Positions 1 through 48,944 of a DNA stretch of 48,944 nt are shown here, in pieces. Under the pieces are notes generated by a model. The model saw nothing but the letters and a program-made list of their open reading frames with translations, did not search any database and was not told where the DNA came from. The DNA comes from Haliea sp. (GTDB taxonomy: Bacteria > Pseudomonadota > Gammaproteobacteria > Pseudomonadales > Halieaceae). The stretch covers positions 1 through 48,944 of the forward strand of contig JANQUV010000004.1 of the NCBI GenBank assembly GCA_030730585.1, given 5' to 3'. Every line of letters begins with the position of its first letter. Positions within the stretch are counted from its first letter, which is position 1. Both the position numbers and the translations under genes were made by a program.

Positions 1-73
1 GGTAACTGAACGCGTGCACCCGTGGCATAAACCGGCGGTGGCTCAGGGTGCCTTGGTAGAGCCTGGATTTCAC
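1..73 (-). CDS. DUF1365 family protein, N-terminal fragment (cut by window edge)
   Basis: Only the first 24 codons are in the window. The GTG start at 73 overlaps the TGA stop of the upstream flavin oxidoreductase as GTGA, so translation is probably coupled. The visible residues start MKSRLYQGTLSHRRFMPRVH and continue AFSY, which is the recognisable opening of DUF1365 proteins (short LY.G...HRR..P..H.F.Y pattern). DUF1365 genes commonly follow a flavin-containing amine-oxidase-like gene, often with a cyclopropane-fatty-acid-synthase-like gene next, in ChrR-type sigma regulons. The molecular function of the family is not established; a role in membrane lipid modification under photo-oxidative stress is inferred from context. 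The family call is fairly sure even though the fragment is short. Confidence 0.72.
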   Translation of the reverse strand, partial: MKSRLYQGTLSHRRFMPRVHAFSY

Positions 74-1329
74 GCTGCGGCCTTACCCACCTGGTCGATG
101 CCCTCGGCAACGCGTAGCGCGCTTACCACGCCATCTTCATGGAAACCGTTGTGCCAATAGGCTCCGCAGTACCAGGTGTTGCGGTTGCCGTTGATCTCTT
201 GCCACCGTTGTTGAGCTTTGATGCCGTCGAGGGAAAACACGGGATGGGCGTAGTTAAAGGTGCCGAGTATCCGGTTGGGGTTGATTGCAGCGGTGTCGTT
301 GAGTGTGACACAAAACGTCTCGGGTGCCTTGATGCCCTGCAAGATATTCATGTTGTAGGTCACCACCGCTCGTTTTGCATCCACGCCAAGGCGATAATTC
401 CAGCTCGACCACGTGTTGCGGTTTTGCGGCAGTAAGCGCACGTCGGTATGCAAGACCACCTCGTTACTCTGGTAGGGGAGTGCGCCTAGAATAGCTGTTT
501 CCTCCGCTGATGGGTCGGCAAGCATGCCTAACGCCTGGTCTGAATGGGTGGCAACCACAACCTGGTCAAAACGGAAGCTGCGGCCATCCTGGAGCACGAG
601 GCTGACGCCGCGTGCGTCGCGGCTGATGTGTGTCACGGTGCTGGAGGTGTGTATGCGATCGTCAAATCGCTGGCACAGCGGGCGCAGATATTCCCGAGAG
701 CCACCTTCTACAACGCGCCACTGCGGCCGGTCACTGACTGACAGTAAGCCGTGGTTACGGAAAAAACGCAGGAAGAACTCCAGTGGAAATTCGGTAATGC
801 TGGCGCAATCTGCTGACCAAATTGCCGATGCCATGGGCACTAAGTAATGGCTACTGAAGGTGGCGCCATAGCGCTTGCGTGCAAGGTAGTGGCCAAGTGT
901 TTCACCGGCCTCCAGCAGGCCCGCCTCAAGGTCGGCAACCGACTCCCGATTGAAGCGCAAAATGTCCCTGACCATGCCCAGAAAACGGGGCGACACCAGA
1001 TTGCGGCGTTGTGCAAACAGGGTATTTATGCTGCTGCCTGAATATTCCAGCCGGCTGTCGTTGTCGCTGACGCTGAAACCCATTTCGGTCGCCCGGCTGC
1101 TCACACCAAGTTCTTTCAGCAAAGCAATGAAATTCGGGTAAGTCCAATCATTATAAACAATGAAGCCCGTGTCTACCGCGTAGCGCCTGGTGCCCAGCTT
1201 CACATCCACTGTGGCGGTGTGGCCACCGACCTGCGTGCCTGCCTCGAAAACCGTAACCTGATGTTTGCGGCTTAAGTAGTGGGCACAGGACAGGCCGGAA
1301 ATCCCGGAACCGATGACTGCGATATCCAA
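70..1329 (-). CDS. FAD-dependent oxidoreductase (amine oxidase/desaturase-like), singlet-oxygen regulon type
   Basis: A 419-residue flavoprotein. It opens directly with a Rossmann dinucleotide fold (DIAVIGSGISGLSCAHYL, a GxGxxG motif), followed by an acidic residue after the second strand (VTVFEAG) and the GGHT flavin motif typical of NAD(P)-binding amine-oxidase-like proteins. A longer reading from ATG 1443 exists, but its 38 extra residues have no fold, and ATG 1443 abuts the -35 element of a candidate ECF promoter. TTG 1329 has GGAGG ten bases upstream and begins exactly at the Rossmann strand. The gene is divergent from the ECF sigma factor and overlaps the DUF1365 start. Proteins of this type belong to the ChrR/RpoE regulon in other bacteria, and some flavin-containing members act on methylated unsaturated fatty acids. 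The substrate here cannot be read from sequence. Confidence 0.82.
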   Translation of the reverse strand: MDIAVIGSGISGLSCAHYLSRKHQVTVFEAGTQVGGHTATVDVKLGTRRYAVDTGFIVYNDWTYPNFIALLKELGVSSRATEMGFSVSDNDSRLEYSGSSINTLFAQRRNLVSPRFLGMVRDILRFNRESVADLEAGLLEAGETLGHYLARKRYGATFSSHYLVPMASAIWSADCASITEFPLEFFLRFFRNHGLLSVSDRPQWRVVEGGSREYLRPLCQRFDDRIHTSSTVTHISRDARGVSLVLQDGRSFRFDQVVVATHSDQALGMLADPSAEETAILGALPYQSNEVVLHTDVRLLPQNRNTWSSWNYRLGVDAKRAVVTYNMNILQGIKAPETFCVTLNDTAAINPNRILGTFNYAHPVFSLDGIKAQQRWQEINGNRNTWYCGAYWHNGFHEDGVVSALRVAEGIDQVGKAAA

Positions 1330-1413
1330 TGTAGTGAATCCTCCCGGCGTAATCGCAGCAGTTAGTGGTAAAACCGCAGACGTTGTCGCCCAAAAACAGT
1401 AATTATATGGCCA

Positions 1414-1442
1414 AATTACGCCACCGGGGGGGCTCTGGATCA
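1414..1442 (-). promoter_or_regulatory. Candidate ECF (ChrR-partner sigma) promoter for the flavin oxidoreductase operon
   Basis: Reading the minus strand, TGATCC (1442-1437) is followed by exactly 18 bases and then TAATT (1418-1414). TGATCC with an 18-base spacer and a TA-rich -10 is close to the promoter type described for Rhodobacter RpoE, the sigma factor controlled by ChrR. Transcription would start near 1407, about 78 bases upstream of the TTG start. The promoter is inferred by pattern and has not been tested. Confidence 0.6.
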
Positions 1443-1467
1443 TTGGCGCTTATTTATAGGAATCATT

Positions 1468-1497
1468 TGATCTGCCAATCAGGCTTACGCGTATACT
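1468..1497 (+). promoter_or_regulatory. Candidate autoregulatory ECF promoter for the sigma factor-chrR operon
   Basis: TGATCT (1468-1473), an 18-base spacer and TATACT (1492-1497) precede the sigma gene. The -35 and spacer match the divergent promoter on the other strand, which suggests the same sigma factor reads both. A sigma-70 reading (TTGATC, 19-base spacer, TATACT) is also possible, so basal and autoregulated transcription may share this site. Confidence 0.5.
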
Positions 1498-1531
1498 ACC
1501 CCGAAACACATTTAGAGAAGCAGGTGTAGCG

Positions 1532-2131
1532 GTGGAAGAAAGGGATGGCAGTGCGACGGACGGCTGGCAGGTACCGACAGGGCGACGCACTGATGAGTGG
1601 AGCGAGTGCCTTGTTCAAATTGCCGCAACGGGTGACCGAGCGGCTTTCACACGTTTTTTTCGCCATTTTGCTCCACTGATCAAGGCGTTCGCGCTGTCCG
1701 GGTCGGCGATGTCTGCGGCCCACTGCGATGAACTAGTGCAAGAAGTCATGTTAAAAGCCTGGCAAAAGGCGGACGCGTTTAATCCAGAAAAGGCCGCGGC
1801 GAGTACATGGGTATACACGATAGCGCGAAACTGTCGCACCGACATGTTTCGCCGTTTGCAGAAATTCGATACGCCCTTGGCGTCAGACGACTTTATGCCG
1901 GATCAGGAACCCAGTGAACCCTTTGCGATGTTGCAGAGCCGCCGCAGCCGCGACACGATCCACGAGCTTATGGGCACTTTGCCACCGGATCAGGCACAGA
2001 TATTGGCCAAGGTGTATATGGAAGGAAAGTCGCACGCTGAGGCGGCGGCAGAGTTGGATCTGCCACTGGGCACCGTGAAGTCTCGGGTGCGGTTGGCAAT
2101 CCAGAAATTGCAAATTCAGATAGACAGGTAA
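1532..2131 (+). CDS. ECF RNA polymerase sigma factor, RpoE type partnered with ChrR
   Basis: A 199-residue sigma-70-family protein with only regions 2 and 4. Region 2 (about residues 43-110) contains DELVQEVMLKAWQKADAF and the STWVYTIARN stretch. Region 4 (about 148-197) contains LPPDQAQILAKVYMEGKSHAEAAAEL followed by the helix-turn-helix recognition helix LPLGTVKSRVRLAIQKL. Start is GTG 1532. Thirteen bases downstream is a ChrR-like anti-sigma factor, which identifies this as the group that responds to singlet oxygen or related oxidants rather than the envelope-stress RpoE of enterics. It would be held inactive by ChrR and released on oxidation, then transcribe its own operon and the divergent flavoprotein operon. 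Family assignment is firm; the inducing signal is inferred from homologues. Confidence 0.9.
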   Translation: MEERDGSATDGWQVPTGRRTDEWSECLVQIAATGDRAAFTRFFRHFAPLIKAFALSGSAMSAAHCDELVQEVMLKAWQKADAFNPEKAAASTWVYTIARNCRTDMFRRLQKFDTPLASDDFMPDQEPSEPFAMLQSRRSRDTIHELMGTLPPDQAQILAKVYMEGKSHAEAAAELDLPLGTVKSRVRLAIQKLQIQIDR

Positions 2132-2144
2132 GCAATAGAATCTC

Positions 2145-2801
2145 ATGGCAAAGTTTCATCCAAGCGTAGACCTACTGACTGAGTATGTAGCAGGCATTTT
2201 GCCTCTGGCACAATCTGCCTGTATCTCGGCTCACTTGAATTACTGTCCCCAGTGCCAGCAGCAGAGTGCTCGCTTGCAAGACTTGGGCGCGGTGTTGTTC
2301 GACAGATTGACACCGGTGCCGGTGGGTGATGCGCTGTTGAATACCGTGCTGGCCCGCCTTGATGAGGAGCCTCCACTGAGTTACAAGCGCTCGGAAGACG
2401 CGGTAGTCGGGCGTCTGCCGGCTTTGTTGCAGCGCCTTATGAAGGGCGACTTTTCGGAGCTGGCGTGGAACAAGGTGACATCGGCCTTGCGCATCAGTTA
2501 CCTGAAAACTGGCGACCCTGGCTACGAGTTTGCGCTCTATCACATTAAAGCCGGTGGCAAGATTCCCGAGCACAAGCACCGCGGCTCTGAAATGACGCTG
2601 GTTCTGCAGGGTGGGTTTTCTGACGCGGCGGGCAGTTACCATGAAGGCGATTTTTTGTTCCGCGAGGCCGATGACACCCATGCGCCGACCGCCCTGCAGT
2701 CCGAAGATTGTATTTGTTTGGCGGTGCTGGATGCGCCACTGCACTTTACTGAGTGGAAGTACCGGTGGATGAACCCCTTCCTGCAGCTCAGAGCAGGCTA
2801 A
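2145..2801 (+). CDS. chrR: ChrR family anti-sigma factor (zinc anti-sigma domain plus cupin)
   Basis: A 218-residue cytoplasmic anti-sigma factor. The N-terminal zinc anti-sigma domain has His5 and the HX3CX2C motif His30, Cys34, Cys37, the same set of ligands as in Rhodobacter ChrR shifted by one residue. The C-terminal cupin (about 115-200) keeps its metal ligands His143, His145, Glu149 and His179. The N-terminal part binds the sigma factor. The cupin is required for release in response to singlet oxygen in characterised homologues. It sits 13 bases after the sigma gene and is followed by a strong intrinsic terminator, so the operon has two genes. No membrane segment is present, which separates it from RseA-type anti-sigma factors. 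Confidence 0.92.
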   Translation: MAKFHPSVDLLTEYVAGILPLAQSACISAHLNYCPQCQQQSARLQDLGAVLFDRLTPVPVGDALLNTVLARLDEEPPLSYKRSEDAVVGRLPALLQRLMKGDFSELAWNKVTSALRISYLKTGDPGYEFALYHIKAGGKIPEHKHRGSEMTLVLQGGFSDAAGSYHEGDFLFREADDTHAPTALQSEDCICLAVLDAPLHFTEWKYRWMNPFLQLRAG

Positions 2802-2808
2802 ATTTATT

Positions 2809-2830
2809 GCCCCCTTCCTGGGGGCTTTTT
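2809..2830 (+). terminator. Intrinsic terminator of the sigma-chrR operon
   Basis: A perfect GCCCCC/GGGGGC stem with a five-base loop is followed immediately by TTTTT, eight bases after the chrR stop. This is a classic rho-independent terminator. Confidence 0.9.
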
Positions 2831-2914
2831 CGAGCCCCTCAAGGCGTCTCGAAGTCGAACAAAGCGGCCTGAATGATTATAGTCAGCGCCTCCGACGCTA
2901 TAGGTAAGAACCCC

Positions 2915-3754
2915 ATGACCTTACACATTACTTGCTCGGGGCAGGCTTGCGGAGCCGAAGTCAGTGGTGTTGATCTCGGCATGGCCCTCGCTGCTGAAGA
3001 TGTCCTGCGCATTCGCGCTGCGTGGCTGCAACACCACGTCCTTGCTTTTCCTCAACAAACTATGAGCAATGGCGACCTGCTACGTTTTACCCGCTACTTT
3101 GGTGGCTTTGGTGATGACCCCTTTATTGCGAGCATCCCGGGGCAGGAGCATATTATCGCGGTAGAGCGGCGCGCCAACGAGCAGGCCCCTTTGTTTGCTG
3201 AAAACTGGCATACCGACTGGAGTTTCCAGGCAGTGCCTCCTGCGGGTACCTGTTTGTTTAGTATCACCGTCCCCCCCCAGGGCGGTGACACTTTGTTCGC
3301 AAATCAACACAAAGCGCTTACTGAGATGCCTGCAGCGCTGCGTGAAAAGCTCGAAGGTAAAATTGCTATCCACTCGGCAAAAGCAGCGTATTCGCCAGAA
3401 GGCATGTACGGTCAGGAAGATCAAGCGACTGACCGTAGCATGGTTATTCGTCCATCCGCAGAGGCGTTGGCCACTCAGCGGCATCCCCTCATCAGGCTGC
3501 ATCCGGAAACCGGTGAACTGGGTGTGTTTGGCTGTTTGGGTTACATTGTGGGCATCGAGGGTATGGACGATCATGCAGCGTTTGCGTTGTTGTTGGAGCT
3601 GCTCGAGTGGCAGACGCAGCCTGAGTTCGTCTATCAGCACCGGTGGCAGCCCGACATGCTGATTATGTGGGATAACCGCTCCCTGCTGCACAAGGCCACC
3701 GGGGGGTATGAAGCGTATGATCGATTGCTGCATCGCACTACTATTGCACAATAA
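2915..3754 (+). CDS. TauD/TfdA family Fe(II)/2-oxoglutarate dioxygenase
   Basis: A 279-residue dioxygenase. The iron-binding facial triad is visible: HTD in ENWHTDWSF (about residues 93-95) and the distal His in LLHKATGGYEAYDRLLHRTT near the C-terminus, where the Arg just before LLHRTT is the expected 2-oxoglutarate ligand. The ATG at 2915 was preferred over 2873 because it has AGGTAAG upstream and starts at the conserved first strand (LHITCSGQACGAEVSGVDL). The gene stands alone between a terminator and the transhydrogenase operon, so context gives no substrate. The family acts on taurine, chlorophenoxyacetates, alkylsulfates and other small acids. There are no sulfonate transporter genes nearby, so taurine use is not supported. 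Confidence 0.85.
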   Translation: MTLHITCSGQACGAEVSGVDLGMALAAEDVLRIRAAWLQHHVLAFPQQTMSNGDLLRFTRYFGGFGDDPFIASIPGQEHIIAVERRANEQAPLFAENWHTDWSFQAVPPAGTCLFSITVPPQGGDTLFANQHKALTEMPAALREKLEGKIAIHSAKAAYSPEGMYGQEDQATDRSMVIRPSAEALATQRHPLIRLHPETGELGVFGCLGYIVGIEGMDDHAAFALLLELLEWQTQPEFVYQHRWQPDMLIMWDNRSLLHKATGGYEAYDRLLHRTTIAQ

Positions 3755-3774
3755 TTCCTTGCGCTAAGGCTATG

Positions 3775-3783
3775 TGCTAGAAT
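3775..3783 (+). promoter_or_regulatory. Possible extended -10 promoter for the transhydrogenase operon
   Basis: TGC followed by TAGAAT forms an extended -10 element about 130 bases upstream of pntAA, without a good -35 at the usual distance. It is the best candidate seen in the 160-base gap, which otherwise shows no clear motif. Confidence 0.3.
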
Positions 3784-3914
3784 CGCTGGCCGAAAAACAA
3801 GATGCAAGACAGAGAGTTACCTGAAGTTACATAATAAAACGTCAGATCTGTTGTTTTTGCTGTTACACACAAAAGTTCATAACCGACACGCTTAAAAACG
3901 GGGTAGGAAGTACT

Positions 3915-5057
3915 ATGCGCATCGCAATTCCGAGGGAGACGCATCCGGGCGAAAACCGGGTGCCGGTCACACCTGAGACGGCCAAGAAGTTGTGTCGTTT
4001 GGGCGCTGACCTGGTAATTGAAAACGGGATGGGTTTGGGTTCCGGTTTTACCGATGAAGAATATGTTGAGGCGGGTGCTACGTTAAGCGCCGATCGCGAG
4101 GCCTTATTCCGCGATGCGGATATGCTGCTGCGTTTGCGCAAGCCCGAAAAAGCTGACATCGCCTTGATGAAGGCCGGCTGCATACACATTAGCTACCTCG
4201 ACCCCTTCAATGAGCACGACCTGGTGCGTACTCTGCAGCAGCAGGGTGTTACCGCTATCAGTATGGAAATGATTCCGCGCACCACCCGCAGCCAGAAAAT
4301 GGATGCCTTGAGTTCACAGGCAAACCTGGCCGGTTATGTGATGGTGCTGCAGGCAGCGACGCATTTGCCGCGCATTTTCCCCATGATGATGACTCCGGCG
4401 GGCACCCTGAAGCCAGCCAAGGTGTTCGTGATCGGTGCAGGGGTAGCCGGTTTGCAGGCGATTGCAACGGCGAAGCGTTTGGGCGCCCGAGTGACGGCGT
4501 TTGACACCCGTCCGGTGGTGGCGGAGCAGGTTCATTCGCTGGGCGCTACCTTTCTGGATATCGACCTGGGGCAAACCGGTGAAACGGCAGGTGGTTATGC
4601 CACTGAGCTGACCCCGGAGCAGATCCAAAAGCAGCGCGATGCGCAGAAAGCGACCATCGCCGACTCTGATGTGGTGATTACCACGGCGCAGGTGTTTGGG
4701 CGCAAGCCTCCGGTCATTGTGACCCGCGATATGGTGGAGGGTATGAAGCCAGGGTCGGTAGTGGTCGATATGGCCGCAGAAACAGGCGGTAATGTTGAAG
4801 GCTCTGTGCCCAACGAGGTGGTTACCGTGAATGGAGTCACCATCATTGGCAAGGGCAACCTGCCCAACGAAGTGTGCCGCGACGCCAGCCTTATGTATGC
4901 CAACAATCTGTTTAACCTGGTAGATGACGCCTGGGACAAAGAAAGCAACGGGTTCAAAGTCGATTTCGACCACGACATCCTGCCCGGCTGCATCATTACG
5001 CACGGTGGCGAAGTCACCAACGTTACGATCAAAAATATCCTGGAGGGGGGCAACTGA
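3915..5057 (+). CDS. pntAA: NAD(P) transhydrogenase, alpha subunit part 1 (NAD(H)-binding domain)
   Basis: A 380-residue soluble domain I of the proton-translocating transhydrogenase, with an alanine-dehydrogenase-like fold. The N-terminus MRIAIPRETHPGENRVPVTPETA is diagnostic. The NAD-binding Rossmann loop is VFVIGAGVAGLQAIATAKRLGA (about residues 171-192). The complex couples proton re-entry to hydride transfer from NADH to NADP+, supplying NADPH. A strong AGGAAG ribosome site precedes ATG 3915. The next gene starts one base after the stop, as in split alpha-subunit systems of alpha- and many gammaproteobacteria; in E. coli the two alpha parts are fused. Confidence 0.95.
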   Translation: MRIAIPRETHPGENRVPVTPETAKKLCRLGADLVIENGMGLGSGFTDEEYVEAGATLSADREALFRDADMLLRLRKPEKADIALMKAGCIHISYLDPFNEHDLVRTLQQQGVTAISMEMIPRTTRSQKMDALSSQANLAGYVMVLQAATHLPRIFPMMMTPAGTLKPAKVFVIGAGVAGLQAIATAKRLGARVTAFDTRPVVAEQVHSLGATFLDIDLGQTGETAGGYATELTPEQIQKQRDAQKATIADSDVVITTAQVFGRKPPVIVTRDMVEGMKPGSVVVDMAAETGGNVEGSVPNEVVTVNGVTIIGKGNLPNEVCRDASLMYANNLFNLVDDAWDKESNGFKVDFDHDILPGCIITHGGEVTNVTIKNILEGGN

Positions 5058-5058
5058 T

Positions 5059-5340
5059 ATGGACGCCGTATTCCTGACCTTTATTCTCATGCTGTCGATT
5101 TTTCTGGGCTTCGAACTCATCTACAAAGTACCGGCGACCTTGCACACGCCGCTGATGTCTGGCGCTAACGCGATTTCGGGTATCACTGTTGTGGGTGCGA
5201 TTGGCCTTGCAGGCACCGGCCAGCACGATATCGCCCAGTGGCTGGGTGCAGGCGCAGTCGCCTTGGCGACGATTAACGTAGTCGGTGGCTACATGGTGAC
5301 TGATCGCATGCTTGCGATGTTCAAGAAGAGGGGTAAATAA
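5059..5340 (+). CDS. pntAB: NAD(P) transhydrogenase, alpha subunit part 2 (membrane domain)
   Basis: A 93-residue membrane protein carrying the short transmembrane part of the alpha subunit. It has three hydrophobic helices: VFLTFILMLSIFLGFELIY, a middle segment around ISGITVVGAIGLAG, and ALATINVVGGYMVTDRML, ending in a basic FKKRGK tail. The start is ATG 5059, inside a longer open frame that begins within pntAA. It is preferred because GGAGGGGGG lies just upstream and the membrane segment begins immediately. The gap to pntAA is one base and to pntB two bases, so the three subunits are translated together in the inner membrane complex. Confidence 0.93.
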   Translation: MDAVFLTFILMLSIFLGFELIYKVPATLHTPLMSGANAISGITVVGAIGLAGTGQHDIAQWLGAGAVALATINVVGGYMVTDRMLAMFKKRGK

Positions 5341-5342
5341 TC

Positions 5343-6707
5343 ATGGGTGCAACCGCATTGGGCATTCAGTTGGCGTATGTCATCTCGGCGGCGCTGTTTA
5401 TTTTCGGCCTCAAGCTTCTGGGCTCTGCGGATACCGCGCGTAAGGGCAACCTGCTTTCTGCTGTCGGCATGCTGCTGGCAATCGTTGCTGCCTTGCTGGA
5501 TCAGGGTATCGTCGAATTTCAGTGGATTATGGCGGGCATGTTACTGGGTGGTGTGATTGGTGCAGGCGCAGCGCGCCTGGTACAAATGACCTCCATGCCA
5601 GAGATGGTGGCTTTGTTTAACGGCTTCGGCGGTATGGCGAGCTTGCTCGTTGGCGCAGCAGCCTTGGGTGCGGGCGACAACAATACCTTCATCCTGGTCA
5701 CCATCGTTTTGTCGATTTTGATTGGTGGGCTTACCTTCACCGGCTCGCTGGTCGCCTACGGCAAACTGAGTGAGCGCATTGGCAGCGGTGCAGTCACCTT
5801 CCGTGGCCAGCAGGTTGTTAACAGCCTGTTGGTGATGGCGATTCTGGGCAGCGCCGTGATGTTTTGCCTGCAGCCCGAAAATAGCCAGTGGCTGTATGCC
5901 ATTATCGCCCTGTCGCTGCTTTTTGGGGTGATGGCGGTGATCCCTATCGGCGGTGCAGATATGCCGGTGGTGATCTCCCTGTTGAACTCCTACTCGGGCT
6001 TGGCGGCTTGCGCCGCGGGTTTCGCAATTCACAACAACATCCTGATTGTGGCCGGTTCGCTGGTAGGTGCCTCGGGCATCATCCTCACGCAAATCATGTG
6101 TAAGGCGATGAACCGCTCCTTGAGCAACGTGTTGTTCAGTGGCTTTGGCGGCGTGACCAGCTCCGAAACCGTGGTAGAGGGCGAAATCAAGCCAATCTCG
6201 GTTGAGGACGCGTTCTACATCCTGGAAGCTGCCAGTAGCGTGGTGATTGTACCTGGCTACGGCATGGCGGTTGCTCAGGCGCAGCACGTGGTGAAGGAAT
6301 TTGCCCTGTTGCTGGAGAAGAATGGCTGCGAAGTGAACTTTGGTATTCACCCCGTCGCGGGACGTATGCCCGGGCACATGAACGTACTGTTGGCTGAAGC
6401 GGACGTGCCCTACGACCAGCTGTTGGAAATGGACGAAGTGAATCCGCGGATGGAAAACGTCGATGTGGCAATTGTAATTGGCGCCAACGACGTGGTGAAC
6501 CCGGCGGCACGTGAAGTTGAGTCCAGCCCCATTTACGGTATGCCCGTGATCAACGTGGACAAGGCGCGCACGGTGTTCGTGCTCAAGCGCTCTATGGCTT
6601 CAGGCTTTGCCGGTATCGAGAACCCCTTGTTCTATAAGGAAAACACTCGCATGCTGTTTGGTGATGCGAAGGAAAGCATTGCTGGGCTGGTTCGCGAGCT
6701 GAGCTGA
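5343..6707 (+). CDS. pntB: NAD(P) transhydrogenase beta subunit
   Basis: A 454-residue beta subunit. Roughly the first 260 residues are a series of transmembrane helices (domain II) carrying the proton path. The C-terminal 180 residues form the NADP(H)-binding domain III, seen in VIVPGYGMAVAQAQHVVKEF, the HPVAGRMPGHMNVLLAEA stretch and VIVIGANDVVNPAA, all highly conserved in PntB. It completes the pntAA-pntAB-pntB operon. It faces an ABC exporter gene convergently, with a GACCCTG/CAGGGTC hairpin between them. Confidence 0.95.
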   Translation: MGATALGIQLAYVISAALFIFGLKLLGSADTARKGNLLSAVGMLLAIVAALLDQGIVEFQWIMAGMLLGGVIGAGAARLVQMTSMPEMVALFNGFGGMASLLVGAAALGAGDNNTFILVTIVLSILIGGLTFTGSLVAYGKLSERIGSGAVTFRGQQVVNSLLVMAILGSAVMFCLQPENSQWLYAIIALSLLFGVMAVIPIGGADMPVVISLLNSYSGLAACAAGFAIHNNILIVAGSLVGASGIILTQIMCKAMNRSLSNVLFSGFGGVTSSETVVEGEIKPISVEDAFYILEAASSVVIVPGYGMAVAQAQHVVKEFALLLEKNGCEVNFGIHPVAGRMPGHMNVLLAEADVPYDQLLEMDEVNPRMENVDVAIVIGANDVVNPAAREVESSPIYGMPVINVDKARTVFVLKRSMASGFAGIENPLFYKENTRMLFGDAKESIAGLVRELS

Positions 6708-6715
6708 TTGATAGC

Positions 6716-6745
6716 GACCCTGAGGGCGTCCGCGTCCGCAGGGTC
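6716..6745. terminator. Hairpin between convergent pntB and ABC exporter genes
   Basis: A seven-base perfect inverted repeat GACCCTG/CAGGGTC with a 16-base loop lies nine bases after the pntB stop. There is no T run on either side, so intrinsic termination is uncertain. It may protect 3' ends or act with Rho. Confidence 0.35.
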
Positions 6746-6821
6746 CTCCCCTGATACTCCTTCTTTACCCCCGGTTAAGTCCCTCGTTGGTCCGGTACCG
6801 GCAGGCGTCCAGCTTTATACT

Positions 6822-8594
6822 CTAGGTCGTTTCACTGTCCGGGGGAGGCTCCCGAAACTGCAAACTAGCTAACCGCGCATACAGCGGCGAATCCTCTAGT
6901 AGCGTGTCGTGGGTGCCTGTTGCGACCAGTATTCCCTTATCCAGTACCGCGATGCGATCAGCATGGCGTATGGTTGACAAGCGATGTGCAATAACAATAG
7001 TGGTACGGTTGCGCATCAATTCCTGTAGCGCCAGCTGCACCTGATGTTCGCTTTCGCTGTCCAAAGCGCTGGTGGCTTCATCGAGCAATAGTACCCGTGG
7101 ATTGGCCAGTATGGCGCGCGCCAAAGCAATGCGCTGGCGCTGTCCACCCGAGAGTCGCACGCCCTGCTCCCCTAGTTCACTGTCGTAGCCGTGCGGCAGG
7201 CGTTGAATGAATTCGTGGGCGAAGGCTGCCTGCGCCGCGGCGGTGACCTCAGCTGCCGTCGCGTCGGGTTTGCCGTAGGCGATGTTGTAGCGCACGGTGC
7301 CGGTGAACAGGGCGGGTTGCTGGGGCACCAGGGCCATTTGTTGTCGCAGGTTGCTCAGGCTCAGCTCGCGCAGGTCAACCCCATCAAATAGCACGGCACC
7401 CGATTGGGGGTCGTAGAAGCGCAGCAGCAATTGGAACAGGGTTGATTTACCGCCGCCGGAGGGGCCGACCAGGGCCAGGCTCTTGCCCTCCGCGATATCC
7501 AGCGACAGGCCCTTGAGTGCGGGGTCTTCGGACCGGGCCGGATAGGCGAAGGTGACGTCACGCAATGTGAGGCATGCAGATGCAGGCGGCGTAGCGCTTG
7601 CACCGTCGACAATTTCGCTGTGCGTGCCGAGCAATTCCAACAGCCGTTCGGAAGCACCCGCTGCCCGCTGTAGTTCCCCCCACACCTCGGAGATAGTCGC
7701 GAAGCCGGAGCCTACCATCAGTGCATAAAAAACAAACGCGCCCAGCTCTCCGCCACTCATCTCGCCGCTGATCACCGACTGGCCGCCGCTCCAGAGCATG
7801 GCTCCCATGCCCCCAAACAGCAGAATCATCGCGACACAGACCAGCAGTGCCCGCTGCCGAATGCGCCGCCGGGCTATGTCAAACGCCCGTTCAACTTCAC
7901 TACCGAAAGCAGCGCTTTCGCGGCTCTCGCTGGTGTAACTCTGTACGGTACGAATATGCTGGATGATTTCTCCGGCGTAGCTACCCACGTTGGCGATGCT
8001 GTCCTGGCTCAGGTTGGACAGCCGCCGTACCCTGCGGCCGAAAACCAAAATGGGCAGCAGTACCAGCGGCACCCCCGCCGTAATGATCAGGCTCAGCTGA
8101 ATGTTGGTAATAAACATCAACACCAGCCCGCCGACCAGGGTGAGGCTGCTACGCAAGGCCATGCTCATCGACGAGCCAATAATGGTTTGCAGCAGCGTGG
8201 TGTCGGTGGTCAGCCGCGACATGATTTCACCGCTGCGGTTGAGTTCGAAGTAGCCGGGGTTCAAATGGATGATGTTGTCGAAAACGGCCTTGCGGATATC
8301 CGCGCTCACCCGTTCACCTAGCCAGGACACCATGTAAAAGCGTACAAAAGTGCCCACCGCCATGGCAGCGGCGATCACCATAATGACGCTGATGGCGCCG
8401 CTCAGGTCGGCACTGGTGCCGCCACTGAAACCTTCGTCGATCAGCACCTGAATGCCGCGCCCCAGAAACAGTGTTGCACCGGCAGTAAAAGCCAGTGCGC
8501 AGCCCGCGGCCCATAAGCGCGCTTTGTAGGGCAGCAAAAAACGCAGAATGGTGAGCAACGGCGACAGGCCGCGCGCGCGTTTTTCCGCCGTCAC
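6822..8594 (-). CDS. ABC exporter, fused permease/ATPase (MsbA-like subfamily B)
   Basis: A 590-residue half-transporter. The N-terminal half carries about six transmembrane helices, including WAAGCALAFTAGATLFLG and LTLVGGLVLMFITN. The C-terminal nucleotide-binding domain has Walker A GPSGGGKST (about residue 378), the Q-loop LVPQQPALF, signature LSGGQRQRIALARA (about 480), Walker B VLLLDEATSALD and the H-loop IVIAHRLST. Such proteins work as homodimers or heterodimers exporting lipids, peptides or drugs; the substrate is unknown. MsbA itself is usually next to lpxK, which is absent here. Its ATG overlaps the tatC stop by four bases (ATGA), placing it as the last gene of the ubiE-to-tatC operon. 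Confidence 0.88.
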   Translation of the reverse strand: MTAEKRARGLSPLLTILRFLLPYKARLWAAGCALAFTAGATLFLGRGIQVLIDEGFSGGTSADLSGAISVIMVIAAAMAVGTFVRFYMVSWLGERVSADIRKAVFDNIIHLNPGYFELNRSGEIMSRLTTDTTLLQTIIGSSMSMALRSSLTLVGGLVLMFITNIQLSLIITAGVPLVLLPILVFGRRVRRLSNLSQDSIANVGSYAGEIIQHIRTVQSYTSESRESAAFGSEVERAFDIARRRIRQRALLVCVAMILLFGGMGAMLWSGGQSVISGEMSGGELGAFVFYALMVGSGFATISEVWGELQRAAGASERLLELLGTHSEIVDGASATPPASACLTLRDVTFAYPARSEDPALKGLSLDIAEGKSLALVGPSGGGKSTLFQLLLRFYDPQSGAVLFDGVDLRELSLSNLRQQMALVPQQPALFTGTVRYNIAYGKPDATAAEVTAAAQAAFAHEFIQRLPHGYDSELGEQGVRLSGGQRQRIALARAILANPRVLLLDEATSALDSESEHQVQLALQELMRNRTTIVIAHRLSTIRHADRIAVLDKGILVATGTHDTLLEDSPLYARLASLQFREPPPDSETT

Positions 8595-9352
8595 TTCGGG
8601 TCCGCCGGATCTGCCGAGGCAGCCTTGCGCCGCATGATGATGCGCCCGAACACAATGCCAAGCTCAAACAGTAGCCACATGGGCACGGCCAGTAGAGCCT
8701 GAGAAATTACGTCCGGAGGTGTCAGCAGCATGCCGAACACAAAACAGCCGACGATGACGTAGGGCCTTTTACGCGTGAGGTCGTCCGGGGTGGTAATACC
8801 CGCCCAGATCATGATGACCACTGCGATGGGAATTTCAAAGGCGAGGCCGAAGGCAAAAAAGAGTTTCAAAACGAAGTTCAGGTAGCTGTTGATATCCGTC
8901 ATCATGGCGATATCTTCGGGGCCAACGCTGGTAAAGAAGCCGAAAACGAGGGGGAACACCACGTAATAGGCAAAAGCCGCACCGGCATAAAACAGCGCAA
9001 CGCTGGACGCGAGTAACGGTATCGCCAGGCGTTTCTCGTGCCGATACATGCCCGGTGCAATAAAGCTCCAGGCTTGGTAGAGCACATACGGTATGGCGAT
9101 GAAAACTGCCGCCACCAGAGTCAGCTTGAACGGGGTGAGGAAGGGTGATGCTACATCGGTGGCGATCATGGTGGCGCCAGCCGGCAGCAGGGCGCGCAGC
9201 GGTTCGGAGACGAAACTGTAGATTTCATTGGCAAACGGGAACAGGCCAATAAACACTATGAGCACTGCGAGCAGGGCGCGCAGCAGGCGGTCGCGAAGCT
9301 CGGTCAGGTGCGCGACCAAGGGCAGTGGCTGGTCTTCGGGCTCTTCACTCAT
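8591..9352 (-). CDS. tatC: Sec-independent protein translocase TatC
   Basis: A 253-residue inner-membrane protein with the six-helix TatC pattern. Diagnostic stretches are HLTELRDRLLRALLAV at the N-terminus, the periplasmic loop FLTPFKLTLVAAVFIAIPYVLYQAWSFIAPG, GFEIPI-like LAFEIPIAVVIMIWAG, and RPYVIVGCFVFGMLLTPPDVISQ. TatC recognises the twin-arginine signal peptide and forms the receptor complex with TatB. The start overlaps the tatB stop as ATGA and the stop overlaps the ABC exporter start likewise, so all three are coupled. Confidence 0.96.
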   Translation of the reverse strand: MSEEPEDQPLPLVAHLTELRDRLLRALLAVLIVFIGLFPFANEIYSFVSEPLRALLPAGATMIATDVASPFLTPFKLTLVAAVFIAIPYVLYQAWSFIAPGMYRHEKRLAIPLLASSVALFYAGAAFAYYVVFPLVFGFFTSVGPEDIAMMTDINSYLNFVLKLFFAFGLAFEIPIAVVIMIWAGITTPDDLTRKRPYVIVGCFVFGMLLTPPDVISQALLAVPMWLLFELGIVFGRIIMRRKAASADPADPK

Positions 9353-9723
9353 CGCACGGGTGGCTCGCCGCCGATACTTTCTGCAGCAATTGATTCCGGC
9401 TCCGCTTTTGGTAAAGGTCTTGGCTCTCGTTCCGGTTTTGGTCCCGGTTCTGTTGCTGTGGCCTTTTGCGCCGCAGTGGTGACCGAGTCGCTGACACGTT
9501 GGGCATCGTTGCGCAGGTCTCTGCCTGTTTTGCGCAACTCCTGCAACACCTCATCGTTGTGCAGTTCCTGCTCCACCTCGGTGCGTATCTGGTTAAAGCC
9601 CCGGCGAATTTGCTGTATCCACACGCTTACCGTGCGAATGGTTGCTGGCAAGCGCTCCGGCCCAATCACCAGCAGGCCCACCACGCCAATCAGCAGCAAC
9701 TCGGCAAAGCCAATATCAAACAT
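9349..9723 (-). CDS. tatB: Sec-independent protein translocase TatB
   Basis: A 124-residue protein with the TatB signature MFDIGFAELLLIGVVGLLVIGPERLP: a single N-terminal membrane helix, the GPERLP hinge and then an amphipathic helix (ATIRTVSVWIQQIRRGFNQIR). The C-terminal third is charged and proline-rich. TatB pairs with TatC as the signal-peptide receptor. The gene lies nine bases after tatA and overlaps tatC by four bases. Confidence 0.95.
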   Translation of the reverse strand: MFDIGFAELLLIGVVGLLVIGPERLPATIRTVSVWIQQIRRGFNQIRTEVEQELHNDEVLQELRKTGRDLRNDAQRVSDSVTTAAQKATATEPGPKPEREPRPLPKAEPESIAAESIGGEPPVR

Positions 9724-9732
9724 GGTTGTGCG

Positions 9733-9960
9733 TCACGGCTTGCTGTTGTCGCTCCGAGTGTCGCTGCTGGCATCGCCGGTGGAGTCCTTGGCCTCGGTGT
9801 CGTTTGTAACTTGGTCGTCATCAGCGATACTTTTACGAAACCCCTTCACTGCGCTACCCAGGTCTGTACCCAGCGTACGCAGGCGCTTGGTACCGAATAA
9901 CATAATGACGATGGCCAGAATGATTAACAATTGCCAAATACTGATGCCGCCGATGCCCAT
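9733..9960 (-). CDS. tatA: Sec-independent protein translocase TatA
   Basis: A 75-residue pore-forming Tat component. It has one N-terminal membrane helix ([18 protein letters not shown]), the FGTKRLR hinge that distinguishes TatA from TatB, an amphipathic helix [12 protein letters not shown], and a polar acidic tail. The ATG at 9960 has GGAGAAACTC in front. It follows hisE by 32 bases, in the same order as in Pseudomonas. Confidence 0.95.
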
Positions 9961-9992
9961 GAGTTTCTCCGTCAGTAAAATTAAGTACGCGC

Positions 9993-10313
9993 CTAGACGC
10001 GTGCGGCTTTTTCGTCCAACCCGGACATACCGAAGCGTTCTCCCAGGCAGTCCAGTACCGCTGCCGAATCCAGCTCCAGGTGGGAGAGCATGACCAAGGT
10101 GTGAAACCAGAGGTCTGCCACTTCCCCAATCACTTCACTGCGGTCTCCGCTGGCATCCTTGGCTGCGAGAATGACCTCAGTGGCTTCTTCACCCACCTTC
10201 TCGAGAATCTTGTTCAGGCCCCGATGATGCAGACTGGCCACATAAGAACTGTCCGGGCTGGCACTACGACGCGCCGCCAATATCACATCAAGTTGTTGCA
10301 AAACATCGTTCAC
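9993..10313 (-). CDS. hisE: Phosphoribosyl-ATP pyrophosphatase HisE
   Basis: A 106-residue all-alpha pyrophosphohydrolase that converts phosphoribosyl-ATP to phosphoribosyl-AMP in histidine synthesis. The metal-binding helices show [20 protein letters not shown] and [14 protein letters not shown] (EExxE and ExxD patterns of the MazG-like fold). GTG 10313 was chosen over an open-frame start at 10370 because it overlaps the hisI stop as GTGA and gives the usual family length near 107. hisI and hisE are separate genes here, not fused as in E. coli. Confidence 0.93.
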
Positions 10314-10726
10314 GGCGTTTTTCCGTACATCGATTCGGGTGTTTTCAGCACGGCCTCGGTGACTTGCCAACCGGTTCCGTCCCAGCGTTGATAAAAGCAG
10401 TGGCGGCGGCCAGTGTGGCAGGCCACGCCGCCCAGTTGTTCAACTTTTAGCAGCACGGTGTCGCCATCGCAATCCAGGCGCAGCTCCTGTAGCAGCTGTA
10501 CGTTGCCCGAGCTTTCACCCTTGCTCCACAATGACTGCCGCGACCGTGACCAGTAAACGGCGCGCCCGCTCTCGGCGGTGTGCTGCAGCGCTTCGGCGTT
10601 CATCCAAGCCAGCATTAACACCTCACCGCTTGCAGCGTCTTGCGCAATGGCCGGCACTAGGCCCTGATCATTCCAGCGTACGGCCTGCAGCAGAGTTTCT
10701 GTATTCATAGGCGTTGTGGTTTCCAT
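10310..10726 (-). CDS. hisI: Phosphoribosyl-AMP cyclohydrolase HisI
   Basis: A 138-residue enzyme opening the adenine ring of phosphoribosyl-AMP in histidine synthesis. The conserved core [43 protein letters not shown] and [11 protein letters not shown] contains the Asp-x-Asp metal site and the zinc cysteines. ATG 10726 or ATG 10708 could start translation, and neither has a clear Shine-Dalgarno sequence. It is 35 bases after ubiB and overlaps hisE, so it is carried within the ubi-his-tat operon, away from other his genes. Confidence 0.94.
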
Positions 10727-10761
10727 AGCGAAGTATTATGGCACAGGGGGCCAGAGCCCGC

Positions 10762-12429
10762 CTATTCGCTGTTACAGGTGCCCCACCACAACAACAGGGC
10801 GGCGGCCCCTACCAGCAACCAACTCGCCGCCGGCGCCTGCGCCAGAAAGTCCCAGCCACCGGGAACGGCCAGTATGAGCCCCGTGCCGCCCAGTGCAGTA
10901 GCCAATAGCCTGCGGCGCCCTCTGCGTTGACGCTGCTCCCGCTGCAACGCGACCAGCCGGGCCTGTTGCTGCTGATGCGAGCCGCCAGGGTTGGGGGTGA
11001 GGTGCTTGCGTTGCAGGTTGTCCAATACTGCATCTGGCACCTGTGGCAGTTGCTCCAGCCAGGAGGGAATGTGCCGCTGCAGGCGTCGGAAGACAGACTG
11101 CGGTGAGTAGCGTTCCTGCACCCAGCGCTCAAGGAAGGGCTGCGCGGTATCCCATAGGTTGAGCTGCGGGTAGAGCTGGCGACCCAGGCCTTCAATATTC
11201 AGCAAGGTCTTTTGCAGAAGGACGAGTGCCGGCTGCACCTCCATGTCGAAACGGCGCGCGGTGCTGAACAGATAGATCAACAGCTGGCCAAAGGAAATAT
11301 CACTGATGGGGCGCTCGAACACCGGTTCACAAACGGCGCGCATGGCCGATTCGAAATCTGCGATACGCGTGCCCGGCGGCACCCAGCCACATTCCACATG
11401 CAGCTCGGCCACAGCCCGGTAGTCGCGCTGAAACACGGCGAGCAGGTTGCGCGCCAGATAGTATTGGTCGGCCTCGCTGAGGCTGCCGACAATGGCACAG
11501 TCCACGGCGATATAGCGTGGATTGGCCGGGTCTGTCGCATTGACGAAGATATTGCCAGGGTGCATATCGGCGTGGAAAAAGTTGTCCCGGAACACCTGGG
11601 TAAAGAAGATCTCAACGCCGCGCTCTGCCAGTAGCTTGAGGTCTGTGCCCAGCGAGGTCAGCGTCGCCATGTCGGTGACTGGAATGCCGCTGATGCGTTC
11701 GGCGACCATCACGTTGCTGCGGGTATAGTCCCAATGTACCTGGGGCACGTACACCAGGTCGCTGTCGGCAAAGTTACGCCGCAGCTGAGAGGCGTTGGCC
11801 GCCTCGCGGCGCAAATCCAGCTCGTCCAAGATGGTCAACTCATAGTCGGCAACCACCTCTAGTGGGCGCAACCGACGCCCATCCGGCAAATAACGTTGTA
11901 CCAAACGCGCCAGGGTATAAAGCAGTGCCAGGTCTTGGCGAATCACCGGCTCTATCTCGGGCCGCAGCACCTTTACCACCACTTCTTCGCCGCTGTGTAG
12001 CGTTGCGCCGTGCACCTGCGCCACGGAGGCCGAGGCAATAGGCAGTGGTTCAAAGCATGCAAACAAGGTCTCTACCGGCTTCCCCAGCGCGGCTTCGATA
12101 ATGTCAGCGGCCAGTTGTTCGTCAAAGGCCGGTACTTTGTCTTGCAGGCGCGCGAGTTCGTCGGCGATATCGGTGGGCAGCAGGTCACGGCGGGTAGAAA
12201 GGAGCTGTCCAAACTTGATAAACACCGGGCCCAGCTCTTCCAGGGCTCGGCGCAGGCGCTCTCCCCGGCTCATATTTTTGTGGCTGTTGCGCCAGGGTGA
12301 CAGGCGTAGCAGCAGCCTCGCACTGGATGGCAGCGTATCGGCGGCCACGAATTCTTGTAGGCGGTAGCGCCCGGCGACGCGCAATATTAGCAGCAGCCGC
12401 CGGCTGCGAGAAAACAGCCCGGCGCTCAT
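10762..12429 (-). CDS. ubiB: Ubiquinone biosynthesis kinase-like protein UbiB
   Basis: A 555-residue atypical kinase/ATPase of the UbiB/ADCK family. The family-defining KxGQ motif appears as [16 protein letters not shown] (about residues 70-85), followed by the ATP-site region [25 protein letters not shown] and the catalytic [11 protein letters not shown] loop with ADxxDxx-like [10 protein letters not shown]. Two C-terminal hydrophobic helices anchor it in the inner membrane. UbiB assists late ubiquinone ring modifications, probably by mobilising lipid precursors. Its ATG overlaps the ubiJ stop as ATGA. Confidence 0.95.
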
Positions 12430-13067
12430 GTGTGGGAAGCCTGCATGCGTTTGCGCAGGCGGTCCAGGCGCGATTGCAGCCGGTCCACACGCTGCTGCAA
12501 TGATTGCAGGTCGGTGTAGAAGTCCTCCACCTCCAGCCGCGGCGGTGTCAGGCGTGCTTCTTCGTGGATGAATTCGTCGAGTTGACGCCGCAGGCTGCCG
12601 GACACCGCGTTGCCCGCGTTAAAACTGCTGCGCAGGAACTCCGCGAGCTGGTGCCCGGCAACGTCCCCCAGCACTGTCACCAGTGGTGCCTCCCAGTCCA
12701 GGTCTAACTGCCCAATAATGCGCTGTAGTTCAATCAGTGGCGCACTGTCACCCTGTAAGGCGACGTTGCCATTGATTAGGGCGGCCGCGGGGTCACTGGC
12801 GCCTGCCAGCTCGGCAAAGTCGGCGGCGGCGCCACGGACCCGCGTTGTGACGGGGCCGTCGTAGTAGCCGAGCAGCCGGGTTTTGTCTGCGGCGGGTTGC
12901 AGGTAAACATTGACCTTGGGGGCGGTGCACTCAATGGCAAAGGTGCTGCCTGCCAGGCGCCCCAGCTGTTGTTGCCCCGCCGGGTCAAGTGCCAGTGCGC
13001 TATTGAGTGCGGCCTCCAGCGCGGCGAGCGCCGCTGTGGTCAGTGTGGGGTCGAGGCCGGCGGCCAT
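12426..13067 (-). CDS. ubiJ: Ubiquinone biosynthesis accessory factor UbiJ (SCP2 domain)
   Basis: A 213-residue protein with an N-terminal sterol-carrier-protein-2-like lipid-binding domain (about residues 8-110, including [19 protein letters not shown] and [21 protein letters not shown]) and a C-terminal coiled coil ([22 protein letters not shown]). UbiJ binds the hydrophobic ubiquinone intermediates within the soluble Ubi complex. ATG 13067 lies one base after the ubiE stop and is preferred over an upstream in-frame codon inside ubiE. The order ubiE-ubiJ-ubiB is the conserved gammaproteobacterial one. Confidence 0.92.
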
Positions 13068-13068
13068 G

Positions 13069-13818
13069 TCAGGCCTTGAAACCCCGGTGCAGGGCGACAA
13101 CGCCGCCGGTGAGGTTATGGTACTCGCAATTCACGAAGCCAGCATCTTCCAGCATGCCGAGCAGTGTTTCCTGATCGGGATGCATGCGAATCGACTCGGC
13201 CAGGTATTGGTAGCTGTCGCTGTCGCCTGCCACCAGTTTGCCCATGACCGGCAGTACCCGGAAAGAGTAACCGTCGTAAGCCTTGCCCAGCAGGGGGTTC
13301 ACTGGCTTGGAGAACTCCAGAACCAACAATCGGCCGCCGGGCTTCAGGACCCGCAGCATGGAGCGCAGCGCGAGATCTTTGTCTGTGACATTGCGCAGGC
13401 CAAAAGCAATGCTGACACAGTCGAAGCTGTCATCAGGGAAAGGCAGATACTGAGCATCGGCCTGCACGAACTCTACGTTGCCTTGAAAACCAGTGTCCAG
13501 CAGTTTGTCGCGGCCTACGTTCAACATCGACTCATTGATGTCCGCCAGCACGACGCGGCCGGTTGGGCCTACGATATTGGCGAACTTTGCCGCCAAGTCG
13601 CCGGTGCCGCCGGCAATATCGAGTACCGATTGGCCCGCCCGCACGGCGCTGAGCTCAATGGTGAAACGCTTCCAAATCCGGTGTATACCGCCGGACATCA
13701 GGTCGTTCATCAGGTCGTAGCGCGCCGCCACCGAATGAAAGACGTTGGCTACCAGCCCGGCTTTGGCTTCTTCATCCACTTCCCGATAACCGAAATGGGT
13801 GCTGCGTTTTTCGCTCAT
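13069..13818 (-). CDS. ubiE: Ubiquinone/menaquinone C-methyltransferase UbiE
   Basis: A 249-residue SAM-dependent methyltransferase acting on the quinone ring. It has the diagnostic opening THFGYREV....[20 protein letters not shown], the SAM motif [38 protein letters not shown] and the [15 protein letters not shown] block. ATG 13818 has GGAGGC five bases upstream, so a longer frame from 13839 was not used. It is the first gene of the ubiEJB-hisIE-tatABC-ABC operon. Confidence 0.96.
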
Positions 13819-13849
13819 GTGGCCTCCGCTAGCGCACAACAGGGCAGCT

Positions 13850-13879
13850 ATTGTAGCGCGATGTCGGGGCTCGGGTCAG
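13850..13879 (-). promoter_or_regulatory. Candidate sigma-70 promoter of the ubiE operon
   Basis: On the minus strand CTGACC (13879-13874), an 18-base spacer and TACAAT (13855-13850) lie 32 bases before the ubiE ATG. The -10 matches five of six consensus bases and the -35 is weak. The -35 lies inside a G-quadruplex motif. Confidence 0.45.
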
Positions 13880-13887
13880 GGTTGGGG
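13866..13887 (+). other. Canonical G-quadruplex motif between DUF971 gene and ubiE
   Basis: Four runs of at least three guanines (13866-13869, 13873-13875, 13879-13881, 13884-13887) are separated by loops of 3, 3 and 2 bases on the plus strand, which is the template strand for ubiE. It starts directly after the stop codon of the DUF971 gene and covers the -35 of the candidate ubiE promoter. The motif is seen directly; folding is inferred. Confidence 0.6.
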
Positions 13888-14280
13888 TCACGGTTGAAAC
13901 TGGATGACTTGTACCTGTGGGTCGCGGGCTGCACCGGCGGCGGACATTCGGTCGAGGTAATCTTGCCAGAGCGCCTCGCGACGGCAGCACAGGTCGTACA
14001 AAAAGTCCCAAGAGTAGAGTCCGGTATCGTGCCCGTCATCAAACACCAGTTGCAGGGCATAGTGGCCGACGGGCTTGATATCGGTGATGCCGACGTGGAG
14101 CTTGCCGGTTTGCAGCACCTCTTGGCCGGGGCCGTGGCCCTTCACCTCTGCAGAGGGGGAGTGCACTCGCAGGTATTCACAGGGCAAGCGGTAGCGTTCG
14201 TCCGCCCCATAGGCCAGCTCCAGCTCCCGTGATTTGCGGTGCAAATGGATGTCGGTGGGGCGCGGTGCTCGCTCGGTCAT
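13888..14280 (-). CDS. DUF971 domain protein (gamma-butyrobetaine hydroxylase-like N-terminal domain)
   Basis: A 130-residue stand-alone DUF971 protein. The conserved pattern includes PTDIHLHRKSRELELAYG, RLPCEYLRVHSPSAEV, VGHYALQLVFDDGHDTGLYSW and YLYDL-like FLYDLC. The domain also forms the N-terminus of gamma-butyrobetaine hydroxylases and is linked to iron-sulfur proteins in other contexts, but its stand-alone function is unclear. It starts nine bases after hslU with an AAGGTGAA ribosome site, so it belongs to the heat-shock hslVU transcript, as its homologue does by position in Pseudomonas. Confidence 0.88.
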   Translation of the reverse strand: MTERAPRPTDIHLHRKSRELELAYGADERYRLPCEYLRVHSPSAEVKGHGPGQEVLQTGKLHVGITDIKPVGHYALQLVFDDGHDTGLYSWDFLYDLCCRREALWQDYLDRMSAAGAARDPQVQVIQFQP

Positions 14281-14289
14281 GTGTTCACC

Positions 14290-15612
14290 TTACAATATGA
14301 AGCGGGAGAGATCTTCGTCTTCGCTGAGTGCCAGCAGCTGACTGTTAACGTAGTCGGCATCAATGGTCAGCACCTGCGTTTGCAGGCCCGCGTCCGCCGC
14401 GCCAAAGGAGGCCTGCTCCAACAGCCGCTCCATCACGGTATGCAGGCGACGGGCGCCAATGTTCTCCGTTTTCTCGTTCACTTTCCAGGCCGTCTCGGCA
14501 ATACGCTGCAGGCCGTCGGGAGTGAACTCTAGCTGCAGCCCTTCGGTGGCCAGCAGTGCCTGATACTGTTCCGTCAGCGAAGCATCTGGCTCGGTAAGAA
14601 TGCGCTCGAAGTCGCTTGCCGTCAGTGAATCCAGCTCTACACGGATGGGCAGCCGACCCTGCAGTTCGGGGATAAGATCCGAAGGCTTGGCCAAGTGGAA
14701 GGCGCCCGAGGCGATGAACAGGATGTGGTCGGTCTTGAGGGTGCCGTGTTTAGTGGTGACCGTGGAGCCTTCGATCAGCGGCAGCAGGTCACGCTGTACG
14801 CCTTCCCGGGAGACATCGGCACCCGCGGTTTCGCCACGTTTGGCCACCTTGTCGAGCTCATCGATAAACACAATGCCGTTTTGCTCGGCCTCGTGAATGG
14901 CGCGCTGTTTCAGGTCGTCTTCGTTAACCAGCTTGGCTGCTTCTTCATCGCGCAGAGCTTTCAGCGCGGCCTTCACTGGCATGCGTCGCGCTTTGCTCTG
15001 TTGGCGTGAAATATTGGAGAACATGCTCTGCAGCTGGTTGGTCATCTCCTCCATGCCCGGCGGTGCCATGATTTCCATGCCGGGGCCGCTGCTGGCGATG
15101 TTCACCTCCACTTCTTTGTCGTCGAGGTCGCCTTCGCGTAATTTTTTTCGCAGCATTTGCCGCGTGCCGCTGCTGCTGTCGGCCGTGTCGCCGCGTGCAG
15201 GCGGCAGCAATATATCGAGCAGCCGTTCTTCTGCGGCCTCTTCGGCGCGGAACTGCACCCGCTCCATTTCCTGCTCGCGATACAGTTTCACCGCTACATC
15301 AGCCAAATCGCGAATGATCGACTCGACGTCCCGGCCAACGTAGCCGACTTCAGTGAATTTGGTGGCCTCAACCTTAACGAAGGGGGCATTGGCCAGTTTT
15401 GCGAGCCGGCGGGCTATCTCGGTTTTGCCTACGCCAGTGGGGCCGATCATGAGGATATTTTTCGGGGTGATTTCTGCGCGCAGTGCTTCGGGCAGCTGCA
15501 TACGCCGCCAGCGATTGCGCAGCGCGATGGCCACGGCGCGCTTCGCGTCCTGCTGGCCGATAATGTGTTTGTCCAGCTCGTGGACAATCTCCCGGGGCGT
15601 CATGTTGGACAT
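14290..15612 (-). CDS. hslU: ATP-dependent protease ATPase subunit HslU
   Basis: A 440-residue AAA+ unfoldase that feeds substrates to the HslV peptidase. Visible are the N-terminal [33 protein letters not shown], Walker [16 protein letters not shown] (about residues 54-68), the pore-loop/[10 protein letters not shown] region, Walker [12 protein letters not shown] and the C-terminal sensor 2 and docking tail ending DEDLSRFIL, where the C-terminal residues plug HslV. It follows hslV by nine bases and precedes the DUF971 gene by nine. Confidence 0.97.
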
Positions 15613-15621
15613 GCAAAAGGC

Positions 15622-16161
15622 CTAATAGTCGAGTTGTTCGATGGTCTGATTGTGGTTAGTGTAAATGCAGATGTCGCCGGCGATATTCAGCCCCTTCTCC
15701 ACAATGCTGCGAGCATCGAGATCCGTGTTATCGAGCAGAGCGCGCGCGGCCGACTGGGCGAAAGGCCCGCCGGAGCCAATGGCAATCAGGTTGTCTTCGG
15801 GTTCGATAACATCGCCGTTGCCCGTTATAACCAGTGACGTTTCTTTGTCCGCCACGGCCAGCAGTGCTTCAAGGCGGCGCAGGGAGCGTTCGGTGCGCCA
15901 TGCCTTGGCCAGCTCTACCGCGGCGCGCACCAGGTGCCCCTGATGCTTATCCAGCTGCGCTTCGAACAATTCAAACAGGGTAAAAGCATCCGCAGTGCCG
16001 CCTGCAAAACCGGCCAGCACGTTGTTCTTGTGCAGCCGTCGCACTTTGCGGGCATTGCCTTTCATCACGGTATTGCCCAGCGATACTTGTCCGTCGCCGC
16101 CAATCACAACGCTGTTGCCGCGACGGACGGAAAGGATGGTTGTACCTCGATACTGTTCCAC
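15622..16161 (-). CDS. hslV: ATP-dependent protease peptidase subunit HslV
   Basis: A 179-residue proteasome-beta-like threonine peptidase. The catalytic sequence [19 protein letters not shown] begins at residue 7, so a six-residue propeptide MEQYRG must be removed to expose Thr7 as the N-terminal nucleophile; in E. coli only Met is removed. The [10 protein letters not shown] and [17 protein letters not shown] blocks are typical. GTG 16161 has AGGAG seven bases upstream. A strong sigma-32-type promoter lies immediately in front, matching its heat-shock role. Confidence 0.97.
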
Positions 16162-16183
16162 GATGAATCTCCTGATAGTCCCG

Positions 16184-16211
16184 ATATGGGGGGCGGTGGC
16201 TGGAATTCAAG
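16184..16211 (-). promoter_or_regulatory. Heat-shock (sigma-32, RpoH) promoter of hslVU
   Basis: On the minus strand CTTGAA (16211-16206), a 14-base spacer and CCCCATAT (16191-16184) match the sigma-32 consensus CTTGAAA-N11-16-CCCCATNT almost perfectly. Transcription would start near 16177, leaving a leader of about 15 bases with AGGAG before the hslV GTG. Confidence 0.88.
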
Positions 16212-16250
16212 CCTGTGTGCTGGGTGCGCCTGGCAGGCGCAGCGGGACTG

Positions 16251-16811
16251 CTAGGGAGTACCCCGCTTTAACAGCAACGTGTCTATATTCTGTGCGGCCG
16301 TGAGTCCGCGCGCCCTGCTCATCTGCGCATGGGTGGAAAATGGCCCCAGATAAACTCGGAACCAGCGCCCGTTGTTGCCGGTGGACTCTTCCACGTTGGG
16401 GTCGAGGCCTAGCAGCAGCAGTTCTGCTCGACGCCGATCGGCGTCTTCGCGCTGTCGGAATGAGCCCGCCTGCAGTACGAAGCTTTCGGTGACTTGCGGG
16501 CTGGCGCTCGGCAGCGGCGCAGTCATCGCTGACGGTTCCACTTCCACATCGATGGTTTGTTCCGGCAGCAGGGTATAAAAGTCAAAACGCGGTTTTGGGG
16601 GCGCCTGTGCTTCAGCTGCTGCGGGGCTACCCGTGCCCGGCGGAATACTGGGGGGAAGCGTCCCCAGGTAAAGCAGCAGGCTGAGGAACACGCCGGTGCC
16701 GACCCCTGCGCCATACCAGCGCCAGGGGCTCGCTGCGCTGCTGCTCTCGTTGCGCCGGGCTGCCTGGGGTTTGCGCCTGGCACCACTGCGGCCGCCTTGG
16801 TCTCGGGCCAT
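16251..16811 (-). CDS. SPOR-domain protein, FtsN-like
   Basis: A 186-residue bitopic membrane protein: basic cytoplasmic N-terminus (GGRSGARRKPQAARR), one transmembrane helix (YGAGVGTGVFLSLLLYLG, about residues 34-51), a proline-rich periplasmic linker and a C-terminal SPOR domain (SFVLQAGSFRQREDADRRRAELLLLGL to about 183) that binds denuded peptidoglycan glycans at the septum. Position after argS and before hslV matches the Pseudomonas gene annotated ftsN. The ATG directly abuts the argS stop. It is shorter than E. coli FtsN (319 residues), and the essential periplasmic helices cannot be confirmed, so the gene symbol is withheld. Confidence 0.87.
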   Translation of the reverse strand: MARDQGGRSGARRKPQAARRNESSSAASPWRWYGAGVGTGVFLSLLLYLGTLPPSIPPGTGSPAAAEAQAPPKPRFDFYTLLPEQTIDVEVEPSAMTAPLPSASPQVTESFVLQAGSFRQREDADRRRAELLLLGLDPNVEESTGNNGRWFRVYLGPFSTHAQMSRARGLTAAQNIDTLLLKRGTP

Positions 16812-18497
16812 TTACATGGCCTCCGGTGCGTTGACACCCAGCAGCCAGAGCCCGTTGGCGATGACCTGGCGTACCGCTTGGCTCAATGCGAGGCGTGCGT
16901 CGCGCAGGTCATTGTCCTCTACCAGCATTTTGTGCGCGTTGTAGTAACTGTGGAATTCAGCCGCCAGCTCGCGCAAATAGTTAGCCACCGTGTGCGGCTC
17001 ACTGGCGAGTGCGGCGGCGGCGACCACTTCCGGGTATTGGTCGAGGCGCTTGAACAGGGCTTTTTCTTGGTCTTCTTGCAGGCGCGCGAGTCCTTTGACG
17101 CCGCGTTCCATTTGCCAGTCCCAGCCGTGCTCTGCCAGTTTAGTGAGTACCGAGCAGGCCCGTGCGTGCGCATATTGGATGTAGTACACCGGGTTGTCAT
17201 TGCTCTGGGATAACGCGAGGTCGATGTCAAACGTCAGCTGGGAGTTGGGCGCCCGCGCCACCAGAAAGTAGCGTGTTGCATCACAGCCTACCTCGTCGAT
17301 CAGGTCGCGCAGGGTCACGTAGCTACCGGCCCTTTTCGACAGCTTGACCTCGGTGCCTTCGCGCATCACGGTCACCATCTGGTGCAACACGTAGTCTGGC
17401 CACCCTTCAGGAATGTCTGCTTGCAGCGCTTGCAGGCCCGCCCGCACGCGCGTCACCGTGCTGTGATGATCGGCTCCCTGCTCGTTGATCACGCGCTCGA
17501 AGCCGCGCTGCCATTTGTTGAAATGATAAGCGACGTCGGGAAGGAAGTAGGTATAACCGCCCTCTCGTTTGCGCATGACTCGATCTTTGTCATCGCCGAA
17601 TGCGGTGGTGCGCAGCCACAGCGCGCCGTCTTCTTCATAGGTGTGGCCGTTGGCCACCAAGCGTGCCACCGCGGCTTCCACCTCGCCGGACTCGTACAGC
17701 GACGACTCCAGAAAGTAGTGATCGAAATTCACGGCAAACGCCTTCAGATCGAGGTCCTGCTCACGGCGTAGGTAAGCCACGGCAAAGTCGCGCAGCGCCT
17801 CAAGGTCATCCGGGTCGCCTTTGCCGTCGACCTTGCGGTCTTTCGCCGCAATTTGTTCGCCCGCCAGGTAGGCAGCTGCCACATCGGCAATGTAGCCGCC
17901 GCGATAGCCGTCTTCCGGCCACGCCGGGTCGTCCGGATCCAGGCCTCGGCAGCGCGCCTGCACCGACAGCGCCAGGTTGCTGATCTGGGCGCCGGCATCG
18001 TTGTAATAGAATTCGCTGGCCACAGACCAGCCGGTGGCACCCAGTAGCCGGCAAATGCTGTCACCGACCGCTGCACCGCGCCCGTGGCCGACGTGCAGGG
18101 GCCCGGTTGGGTTGGCGGAAACAAACTCGACCTGCACCCGACGCCCTGCACCGCCGTTACTGCAACCGAACTGCGCGCCTTCGGCCAGCACCCGCTGGAC
18201 TACTGCCCGGCTGCTGTCTTCCGAGAGGAAAAAGTTGATAAACCCGGGGCCAGCAATTTCGGTACGGCTCACCAGCGGTGAGGCGGGCAGCGCAGCGCAA
18301 ATCATGGCGGCCAAGTCGCGAGGTTTATGGCCTGCGCCTTTGGCTAGCGTTAATGCGACGTTGCTCGCCAGGTCGCCGTGGCTGGCATCCCTCGTGCGCT
18401 CGATAACGATCTGTGGCCGGGTTGCGGCGGGGAGCTCGCCTGCTGCGACCAGTGCCTCCAGTGCTTGCTGGATGAGCTGTGACAGTTGTTCCTTCAT
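16812..18497 (-). CDS. argS: Arginyl-tRNA synthetase
   Basis: A 561-residue class I aminoacyl-tRNA synthetase. The HIGH-type motif is [18 protein letters not shown] (about residues 130-147). The N-terminal Add-1 domain has [19 protein letters not shown], the KMSK-like region is [17 protein letters not shown], and the C-terminal anticodon domain ends with [21 protein letters not shown]. Length matches gammaproteobacterial ArgS. The ATG lacks a near Shine-Dalgarno sequence: a run of seven cytosines occupies the usual position and AGG is about 15 bases away, which may mean weak or structured initiation. The SPOR gene follows with no gap. Confidence 0.96.
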
Positions 18498-18606
18498 TGG
18501 CGGGGGGGCTACCTGCTGTGTAGGGATGAATAGACGCTTTTGTGCCGGCCGTTGCGCGCTGCATTATCGCCGTAAAAGCCTATCCATGGCCAGCGCGAGG
18601 GGGATA

Positions 18607-20805
18607 TCACCCCAGATCCAGCGGGTCGACATCAATAGACCAGTTGAGCCCCGATCGAGCGGGAAGCTGTGTCGCGTAGTGCACTAACAGGCGCGCGAGT
18701 TGCTGCGCCCTGCGCACATCCGGCGCCATGGCCAGAAGTTGGTTGCGAAACTTCCCCGCACGTCGCTGCAAGGGTGATGGTAAGGGCCCAATCAGTCGGC
18801 AGCCCTCGGGCAGCTTTGGCTGCGCCTGTTGCCGCAGTGAGCCGAGGAATTTTTCCCCGGTGTCGGAGGCAGGGCTGTCGGTACGCAGAAGTAACAGACG
18901 ACTGTGGGGTGGCATGCCGCTGTCGCGGCGTGTCTCCAGCAGGCGCCGGGCCTGTTCTGCGTAGCTCTCAGTGAGCATTGCCAGCATTAGCGGGTGATCG
19001 GGGTAGTGTGTTTGTACCAGTACTTGCCCTGCATCGTTGGCGCGCCCCGCGCGGCCCGCAACCTGCGTGAGCAGTTGCGCCATGCGTTCTTCACCGCGAA
19101 AATCAGCGCTAAACAGCAGCGCATCGGCATCAATTACAGCGACCAGGCTTACGCCGGGAAAATGATGCCCTTTGGTCAGCATCTGGGTGCCTAGCAGGAT
19201 GCAGGGTTGCCCGTCAGACACCTGCGTCACCAGCGCTTGCATGGCGCCTTTACCCTGCATGGAATCGCTATCGACCCGATGGATAGGCCAATTGCCAAAG
19301 ATGTGTTGCAGGGTATCTTCTGTTTGCTCTGTGCCCAGGCCGTTAGTGAGCAGGCGCGCGCTGTGGCACTGGGGGCACGCTTCGGGCAGGCGCAGGTTGG
19401 CGGCGCAGTGGTGGCAGCGGAGCCGGCGCTGCCGACGATGCACTGTCATTCGTGTGTCGCAGGCGCGGCACTCAGCGATCCAACCACAATCGTGGCACTG
19501 CAGGGCAGGCGCATAGCCGCGGCGATTGAGAAACAGCAGCACCTGTTGACCTGCCTGTAGCGCGGCCTCTATGGCTTCGCGCAAAGCGGCGGACAGGCCC
19601 CCCTGCAGCGCTTCACGGCGCACGTCGATAGCGCGCATGCTGGGCAGTTCGCCGGCTCCCGCGCGTTGCGTCAGGTGGAAGTGTTGGTAGCGACCCTGTA
19701 ATGCGTTGTGCAGCGTTTCCAGTGCCGGCGTAGCGCTGCCCAAAACCACGGTTGCACCCTCGAGCTGGCCGCGTTTGACCGCCAGATCCCGGGCGGAATA
19801 GCGGAACCCGTCTTGCTGTTTAAAAGAGCCATCATGCTCTTCGTCTACGATGATCAGGCCCGGCTGTTGCAGGCTGGTGAAGATCGCGGAGCGCGTGCCG
19901 ACGATGATGCGCGCGACGCCGGTACGTGCAGCCTCCCAGGCGGCGTAGCGCTCCGTGTCATTGAGGCCGGAGTGCAGTACGGCGATACCACTGCCAAAGC
20001 GCTCGACGAAGCGCGCCAGCGTTTGCGGAGTGAGGCCTATCTCCGGTATCAGGACCAGTGCCTGCTGCCCCTGTGCCAAGCAGTGGGTGATCAATTGCAA
20101 GTACACTTCGGTCTTGCCGCTGCCGGTAATGCCTTCTAACAAGCTGCAGTTGAACTCACCGTAGCTCGCCAAAATGCCCTGCAGAGCGGCGGACTGCTCT
20201 GTATTCAAGGCCAGCCCGGGCCTGGGCGTGCCTGGCATGGCAGAAGGTTTTAACAGGCAGCGCTCCGCCAGGCCTTTTTGCTCGAGCTGGCGCAGGATAC
20301 CCGAGCTGATACCCTTGCTGCGGAAGGTATCGGTGGCTAGCTCGTGGGTGTTCTGCAGTAACGACAGGGCTTCGGCCTGGCGCGGCGAGCGCTGCAGAGC
20401 GCCATCCGGCAGGCCTTTGCCGCGCTGGCTGAGGCGCCAGCCCGGTTGGCCCGGGGGCAGATGCGCTTGTCCACTGCGCAGGCCGGGTGTAAATGCAGCC
20501 TCTATCACCTCGCCCAGAGGATGCTGATAATAGTCTGCCGCCCACAAGCACAGTTGCAGCACACCCGCGGACACAAGTGGCTCAGCGTCAACGAGCTTCT
20601 GTGCAGTGCGTAGTGAGGTACTTGGGAGCGTGGATTCGGCCGCTATCTCAATCAGATAACCCTGGAGCTGGCGGCGGCCGAAGTCGACCCGCAGGCGCAC
20701 GCCCGGCGTCAGGCAGGCCAATGTTGAGGCGTCCAGGTCCGCGGGCGGCAGGTAGTCAAATAGTGAGCGCAGTGGACAGGGAATGGCCAGGCGAAGAACG
20801 GGCAT
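18607..20805 (-). CDS. priA: Primosomal protein N' (replication restart helicase PriA)
   Basis: A 732-residue superfamily 2 DNA helicase that reloads the replisome at stalled forks. The N-terminal DNA-binding domain opens with LRLAIPCPLRSLFDYLPP. Walker A is GITGSGKTEVYLQL (about residue 229), the DEAH-like box is IIVDEEHDGSFKQQ, and the zinc-binding insertion holds eight cysteines in CHDCGWIAECRACD and further CHHC/CPQCHS pairs (about 440-485). Helicase motifs continue with LLGTQMLTKGHHFPGVSLV. The gene is divergent from rpmE, the same order as in Pseudomonas. Confidence 0.96.
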   Translation of the reverse strand: MPVLRLAIPCPLRSLFDYLPPADLDASTLACLTPGVRLRVDFGRRQLQGYLIEIAAESTLPSTSLRTAQKLVDAEPLVSAGVLQLCLWAADYYQHPLGEVIEAAFTPGLRSGQAHLPPGQPGWRLSQRGKGLPDGALQRSPRQAEALSLLQNTHELATDTFRSKGISSGILRQLEQKGLAERCLLKPSAMPGTPRPGLALNTEQSAALQGILASYGEFNCSLLEGITGSGKTEVYLQLITHCLAQGQQALVLIPEIGLTPQTLARFVERFGSGIAVLHSGLNDTERYAAWEAARTGVARIIVGTRSAIFTSLQQPGLIIVDEEHDGSFKQQDGFRYSARDLAVKRGQLEGATVVLGSATPALETLHNALQGRYQHFHLTQRAGAGELPSMRAIDVRREALQGGLSAALREAIEAALQAGQQVLLFLNRRGYAPALQCHDCGWIAECRACDTRMTVHRRQRRLRCHHCAANLRLPEACPQCHSARLLTNGLGTEQTEDTLQHIFGNWPIHRVDSDSMQGKGAMQALVTQVSDGQPCILLGTQMLTKGHHFPGVSLVAVIDADALLFSADFRGEERMAQLLTQVAGRAGRANDAGQVLVQTHYPDHPLMLAMLTESYAEQARRLLETRRDSGMPPHSRLLLLRTDSPASDTGEKFLGSLRQQAQPKLPEGCRLIGPLPSPLQRRAGKFRNQLLAMAPDVRRAQQLARLLVHYATQLPARSGLNWSIDVDPLDLG

Positions 20806-20867
20806 CGCGCCTCTCAGCGTGTGTTGTGGGTGTGTACAGTCCGAGCATAGTACATCAGCAATGGGAC

Positions 20868-20895
20868 TTGCGCCCTGCGCCGTGTCTGCTATGAT
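20868..20895 (+). promoter_or_regulatory. Sigma-70 promoter of rpmE
   Basis: TTGCGC (20868-20873), a 16-base spacer and an extended -10 TGC-TATGAT (20887-20895) form a good sigma-70 promoter about 88 bases before the rpmE ATG. The initial transcript would include a T-rich stretch at 20904-20911. Confidence 0.65.
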
Positions 20896-20938
20896 GCGCG
20901 CCTATTTTTTTCGTTACCTCCACAAGTCCGGTACGGTG

Positions 20939-20953
20939 CCCGACAGGCTCGGG
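20939..20953 (+). promoter_or_regulatory. Stem-loop in rpmE leader, possible bL31 autoregulatory element
   Basis: CCCGA/TCGGG forms a five-pair stem with a five-base loop, extendable by G-U pairs, in the 80-base leader about 17 bases before the AGGAG ribosome site. Leaders of rpmE in gammaproteobacteria are reported to mediate autogenous control by bL31. Matching this hairpin to that element is inference. Confidence 0.4.
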
Positions 20954-20982
20954 TGGCGGTGCTAATCCACAGGAGCTACACC

Positions 20983-21198
20983 ATGAAAGCAGAAATTCAC
21001 CCCAAGTACGAGGCGGTTACAGCCACCTGCAGTTGCGGCAATGTGGTTACCACGCGCTCTACGCTGTGCGAGAACTTTCACATCGACGTATGCTCGCAGT
21101 GCCACCCTTTCTTCACCGGCAAGCAGAAGGTGCTGGACAGTGGCGGCCGTGTAGACCGCTTCAAAAAGCGTTTCGGCGGGCGCGGCACCTCGCGCTAG
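20983..21198 (+). CDS. rpmE: 50S ribosomal protein bL31, zinc-binding type
   Basis: A 71-residue ribosomal protein. [20 protein letters not shown] is the classic L31 opening. Cys16, Cys18, Cys37 and Cys40 form the zinc-binding set of the C+ type. The [26 protein letters not shown] core and the [10 protein letters not shown] tail are conserved. ATG 20983 has AGGAG eight bases away and is preferred over an in-frame codon ten residues upstream. The C+ type usually has a zinc-free paralogue (ykgM/rpmE2) under Zur control elsewhere; none is in the window. Confidence 0.97.
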
Positions 21199-21238
21199 GC
21201 GGTGCCCTGGGCTACCTCGTGCAGCTCTGGAATCAGGC

Positions 21239-21267
21239 TGGGCGCCGCAAGGCCCCCGGCTTTTTTT
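21239..21267 (+). terminator. Intrinsic terminator after rpmE
   Basis: GCCG (21244-21247) pairs with CGGC (21257-21260) and is followed directly by seven T residues (21261-21267). The stem is short but GC-only, and the T run is convincing. Confidence 0.65.
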
Positions 21268-21298
21268 GTGTCTGTAACAGCGGTTAATATTGGCTCGC

Positions 21299-21325
21299 TT
21301 GTGACCACTCAGGCTTTTCTATATT
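21299..21325 (+). promoter_or_regulatory. Candidate promoter of the malic enzyme gene
   Basis: TTGTGA (21299-21304), a 15-base spacer and TATATT (21320-21325) lie about 47 bases before the start codon. The spacer is short, so the call is tentative. Confidence 0.35.
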
Positions 21326-21371
21326 CTCGTGCGTCATTCCCGCAAGCGCAGTAATCAGCGGATTTTAAGCT

Positions 21372-22625
21372 ATGAGCAAAGATTTCAGACAGGCGGCCCT
21401 CGACTATCACGCGAAGCCGGTGCCGGGGAAAATCAGCATGGAGCTGACCAAGCCGGCAGAAACACAGGCAGAGTTGGCACTGGCTTATAGCCCGGGTGTT
21501 GCCGAGCCTTGTCGTGAGATTGCCGAGGACCCCAACGCAGCCTACCTCTATACAGGTAAGGGTAATTTGGTTGCCGTAATCAGTAATGGCACCGCCGTGC
21601 TTGGGCTGGGTAACTTGGGGGCGCTGGCAAGCAAGCCGGTGATGGAGGGCAAGGCCCTTCTCTTCAAGCGCTTTGCCGGTATCAATTCCGTGGATATTGA
21701 GGTGAGCACCGAAAATACGGAGAGCTTCATTGAAACCGTGGCGAACATCGCCGATACCTTTGGCGGGATCAACCTCGAGGATATCAAGGCCCCGGAGTGT
21801 TTTGAAATCGAAGCGGAGCTATCGCGCCGCTGCACCATTCCCATTTTCCATGACGATCAGCACGGTACGGCCATTGTTACCGCAGCCGGCATGATTAATG
21901 CGTTGGAAATTCAGGGTAAGCGCCTGGAAGACGCGGTCATTACCTGCCTGGGTGCCGGAGCTGCAGCGATTGCGTGTATGCGACTACTGGTCAGCATGGG
22001 TGCCCGTCGGGAAAACATTTTTATGTTGGACCGTCGGGGAGTCATCTACGCGGGCCGTGAAGGCGTTAACGCTTACAAGCAGGAATTCGTCAACAACACC
22101 GACAAGCGCAGCTTGAGCGATGCCGTGCGCGGAGCTGATGTGTTTGTGGGCCTTTCCGGCGCCGACTTGCTGAGCGCCGATATGCTGCTTTCCATGGCAG
22201 ATCGCCCCATTGTATTTGCCTGCTCCAACCCCGACCCTGAAATACGGCCAGAGCTGGCCCACAGCGTGCGCGATGACCTCATCATGGCGACCGGTCGTTC
22301 GGATTATCCCAATCAGGTAAATAACGTGCTCGGCTTTCCATTCATTTTCCGCGGCGCGCTGGACGTGCGTGCCAGTGCGATCAACGAGGAAATGAAGATT
22401 GCGGCAGTTAAGGCGCTGGGTGACCTGGCTCGCGAGCCAGTGCCGGCTGCCGTGTTGCAGGCCTGCGGAGAAACCGAGCTGAGTTTTGGCCCGCGCTATA
22501 TTATTCCCAAGCCGGTGGACCCTCGCCTGCTGCAGCGTATTGCGCCTGCAGTGGCGCGTGCCGCTGTGGACAGCGGTGTGGCGCGCATCCCCTACCCCGA
22601 TGGCTACGCTCCGGGTGCACTCTAG
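21372..22625 (+). CDS. maeB: NAD(P)-dependent malic enzyme, short form
   Basis: A 417-residue enzyme decarboxylating malate to pyruvate. It opens with FRQAALDYHAKPVPGKISMELTKP, followed by LAYSPGVAEPCREI and the FNLEDI-like GGINLEDIKAPECFEIE metal and substrate region, IFHDDQHGTAIVTAAG, and the NAD(P)-binding LGAGAAAIACMRLLVSMGA. It lacks the C-terminal phosphotransacetylase-like domain of the roughly 760-residue E. coli MaeB, so it is the single-domain form. It supplies pyruvate and NADPH, which fits the nearby transhydrogenase in redox terms, although the genes are not linked. It has a weak ribosome site and is convergent with mrcA. Confidence 0.92.
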   Translation: MSKDFRQAALDYHAKPVPGKISMELTKPAETQAELALAYSPGVAEPCREIAEDPNAAYLYTGKGNLVAVISNGTAVLGLGNLGALASKPVMEGKALLFKRFAGINSVDIEVSTENTESFIETVANIADTFGGINLEDIKAPECFEIEAELSRRCTIPIFHDDQHGTAIVTAAGMINALEIQGKRLEDAVITCLGAGAAAIACMRLLVSMGARRENIFMLDRRGVIYAGREGVNAYKQEFVNNTDKRSLSDAVRGADVFVGLSGADLLSADMLLSMADRPIVFACSNPDPEIRPELAHSVRDDLIMATGRSDYPNQVNNVLGFPFIFRGALDVRASAINEEMKIAAVKALGDLAREPVPAAVLQACGETELSFGPRYIIPKPVDPRLLQRIAPAVARAAVDSGVARIPYPDGYAPGAL

Positions 22626-22650
22626 CGGCTGAAATATGCTGCAGCCCGCT
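22624..22650. terminator. Hairpin between convergent malic enzyme and mrcA genes
   Basis: AGCGGCTG (22624-22631) can pair with CAGCCCGCT (22642-22650) with one bulged base and a ten-base loop. It fills the 33-base gap between the two stop codons. There is no T run, so termination efficiency is unknown. Confidence 0.4.
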
Positions 22651-22658
22651 AGCGCTTA

Positions 22659-25103
22659 CTAGAAAATATCTCTGACCAGGTCTTCAGTGGTGCCTCGGAG
22701 TCCTGAGGCGCCGCTGCTGCCGCTTGTGGCAGGCAGTTGATCTTCACGGAAGTACTCAAAAATTGCGTTCTTCTGGCCCGGAGGAGCCAACAGGCCTGTG
22801 TCCGGGTCAATGCGCACGTGGACGACGCCTGGCGGTAACGGGGCTTCCACGTCCGGGCTGTCAACCAGGGCGCCGCGCATATAGTCTATCCAGATTGGCA
22901 GTGCTGCAGTGCCCCCGAATTCGCGCCGGCCCAGTGGCGTATAATTGTCAAAGCCGACCCAGGCCGTGGTCACCACATCCCGGTTATAACCCGAAAACCA
23001 AGCGTCCATGGGGCCGTTGGTGGTGCCGGTTTTACCTGCCAGGTCGTTGCGGCCCAAGGTCAGCGCCCGGCGCCCGGTGCCGCGTTTAATCACGTCTTGC
23101 AGGATGCTGGTGAGGATATAGTTGGTTCGTTCATCCATGACGCGCTCAGCGCGCGGCGCTTTTGGGGCCTGCTGTGCCGCGCCGGCAAGAATTTCTTCCA
23201 TACGTAGTTCTTGCTCTGGCTCAGCTTCTGCGGCAGACAGTTCCATACAGTCGCGGCATACGGTTGGCGGCGCAGCCTGGTCTACAAGATTGCCATCGAT
23301 GTCTTCGATGCGGTCAATCAGAAAAGGTTTCACTGAGTAGCCGCCATTGGCGAGTACTGCGTAGGCCGTGGCCAGCTCGAGGGGAGACATGACATGGGTG
23401 CCCAAAGCCAGTGACAGGTCGGGCGCAAACTTGCTGGTATCGAAGCCGAAACGCTCTACGTGGCGAATCAGTTCTGGCACACCGATCTGTTGCAGCAGGC
23501 GAATGGAAACGAGGTTGCGGGACTGTGTGAGTGCCCAGCGCAGCCGGGTTGGCCCATAAAACCGGCCGCCGTCGTTTTCGGGCCGCCAGTAATCCTCCAG
23601 CGCGGTATCCGCCAGCACCACGGGAGCATCATTGATGATGCTCGCGGCGGTGAAACCCGACTCCAGGGCCGCGCTGTACACAAACGGCTTGAAGCTTGAA
23701 CCCGGTTGGCGCCTGGCTTGAGTCGCGCGGTTGAATTTACTGTTTTCGAAGCCGAGGCCGCCGACAATGCTGACAATGGCTCCATTGTCCGGGTCCAGCG
23801 ATACCAGCGCGGCCTGTACCGCCGGCACTTGGGCAAGGTGCCAGCGCGCGTCGTCTTTACGGTGCACGCGGATCAGGTCCCCGACGGCCACCACATCGCT
23901 GATAGTGGCCGGCGCGCGGCCCATGGAGTTTTCCGTCAGGTAAGGGCTGGCCTGACGTAGACCGTCATCCCAGAGCAGTTCTCCCGGCGTGCCATTGTTG
24001 AACAACAGATCCACGCGGTCTTCACGTAAGCGGGTTACGATGGCAGGGCTTAGCCCCGCCACCGCCGGGGTGTCGGCAAGTGCCTCGAGCCATGCGCTGT
24101 TTGCACGGCTGCTTTCTGTTTCTGCGGCGGGGGGAAGTTGGCGTTCCGGGCCACGGTAGCCGTGGCGCTTATCGTAGGTAAACAAGCCGTCTACCACCGT
24201 CTCCTGCGCGAGCTGCTGTAGTTCGCTGCTGATGGTGGTGTAGACGTGGTAGCCATCGGTATAGGCCGCCATGCCAAAGCGCTCCAGCATTTCCTGGCGG
24301 GCCATTTCTGCAGCGTAGTGCGCGGCAAAACTCAGTTGTGCGCCATGGTGCTCTGCACTGGCAGGCTCCTGCATCGCCACCGACCAGCTGTCTCGGTCGA
24401 TGTAGCCCAAAGACAGCATGCGTCCCAGAATCCAGTCACGCCGTTCTTTGCTTGCCTGTGGTCCGCTGATCGGGTTGTTGCGTGAGGGAGCCTTGGGAAT
24501 GCCGGCTAGCATGGCATGTTGCGCCAGTGTCAGTTCGCTGATGCTGGTGCCGTAATATACCTGCGCAGCCGCCTCGAAGCCGTAGGCGCGGTGGCCGAGG
24601 AACACGCGGTTGAAGTACAGCTCAAAAATTTCTTCTTTGTTAAGCGCGCGCTCGACCTTGATGGCCAGTAATATTTCGTTGAACTTGCGGGTAAAGGTGC
24701 GTTCGAGGCTCAGGAAGTAGTTGCGTGCCACCTGCATGGTGAGTGTGCTGCCGCCGGAGCCCTTCTCCCCGGTGAGCGCTAGCTCTGACACGGCGCGCAT
24801 CAGGCCGGCAATATCCACGCCGCTGTGGGTAAAAAAACGGTCGTCTTCTGCGGCTAACAGGGCTTGCACAAACTGGGGCGGAATATCCTCGAAACGCAGT
24901 GGATTGCGCTTCTGTTCGCCGAACTGGCCGATGAGGTCGCCATCGCGTGTGTAGACCTGCATGGGCGTTTGCAGCTTGACGTCGCGGAGGGTTTCCACGT
25001 TGGGTAGCCCCGGGTCAAGGTAGAGGTAGACGCCCGCAAGAAGCCAAATGGCCCCCAAAAACCCCAGAATAGAGGAACGTAACAAAAAGCGGAAGAAACC
25101 CAT
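22659..25103 (-). CDS. mrcA: Penicillin-binding protein 1A (bifunctional glycosyltransferase/transpeptidase)
   Basis: An 814-residue class A penicillin-binding protein (ponA in Pseudomonas). After one N-terminal membrane anchor (SSILGFLGAIWLLAGVYLYL) comes the glycosyltransferase domain with AAEDDRFFTHSGVD, GGSTLTMQVARNYFLS and the EIFELYFNRVFLGHRAYG block. The transpeptidase domain has the nucleophile motif SSFK in GSSFKPFVYSAAL (about residue 465), the SRN motif of SRNLVSIRLL and the KTG motif of GKTGTTNGPMDAWFSGY (about 690). An OB-like domain lies between them. It polymerises and crosslinks peptidoglycan during elongation. It is divergent from pilM across a 175-base AT-rich gap, as in many gammaproteobacteria. 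Confidence 0.96.
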   Translation of the reverse strand: MGFFRFLLRSSILGFLGAIWLLAGVYLYLDPGLPNVETLRDVKLQTPMQVYTRDGDLIGQFGEQKRNPLRFEDIPPQFVQALLAAEDDRFFTHSGVDIAGLMRAVSELALTGEKGSGGSTLTMQVARNYFLSLERTFTRKFNEILLAIKVERALNKEEIFELYFNRVFLGHRAYGFEAAAQVYYGTSISELTLAQHAMLAGIPKAPSRNNPISGPQASKERRDWILGRMLSLGYIDRDSWSVAMQEPASAEHHGAQLSFAAHYAAEMARQEMLERFGMAAYTDGYHVYTTISSELQQLAQETVVDGLFTYDKRHGYRGPERQLPPAAETESSRANSAWLEALADTPAVAGLSPAIVTRLREDRVDLLFNNGTPGELLWDDGLRQASPYLTENSMGRAPATISDVVAVGDLIRVHRKDDARWHLAQVPAVQAALVSLDPDNGAIVSIVGGLGFENSKFNRATQARRQPGSSFKPFVYSAALESGFTAASIINDAPVVLADTALEDYWRPENDGGRFYGPTRLRWALTQSRNLVSIRLLQQIGVPELIRHVERFGFDTSKFAPDLSLALGTHVMSPLELATAYAVLANGGYSVKPFLIDRIEDIDGNLVDQAAPPTVCRDCMELSAAEAEPEQELRMEEILAGAAQQAPKAPRAERVMDERTNYILTSILQDVIKRGTGRRALTLGRNDLAGKTGTTNGPMDAWFSGYNRDVVTTAWVGFDNYTPLGRREFGGTAALPIWIDYMRGALVDSPDVEAPLPPGVVHVRIDPDTGLLAPPGQKNAIFEYFREDQLPATSGSSGASGLRGTTEDLVRDIF

Positions 25104-25188
25104 TTATTCCTTTACAAACCAGTGACTTGTATTAATGTGGTGGTGGGAGTTACGAAAGCATCTAGTAATTATAAGCGATTTTTCGCTT

Positions 25189-25216
25189 TTGATTGCAGTA
25201 TCGAATATGCTATATC
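25189..25216 (+). promoter_or_regulatory. Candidate promoter of the pilMNOPQ operon
   Basis: TTGATT (25189-25194), a 16-base spacer and an extended -10 TGC-TATATC (25208-25216) lie 62 bases before the pilM TTG start. A second weaker -10 (TATAAA, 25237-25242) follows. The ponA-pilM gap also holds a six-pair AAGCGA/TCGCTT hairpin at 25173-25188 followed by TT, just upstream of the -35. Confidence 0.45.
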
Positions 25217-25269
25217 TGTAAACTAATGTAATAGTGTATAAAAGTAAGCTAAGTCAGTGATACGCATAG

Positions 25270-26342
<1,073 letters not shown>

Positions 26343-26343
<1 letters not shown>

Positions 26344-26909
26344 TGGCGCAAATCAATCTGCTGCCCTGGCGTGAGGAGCGCAGGGCTGAACGAAAGAAAG
26401 AATTCCTGGCGCTGCTTGGCATCATTGTCTTGCTGGGTATTGCTGGCGTAGTTCTCGGCGACCGGTTTGTTAACGGCCAGATCAGTGAACAAAAGGCCCG
26501 CAATGAGTACCTTGCCCAGAATATTCGTACGCTCGACGCGCAGGTGGCTGAAATCGAAGAGCTGGAGCGGCGTCGCAATCAGCTGATAGATCGTATGCGC
26601 GTTATTCAGGAGTTACAGGGCAATCGCCCGATTATTGTGCGGGTAATGGATCAGTTGGTGCGCACTCTGCCTGATGGTGTGTTCTACACCAGCCTGAAAA
26701 GCAGCAACAACGAGATTGTTTTGGTGGGTGTCGCAGAGTCCAATAACCGCGTTTCTAGCCTGATGCGTCGCCTGGACACGTCTGATTGGCTAGAGCAGCC
26801 CAATCTTGATGCGGTGCGTGCCGCGACCCAATTCGGTGATCAAGCGGCAACTTTCAATCTTAAGGTGAAGGTGCAACTGCCTGAATCTGATGACGGTGCG
26901 GGGGGTTAA
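26343..26909 (+). CDS. pilN: Type IV pilus inner-membrane protein PilN
   Basis: A 188-residue bitopic inner-membrane protein. The cytoplasmic tail carries the conserved INLLPWREERR motif (residues 4-14) that docks PilM. A membrane helix (LLGIIVLLGIAGVVLGD) is followed by a periplasmic coiled coil (RTLDAQVAEIEELERRRNQLIDRM) and a ferredoxin-like domain that pairs with PilO. It overlaps pilM by one base and is three bases from pilO. Confidence 0.95.
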
Positions 26910-26912
26910 GTC

Positions 26913-27527
26913 GTGGCATTTGAAGACACTCTACGCAGTCTCCGCGAATTCGATGTTAACAATATCGATTTTGACAACATTGGTGCATGGCCTGCGGCGG
27001 TCAAGGCAATATTGGGCGCATTGCTCCTTGTAGTGGTGGGTGCAGGTGGCTATTACTATCACATCAAGGATCTGCAATTGGCGCTGACGGGCGTGCAGGC
27101 AGAGGAGCAGCGCCTGCGGCAGGACTATGAGAAAAAGGCCTTTCAGGCGGCCAATCTGGAGGCCTACAAGGCTCAGATGGTTGAGATGGAAGAATCCTTC
27201 GGCGCGCTGGTCAGCCAGTTGCCCAGCGACACGGAAGTCCCCGGCTTGCTGGAGGACATTACCAATAAGGGCCTGATGAACGGTTTGGAGATCAACAGCA
27301 TTGCACTGCAAGGTGAGCAAGCGCGTGAGTTCTATGTTGAGCTGCCCATCGCGATTACGGCGACAGGGTCTTATCACGATCTGGGTGCTTTCATCAGCGG
27401 CATGGCGGGTTTGCCGCGCATTGTGACGTTGCACGATTTTTCAATCTCCGCGCCGTCAGGCAACGGCAACTCGCTCAACATGAGCATTACTGCGAAGACC
27501 TATCGCTACAAGGATGGAGAGGGCTAG
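26913..27527 (+). CDS. pilO: Type IV pilus inner-membrane protein PilO
   Basis: A 204-residue partner of PilN. It has a short cytoplasmic N-terminus, one membrane helix (AILGALLLVVVGAGGYYY, about residues 35-52), a periplasmic coiled coil (VQAEEQRLRQDYEKKAFQAANLEAYKAQM) and a C-terminal domain with LPSDTEVPGLLEDIT and the YHDLGAFISGMAGLPRIVTL block typical of PilO. The start is GTG 26913, three bases after the pilN stop. PilN-PilO heterodimers form the periplasmic bridge of the pilus machine to PilP. Confidence 0.94.
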   Translation: MAFEDTLRSLREFDVNNIDFDNIGAWPAAVKAILGALLLVVVGAGGYYYHIKDLQLALTGVQAEEQRLRQDYEKKAFQAANLEAYKAQMVEMEESFGALVSQLPSDTEVPGLLEDITNKGLMNGLEINSIALQGEQAREFYVELPIAITATGSYHDLGAFISGMAGLPRIVTLHDFSISAPSGNGNSLNMSITAKTYRYKDGEG

Positions 27528-27528
27528 C

Positions 27529-28059
27529 ATGAGCACGGTGCGCCTGACCGCAGTTGCGGTGTCCGCAGCCCTGCTGCTGACAGCCTGCGGGTCGGATAGT
27601 TTTAGTGACCTTGATGCTTATATGGCTGAAAAGCGTGCGCGGCCGGGGGGTATTATCGCCCCAATCCCCACGTTTCAGGCCTATGAGGCTTTTGCGTATA
27701 GTGCTACGGCGCTGCGCAGCCCGTTCGATCGCCCTGTAGAAGTGCGTGATATCACGCAGATGCAGGCCATTAGCGCGATCAAGCCGGACGAAAAGCGTGC
27801 GCGTGAGTTCCTGGAACAGTACACCTTCGATTCGTTGGCGATGGTCGGCTCGCTGGAGCGCAGTGGAACTCAGTGGTCATTGGTTCGGGACCCTGACGGA
27901 GGCGTGCACCGCGTGCGCTTGGGAAATTTCTTGGGGCGCAACCACGGCAAAATTGTTGAGATGACGGATACCTATGTGGCGGTAGTTGAGATCGTCAGTG
28001 ACGGTACCGCAGACGGGTGGGTGGAGCGTCCGCGGACAATCGAACTTAGCGGCATCTGA
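27529..28059 (+). CDS. pilP: Type IV pilus lipoprotein PilP
   Basis: A 176-residue lipoprotein from ATG 27529, one base after the pilO stop. The signal peptide ends in the lipobox LLTAC with the lipidated Cys at about residue 19. The mature part has the linker DLDAYMAEKRARPGGIIAPIPTFQAYE that binds PilN/PilO, and a C-terminal beta domain (residues about 90-170, including AMVGSLERSGTQWSLVRDPDGGVHRVRLGNFLG) that contacts the N-terminal region of the PilQ secretin. An in-frame codon 15 bases upstream is less likely. Confidence 0.94.
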   Translation: MSTVRLTAVAVSAALLLTACGSDSFSDLDAYMAEKRARPGGIIAPIPTFQAYEAFAYSATALRSPFDRPVEVRDITQMQAISAIKPDEKRAREFLEQYTFDSLAMVGSLERSGTQWSLVRDPDGGVHRVRLGNFLGRNHGKIVEMTDTYVAVVEIVSDGTADGWVERPRTIELSGI

Positions 28060-28073
28060 CGCAGGGGCCATCG

Positions 28074-30242
28074 ATGACAGCCATGTTGAAAAAAACAGAA
28101 AATTTGGGGAAAAGTGCCGTGAAAGAGGGATCGTGCAGACGGAGTTTTGCACTGCAACGTCTGGCAGCAGTGCTGGTTTTCAGCCTCTTGGGGCAGGCCG
28201 TGCTGGCAGCGCCGACGGTTACTGACATTGAGTTCGCTTCGCGTCCTGGCAGTAAAATTGAGGTGCGCCTGGACTTTGATGAAGCCCCGCCTCCGATGGA
28301 GTCTTACACCATCGAAAAGCCAGCTCGTATCGCCATTGACTTTCCCGGTGCACGCAGCGCACTGCCGCAAAAGAGCTATTCCCTACCCTACGGCAATGCG
28401 ACCGGCGTGGTGGTGCTTGAGTCGGGAGATCGCACGCGGCTGGTGTTGAACCTGGTCAAGTTGGTGCCGTATGAAACTCGTGTGGAAGGCAACAGCCTGT
28501 TTCTGGTCGTGGGCCAAGACAGCACCGGCGACTATGTTAAACCGTCCAGCGACCCCAATGCGCTGACAGAGCGCGTCGAGAAAGTGTCTCGCGAGCGTTC
28601 ATCGATTAACGACTTGCAGTTCCAGCGTGCCGGCAATGGAGAGGCGCGTCTCACGCTTGAGCTCAGCAATCCTTCGGTTGACGTCAACGTGTTCAGTGAG
28701 CGCGGCGATATTCGCGTGCAGTTCCTCGATACCAGCGTGCCGGAACACCTGATGCGGCGCTTTGACGTCACAGATTTCGCCACACCGGTGACCAGTGTGG
28801 ATGTGAACAGCACTGAGCGGGGCGCAACATTGACGCTTAAAACCGTTGGTGAGTTCGACTACCTCGCTTATCAAACCGACAACCAGTATGTGATTGCGGT
28901 TAAGCCATTGACTAAAAAGGAGTTGGAAGACCGGCGCGATGAGTTCAACTATGTCGGCGAACGTATTTCTTTGAATTTCCAAGACATCGAAGTACGTGCG
29001 GTGCTGCAGTTGATCGCCGACTTCACCGAGCTCAACCTGGTAGCCAGTGATACTGTTGCCGGGCGCATTACTCTGAGGCTGCAGAACGTGCCCTGGGATC
29101 AGGCCCTGGAGCTGGTATTGCGCACTAAAGGCCTGGATAAGCGTCAGGTGGGCAACGTTTTGATGGTAGCTCCAGCGGCCGAGATTGCTGAGCGTGAGCG
29201 GCAGCAAATTGAAGCGAATAAGCAAATCGCTGAGTTGGCGCCGCTGCAGAGTGAGTTTATTCGCATTCGTTATGCCAGCGCAGCCAGCGTGGTCAGCCTG
29301 TTTCAGGCAGGCTCGGAAGACGGCGGCACGCTAATCTCCACGCGCGGATCTGTCATTGTAGAGCCTCGCACAAACTCCCTGATTGTGACTGAAACGGCCT
29401 CCAAGTTGGCAGAGATTCGCGATCTCATCGATTTAGTCGACATTCCTATCCGCCAGGTCATGATTGAGGCGCGCATTGTCATTGCCCAGTCAGACCTGGA
29501 GCAGGAGCTTGGCATCGAATGGGGTGGCGGCTATGTCGACTCCGACGTTAATGGTAATTCGTTGTCGGTCTCCGGTGATACCGCCAATGTTGCGGCTATT
29601 AACCAGTCGGTGATTGATGGCACCGCCAGTACGGTTAACTTCCCGGGCGCTTTGTTGGTCGACTTGGGCGTTGCCTCCAAGGCGGGTGGGTTTGCCGTCG
29701 GCTTCACCAGTGAAGACCTGTTCCTGACCGCAGAATTGTCCGCTCTGGAAGCAGCGGGCAATGGCGAAGTGGTGTCGCAGCCGAAAGTGATTACCGGCGA
29801 CAAGCAAAAAGCGATCATCAAATCGGGTTCTGAGATTCCCTACCAGGAAGGTTCCCTCAGCGGCCAAAACACCACCTCGTTCAAAGAAGCGGTGCTGCAG
29901 CTGGATGTCACACCGAATATCACGCCAGACGATCGTATTTTGCTCGACCTGGTGATTACCCAGGACTCGCTCGGCGACTTGGTACCCAGTGGGCAGGGCG
30001 GCTTTATTCCCTCCATCGACACCACGGAGCTGACGACTCAAGTGCTGGTCGGCAATGGAGAAACCGTTGTGCTGGGTGGCGTGTTCCGCACGGAGGACAT
30101 TGAATCGGTGACTAAAGTCCCATTCTTTGGTGACATTCCCTATGTGGGAAGGTTGTTCCGCAACGAGTCTAACTCCAAGACCAAGACGGAAACGCTGATC
30201 TTCATCACGCCGCGCATTCTCGCCGACAGTCTGCTGGACTAA
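28074..30242 (+). CDS. pilQ: Type IV pilus secretin PilQ
   Basis: A 722-residue outer-membrane secretin. A long basic N-terminal stretch precedes a signal helix (LAAVLVFSLLGQAVLA, about residues 30-46). Two AMIN peptidoglycan-binding domains follow (about 50-145 and 175-280), then the STN/N0 domain (ISLNFQDIEVRAVLQLIADFT), an N1 secretin domain and the secretin core with VSQPKVITGDKQKAIIKSGSEIPYQ and VPFFGDIPYVGRLF near the C-terminus. ATG 28074 or 28083 may be the start. The multimer forms the pilus exit channel, and in competent bacteria also the DNA entry channel. The last gene of pilMNOPQ, it runs directly into aroK. Confidence 0.96.
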   Translation: MTAMLKKTENLGKSAVKEGSCRRSFALQRLAAVLVFSLLGQAVLAAPTVTDIEFASRPGSKIEVRLDFDEAPPPMESYTIEKPARIAIDFPGARSALPQKSYSLPYGNATGVVVLESGDRTRLVLNLVKLVPYETRVEGNSLFLVVGQDSTGDYVKPSSDPNALTERVEKVSRERSSINDLQFQRAGNGEARLTLELSNPSVDVNVFSERGDIRVQFLDTSVPEHLMRRFDVTDFATPVTSVDVNSTERGATLTLKTVGEFDYLAYQTDNQYVIAVKPLTKKELEDRRDEFNYVGERISLNFQDIEVRAVLQLIADFTELNLVASDTVAGRITLRLQNVPWDQALELVLRTKGLDKRQVGNVLMVAPAAEIAERERQQIEANKQIAELAPLQSEFIRIRYASAASVVSLFQAGSEDGGTLISTRGSVIVEPRTNSLIVTETASKLAEIRDLIDLVDIPIRQVMIEARIVIAQSDLEQELGIEWGGGYVDSDVNGNSLSVSGDTANVAAINQSVIDGTASTVNFPGALLVDLGVASKAGGFAVGFTSEDLFLTAELSALEAAGNGEVVSQPKVITGDKQKAIIKSGSEIPYQEGSLSGQNTTSFKEAVLQLDVTPNITPDDRILLDLVITQDSLGDLVPSGQGGFIPSIDTTELTTQVLVGNGETVVLGGVFRTEDIESVTKVPFFGDIPYVGRLFRNESNSKTKTETLIFITPRILADSLLD

Positions 30243-30260
30243 GGCGCTCTCGCACCGCCC

Positions 30261-30782
30261 ATGCGCAAATTGCATCGCGTCTTTCTGGTCGGCCCCATGG
30301 GGGCCGGCAAGAGTACGATTGGCAAGTATCTCGCTCGCCAGTTGGGTTTGGCCTTTGCCGACACCGACACCGAAATTGAGCACCGTACTGGCGCCGATAT
30401 TCCCTGGATTTTCGATGTGGAGGGTGAGGCCGGTTTTCGCGACCGCGAGCAGCAGGTGGTCGAGGAAATGACCTTGATGGACGATATCGTGCTGGCCACC
30501 GGCGGTGGTGTCATCATGCGTCCAGAAAATCGTGAAGCGCTCGGCAATCGGGGATTTGTGATTTATCTGCATGCCACGGTAGACGAGCAGGTGCGTCGCA
30601 CGCGCAATGATCGTAAACGACCGCTGCTGCGTTTGGGCAACCCGGCGACTATCCTGCGCGACCTTATGGCGGTGCGCGACCCCTTGTACCGCGATATCGC
30701 TGACCACGTTATTGACACTGACGGCTGCAGCCCGCGCATGGTTGCGCAGCGACTCATGCAGGAACTCACCTCGGACCAGTAA
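30261..30782 (+). CDS. aroK: Shikimate kinase AroK
   Basis: A 173-residue P-loop kinase phosphorylating shikimate in chorismate synthesis. It has Walker [16 protein letters not shown] (residues 10-24), the shikimate-binding [29 protein letters not shown] and the lid Arg region [11 protein letters not shown]. It starts 18 bases after pilQ, so it is probably co-transcribed with the pilus operon, the conserved pilQ-aroK-aroB order of gammaproteobacteria. Confidence 0.96.
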
Positions 30783-30836
30783 AGACACAGCGGTGATCAC
30801 AGCGCTAGAATGGCGTCTTTTCTTTTGGAGTGCCCC

Positions 30837-31949
30837 GTGTCTGTAATTATGCATACTGTTCACGTCGACCTCGCCGAGCGCAGCTACCCTGTTTATATTG
30901 GCCGCGATCTGCTGGCTGAACCGCAGCTGCTGCTGCAGCATTTGCGTGGCCGTGAGGTGGCGATTGTCAGCAACACCACGGTGGCCCCCCTGTACATGCC
31001 GCGCCTGCGCGCCGCGCTGGGTGAGGGTCGGCGCGTCACTGAAATTATTCTCCCCGACGGAGAACAGCACAAAACATTGGCGACGCTTGAGCATATCCTC
31101 GAGTGTTTGCTCGCAGATCGTCATAGCCGAAGCACCACGCTGATCGCCTTGGGCGGCGGTGTTGTGGGTGATGTTGCCGGTTTTGCTGCCGCTTGTTATC
31201 AGCGTGGCGTGGACTTCATTCAGGTCCCCACGACCTTGCTCGCTCAGGTGGATTCATCAGTCGGCGGTAAAACGGCGGTCAATCACGTCCTCGGCAAAAA
31301 CATGATTGGCGCCTTTCACCAACCGCAGGCGGTATTAATTGACACCAATAGCCTGCATACCCTGCCAGCGCGGGAGTTGTCCGCGGGTTTGGCGGAGGTG
31401 ATCAAGTACGGGCTGATTTGCGACGCCGACTTCTACTTGTGGCTGCAACAGGTCATGCCACGCTTGATAGGCAGAGACGATAGCGCACTGGCGGAAGCCA
31501 TCGAACGCAGCTGCGCGCTGAAGGCGGCTGTGGTGGCAGCGGACGAACGCGAGGGTGGGCTGCGCGCGATCCTCAACCTCGGCCACACCTTTGGCCATGC
31601 AATCGAGACGGCGCAGGGTTACGGTAGCTGGTTGCACGGCGAGGCGGTGGCTGTGGGCATGTTGCTCGCGGTGCACTTGTCGGCGGCACGGGGCTGGGTC
31701 GACCCCTGTGAGATTGATGTCCTGTCTTCACTACTGCGCCAGGCCCAGCTGCCGCTGGATATTCCTGCAGGCATGTCACCCAAACTGTTCCTCGACCTGA
31801 TGGGTCGCGACAAGAAGGTCGTTGATGGTCGGTTGCGCCTGGTTTTGTTACGCAGTATTGGCGAAGCCTGCCTTGTTGATGACGTCAGCGCCAGTGAGCT
31901 CGAGGGCCTCTTGCAAGGGGCGGTAGCGCGAGTGAAAAGCGCCGGTTGA
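30837..31949 (+). CDS. aroB: 3-dehydroquinate synthase AroB
   Basis: A 370-residue NAD- and zinc-dependent enzyme of chorismate synthesis. It has the NAD-binding [22 protein letters not shown], the [22 protein letters not shown] substrate site, and metal ligands in [12 protein letters not shown] and [13 protein letters not shown] 30837 has GGAG six bases upstream and gives the usual N-terminus; an in-frame ATG at 30810 adds nine residues without a ribosome site, and ATG 30849 is another possibility. It follows aroK by 54 bases. Confidence 0.95.
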
Positions 31950-31955
31950 GGTAGT

Positions 31956-31984
31956 TTGTTCCGCGCTCCCCAACTGTGTAAAAT
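31956..31984 (+). promoter_or_regulatory. Candidate sigma-70 promoter of gltBD
   Basis: TTGTTC (31956-31961), a 17-base spacer and TAAAAT (31979-31984) form a well-spaced promoter 87 bases before gltB. The leader contains a hairpin with stem CGCCT/AGGCG (32000-32020). No Lrp or NtrC site was recognised. Confidence 0.5.
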
Positions 31985-32071
31985 GTTCCCCCCCTCCTTC
32001 GCCTGAGTTCAGCTGAGGCGCGGGGCGTTCCGGTGTAACCGTTTGTTTTAATTACCTATTCTGGACACAGT

Positions 32072-35000
32072 ATGAGTGCAGGCTTGTTTAGCCCTGAAGA
32101 ATTTCGCGATAACTGCGGCTTTGGCCTGATCGTCCACAGTGCGGGCGACGCCAGCCACCGCCTATTGCAGACCGCCATTGAGTCGTTAACTTGTATGACT
32201 CACAGGGGTGGTATTGCCGCGGACGGCAAGACGGGCGACGGCTGCGGCTTATTGCTGCAGATGCCGGTACCGTTCATGCGCACCCTCGCGCAGGAAGCCT
32301 TTGGGGTAGAGCTTAACGACCCGTTTGGCGTGGGGCAGATATTCCTGAGCCAGGATGAGACCCGCGCTGCTGCGGCACGTGCCGCCATGGAGCAAGCGCT
32401 GACTGACCAAGGCCTGCAATTTGTGGGGTGGCGGCCGGTGCCTACCGACAGTAGCGTTTGTGGTGAGATAGCACTGGCGACGCTGCCGCGCATAGAGCAG
32501 ATATTCTTTAGCGCGCTCGGGCTGAGTGCTGACGACCTGACGACGCGCCTGTTTGTGGCGCGGCGCAAAGCAGAAATCGCTAACGAAGCCGACCGCGATT
32601 TCTATATTTGTAGCCTGTCGGCCCGCGTGATTGTCTATAAGGGGCTGGTGATGCCCGTGGACCTGCCGCGGTTCTACCACGACCTCGACGATGAGCGCCT
32701 TGAAACGGCGATTTGCGTGTTCCACCAGCGTTTCTCAACCAACACCATGCCGCTGTGGCCGCTGGCTCAGCCGTTCCGGCTGCTCGCCCACAACGGTGAA
32801 ATCAACACGATTGACGGTAACCGCAACTGGGCGGAAGCCCGTACATCACTGTTTAAAACTGACCGTCTGCCGAATATCAGCGATATCGCGCCTTTGGTGA
32901 ACCGCACCGGCTCGGATTCCTCCAGCCTCGACAATATGTTGGAGACCTTGTTAACCGGTGGTGTCGACATGCCGCGTGCCCTGCGCATGCTGATTCCACC
33001 TGCTTGGCAAAATATGGAAAACATGGACCCCGATCTGCGGGCGTTCTACGAATACCACTCCATGCACATGGAGCCCTGGGATGGCCCCGCGGGCATCGTC
33101 CTAACTGACGGACGTTACGCAGCGTGTTTGCTGGATCGCAATGGCTTGCGCCCCGCGCGTTGGGTGAAAACTACTGACGGGTTTATTACGCTGGCGTCTG
33201 AGGTGGGTACTCACGGTTATCGCAGTGAGGACGTGATTGCCAAAGGGCGAGTGGGTCCTGGCCAGATTCTCGTGGTGGACACCCAAACGGGAGAAGTGCT
33301 GCACACGGCGGATATCGACAATCGGCTCAAAAGCCGCCACCCCTACAAGCGCTGGTTGAAGGAAAACTCTTACCACGTGGAAGGAACCTTCGGCGGCGAG
33401 CAAGCACCGGGCATAGAGCCCGATATGCTCATGCCATTCCAGAAAATGTTTCAGGTAACCTTTGAGGAGCGCGACCAAGTGCTGCGCCCCTTGGCCGAAT
33501 CCGGCAATGAGGCCGTGGGGTCGATGGGTGACGACACGCCAATGGCGGTATTGTCCCTGCAGGCTCGCCCACTTTACGATTATTTCAGGCAGAAATTCGC
33601 TCAGGTGACCAACCCCGCTATCGACCCCCTGCGGGAGGCGATTGTGATGTCGTTGGAAACCGACTTGGGCGCGGAAAAGAACGTTTTTCACGAAGGCCCT
33701 GAGCACGCCGATCGCATCATACTGAGCTCTCCAGTGCTTTCGCAGGGCAAATTCAACACCTTGCTGTCTCTGAATCGGCCTGGTTTCGATGTTTGCGATA
33801 TTGATGCCACCTACGATCCGGCAGAGGTTGGCCTGCAGCAGGCTGTCGCACACTTGGTCGTGACCGCCGAGCAGGCGGTGCGCGACGGCAAAACCATTTT
33901 GATTATTTCTGATCGGGAAATTGCGCCAGGGCGCCTGGCCATCCACAGTTTGATGGCCACCGGTGCTGTGCATCATCACCTGATTCGCAATGGCCTGCGT
34001 TGCGATGCGAACCTGGTTATCGAAACGGCCAGCGCACGCGACTCTCATCAGATGGCCTGCCTGCTGGGTTTTGGTGCCACGGCGATTTATCCCTACCTTG
34101 CCTATAGCGTGCTTGAAGAAATGATTCGCGATGGCGAGCTTTTGGGTGAGCCCAGCAGCTGTTACAAGAATTACCGTAAGGGCATCAACAAGGGGCTGCT
34201 TAAAATCATGTCCAAGATGGGCATATCCGCCGTCAGTTCCTATCGCGGCGCGCAGTTATTCGAAGCGGTTGGTTTGGCGACGGAAGTCGTGGGGGCGGCA
34301 TTTTGCGGTGTGGCCTCGCGTATTGAAGGTGCCGGGTTCGTCGAGCTCGAAGATGACCAAAAGCGTCTGGCCAAGCTTGCATGGAATCCGCGCAAGCCAC
34401 TGCAGCCGGGCGGCCTGTTGAAATACATGCATGGTCAGGAGTACCACGCCTTCAACCCGGATGTGGTGACGACCTTGCAGTTGGCGGTGGCAACGGGTGA
34501 TTACGCAACTTACCAGCGTTATGCAGAGCTGGTAAATACACGCCCTGTGGCGACCATCCGCGACCTGTTAAAGCCGGTGCTCGCGGATACGCCGTTGTCA
34601 TTGGATGAGGTCGAGCCCATCAGCGCGATCCTGCCCCGGTTCGATTCGGCGGGAATGTCACTCGGGGCGCTGAGCCCAGAGGCTCACGAGGCCTTGGCGG
34701 CGGCCATGAACCGATTGGGCGCGCGCTCTAACTCCGGTGAGGGTGGCGAAGATCCCGCTCGTTACGGCACCGAGCGCAGCTCGAAAATCAAGCAAATCGC
34801 CTCCGGCCGCTTTGGCGTCACGCCGCACTATCTGGTTAACGCCGAGGTGCTGCAGATCAAGGTGGCTCAGGGCGCGAAGCCGGGTGAGGGCGGGCAGTTA
34901 CCGGGCGGCAAGGTCAATGAGCTGATTGCACGCCTGCGTTATTCGGTGCCAGGGGTGACGTTGATCTCACCGCCACCGCATCACGATATTTACTCGATAG

Positions 35001-36514
35001 AAGATCTGGCGCAGCTGATTTTTGACCTCAAGCAGGTTAATCCAAAAGCACTGGTGTCAGTAAAGCTGGTGTCAGAACCCGGAGTGGGCACGATTGCAGC
35101 GGGTGTGGCCAAGGCCTATGCCGACCTGATTACCATCAGCGGCTACGACGGCGGCACGGCGGCGAGCCCACTGACCTCTATCCGGTATGCCGGGTCGCCT
35201 TGGGAATTGGGCCTGGCGGAGGTGCAACAGACCCTGCGCGGCAATGGATTGCGCGGCGTGATTCGCCTGCAGACAGACGGAGGCCTGAAAACCGGTTTGG
35301 ACGTTGTTAAAGCGGCGATTCTGGGCGCTGAAAGCTTTGGTTTTGGTACCGGGCCGATGGTGGCTCTGGGTTGTAAATACTTACGAATCTGTCACTTGAA
35401 CAACTGTGCTACGGGTGTTGCCACGCAGAACGAAAAGCTGCGCGAGGACCATTTCAACGGCACTATCGAAATGGTGACTCACTTCTTTACCTTTATCGCC
35501 CTGGAAACTCGCGAGTGGTTGGCTCGATTGGGCGTGCCGTCGCTTGAGGCGCTTATTGGGCGTACCGACCTGCTGGAGCGGCTGCCTGGTAATACACCCA
35601 AGCAGGCTCGTCTGGATTTGAGCCCAATCTTGCACAAGGATGAGGGCTCCGAGGGTCAGCCTGAATTTTGCCAGGTAGCAGCAAACCAGCCCTTCGACCG
35701 CGCAGCTAAAGCGGAGGCCATGGTCGCAGCGGCCCTGCCCGCGATCGAGGCGCGCAGCGGTGGTGAATTCCATTTTGAATTGACTAACTGCGACCGCTCC
35801 ATGGGTGCTCGGCTGTCGGGAGAGATTGCCCAGCGCTATGGCAATAACGGTATGGAAGATACACCGATCGTGTTGCGCCTGAGCGGCACGGCCGGGCAAA
35901 GCTTTGGCGTGTGGAATGCCGGCGGCCTGCATATGTATCTTGAGGGCGATTGTAATGACTATGTGGGCAAGGGCATGGCCGGAGGCAAGCTGGTGGTTTA
36001 CCCTGCACGAAACGCCAGTTTCCGCTCACAGGACACCGTGATTATTGGTAACACCTGCCTGTATGGTGCTACCGGTGGCCGCCTGTATGCCGCGGGCATT
36101 GCGGGTGAGCGCTTCGCAGTGCGCAACAGTGGCGCGCAGACGGTGGTTGAAGGTGCCGGCGATCACTGCTGCGAGTATATGACCGGAGGCACGGTCACCG
36201 TGCTGGGCTCGACTGGTGTCAATTTTGGCGCGGGTATGACCGGTGGGTTTGCCTATGTGCTGGACCACGACCGTTCATTTATCGATAAGTACAACAGTGA
36301 GTTGGTGGATATCCATCGCGTCAATTCCGAGTACATGGAGCCGTATCGGAACTATCTGCGCACGACCATTCGCGAGTTTGCACAGGAAACCGGCTCTGCC
36401 TGGGGCCTCGAGTTGTTGGATAACTTTGAAGATTATGTAGGCAAGTTCTGGCTGGTTAAGCCGAAAGCGGCAGATTTTAACCAGCTGCTGTCACGTCTGC
36501 GTAACACCGACTAG
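32072..36514 (+). CDS. gltB: Glutamate synthase (NADPH) large subunit
   Basis: A 1480-residue iron-sulfur flavoprotein making glutamate from glutamine and 2-oxoglutarate. The N-terminal type II glutamine amidotransferase begins at Cys15 ([10 protein letters not shown]) after a 14-residue propeptide that must be removed. Central and FMN domains follow, with [10 protein letters not shown] and [21 protein letters not shown]. The 3Fe-4S cluster ligands are Cys1101, Cys1107 and Cys1112 (CX5CX4C in [12 protein letters not shown]), next to the [18 protein letters not shown] active-site block. The C-terminal beta-helix GXGXG domain ends near 1440. It is followed by gltD after 21 bases. In Pseudomonas a damX-like gene precedes it; here none does. 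Confidence 0.97.
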
Positions 36515-37957
<1,443 letters not shown>

Positions 37958-37996
37958 ACCCCAAGCCCGGCTTGTTCACGAAAATACGGAGACCCT

Positions 37997-39067
37997 GTGA
38001 CAGCACTGAAAAACGACCGATTTTTGCGCGCGCTGCAGCGCCAACCCGTTGACCGTACGCCTATCTGGATGATGCGGCAGGCGGGTCGGTACCTTCCTGA
38101 GTACCGCGCCACACGAGAGCATGCCGGATCGTTTCTGGACCTGTGTAAAAACGCTGAGCTAGCCTGTGAAGTCACTTTGCAGCCTTTGCGCCGTTACCCG
38201 ATGGATGCGGCAATCTTGTTCAGCGATATTTTAACGGTACCCGATGCATTGGGCCTTGGACTCTATTTTGAGGAGGGCGAGGGCCCCCGTTTTCGTAAAA
38301 CCGTGCGCAGCGAGGCAGACCTTGCGGGGCTGCGCACGATTCGCGCAGCCGACGACCTGGGCTATGTAATGAATGCCGTGCGTACGATTCGCCGCGAGTT
38401 GAACGGCAGCGTGCCTCTGATCGGCTTTTCCGGAAGCCCCTGGACCTTGGCGACCTACATGGTTGAGGGTGGATCATCGAAGGACTTCTCCCAGGTCAAG
38501 CGGATGGCCTACGATCAGCCTGAGCTAATGCATCAACTGCTGGCGCTGCTGGCCGATGCGGTGGCCGATTACTTGACCGAGCAGGTGAAGGCCGGTGCCC
38601 AGGCGTTGCAGATTTTTGATACCTGGGGCGGTGCGCTGAGCGCTGCGGGCTATAAAGAATTCTCGTTGAAATATATGCAGCGGATTATCAGCCGCCTGCC
38701 GAGCGAAGCAGATGGCCGCAAGGTGCCCGTCATCCTCTTTACCAAAGGCGGTGGCCAGTGGCTGCCCTCTATCGCGGATGCGGGTGCGCAGGCTGTCGGT
38801 ATCGATTGGACCACCGACATTGGTGCTGCACGTGCTCAAATAGGCGATCGCGTAGCGCTGCAGGGCAATATGGATCCCTCTATGCTGTTCGCGTCACCTG
38901 GGCGCATTCGCGAAGAGGTGGCCAGCATCCTTGCAAGCTTCGGCCATGGGCCAGGCCATGTGTTTAATCTGGGCCATGGCATTACGCCCGGCGTGAACCC
39001 AGACCACGTCACGGCGTTTGTGGATGCGGTGCAAGAGCTGTCGCCGCAGTATCACCGCAACGACTAA
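37997..39067 (+). CDS. hemE: Uroporphyrinogen decarboxylase HemE
   Basis: A 356-residue TIM-barrel enzyme decarboxylating uroporphyrinogen III to coproporphyrinogen III in heme synthesis. Family signatures are the N-terminal [18 protein letters not shown] (active-site Arg and Asp region), [32 protein letters not shown] and [13 protein letters not shown] near the C-terminus. The GTG start at 37997 has GGAG five bases upstream. It lies downstream of gltBD as in Pseudomonas and is convergent with cysE only eight bases away. Confidence 0.97.
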
Positions 39068-39075
39068 ACGCGGTT

Positions 39076-39918
39076 TTAGCGCTCGCGCTGCGCCTGTGCC
39101 GCTGCATCGCAGGCTGCTTCCTGTTCCGGGTCGCAGCAGAAGCTGTGGTCCATCTCCAAGGCTGGAGACTGTGACCCCGGCTTGCCAACGGCCTTGGCCG
39201 GTACGCCGGCTACTGTGGTATGTGGCGCTACCTCCTCCAGTACGACGCTGCCTGCTCCCACCTTGGCACCGTCACCGACACGTATATTGCCCAGAATTTT
39301 GGCGCCCGCGCTGATCAGCACGCCGTTGCCAATTTTGGGGTGACGGTCGCCATGCTCTTTGCCGGTGCCGCCCAGCGTAACGGACTGCAAAATTGACACG
39401 TTGTTGCCCACAACGGCGGTTTCTCCGATAACCAAGCCGGTAGCGTGGTCCAACATGAGGCCGCTGCCGAGTTGCGCTGCCGGGTGAATATCCACGGCAA
39501 ATTCCACGGCCACCCTGCTCTGGAAAAACAGGGCCAGTGAATGGCGGCCGCGCTGCCACAGCCAATGCGCCACGCGGTGGGTTTGCAGGGCGTGGAAGCC
39601 TTTGAAATACAGGAAGGGAATACAAATTTCCTGACAGGCGGAATCGCGGTCCTCAACGGCCAACAAATCGGCACGGATGGTTTTGCGCAGCGCGGCATCA
39701 TCTTTGAATGCTTCGAGCATCACTTCGCGTAACAATAACGATGAGGCGGTTGGGCTATCCAGCTGGCTGGCCAAGTGGAAGCTGAGTGCGCACTCGAGAT
39801 TGTTGTGGTTAAGGATAGTGGCGTGCAAAAAGCTGGCGAGAATGGGTTCTTCCGCCGCATGCTGCCGGGTTTCCCGCACTATCCGGTCCCAGACCGGGTC
39901 GGCTTTCCTGTTAGGCAT
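39076..39918 (-). CDS. cysE: Serine O-acetyltransferase CysE
   Basis: A 280-residue enzyme acetylating serine for cysteine synthesis. The N-terminal alpha-helical domain (DPVWDRIVRETRQHAAEEPILASFLHATILNH) is followed by the left-handed beta helix with the catalytic His in LDHATGLVIGETAVVGNNVSILQSVTLGG, KIGNGVLISAGAKILGNI and a flexible C-terminal tail. ATG 39918 has GAGGAA eight bases upstream, so a 19-residue longer frame was rejected. It lies 29 bases downstream of the TrmB-like gene and may share its transcript. Confidence 0.94.
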   Translation of the reverse strand: MPNRKADPVWDRIVRETRQHAAEEPILASFLHATILNHNNLECALSFHLASQLDSPTASSLLLREVMLEAFKDDAALRKTIRADLLAVEDRDSACQEICIPFLYFKGFHALQTHRVAHWLWQRGRHSLALFFQSRVAVEFAVDIHPAAQLGSGLMLDHATGLVIGETAVVGNNVSILQSVTLGGTGKEHGDRHPKIGNGVLISAGAKILGNIRVGDGAKVGAGSVVLEEVAPHTTVAGVPAKAVGKPGSQSPALEMDHSFCCDPEQEAACDAAAQAQRER

Positions 39919-39947
39919 GTGAGTTCCTCGTTTCCGGGGCGGACACT

Positions 39948-40601
39948 TTAGCGTATACAGCCCCGGTACCGCCACAGCGTGTGTCCACTGGCCCGGTACT
40001 TGGCTTCAAACCGTGTTAACGGCGTACCCATGGGGACGGCTTGTACTGCACCACGGATGCCCGCCAAGTGCATTGCCAAGCCAAACTCTTCAATATAGAG
40101 CGCCCAGTTGGAGCGCAGTTCGACAGCCCCGCCCAGGTCAAGCAGGTCGCGAAACCCCGGGTGGCCGTGAATGCGTCGCTGTAAATGACGTGCTTTGGGC
40201 CAAGGGTTAGGGTAAAGCAGGTAGTGGAAATCCACCTTACGCCCTGCTCGAACCAGTTCACGCCACAACGGCTCGCACTCGGCCTGCAGCAGGAGGTAGG
40301 GTTGTTCGATGTGCGTTGGGTGCAGCCCCAAGCGATGCGCGGAGCGGTCGATACCTACCACCAGATGTTGTGGATGTGCGCTGGCCAGTGCTGCGGTACT
40401 CATGCCGGTGCCGCAAAAGGAGTCGAGCACCAAAGGCCGTGGGTCGTCGGCCAACCTGCCTGCCAGCAACTGCCAGGCCGCTTCATTGTGCGCAGCCAGC
40501 GGGCCGCGAAAAGGTTGCTGCAGGTGGCGCCGCACGGTGTGTGCCAGCCGTGGGTGCAGCCCTTGCTGATTACTGCTGACCTGGCGGGATGAGGCTTGCA
40601 C
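39948..40601 (-). CDS. TrmB-like SAM-dependent methyltransferase with altered active-site motif
   Basis: A 217-residue class I methyltransferase related to tRNA (guanine-N7)-methyltransferase TrmB. SAM motif I is LVLDSFCGTGMSTAALA (about residues 57-73). The family core appears as YLLYPNPWPKARHLQRRIHGHPGF, and the C-terminal TRFEAKYRASGHTLWR corresponds to the TrmB TKFExR..GH segment. The usual catalytic PDPW is PNPW here, so the Asp is replaced by Asn. Length and motifs suggest a paralogue with changed activity or substrate rather than the housekeeping TrmB. The start is GTG 40601 with AGGAGC upstream. The target RNA or other substrate is unknown. Confidence 0.75.
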   Translation of the reverse strand: MQASSRQVSSNQQGLHPRLAHTVRRHLQQPFRGPLAAHNEAAWQLLAGRLADDPRPLVLDSFCGTGMSTAALASAHPQHLVVGIDRSAHRLGLHPTHIEQPYLLLQAECEPLWRELVRAGRKVDFHYLLYPNPWPKARHLQRRIHGHPGFRDLLDLGGAVELRSNWALYIEEFGLAMHLAGIRGAVQAVPMGTPLTRFEAKYRASGHTLWRYRGCIR

Positions 40602-40690
40602 GGTGCTCCGGCTCCTGTAACAGTGTGGTTGGGGTTAGCGTTGAGCCATCATAGGCTGCGCTGACACGACGACCAAGTGAGACACGAATT

Positions 40691-41425
40691 ATGCACAAGG
40701 ATCTGCGCCCTTATTGGCTAAAGCAAACCTATCTGCGCTACCGGCGCTGGTATGCGGACTACTTTCTGCGCCCACGGTGCCGTTATCTGGGGCCCTTTCA
40801 TACTATTATGAAGCCTTGGTATGTGCATATTTCCGGCGCCAATATTCATATTGGCCGCTGCTTCACGGCTATCGGTGAACCCATGCACCGGGTGCAGATT
40901 GGTGTTTGGGGCCGGGAGGAGGGTGAGGGCCGTATTCATATTGGTGACTGCGTGCTGATGAGCCCTGGTGCGCGGCTGAGTGCCAGCGACGAGATCGTCA
41001 TTGGCGATGGTGTGATGTTCGCCAATGGCGCTTATGTCACGGATTCTGACTGGCACACGCTCTACGACCGCACGGCGCGAGCCAGCGAAGCCACGCCGGT
41101 GCACATCGGTGACAACGTGTGGTTGGGCGACCATGCCACGGTCCTCAAGGGCGTGACCATTGGCGCCAATAGCGTGGTGGCGGCGCAGGCGGTGGTCACC
41201 CGGGACGTGCCGGCCAACGTGGTAGTGGCGGGCAACCCGGCTCGTGTGGTGAAAGAGCTGGATCCGGAGCGTGGCTTCACCACCCGTATGGATCTCTTTG
41301 CAGACCCAGCGGGTGCAGAAGCTTTTTTTGATGCGGTTGACCGCGAGGTGCTGCGGGGTAACTCGCTGCTGCGCTGGCTGTGGTCGGTGGTGTATCCCGC
41401 CGGTGCCAGGGAGCCCTTACAGTAG
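40691..41425 (+). CDS. Hexapeptide-repeat (left-handed beta-helix) acyltransferase
   Basis: A 244-residue transferase of the NodL/CAT-like family. The beta helix is visible in repeated [LIV]-G-x4 hexads: GANIHIGRCFTAIGE, GRIHIGDCVLMSPGARLSA, IVIGDGVMFANGAYVTDS, VHIGDNVWLGDHATVLKGVTIGANSVVAAQAVVTRDV, ending AGNPARVVKE. His in DSDWHTLYD is the likely catalytic base. A basic, aromatic N-terminus (LRYRRWYADYFLRP) could sit on the membrane. The acceptor is unknown; sugars, lipids and xenobiotics are all used in this family. It overlaps the convergent srkA gene by nine bases. Confidence 0.82.
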   Translation: MHKDLRPYWLKQTYLRYRRWYADYFLRPRCRYLGPFHTIMKPWYVHISGANIHIGRCFTAIGEPMHRVQIGVWGREEGEGRIHIGDCVLMSPGARLSASDEIVIGDGVMFANGAYVTDSDWHTLYDRTARASEATPVHIGDNVWLGDHATVLKGVTIGANSVVAAQAVVTRDVPANVVVAGNPARVVKELDPERGFTTRMDLFADPAGAEAFFDAVDREVLRGNSLLRWLWSVVYPAGAREPLQ

Positions 41426-42403
41426 GCGCAAGGGCTCTTCCTGCAGCGCTGCCAGCTGTTCGCGCAGCTCGAGGATGTGGTTTGCCCAGTAGCGCTCGGT
41501 GTTGAACCAGGTGAAGCTGCGCGGGAAGGCGGGGTCAGTCCAGCGCTTCGCCAGCCAAGCCGCGTAGTTGACCAGCCGCAGGGTACGCAGGGCTTCAATC
41601 CAGCGCAGCTGTCGCGGCGCAAAGTCGCAGAACTCACTGTAGCCCTCAATCAGCTCGGACAGCTGCAATTCCCGCTCGTGGCGTTCACCGCTCAGGCACA
41701 TCCACAGGTCTTGCACGGCAGGCGCCATGCAGCAGTCGTCGAGGTCGACAAAGTGCGCGCAGTCGTCGCGCCAGAGGATATTGCCGATATGGCAGTCGCC
41801 ATGCACCCGGATCATGTCCTCATCATTTACCGCGCCATACACGCGGATGACTTCTGCCAGCAGGTCGCGTGTGAGGCTCTCATAGGCCGGTTTCAGATCG
41901 CGTGGGATAAAGTTTTCCAACAGGTACTCACGGTTGTGGGTCAGCATGCCATCGATGCTCAGCGTGGGCCGGCTGTGAAAGCGGGCGCTGGAGCCTACCG
42001 CGTGGATACGCCCCAACGTGCGGCCCAAAACCAGCAGCGTATCAGGATTGTCCAGTTCCGGTGGATAGCCGCCCCGGCGGGTAAACAGGGCGAAACGGAA
42101 GCCATCAAAGCGGTGCAATGTGTTGCCTGCCGCGTCCACCAGCGGCGCCACTACAGAAATTTCAGCGTCCTGCAGCTCCAGGCTGAAGGCGTGCTCTTCC
42201 ATGATCTGCGCATCCTCCCAGCGGCCCGGGCGATAGAATTTGGCGATTAACGGTTGTTCATCCTCAATGCCGACCTGATACACGCGGTTTTCATAGCTGT
42301 TGAGGGCAAGCAGGCGTGCGTCGCAGAGGTAGCCTGCGGATTCGACCGCGGCAATGATGCAGTCTGGTGATAGACGGTCGTAGGGGTGTTCTGCATTGCT
42401 CAT
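41417..42403 (-). CDS. srkA: Stress response serine/threonine kinase SrkA (YihE/RdoA)
   Basis: A 328-residue cytoplasmic kinase of the aminoglycoside-phosphotransferase fold. It has the ALNSYENRVYQVG nucleotide loop, the ATP-binding Lys in PLIAKFYRPGRW, the catalytic HGDCHIGNILW (Brenner motif) and metal-binding FVDLDDCCMAPAVQDLWM. E. coli YihE counters programmed death under stress and influences the Cpx response. Length equals the E. coli protein (328). Its 3' end overlaps the acyltransferase gene by nine bases on the opposite strand. Confidence 0.94.
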   Translation of the reverse strand: MSNAEHPYDRLSPDCIIAAVESAGYLCDARLLALNSYENRVYQVGIEDEQPLIAKFYRPGRWEDAQIMEEHAFSLELQDAEISVVAPLVDAAGNTLHRFDGFRFALFTRRGGYPPELDNPDTLLVLGRTLGRIHAVGSSARFHSRPTLSIDGMLTHNREYLLENFIPRDLKPAYESLTRDLLAEVIRVYGAVNDEDMIRVHGDCHIGNILWRDDCAHFVDLDDCCMAPAVQDLWMCLSGERHERELQLSELIEGYSEFCDFAPRQLRWIEALRTLRLVNYAAWLAKRWTDPAFPRSFTWFNTERYWANHILELREQLAALQEEPLRLL

Positions 42404-42454
42404 GACAGTGCTCCGGGCAGGTACCGCGGCCCGCGGTGCTTGCCAGGCAGTGTA

Positions 42455-43174
42455 TCAGGTCGGTGGCGGTGGTGTGCGTGCCAGGCACCACAGTTGAACA
42501 TCCTCAGCCCCGGCTGCTTTGAGCTCGCGAGCAATAGCTTCGCCGGTTGCGCCGGTGGTCATAACGTCATCGATAACTGCGATGCGCTTCCCCGCTACAG
42601 CGCCTTTGAGCGTGAATGCGCCGCTCAGGTTGCGCGCGCGCTGCTGGGCGTTGAGGCTGGACTGGGCAGGTGTTGGCCGGCAGCGGCGCAGCAGCCGGTC
42701 TTGCAGCGTGACGCCTGCCAGTTCAGGGGCGAGCTGCTGAAGTGAGCCTGCCAGCAGGCTGGCCTGATTGAAGCCGCGCCGCAGCAGGCGGCGCCAGTGG
42801 ATGGGGACTGGCAGGAGCATGTCCCGGTCCTGCGGCGGGTCAACGGCTGCCAGCCACAGGCAGGCCAGTAGCCCGCTCAAGCGGCGCTGGCCCTGGAATT
42901 TCCACTGGCCGATCAGGTAGCCGAGATGCGGTTCGTAAATGAACGGTGCAAGCACACCGTCCAGCAGCGGAGGCTGCTCCAAACAGGCGGCACACAGGGC
43001 AGGGCCGCCCTCAGGCAGGGGTAGGGCGCAGTGATAGCAGCTGCAACGGTTTTCGACCAACTGCGCCGCGCATTCAGTACACAACGGCAAGGGGTTAGCG
43101 CTGGGCAAGCGGCACAGCAGGCACAGCTGCGGGAAGAGTGCGTCAACGAGCTGATTACGCCACTTGTTAACCAT
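42455..43174 (-). CDS. comF: ComF family phosphoribosyltransferase-like protein
   Basis: A 239-residue ComF/GntX protein. The N-terminal double zinc ribbon has cysteines in [18 protein letters not shown] and [10 protein letters not shown], and the C-terminal phosphoribosyltransferase domain has the PRPP loop [18 protein letters not shown]. ComF is needed for DNA uptake during transformation in competent bacteria, probably moving single-stranded DNA or loading recombination factors. It is divergent from bioB with only a short gap; the BirA operator covers its first codons, so biotin status could affect it. Together with pilMNOPQ it is compatible with, but does not prove, natural competence. 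Confidence 0.92.
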
Positions 43175-43196
43175 ATGCCCTGCCCCAGGTTGACAG
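43164..43196. promoter_or_regulatory. BirA operator (biotin repressor box) in the comF-bioB divergent region
   Basis: The inverted repeat TTGTTAACC (43164-43172), a 15-base spacer and GGTTGACAG (43188-43196) match the BirA consensus TTGTAAACC-N14-16-GGTTTACAA at 8 of 9 and 7 of 9 positions. The right half overlaps the bioB -35 (TTGACA, 43190-43195) and the left half lies in codons 1-4 of comF. Repression of bioB by BirA-biotinyl-AMP is strongly suggested. Confidence 0.8.
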
Positions 43197-43217
43197 CAAG
43201 CGGCGGCGGATTATCAT
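43190..43217 (+). promoter_or_regulatory. Sigma-70 promoter of the biotin operon
   Basis: A consensus TTGACA (43190-43195), a 16-base spacer and TATCAT (43212-43217) form a strong promoter. Transcription would start near 43224, so the ATG at 43216 cannot be the bioB start on this transcript; the ATG at 43252 fits. Confidence 0.75.
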
Positions 43218-43251
43218 GTCAGCTGGTTTCTTGCCCTTCTGGATCTCTGCC

Positions 43252-44337
43252 ATGAATGCTCCTGTTACTGCTACCGCGTCTGCTATGCCCTCAGCCCAGA
43301 GCTCAACGCCTGCCTCAGCGACGCCCGCCGCTGTTCGCCATGACTGGAGCCGGGGAGAAATCGAGGCACTGTTGGGCCTACCCTTTAATGATCTGCTGTT
43401 TCGCGCGCAGAGCATTCACCGCACTTATTTTGACCCAAACGAGGTGCAGGTCAGCACACTACTTTCCATCAAAACCGGCGCCTGCCCCGAAGATTGCGCC
43501 TATTGCCCGCAGAGCAACCGCTACGACACTGGGCTGGAAACCGAAAAACTGATGGAAGTGGAGAAGGTGCTGGCGCAGGCACAGGCGGCCAGAGCCAGCG
43601 GCGCCACTCGATTCTGCATGGGTGCGGCGTGGCGCTCGCCGAAGGCCCGTGACATGCCCTATGTGGTCGCGATGGTCAAAGGCGTACGCGAAATGGGCCT
43701 GGAAAGCTGTATGACACTGGGCATGCTCACCGAAGCGCAAGCACAGGAGCTGGCAGAGGCCGGCCTCGACTATTACAACCACAACCTGGATACCTCACCT
43801 GAGTATTACGGAGAAATCATCACCACTCGCACCTACAAAGATCGCTTGGACACCTTGGGGCACGTACGTCAGGCGGGTATGAAGGTGTGCAGCGGTGGCA
43901 TTGTGGGTATGGGTGAGTCGCAGCGCGACCGCGCAGGCCTGTTGCAGCAGCTCGCCAATCTCCCGGAGCACCCCGAGAGCGTGCCTATCAATATGCTGGT
44001 GCGGGTAGAAGGCACCCCCCTGGCGGACGAGGCTGATCTGGATCCTTTCGATTTCATCCGCACCATCGCGGTCGCCCGCATTTTGATGCCCGCGTCGCAC
44101 GTGCGCCTGTCAGCGGGGCGTGAGTCGATGAACGAACAGATGCATGCCCTGGCCTACTTTGCCGGCGCCAACTCCATTTTTTACGGCGAAAAACTCCTTA
44201 CCACGCCGAACCCACAGGCAAATGAAGACATGGCGCTGTTCAGCCGCCTTGGCATTCGGCCGGAGCAGCGCGAAGTGGCGCAGGCCCCCGAGGCGCCCGA
44301 GCCTCGGTTCTACAACGCCGTTCAAGCGGCGCACTAG
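43252..44337 (+). CDS. bioB: Biotin synthase BioB
   Basis: A 361-residue radical SAM enzyme inserting sulfur into dethiobiotin. The SAM-cluster motif is CPEDCAYC (Cys78, Cys82, Cys85 from this start). Other signatures are [11 protein letters not shown], the [13 protein letters not shown] block, [11 protein letters not shown] and the Arg of RLSAGR that binds the 2Fe-2S cluster. An Ala/Ser/Thr-rich N-terminal extension precedes the conserved [13 protein letters not shown]. The start at 43252 is used because an upstream in-frame ATG (43216) overlaps the promoter -10. It is the first gene of bioBF-HC-D and is controlled by the BirA box. Confidence 0.96.
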
Positions 44338-44351
44338 CGCCGACAGCGGTG

Positions 44352-45545
44352 ATGGAAGCGTTCCCGCAGCGTCTTCTGGCGATGCTGGAGGCGCGCCGTG
44401 AGGCAGGTTTGTACCGCCAGTGCTTGACGCTGGAGTCGGCGCAGGGGCCGCTGGTGCGCCTTGAGGGCCGCGAGTATCTGAATTTTTGCAGCAACGACTA
44501 TTTGGGCCTTGCTGCACATCCGAAAGTGATCGCGAGCCTGCGCGATGCTGCAGTACAGTGGGGTGTCGGGAGCGGGGCCTCGCATTTGGTGTGTGGGCAC
44601 AGCAGCCCTCATCGTGCGTTAGAGGAAGCCTTGGCGGAGTTGACCGGCAGGCCGCGAGCACTGCTCTTCTCCAGTGGTTATGCCGCCAACACCGGTATTC
44701 TGCAGGCGCTATTGCAGCCGGGCGATAACGTGCTGCAAGACCGCCTGAACCACGCCTCACTGTTGGATGGCGGTTTGCACAGCGGGGCGCGGATGCGCCG
44801 CTTCGCACACAATGACTGTGCAGACTTAGCGCGCAAGCTGGCCAGAGCTGGCGTCACCGGCACTGATGGTCGTGACAGCGGCGCGGTGCTGGTGGCGGTC
44901 GACGGTGTTTTCAGCATGGACGGCGACAGTGCACCGCTCGCTGAGCTGGCCGCCACCTGCGCTGCACATGGCGCCTGGTTGATGGTCGATGATGCTCACG
45001 GCTTTGGCGTGCGCGGCAGTAGCGGCGCGGGCAGCGTGCAAGCGGCGGGGCTGGGCGAGCCGGATGTGCCGATACTGATGGCGACACTGGGCAAAGCTCT
45101 GGGTACTTCGGGTGCCTTTGTGGCGGGCAGTGAACTGCTCATCGAGGCGCTTATTCAGTCGACTCGCAATTATATTTACACCACGGCCATGCCGCCGGCG
45201 TTGGCGGCGGCTAGCCTGACTGCGTTGCAGGTGCTACACGAAGAGGCTTGGCGCCGCGATCATCTCAATAGCCTGATTGTTCAGTTTCGCCACGGCGCGC
45301 AACAGTGCGGATTACCTCTGCTTGATTCCAGCAGCGCGATACAACCCTTGCTGGTGGGCGAGCCTGAACGCGCCCTGCAGCTCAGCCAGCGCTTGCGTGA
45401 GCGCGGCCTGTTGATCAGCGCCATTCGCCCGCCGACGGTTCCCGCAGGCACCTCGCGGCTGCGCATTACGCTGAGTGCGGCACACACGCCGGCGCAAGTA
45501 GTCAGGTTACTGGATGCGTTGACGGAGTGCTGGCAGGGTGCCTGA
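44352..45545 (+). CDS. bioF: 8-amino-7-oxononanoate synthase BioF
   Basis: A 397-residue PLP enzyme condensing pimeloyl thioester with alanine. Signatures are [58 protein letters not shown] and the PLP-lysine segment [19 protein letters not shown] 44349 is one codon upstream and could also be used. The gap to bioB is 14 bases, and the 3' end overlaps the BioH/BioC fusion by eight bases, indicating coupling. Confidence 0.95.
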
Positions 45546-47187
45546 CCCCCAAGCGCGCTGTGAGTTTCTTCCGGCACAAGGCCAGCCCCGTGCTGAGCTT
45601 GTGTTATTGCACGGCTGGGCCAGCAGCAGCGCATGCTGGCGGCCAGTGCTGGCTTTTTTGCGTATGTGGGCAAATGTCACCCTGATTGACTGGCGCCCGG
45701 CTGCGGTGTCAGCTGTGAGTGCAGTCGCTAACGCTGGTGACGATGGCTTGCAGAGTGTGCTCGACGATATTCTTGCGCTTACGCCAGCCCGTGCCTACTA
45801 CGTGGGCTGGTCTCTGGGTGGGCAGTTGGCCACTGTTCTGGCCGCACGCGCCCCTCAGCGTGTCGCGGGGCTGGTCACTGTTGCCAGCAATCCGCGTTTT
45901 ACCGCTGATGGCAGTTGGCCAGGCGTGCCCCCCGCTACGTTGGGCGGTTTTCAGGCGAGCCTTGCAGCCGATGCGGCGCGCACCTTGCGGCGTTTTGCGG
46001 TGTTGCAGTCCCAAGGTGGCGCGACTGCCGCGACGCTGGCGCGCGAGTGGGTTGCACAGAGTGCTGACTGGAGCCCCTCTTCGCTCGCCAGAGGCTTGCA
46101 ATGGCTTGCTGAGCTGGATACTCACAGCCTTTTGCCCGCGCTGACATGTCCGCAGCAACACTTGCTGGCGCAATGTGATGCGCTAGTGCCGGAAGGGGCC
46201 GCTGAGGCTCTCAGTGATCTGCTCGCCAACACCCCCGGTGCCTCGGTGCAGATGCTTGCGGGGGCGCCCCACGCAGTGCCTGCGCAGACGCCTGTCGCCT
46301 TGGCCGATGCCCTGGCTGTATTTGTTGGGGCGGCCCTCGCCGGGGCGGCCCATGCGGAGCCGGCCCCGGTTAGTAAGCAGGCGATAGCCCAATCCTTTAG
46401 CCGCGCGGCGCCACGCTACGACAGCGTCGCCGCGCTGCAGCGTGATGTGGGTGAGCGCCTGCTTCGCGATATATCCAGTAACGACAACGCGAGCGACGGC
46501 GGCACTGGTGAGAGCAGTAGCAGTGGCAATAGCCCCGCCACCGTGTTGGACCTGGGCTGTGGCACGGGCTTTTTTCAGCCACACCTGATGGCACGCTACG
46601 CCGGGGCGGCCTATCTGGGGCTTGACCTTGCTCAGGGCATGCTTGCGTGGGCCCGACAACAGCATCCACAGGGCACCGTTTGGGTAGCCGGTGATGCGGA
46701 GTCGTTACCTCTCCTGGAGGGCTCCATTGATGTCATTTTCAGCAGCCTGGCGTTTCAATGGTGCTATCGCCCGAGTGTTCTTTTTACAGAACTGGGCCGC
46801 GTACTGGCGCCGGGGGGGAGCTGTTACTTTAGTTCCTTGGGGCCCGCCACTTTGCAGGAATTGCGTGCGTCTTGGGCGGCCGCTGATGGTGGCCAGCACG
46901 TCAACGACTTCTTGCCAGCCGAGGTATTGCAGGCCGTGGCCGCGGCAACACAGGGCGTGCGTCTCACCTTACGCAGCGAACGCATCGTGTTGCGTTACCG
47001 CAAAGTGACCGAACTGCTGCATGAGCTGAAAACCCTGGGGGCACATAATATGAACAGCCAGCGGCCAGCGGGCCTTACTGGCCGACAGCGGCTGGCAGCG
47101 ATGATGCAGGCCTATGAAGATTGGCGGGAACCCGAGGGCCTGCCCGCGACTTACGATGTGATCTACGGGCATTTGGAGAAGATATGA
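45538..47187 (+). CDS. bioC: BioH-BioC fusion: pimeloyl-ACP methyl ester esterase plus malonyl-ACP O-methyltransferase
   Basis: A 549-residue fusion of the enzymes that open and close the pimelate stage. Residues about 15-265 are an alpha/beta hydrolase of BioH type: oxyanion LLHGWASSS, nucleophile Ser92 in GWSLG, Asp214 in QCDALVP and His245 in GAPHAVP, so the triad is complete. An alanine-rich linker leads to BioC from about residue 279 ([17 protein letters not shown]), with SAM motif [11 protein letters not shown] (336-346) and the FQWC and FLPAEV blocks of BioC. A Ser/Gly/Asp-rich insertion (about 313-333) precedes the SAM motif. The GTG start overlaps bioF; the stop overlaps bioD as ATGA. 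BioC methylates malonyl-ACP to enter fatty acid synthesis; BioH removes the methyl group at the pimeloyl stage. Confidence 0.93.
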
Positions 47188-47855
47188 AGCGCACTTATTT
47201 TGTGACCGGCACCGACACTGAAGTGGGCAAAACGGCAGTCAGTTGCGCACTGCTGCAGGGGGCAGGCGCGCTTGGCCTGCGCACTGCTGCCGTCAAGCCG
47301 GTTGCCGCGGGCTGTGACGAGCAGAGACGCAATGACGATGCGCTGGCATTGCAGGCCGCGATGAACACGGCATTAGCCTACGAACAAATCAATCCGGTGG
47401 CGCTGCAACCGGCCATCGCGCCGCATATTGCAGCTGCGCAAGCTGGCCGGCGCTTGCAGGTTGAACGTTTGGCGGGCCTCTGTCGGGGCGTTTTTGCCGG
47501 TGGTGCCGGCCTCACGCTGGTAGAGGGTGCCGGCGGCTGGCGCGTACCTCTGGGCCCGCGGGAAACGCTGGCTGACTTGGCGGTGGCGCTCGGAAGCGAT
47601 GTGATTATGGTGGTCGCTATGCGCTTGGGGTGCATCAATCATGCGCTGCTAACGGCTGAGGCGATACGCTCAGATGGCCTGCGTTTGGCCGGTTGGGTGG
47701 CCAATCAGCCAGGTGAGCGCATGGTATGCCATGAAGAAAATGTGGACACTTTGCGCCATTGGTTGCCCGCGCCGTTGCTGGGTGAGCTGCCATACTTATC
47801 GCCTTTTGATCCGGTTGTCGCTGCGCAATACCTTGATGTAAAAGCACTTTTATAA
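47184..47855 (+). CDS. bioD: Dethiobiotin synthetase BioD
   Basis: A 223-residue ATP-dependent carboxylase closing the ureido ring of dethiobiotin. The P-loop is YFVTGTDTEVGKTAVSCALL (residues 5-24), followed by VKPVAAGC and the VEGAGGWRVPLG catalytic block. ATG 47184 overlaps the fusion-gene stop as ATGA; a longer frame inside the upstream gene was rejected. It ends the operon. bioA is not in the window, so the 7,8-diaminopelargonate step must be encoded elsewhere, as in many gammaproteobacteria. Confidence 0.95.
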   Translation: MKRTYFVTGTDTEVGKTAVSCALLQGAGALGLRTAAVKPVAAGCDEQRRNDDALALQAAMNTALAYEQINPVALQPAIAPHIAAAQAGRRLQVERLAGLCRGVFAGGAGLTLVEGAGGWRVPLGPRETLADLAVALGSDVIMVVAMRLGCINHALLTAEAIRSDGLRLAGWVANQPGERMVCHEENVDTLRHWLPAPLLGELPYLSPFDPVVAAQYLDVKALL

Positions 47856-47942
47856 TGTCGTTTGGGTGAAACCCCGCCCCCTCCTGACTCATTCATCGCC
47901 GCTGCCGCCCCCCGCGAGTGGCACAGAGCTGATAAAAGAGAT

Positions 47943-47970
47943 TTGACTTCCGCGGTGATTTGAGCAAAAT
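47943..47970 (+). promoter_or_regulatory. Candidate promoter of the acyl-CoA dehydrogenase gene
   Basis: TTGACT (47943-47948), a 16-base spacer and CAAAAT (47965-47970) lie 45 bases before the ATG. The -35 is good and the -10 moderate. No terminator with a T run was found after bioD in the preceding 85 bases, so read-through is possible. Confidence 0.4.
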
Positions 47971-48015
47971 GTGATCGCCGACCACATGAGCCGGTCTGCA
48001 TTCAGAGGTAGTAAC

Positions 48016-48944
48016 ATGCCACAGTATAAAGCGCCACTCCGGGATATCCGGTTTGTGATGAACGAGTTGCTGGAGTCCGAAGCCCTTTACCAGCGCCTGC
48101 CGGGCTATGAAGAGGCGACTCAGGAATTGATGGACGCCATTGTTGAGGAAGGCGCCAAGTTTGCGGAGAACGTGCTCTCGCCGTTAAATGATTCCGGTGA
48201 TGACGAAGGCTGCACGTGGAAAGACGGTGTTGTGACGACGCCAAAAGGCTTCCCCGAAGCCTATCACCAGTTTGTGCAAAACGGCTGGCCGGCACTGGCC
48301 GCCGATAAGGCCTACGGTGGCCAAGGCATGCCCGACCTGATGGGTATTGTGGCCAACGAACTGGCGGGTACTGCGAATTGGTCGTGGTTGATGTATCCCG
48401 GGCTTAGCCACGGGGCCATCAAAACCATTGAAGAACACGGTGACGAAGCGCAGAAGCAAAAGTACCTGACGCGCCTGATTGAAGGCGGCTGGACTGGCAC
48501 CATGTGCCTTACGGAAGCTCACTGCGGCAGTGACCTCGGCCTGCTGCGCACCAAGGCAGAGGCCCGCGCAGACGGCAGCTACGCCATTTCCGGCACCAAA
48601 ATCTTCATCAGCGCCGGCGAGCACGACATGGCGGAGAACATCGTGCACATCGTGCTGGCACGTCTGCCCGATGCGCCTGCAGGCACCAAGGGTATTTCGC
48701 TGTTCATAGTGCCCAAATTTAACGTCAACGATGACGGTAGCCTGGGCGAACGTAACGGTGTGCACTGCGCATCCATCGAAAAGAAGATGGGCATTAAGGC
48801 ATCGGCGACGTGTGTGCTGAACTTTGACGGTGCCACAGGCTACCTGATTGGCCCGCCCAACCGTGGCCTCAACGCCATGTTCACGTTTATGAACACGGCG
48901 CGAATCGGCACAGCGATTCAGGGCCTGGCGCACGGTGAATTGTC
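48016..48944 (+). CDS. Acyl-CoA dehydrogenase, DmdC-like subfamily (3' end outside window)
   Basis: The first 309 codons of an acyl-CoA dehydrogenase continue past the window edge. The opening YKAPLRDIRFVMNELLESEAL is typical of the roughly 600-residue subgroup that includes DmdC, the methylmercaptopropionyl-CoA dehydrogenase of DMSP degradation. Visible motifs are AYGGQGMPDLMGIVANE, the FAD/substrate segment GTMCLTEAHCGSDLGLLRTKAE and IFISAGEHD. The ATG has GAGG upstream. General long-chain acyl-CoA oxidation is an equally possible role, and nothing in the short flanking sequence decides between them. There is no frameshift in the visible part. Confidence 0.88.
   Translation, partial: MPQYKAPLRDIRFVMNELLESEALYQRLPGYEEATQELMDAIVEEGAKFAENVLSPLNDSGDDEGCTWKDGVVTTPKGFPEAYHQFVQNGWPALAADKAYGGQGMPDLMGIVANELAGTANWSWLMYPGLSHGAIKTIEEHGDEAQKQKYLTRLIEGGWTGTMCLTEAHCGSDLGLLRTKAEARADGSYAISGTKIFISAGEHDMAENIVHIVLARLPDAPAGTKGISLFIVPKFNVNDDGSLGERNGVHCASIEKKMGIKASATCVLNFDGATGYLIGPPNRGLNAMFTFMNTARIGTAIQGLAHGEL

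Follow-up and report, generated by a model that had tools for sequence, protein, structure and literature searches.

Does one gene in the biotin operon of a Haliea sp. (Halieaceae) truly encode both BioC and BioH, the methyltransferase and the esterase of pimelate synthesis, and if so, does its product act as both enzymes, and how widely is such a fusion found? An initial annotation of the window, by which we mean the whole 48,944-nucleotide stretch of DNA analysed (positions 1 to 48,944 of contig JANQUV010000004.1), had read the frame in question as a BioH-BioC fusion in a single polypeptide, with Ser92, Asp214 and His245 of the esterase and the BioC SAM site in place. The phylogenetic spread of the fusion and the chance of a missed stop codon or frameshift between the two domains were raised there as points to be checked.

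One open frame between bioF and bioD

The gene, termed here bioHC, runs from a GTG at 45538 to a TGA at 47185-47187, a frame of 549 codons with no internal stop (Table 1). The profiles of both families, TIGR01738 for BioH and TIGR02072 for BioC, matched within this uninterrupted frame, confirming that one polypeptide carries the two enzymes, and in the order that had been proposed, namely a BioH-type domain at residues 16-260, followed by a linker of about 25 residues and then by BioC at residues 286-548. We take the UniProt-style name for such a protein to be 'bifunctional protein BioHC'. When the protein was given to AlphaFold with four relatives (five sequences in), the resulting model had a mean pLDDT of 45.8 and a pTM of 0.39, values too low to inform on domain packing.

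bioHC is part of a tightly packed operon, bioB-bioF-bioHC-bioD, all of it on the forward strand, and a bioA gene (595.9 bits) lies outside the operon, elsewhere in the same genome; with bioB, bioF, bioD and this bioA in place, the biotin pathway is complete on paper. As far as sequence reaches, both domains and the biotin operon around them support the role in pimelate synthesis that had been assigned to the protein. Upstream of bioB we observed a BirA-operator-like palindrome, scored against the BirA-operator consensus, and, overlapping it, a sigma-70-like promoter-like site that is suggestive only. Together these two sites (43164-43217) extend into the start of a divergent ComF/GntX-like gene. 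Away from the operon, the window also carries transhydrogenase genes at 3915-6707, where a short PntA of 380 aa, aligned to positions 1-367 of a 510-position model, precedes PntB; the alpha subunit is thus probably divided between two genes. Two other long open frames, at 70-1443 on the reverse strand and at 40691-41425 on the forward strand, gave no NCBIfam match at the E-value limits applied (1e-20 and 1e-30).

Table 1. Positions in the window of the biotin operon, its upstream sites and the parts of bioHC (residue numbers refer to the bioHC product)
Feature	Position	Strand	Remarks
BirA-operator-like palindrome	43164..43196	+	3 mismatches to the consensus; 1 match in the window vs 0.02 expected; 2/100 shuffles reach it
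Sigma-70-like promoter, TTGACA-N16-TATCAT	43190..43217	+	11/12 matches; 2 such sites in the scanned stretch vs 1.3 expected in shuffles
bioB (biotin synthase)	43252..44337	+	TIGR00433, 411.7 bits (cut-off 225); in-frame ATG at 43216 also a possible start
bioF	44352..45545	+	TIGR00858, 465.5 bits (cut-off 426.45); stop overlaps bioHC start by 8 nt
bioHC (fused BioH-type esterase / BioC malonyl-ACP O-methyltransferase)	45538..47187	+	549 aa; single open frame; TIGR01738 and TIGR02072 in one protein
BioH-type alpha/beta-hydrolase domain, residues 16-260	45583..46317	+	TIGR01738, 132.5 bits; PF00561, 50.8 bits; PDB matches led by BioH structures
Ser92 codon, predicted catalytic (GWSLGG)	45811..45813	+	Ser in 94/94 fused proteins
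Asp214 codon, predicted catalytic	46177..46179	+	Asp in 94/94 fused proteins
His245 codon, predicted catalytic	46270..46272	+	His in 94/94 fused proteins
Linker, residues ~261-285	46318..46392	+	Ala/Pro-rich; median identity to relatives 0.20 (residues 263-282)
BioC SAM-dependent methyltransferase domain, residues 286-548	46393..47181	+	TIGR02072, 208 bits, above cut-off
Ser/Asn/Gly-rich stretch before motif I, residues ~313-332	46474..46533	+	In alignments, 14-15 residues longer than in four named relatives
SAM-binding motif I, VLDLGCGTG, residues 336-344	46543..46569	+	D338 and G340 in 94/94
bioD	47184..47855	+	TIGR00347, 155.1 bits (cut-off 83.3); start overlaps bioHC stop as ATGA

The two halves of the protein and its predicted activity

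The BioC half was matched by TIGR02072 over the full length of the model (positions 1-244 of 244), with 208 bits against a cut-off of 184.95, and of the 11 BioC matches in the assembly only that of bioHC exceeded the cut-off. Across 94 aligned fused proteins (the window's own included; 90 of the sequences distinct), Asp338 and Gly340 of motif I, the acidic Asp363 and the pair Gln407-Trp408 were invariant, in line with the claim that the SAM site is intact. A few other fused genes carry different long stretches at the site before motif I where bioHC has its Ser/Asn/Gly-rich one.

The N-terminal half was matched by TIGR01738 at model positions 2-242 of 245 (132.5 bits, E 1.8e-38), and its best solved relatives were the BioH structures 4nmw, 1m33, 6k5e and 4etw. 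Ser92 (in GWSLGG), Asp214 and His245, the three residues singled out by the initial annotation, were indeed present and aligned with chain positions 82, 207 and 235 of 1m33, an E. coli-type BioH structure, positions that we take to be its catalytic triad. Each of the three was identical in all 94 fused proteins. A Ser-His-Asp triad at the BioH positions and a GWSxGG nucleophile motif are thus found in a domain that is fused to BioC and encoded between bioF and bioD.

The score of this half, however, misses the NCBI BioH equivalog cut-off of 206.95 bits. All six fused proteins tested, the bioHC product among them, fell below this value, as did one of three free operon BioHs, the other two scoring above it, indicating that the cut-off does not track fusion alone. 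Given the low score, we refer to this half as BioH-type and as probably working like BioH, a claim that does not depend on the name. We also compared the lid arginines 138, 142, 155 and 159 of E. coli BioH, which we take to be ACP contacts: three of them are kept in the bioHC product (Arg148, Arg152 and Arg169), and the fourth, aligned with E. coli Arg155, is replaced by Ala165, at a position occupied by Arg in 62 and by Lys in 15 of the 94 fused proteins. Both the sub-cut-off score and this alanine, where most fused relatives have Arg or Lys, count against the predicted bifunctionality.

For the closest distinct pair of relatives, we obtained dN/dS of about 0.018/0.073 (BioH half) and 0.018/0.081 (BioC half), indicating purifying selection on both; in comparisons that use the window gene itself, silent sites are near saturation. 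The BioH half evolves faster than the BioC half, the median identity of relatives to the window protein being 0.38 and 0.48, respectively, and lower still in the linker (Table 1).

The esterase score leads to the alternative that survives best, namely that the polypeptide is fused and yet its esterase half is not the physiological esterase, having drifted, or with another alpha/beta hydrolase acting instead. The genome, with 18 PF00561 and 10 TIGR01738 matches, would offer substitutes, and the available part of PMC3494674 describes esterases of different families filling the demethylation step in different bacteria. Nevertheless, the triad shared by all 94 fused proteins and the purifying selection on both halves speak against it, as does the observation that bioHC is the genome's best BioH match (runner-up, 86.9 bits) and that BioC is fused wherever it exceeds the cut-off in the family, along with the presence of bioB (see below). 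We therefore regard this alternative as quite improbable.

It could also be that the two activities reside on separate chains in the cell, with BioC freed by an internal start or by proteolysis. In-frame start-type codons occur in or near the linker in 65 of the 94 fused genes, preceded by a Shine-Dalgarno-like string in 9 and lacking one in 56, and bioHC itself has four such codons (237, 239, 247 and 255) where the BioH half ends. Yet no in-frame ATG, GTG or TTG was found between codons 256 and 303 of bioHC, which leaves BioC without a start site in the linker, and in 29 of the 94 fused genes the region searched is free of start-type codons. A split of this kind would be very improbable.

In all likelihood, then, the bioHC product works as a bifunctional enzyme, and there is every reason to expect, with high confidence, that it is the BioHC enzyme of pimelate synthesis, in which BioC methylates malonyl-ACP and the BioH-type half demethylates pimeloyl-ACP methyl ester; we infer the two activities and the preference for chain length from homologues. 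In the mechanism that we propose, the C-terminal BioC would methylate the free carboxyl of malonyl-ACP with SAM as donor, making it acceptable as a primer for fatty acid synthesis, and the ordinary FAS II enzymes would then carry out two elongation cycles. The N-terminal BioH-type half would use Ser92-His245-Asp214 to hydrolyse the pimeloyl-ACP methyl ester, which would stop elongation and release pimeloyl-ACP for BioF, encoded directly upstream. The fusion would ensure that the first and the last dedicated enzyme are made together and in a 1:1 ratio, and the chain-length preference of the esterase would avert premature demethylation.

Spread of the fusion and number of its origins

The fused gene was found in four named Halieaceae records, at 73, 73, 63 and 50% identity to that of the window; three of these are titled metagenome assemblies and one is strain Pseudohalioglobus sediminis NY5. 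Among 140 genomes of the family, 57 matched at E 1e-20, 56 of them in one frame (four holding the same sequences as the four named loci, and one, G021, counted from two overlapping pieces of that same frame) and one, G016, as a partial match, beyond which the contig stops after 13 bases. BioC exceeded its cut-off in 56 of the 140 genomes, in frames of at least 512 amino acids, and was fused in every one of them. All 56 BioHC genomes also contained bioB, and 54 contained bioF above cut-off, the remaining two (G033 and G041) having partial, sub-cut-off bioF matches.

As a separate observation, bioB was detected in 67 of the 140 family genomes, none of which belongs to the large genus g21, and in 11 genomes it occurred without a complete BioHC; neither BioC nor bioB exceeded the cut-off in 73. 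Many of these genomes are incomplete, and with this proviso the counts suggest biotin auxotrophy as a common trait in the family. Two family genomes, G016 and G052, had bioF above cut-off without a complete BioHC. In G052 a bioA-bioF-bioD-like cluster (L200, 3350-6477; bioF scored by model, bioA and bioD read from translations) has no bioC or bioH beside it, and BioC was not found in this genome at E 1e-15; being 88% complete, G052 may simply be incomplete, as an alternative to a pimelate source other than BioC.

Beyond the family, at least 96 of the 390 order genomes surveyed had both domains in one stop-free frame, spanning 14 families including the Halieaceae (a lower bound, being the matches listed, counted by hand, with handles checked for doubles). 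Among the matches listed for 369 genomes of the class, G671 was the one additional fusion outside the order, and ten spans of both domains contained one or two internal stops. A selected, non-random set of 168 loci (L025-L192) was inspected frame by frame, and three of them were dropped, two for having no strong BioC (L029 and L030) and one as a duplicate (L131). The remaining 165 comprised 94 fused loci, 66 with separate genes and five with BioC but no BioH in the examined piece. The esterase came first in all 94 fused loci, the distance between the BioH and BioC profile matches ranged from 16 to 45 residues, and fused and separate states never occurred together within one family of this sample. 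The five loci whose examined DNA piece has BioC without a BioH-like gene (L107, L109, L110, L126 and L185, from the class or the order) are candidates for other esterases or for a bioH located elsewhere.

Several class genomes have BioC in frames of 500-676 amino acids with an unaligned N-terminal part, and these were considered as other esterase-BioC fusions and rejected as such. Of 20 class loci inspected for this question, most of them of the long-frame type, L131 (G671) was a true BioH-BioC fusion, and BioH was a separate open reading frame in 18 of the other 19; the last, L126, yielded no BioH. Seven long frames, including that of L126, were scanned with Pfam, which gave methyltransferase families only and nothing before the BioC part. 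These frames look like chance extensions.

The idea that faulty sequencing or assembly has joined two normal genes, through an overlooked stop or a frameshift, deserves next to no credence: an assembly of 136 contigs and 90.5% completeness may contain local errors, and in most of the class loci examined bioH and bioC lie side by side as separate genes, but the same one-frame fusion recurs in the four named records and in the family and order genomes counted above, so that an error of this kind between the domains is excluded, and the profile-match distances in the 94 fused loci likewise count against such an error. The bioHC fusion is therefore real and conserved.

How often the fusion arose is less clear-cut. 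An LG+G4 tree of 139 rows (76 fused and 63 split; 21 of 160 two-domain rows were left out as near-copies) required at least six changes between the fused and split labels, three of them forced by well-supported branches, and a PMSF tree of 66 rows hand-picked from the 139 required three, one of them forced. For these 66 rows, the AU test did not reject a single fused clade (p 0.583), a group named after a tree had been seen, and the constrained tree was 4.84 log units better. Backbone support is weak, and one origin with a few fissions or a few origins are both possible; residue differences between fused and split proteins are confounded by phylogeny. A single origin across a large part of the order, with the fused form then kept in 14 or more families owing to a benefit of covalent linkage as such and not as a neutral accident of two overlapping genes, is in our view rather doubtful. 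If the link did matter, it might do so, for example, by passing ACP between the sites or by fixing the ratio of the two steps. The fused and split relatives form a natural set in which to ask whether tethering the first and last pimelate enzymes changes flux or specificity.

Comparison with known fusions and with separate BioH and BioC

Cellvibrio japonicus and Saccharophagus degradans are, we believe, members of the same bacterial order as the window organism. BioHC fusions have been named in both (PMC9894557), in agreement with the remark in the initial annotation that fusions of these activities are on record. In these two species a single fused gene of similar length replaces adjacent bioH and bioC; in the available part of that source the fusions are known from genes, and the H-C domain order can be gathered from the name and from the neighbouring bioBFHCD type. 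The window gene belongs to the same class (PMC9894557), as a single bio-operon gene with a BioH-type and a BioC domain stands where two neighbouring genes would otherwise lie. Within the open-licence literature searched, as far as its texts were available, BioHC fusions were named in PMC9894557 only, and an activity measurement on any BioHC was not found. The 'bioHCA' of PMC6505512 was considered as a fusion and rejected, being a gene set in the part of the text available, and the available parts of PMC7026016, PMC9909488 and PMC11089781 contain nothing on such fusions. The window copy is distinguished from those of C. japonicus and S. degradans by its family, Halieaceae, by its 549 amino acids and by the Ser/Asn/Gly-rich stretch before BioC motif I.

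A Pfam scan of the bioHC product at E 0.001 returned eight matches, none of them to the BioG family, for which Pfam, we assume, includes a model; bioHC is thus set apart from the BioG-BioC fusions. The B. fragilis BioGC is alike in fusing an esterase to BioC in the biotin pathway, it substitutes for E. coli bioC as well as bioH and has esterase activity in vitro (PMC3494674), but its esterase is BioG, whereas that of bioHC is BioH-type. Moreover, among the Bacteroides genomes of those authors, BioGC was carried only by those of B. fragilis (PMC3494674, available part), whereas BioHC is the sole BioC form found in the Halieaceae genomes surveyed. Separate bioH and bioC genes of the Pseudomonas bioBFHCD type (PMC9894557, PMC5438404) have the same B-F-H-C-D order and the same enzymes, but on two chains.

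These systems also bear on the warning that an esterase attached to the methyltransferase risks a futile cycle unless acyl-chain length is well discriminated. Free BioHs leave the succinyl-ACP methyl ester uncleaved and cleave the C5 substrate poorly (PMC5438404), and BioGC leaves the C3 substrate uncleaved and has trace activity only on C5 (PMC3494674), according to the available parts of these sources. The measured specificity of free BioHs and BioGC therefore makes the cycle unlikely for enzymes of this type and, by analogy, for the bioHC product.

To summarize, a fused esterase-BioC protein of this kind is already in print, so that the architecture is not new and the function is ordinary, and the known picture of biotin synthesis is left unchanged. 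What is absent from the literature examined, as far as its texts were available, is the order-wide spread of the fusion and its possible single origin: in the family, BioC was found only in the fused BioHC form, and the fusion extends far more widely than the two species named in the available part of PMC9894557.
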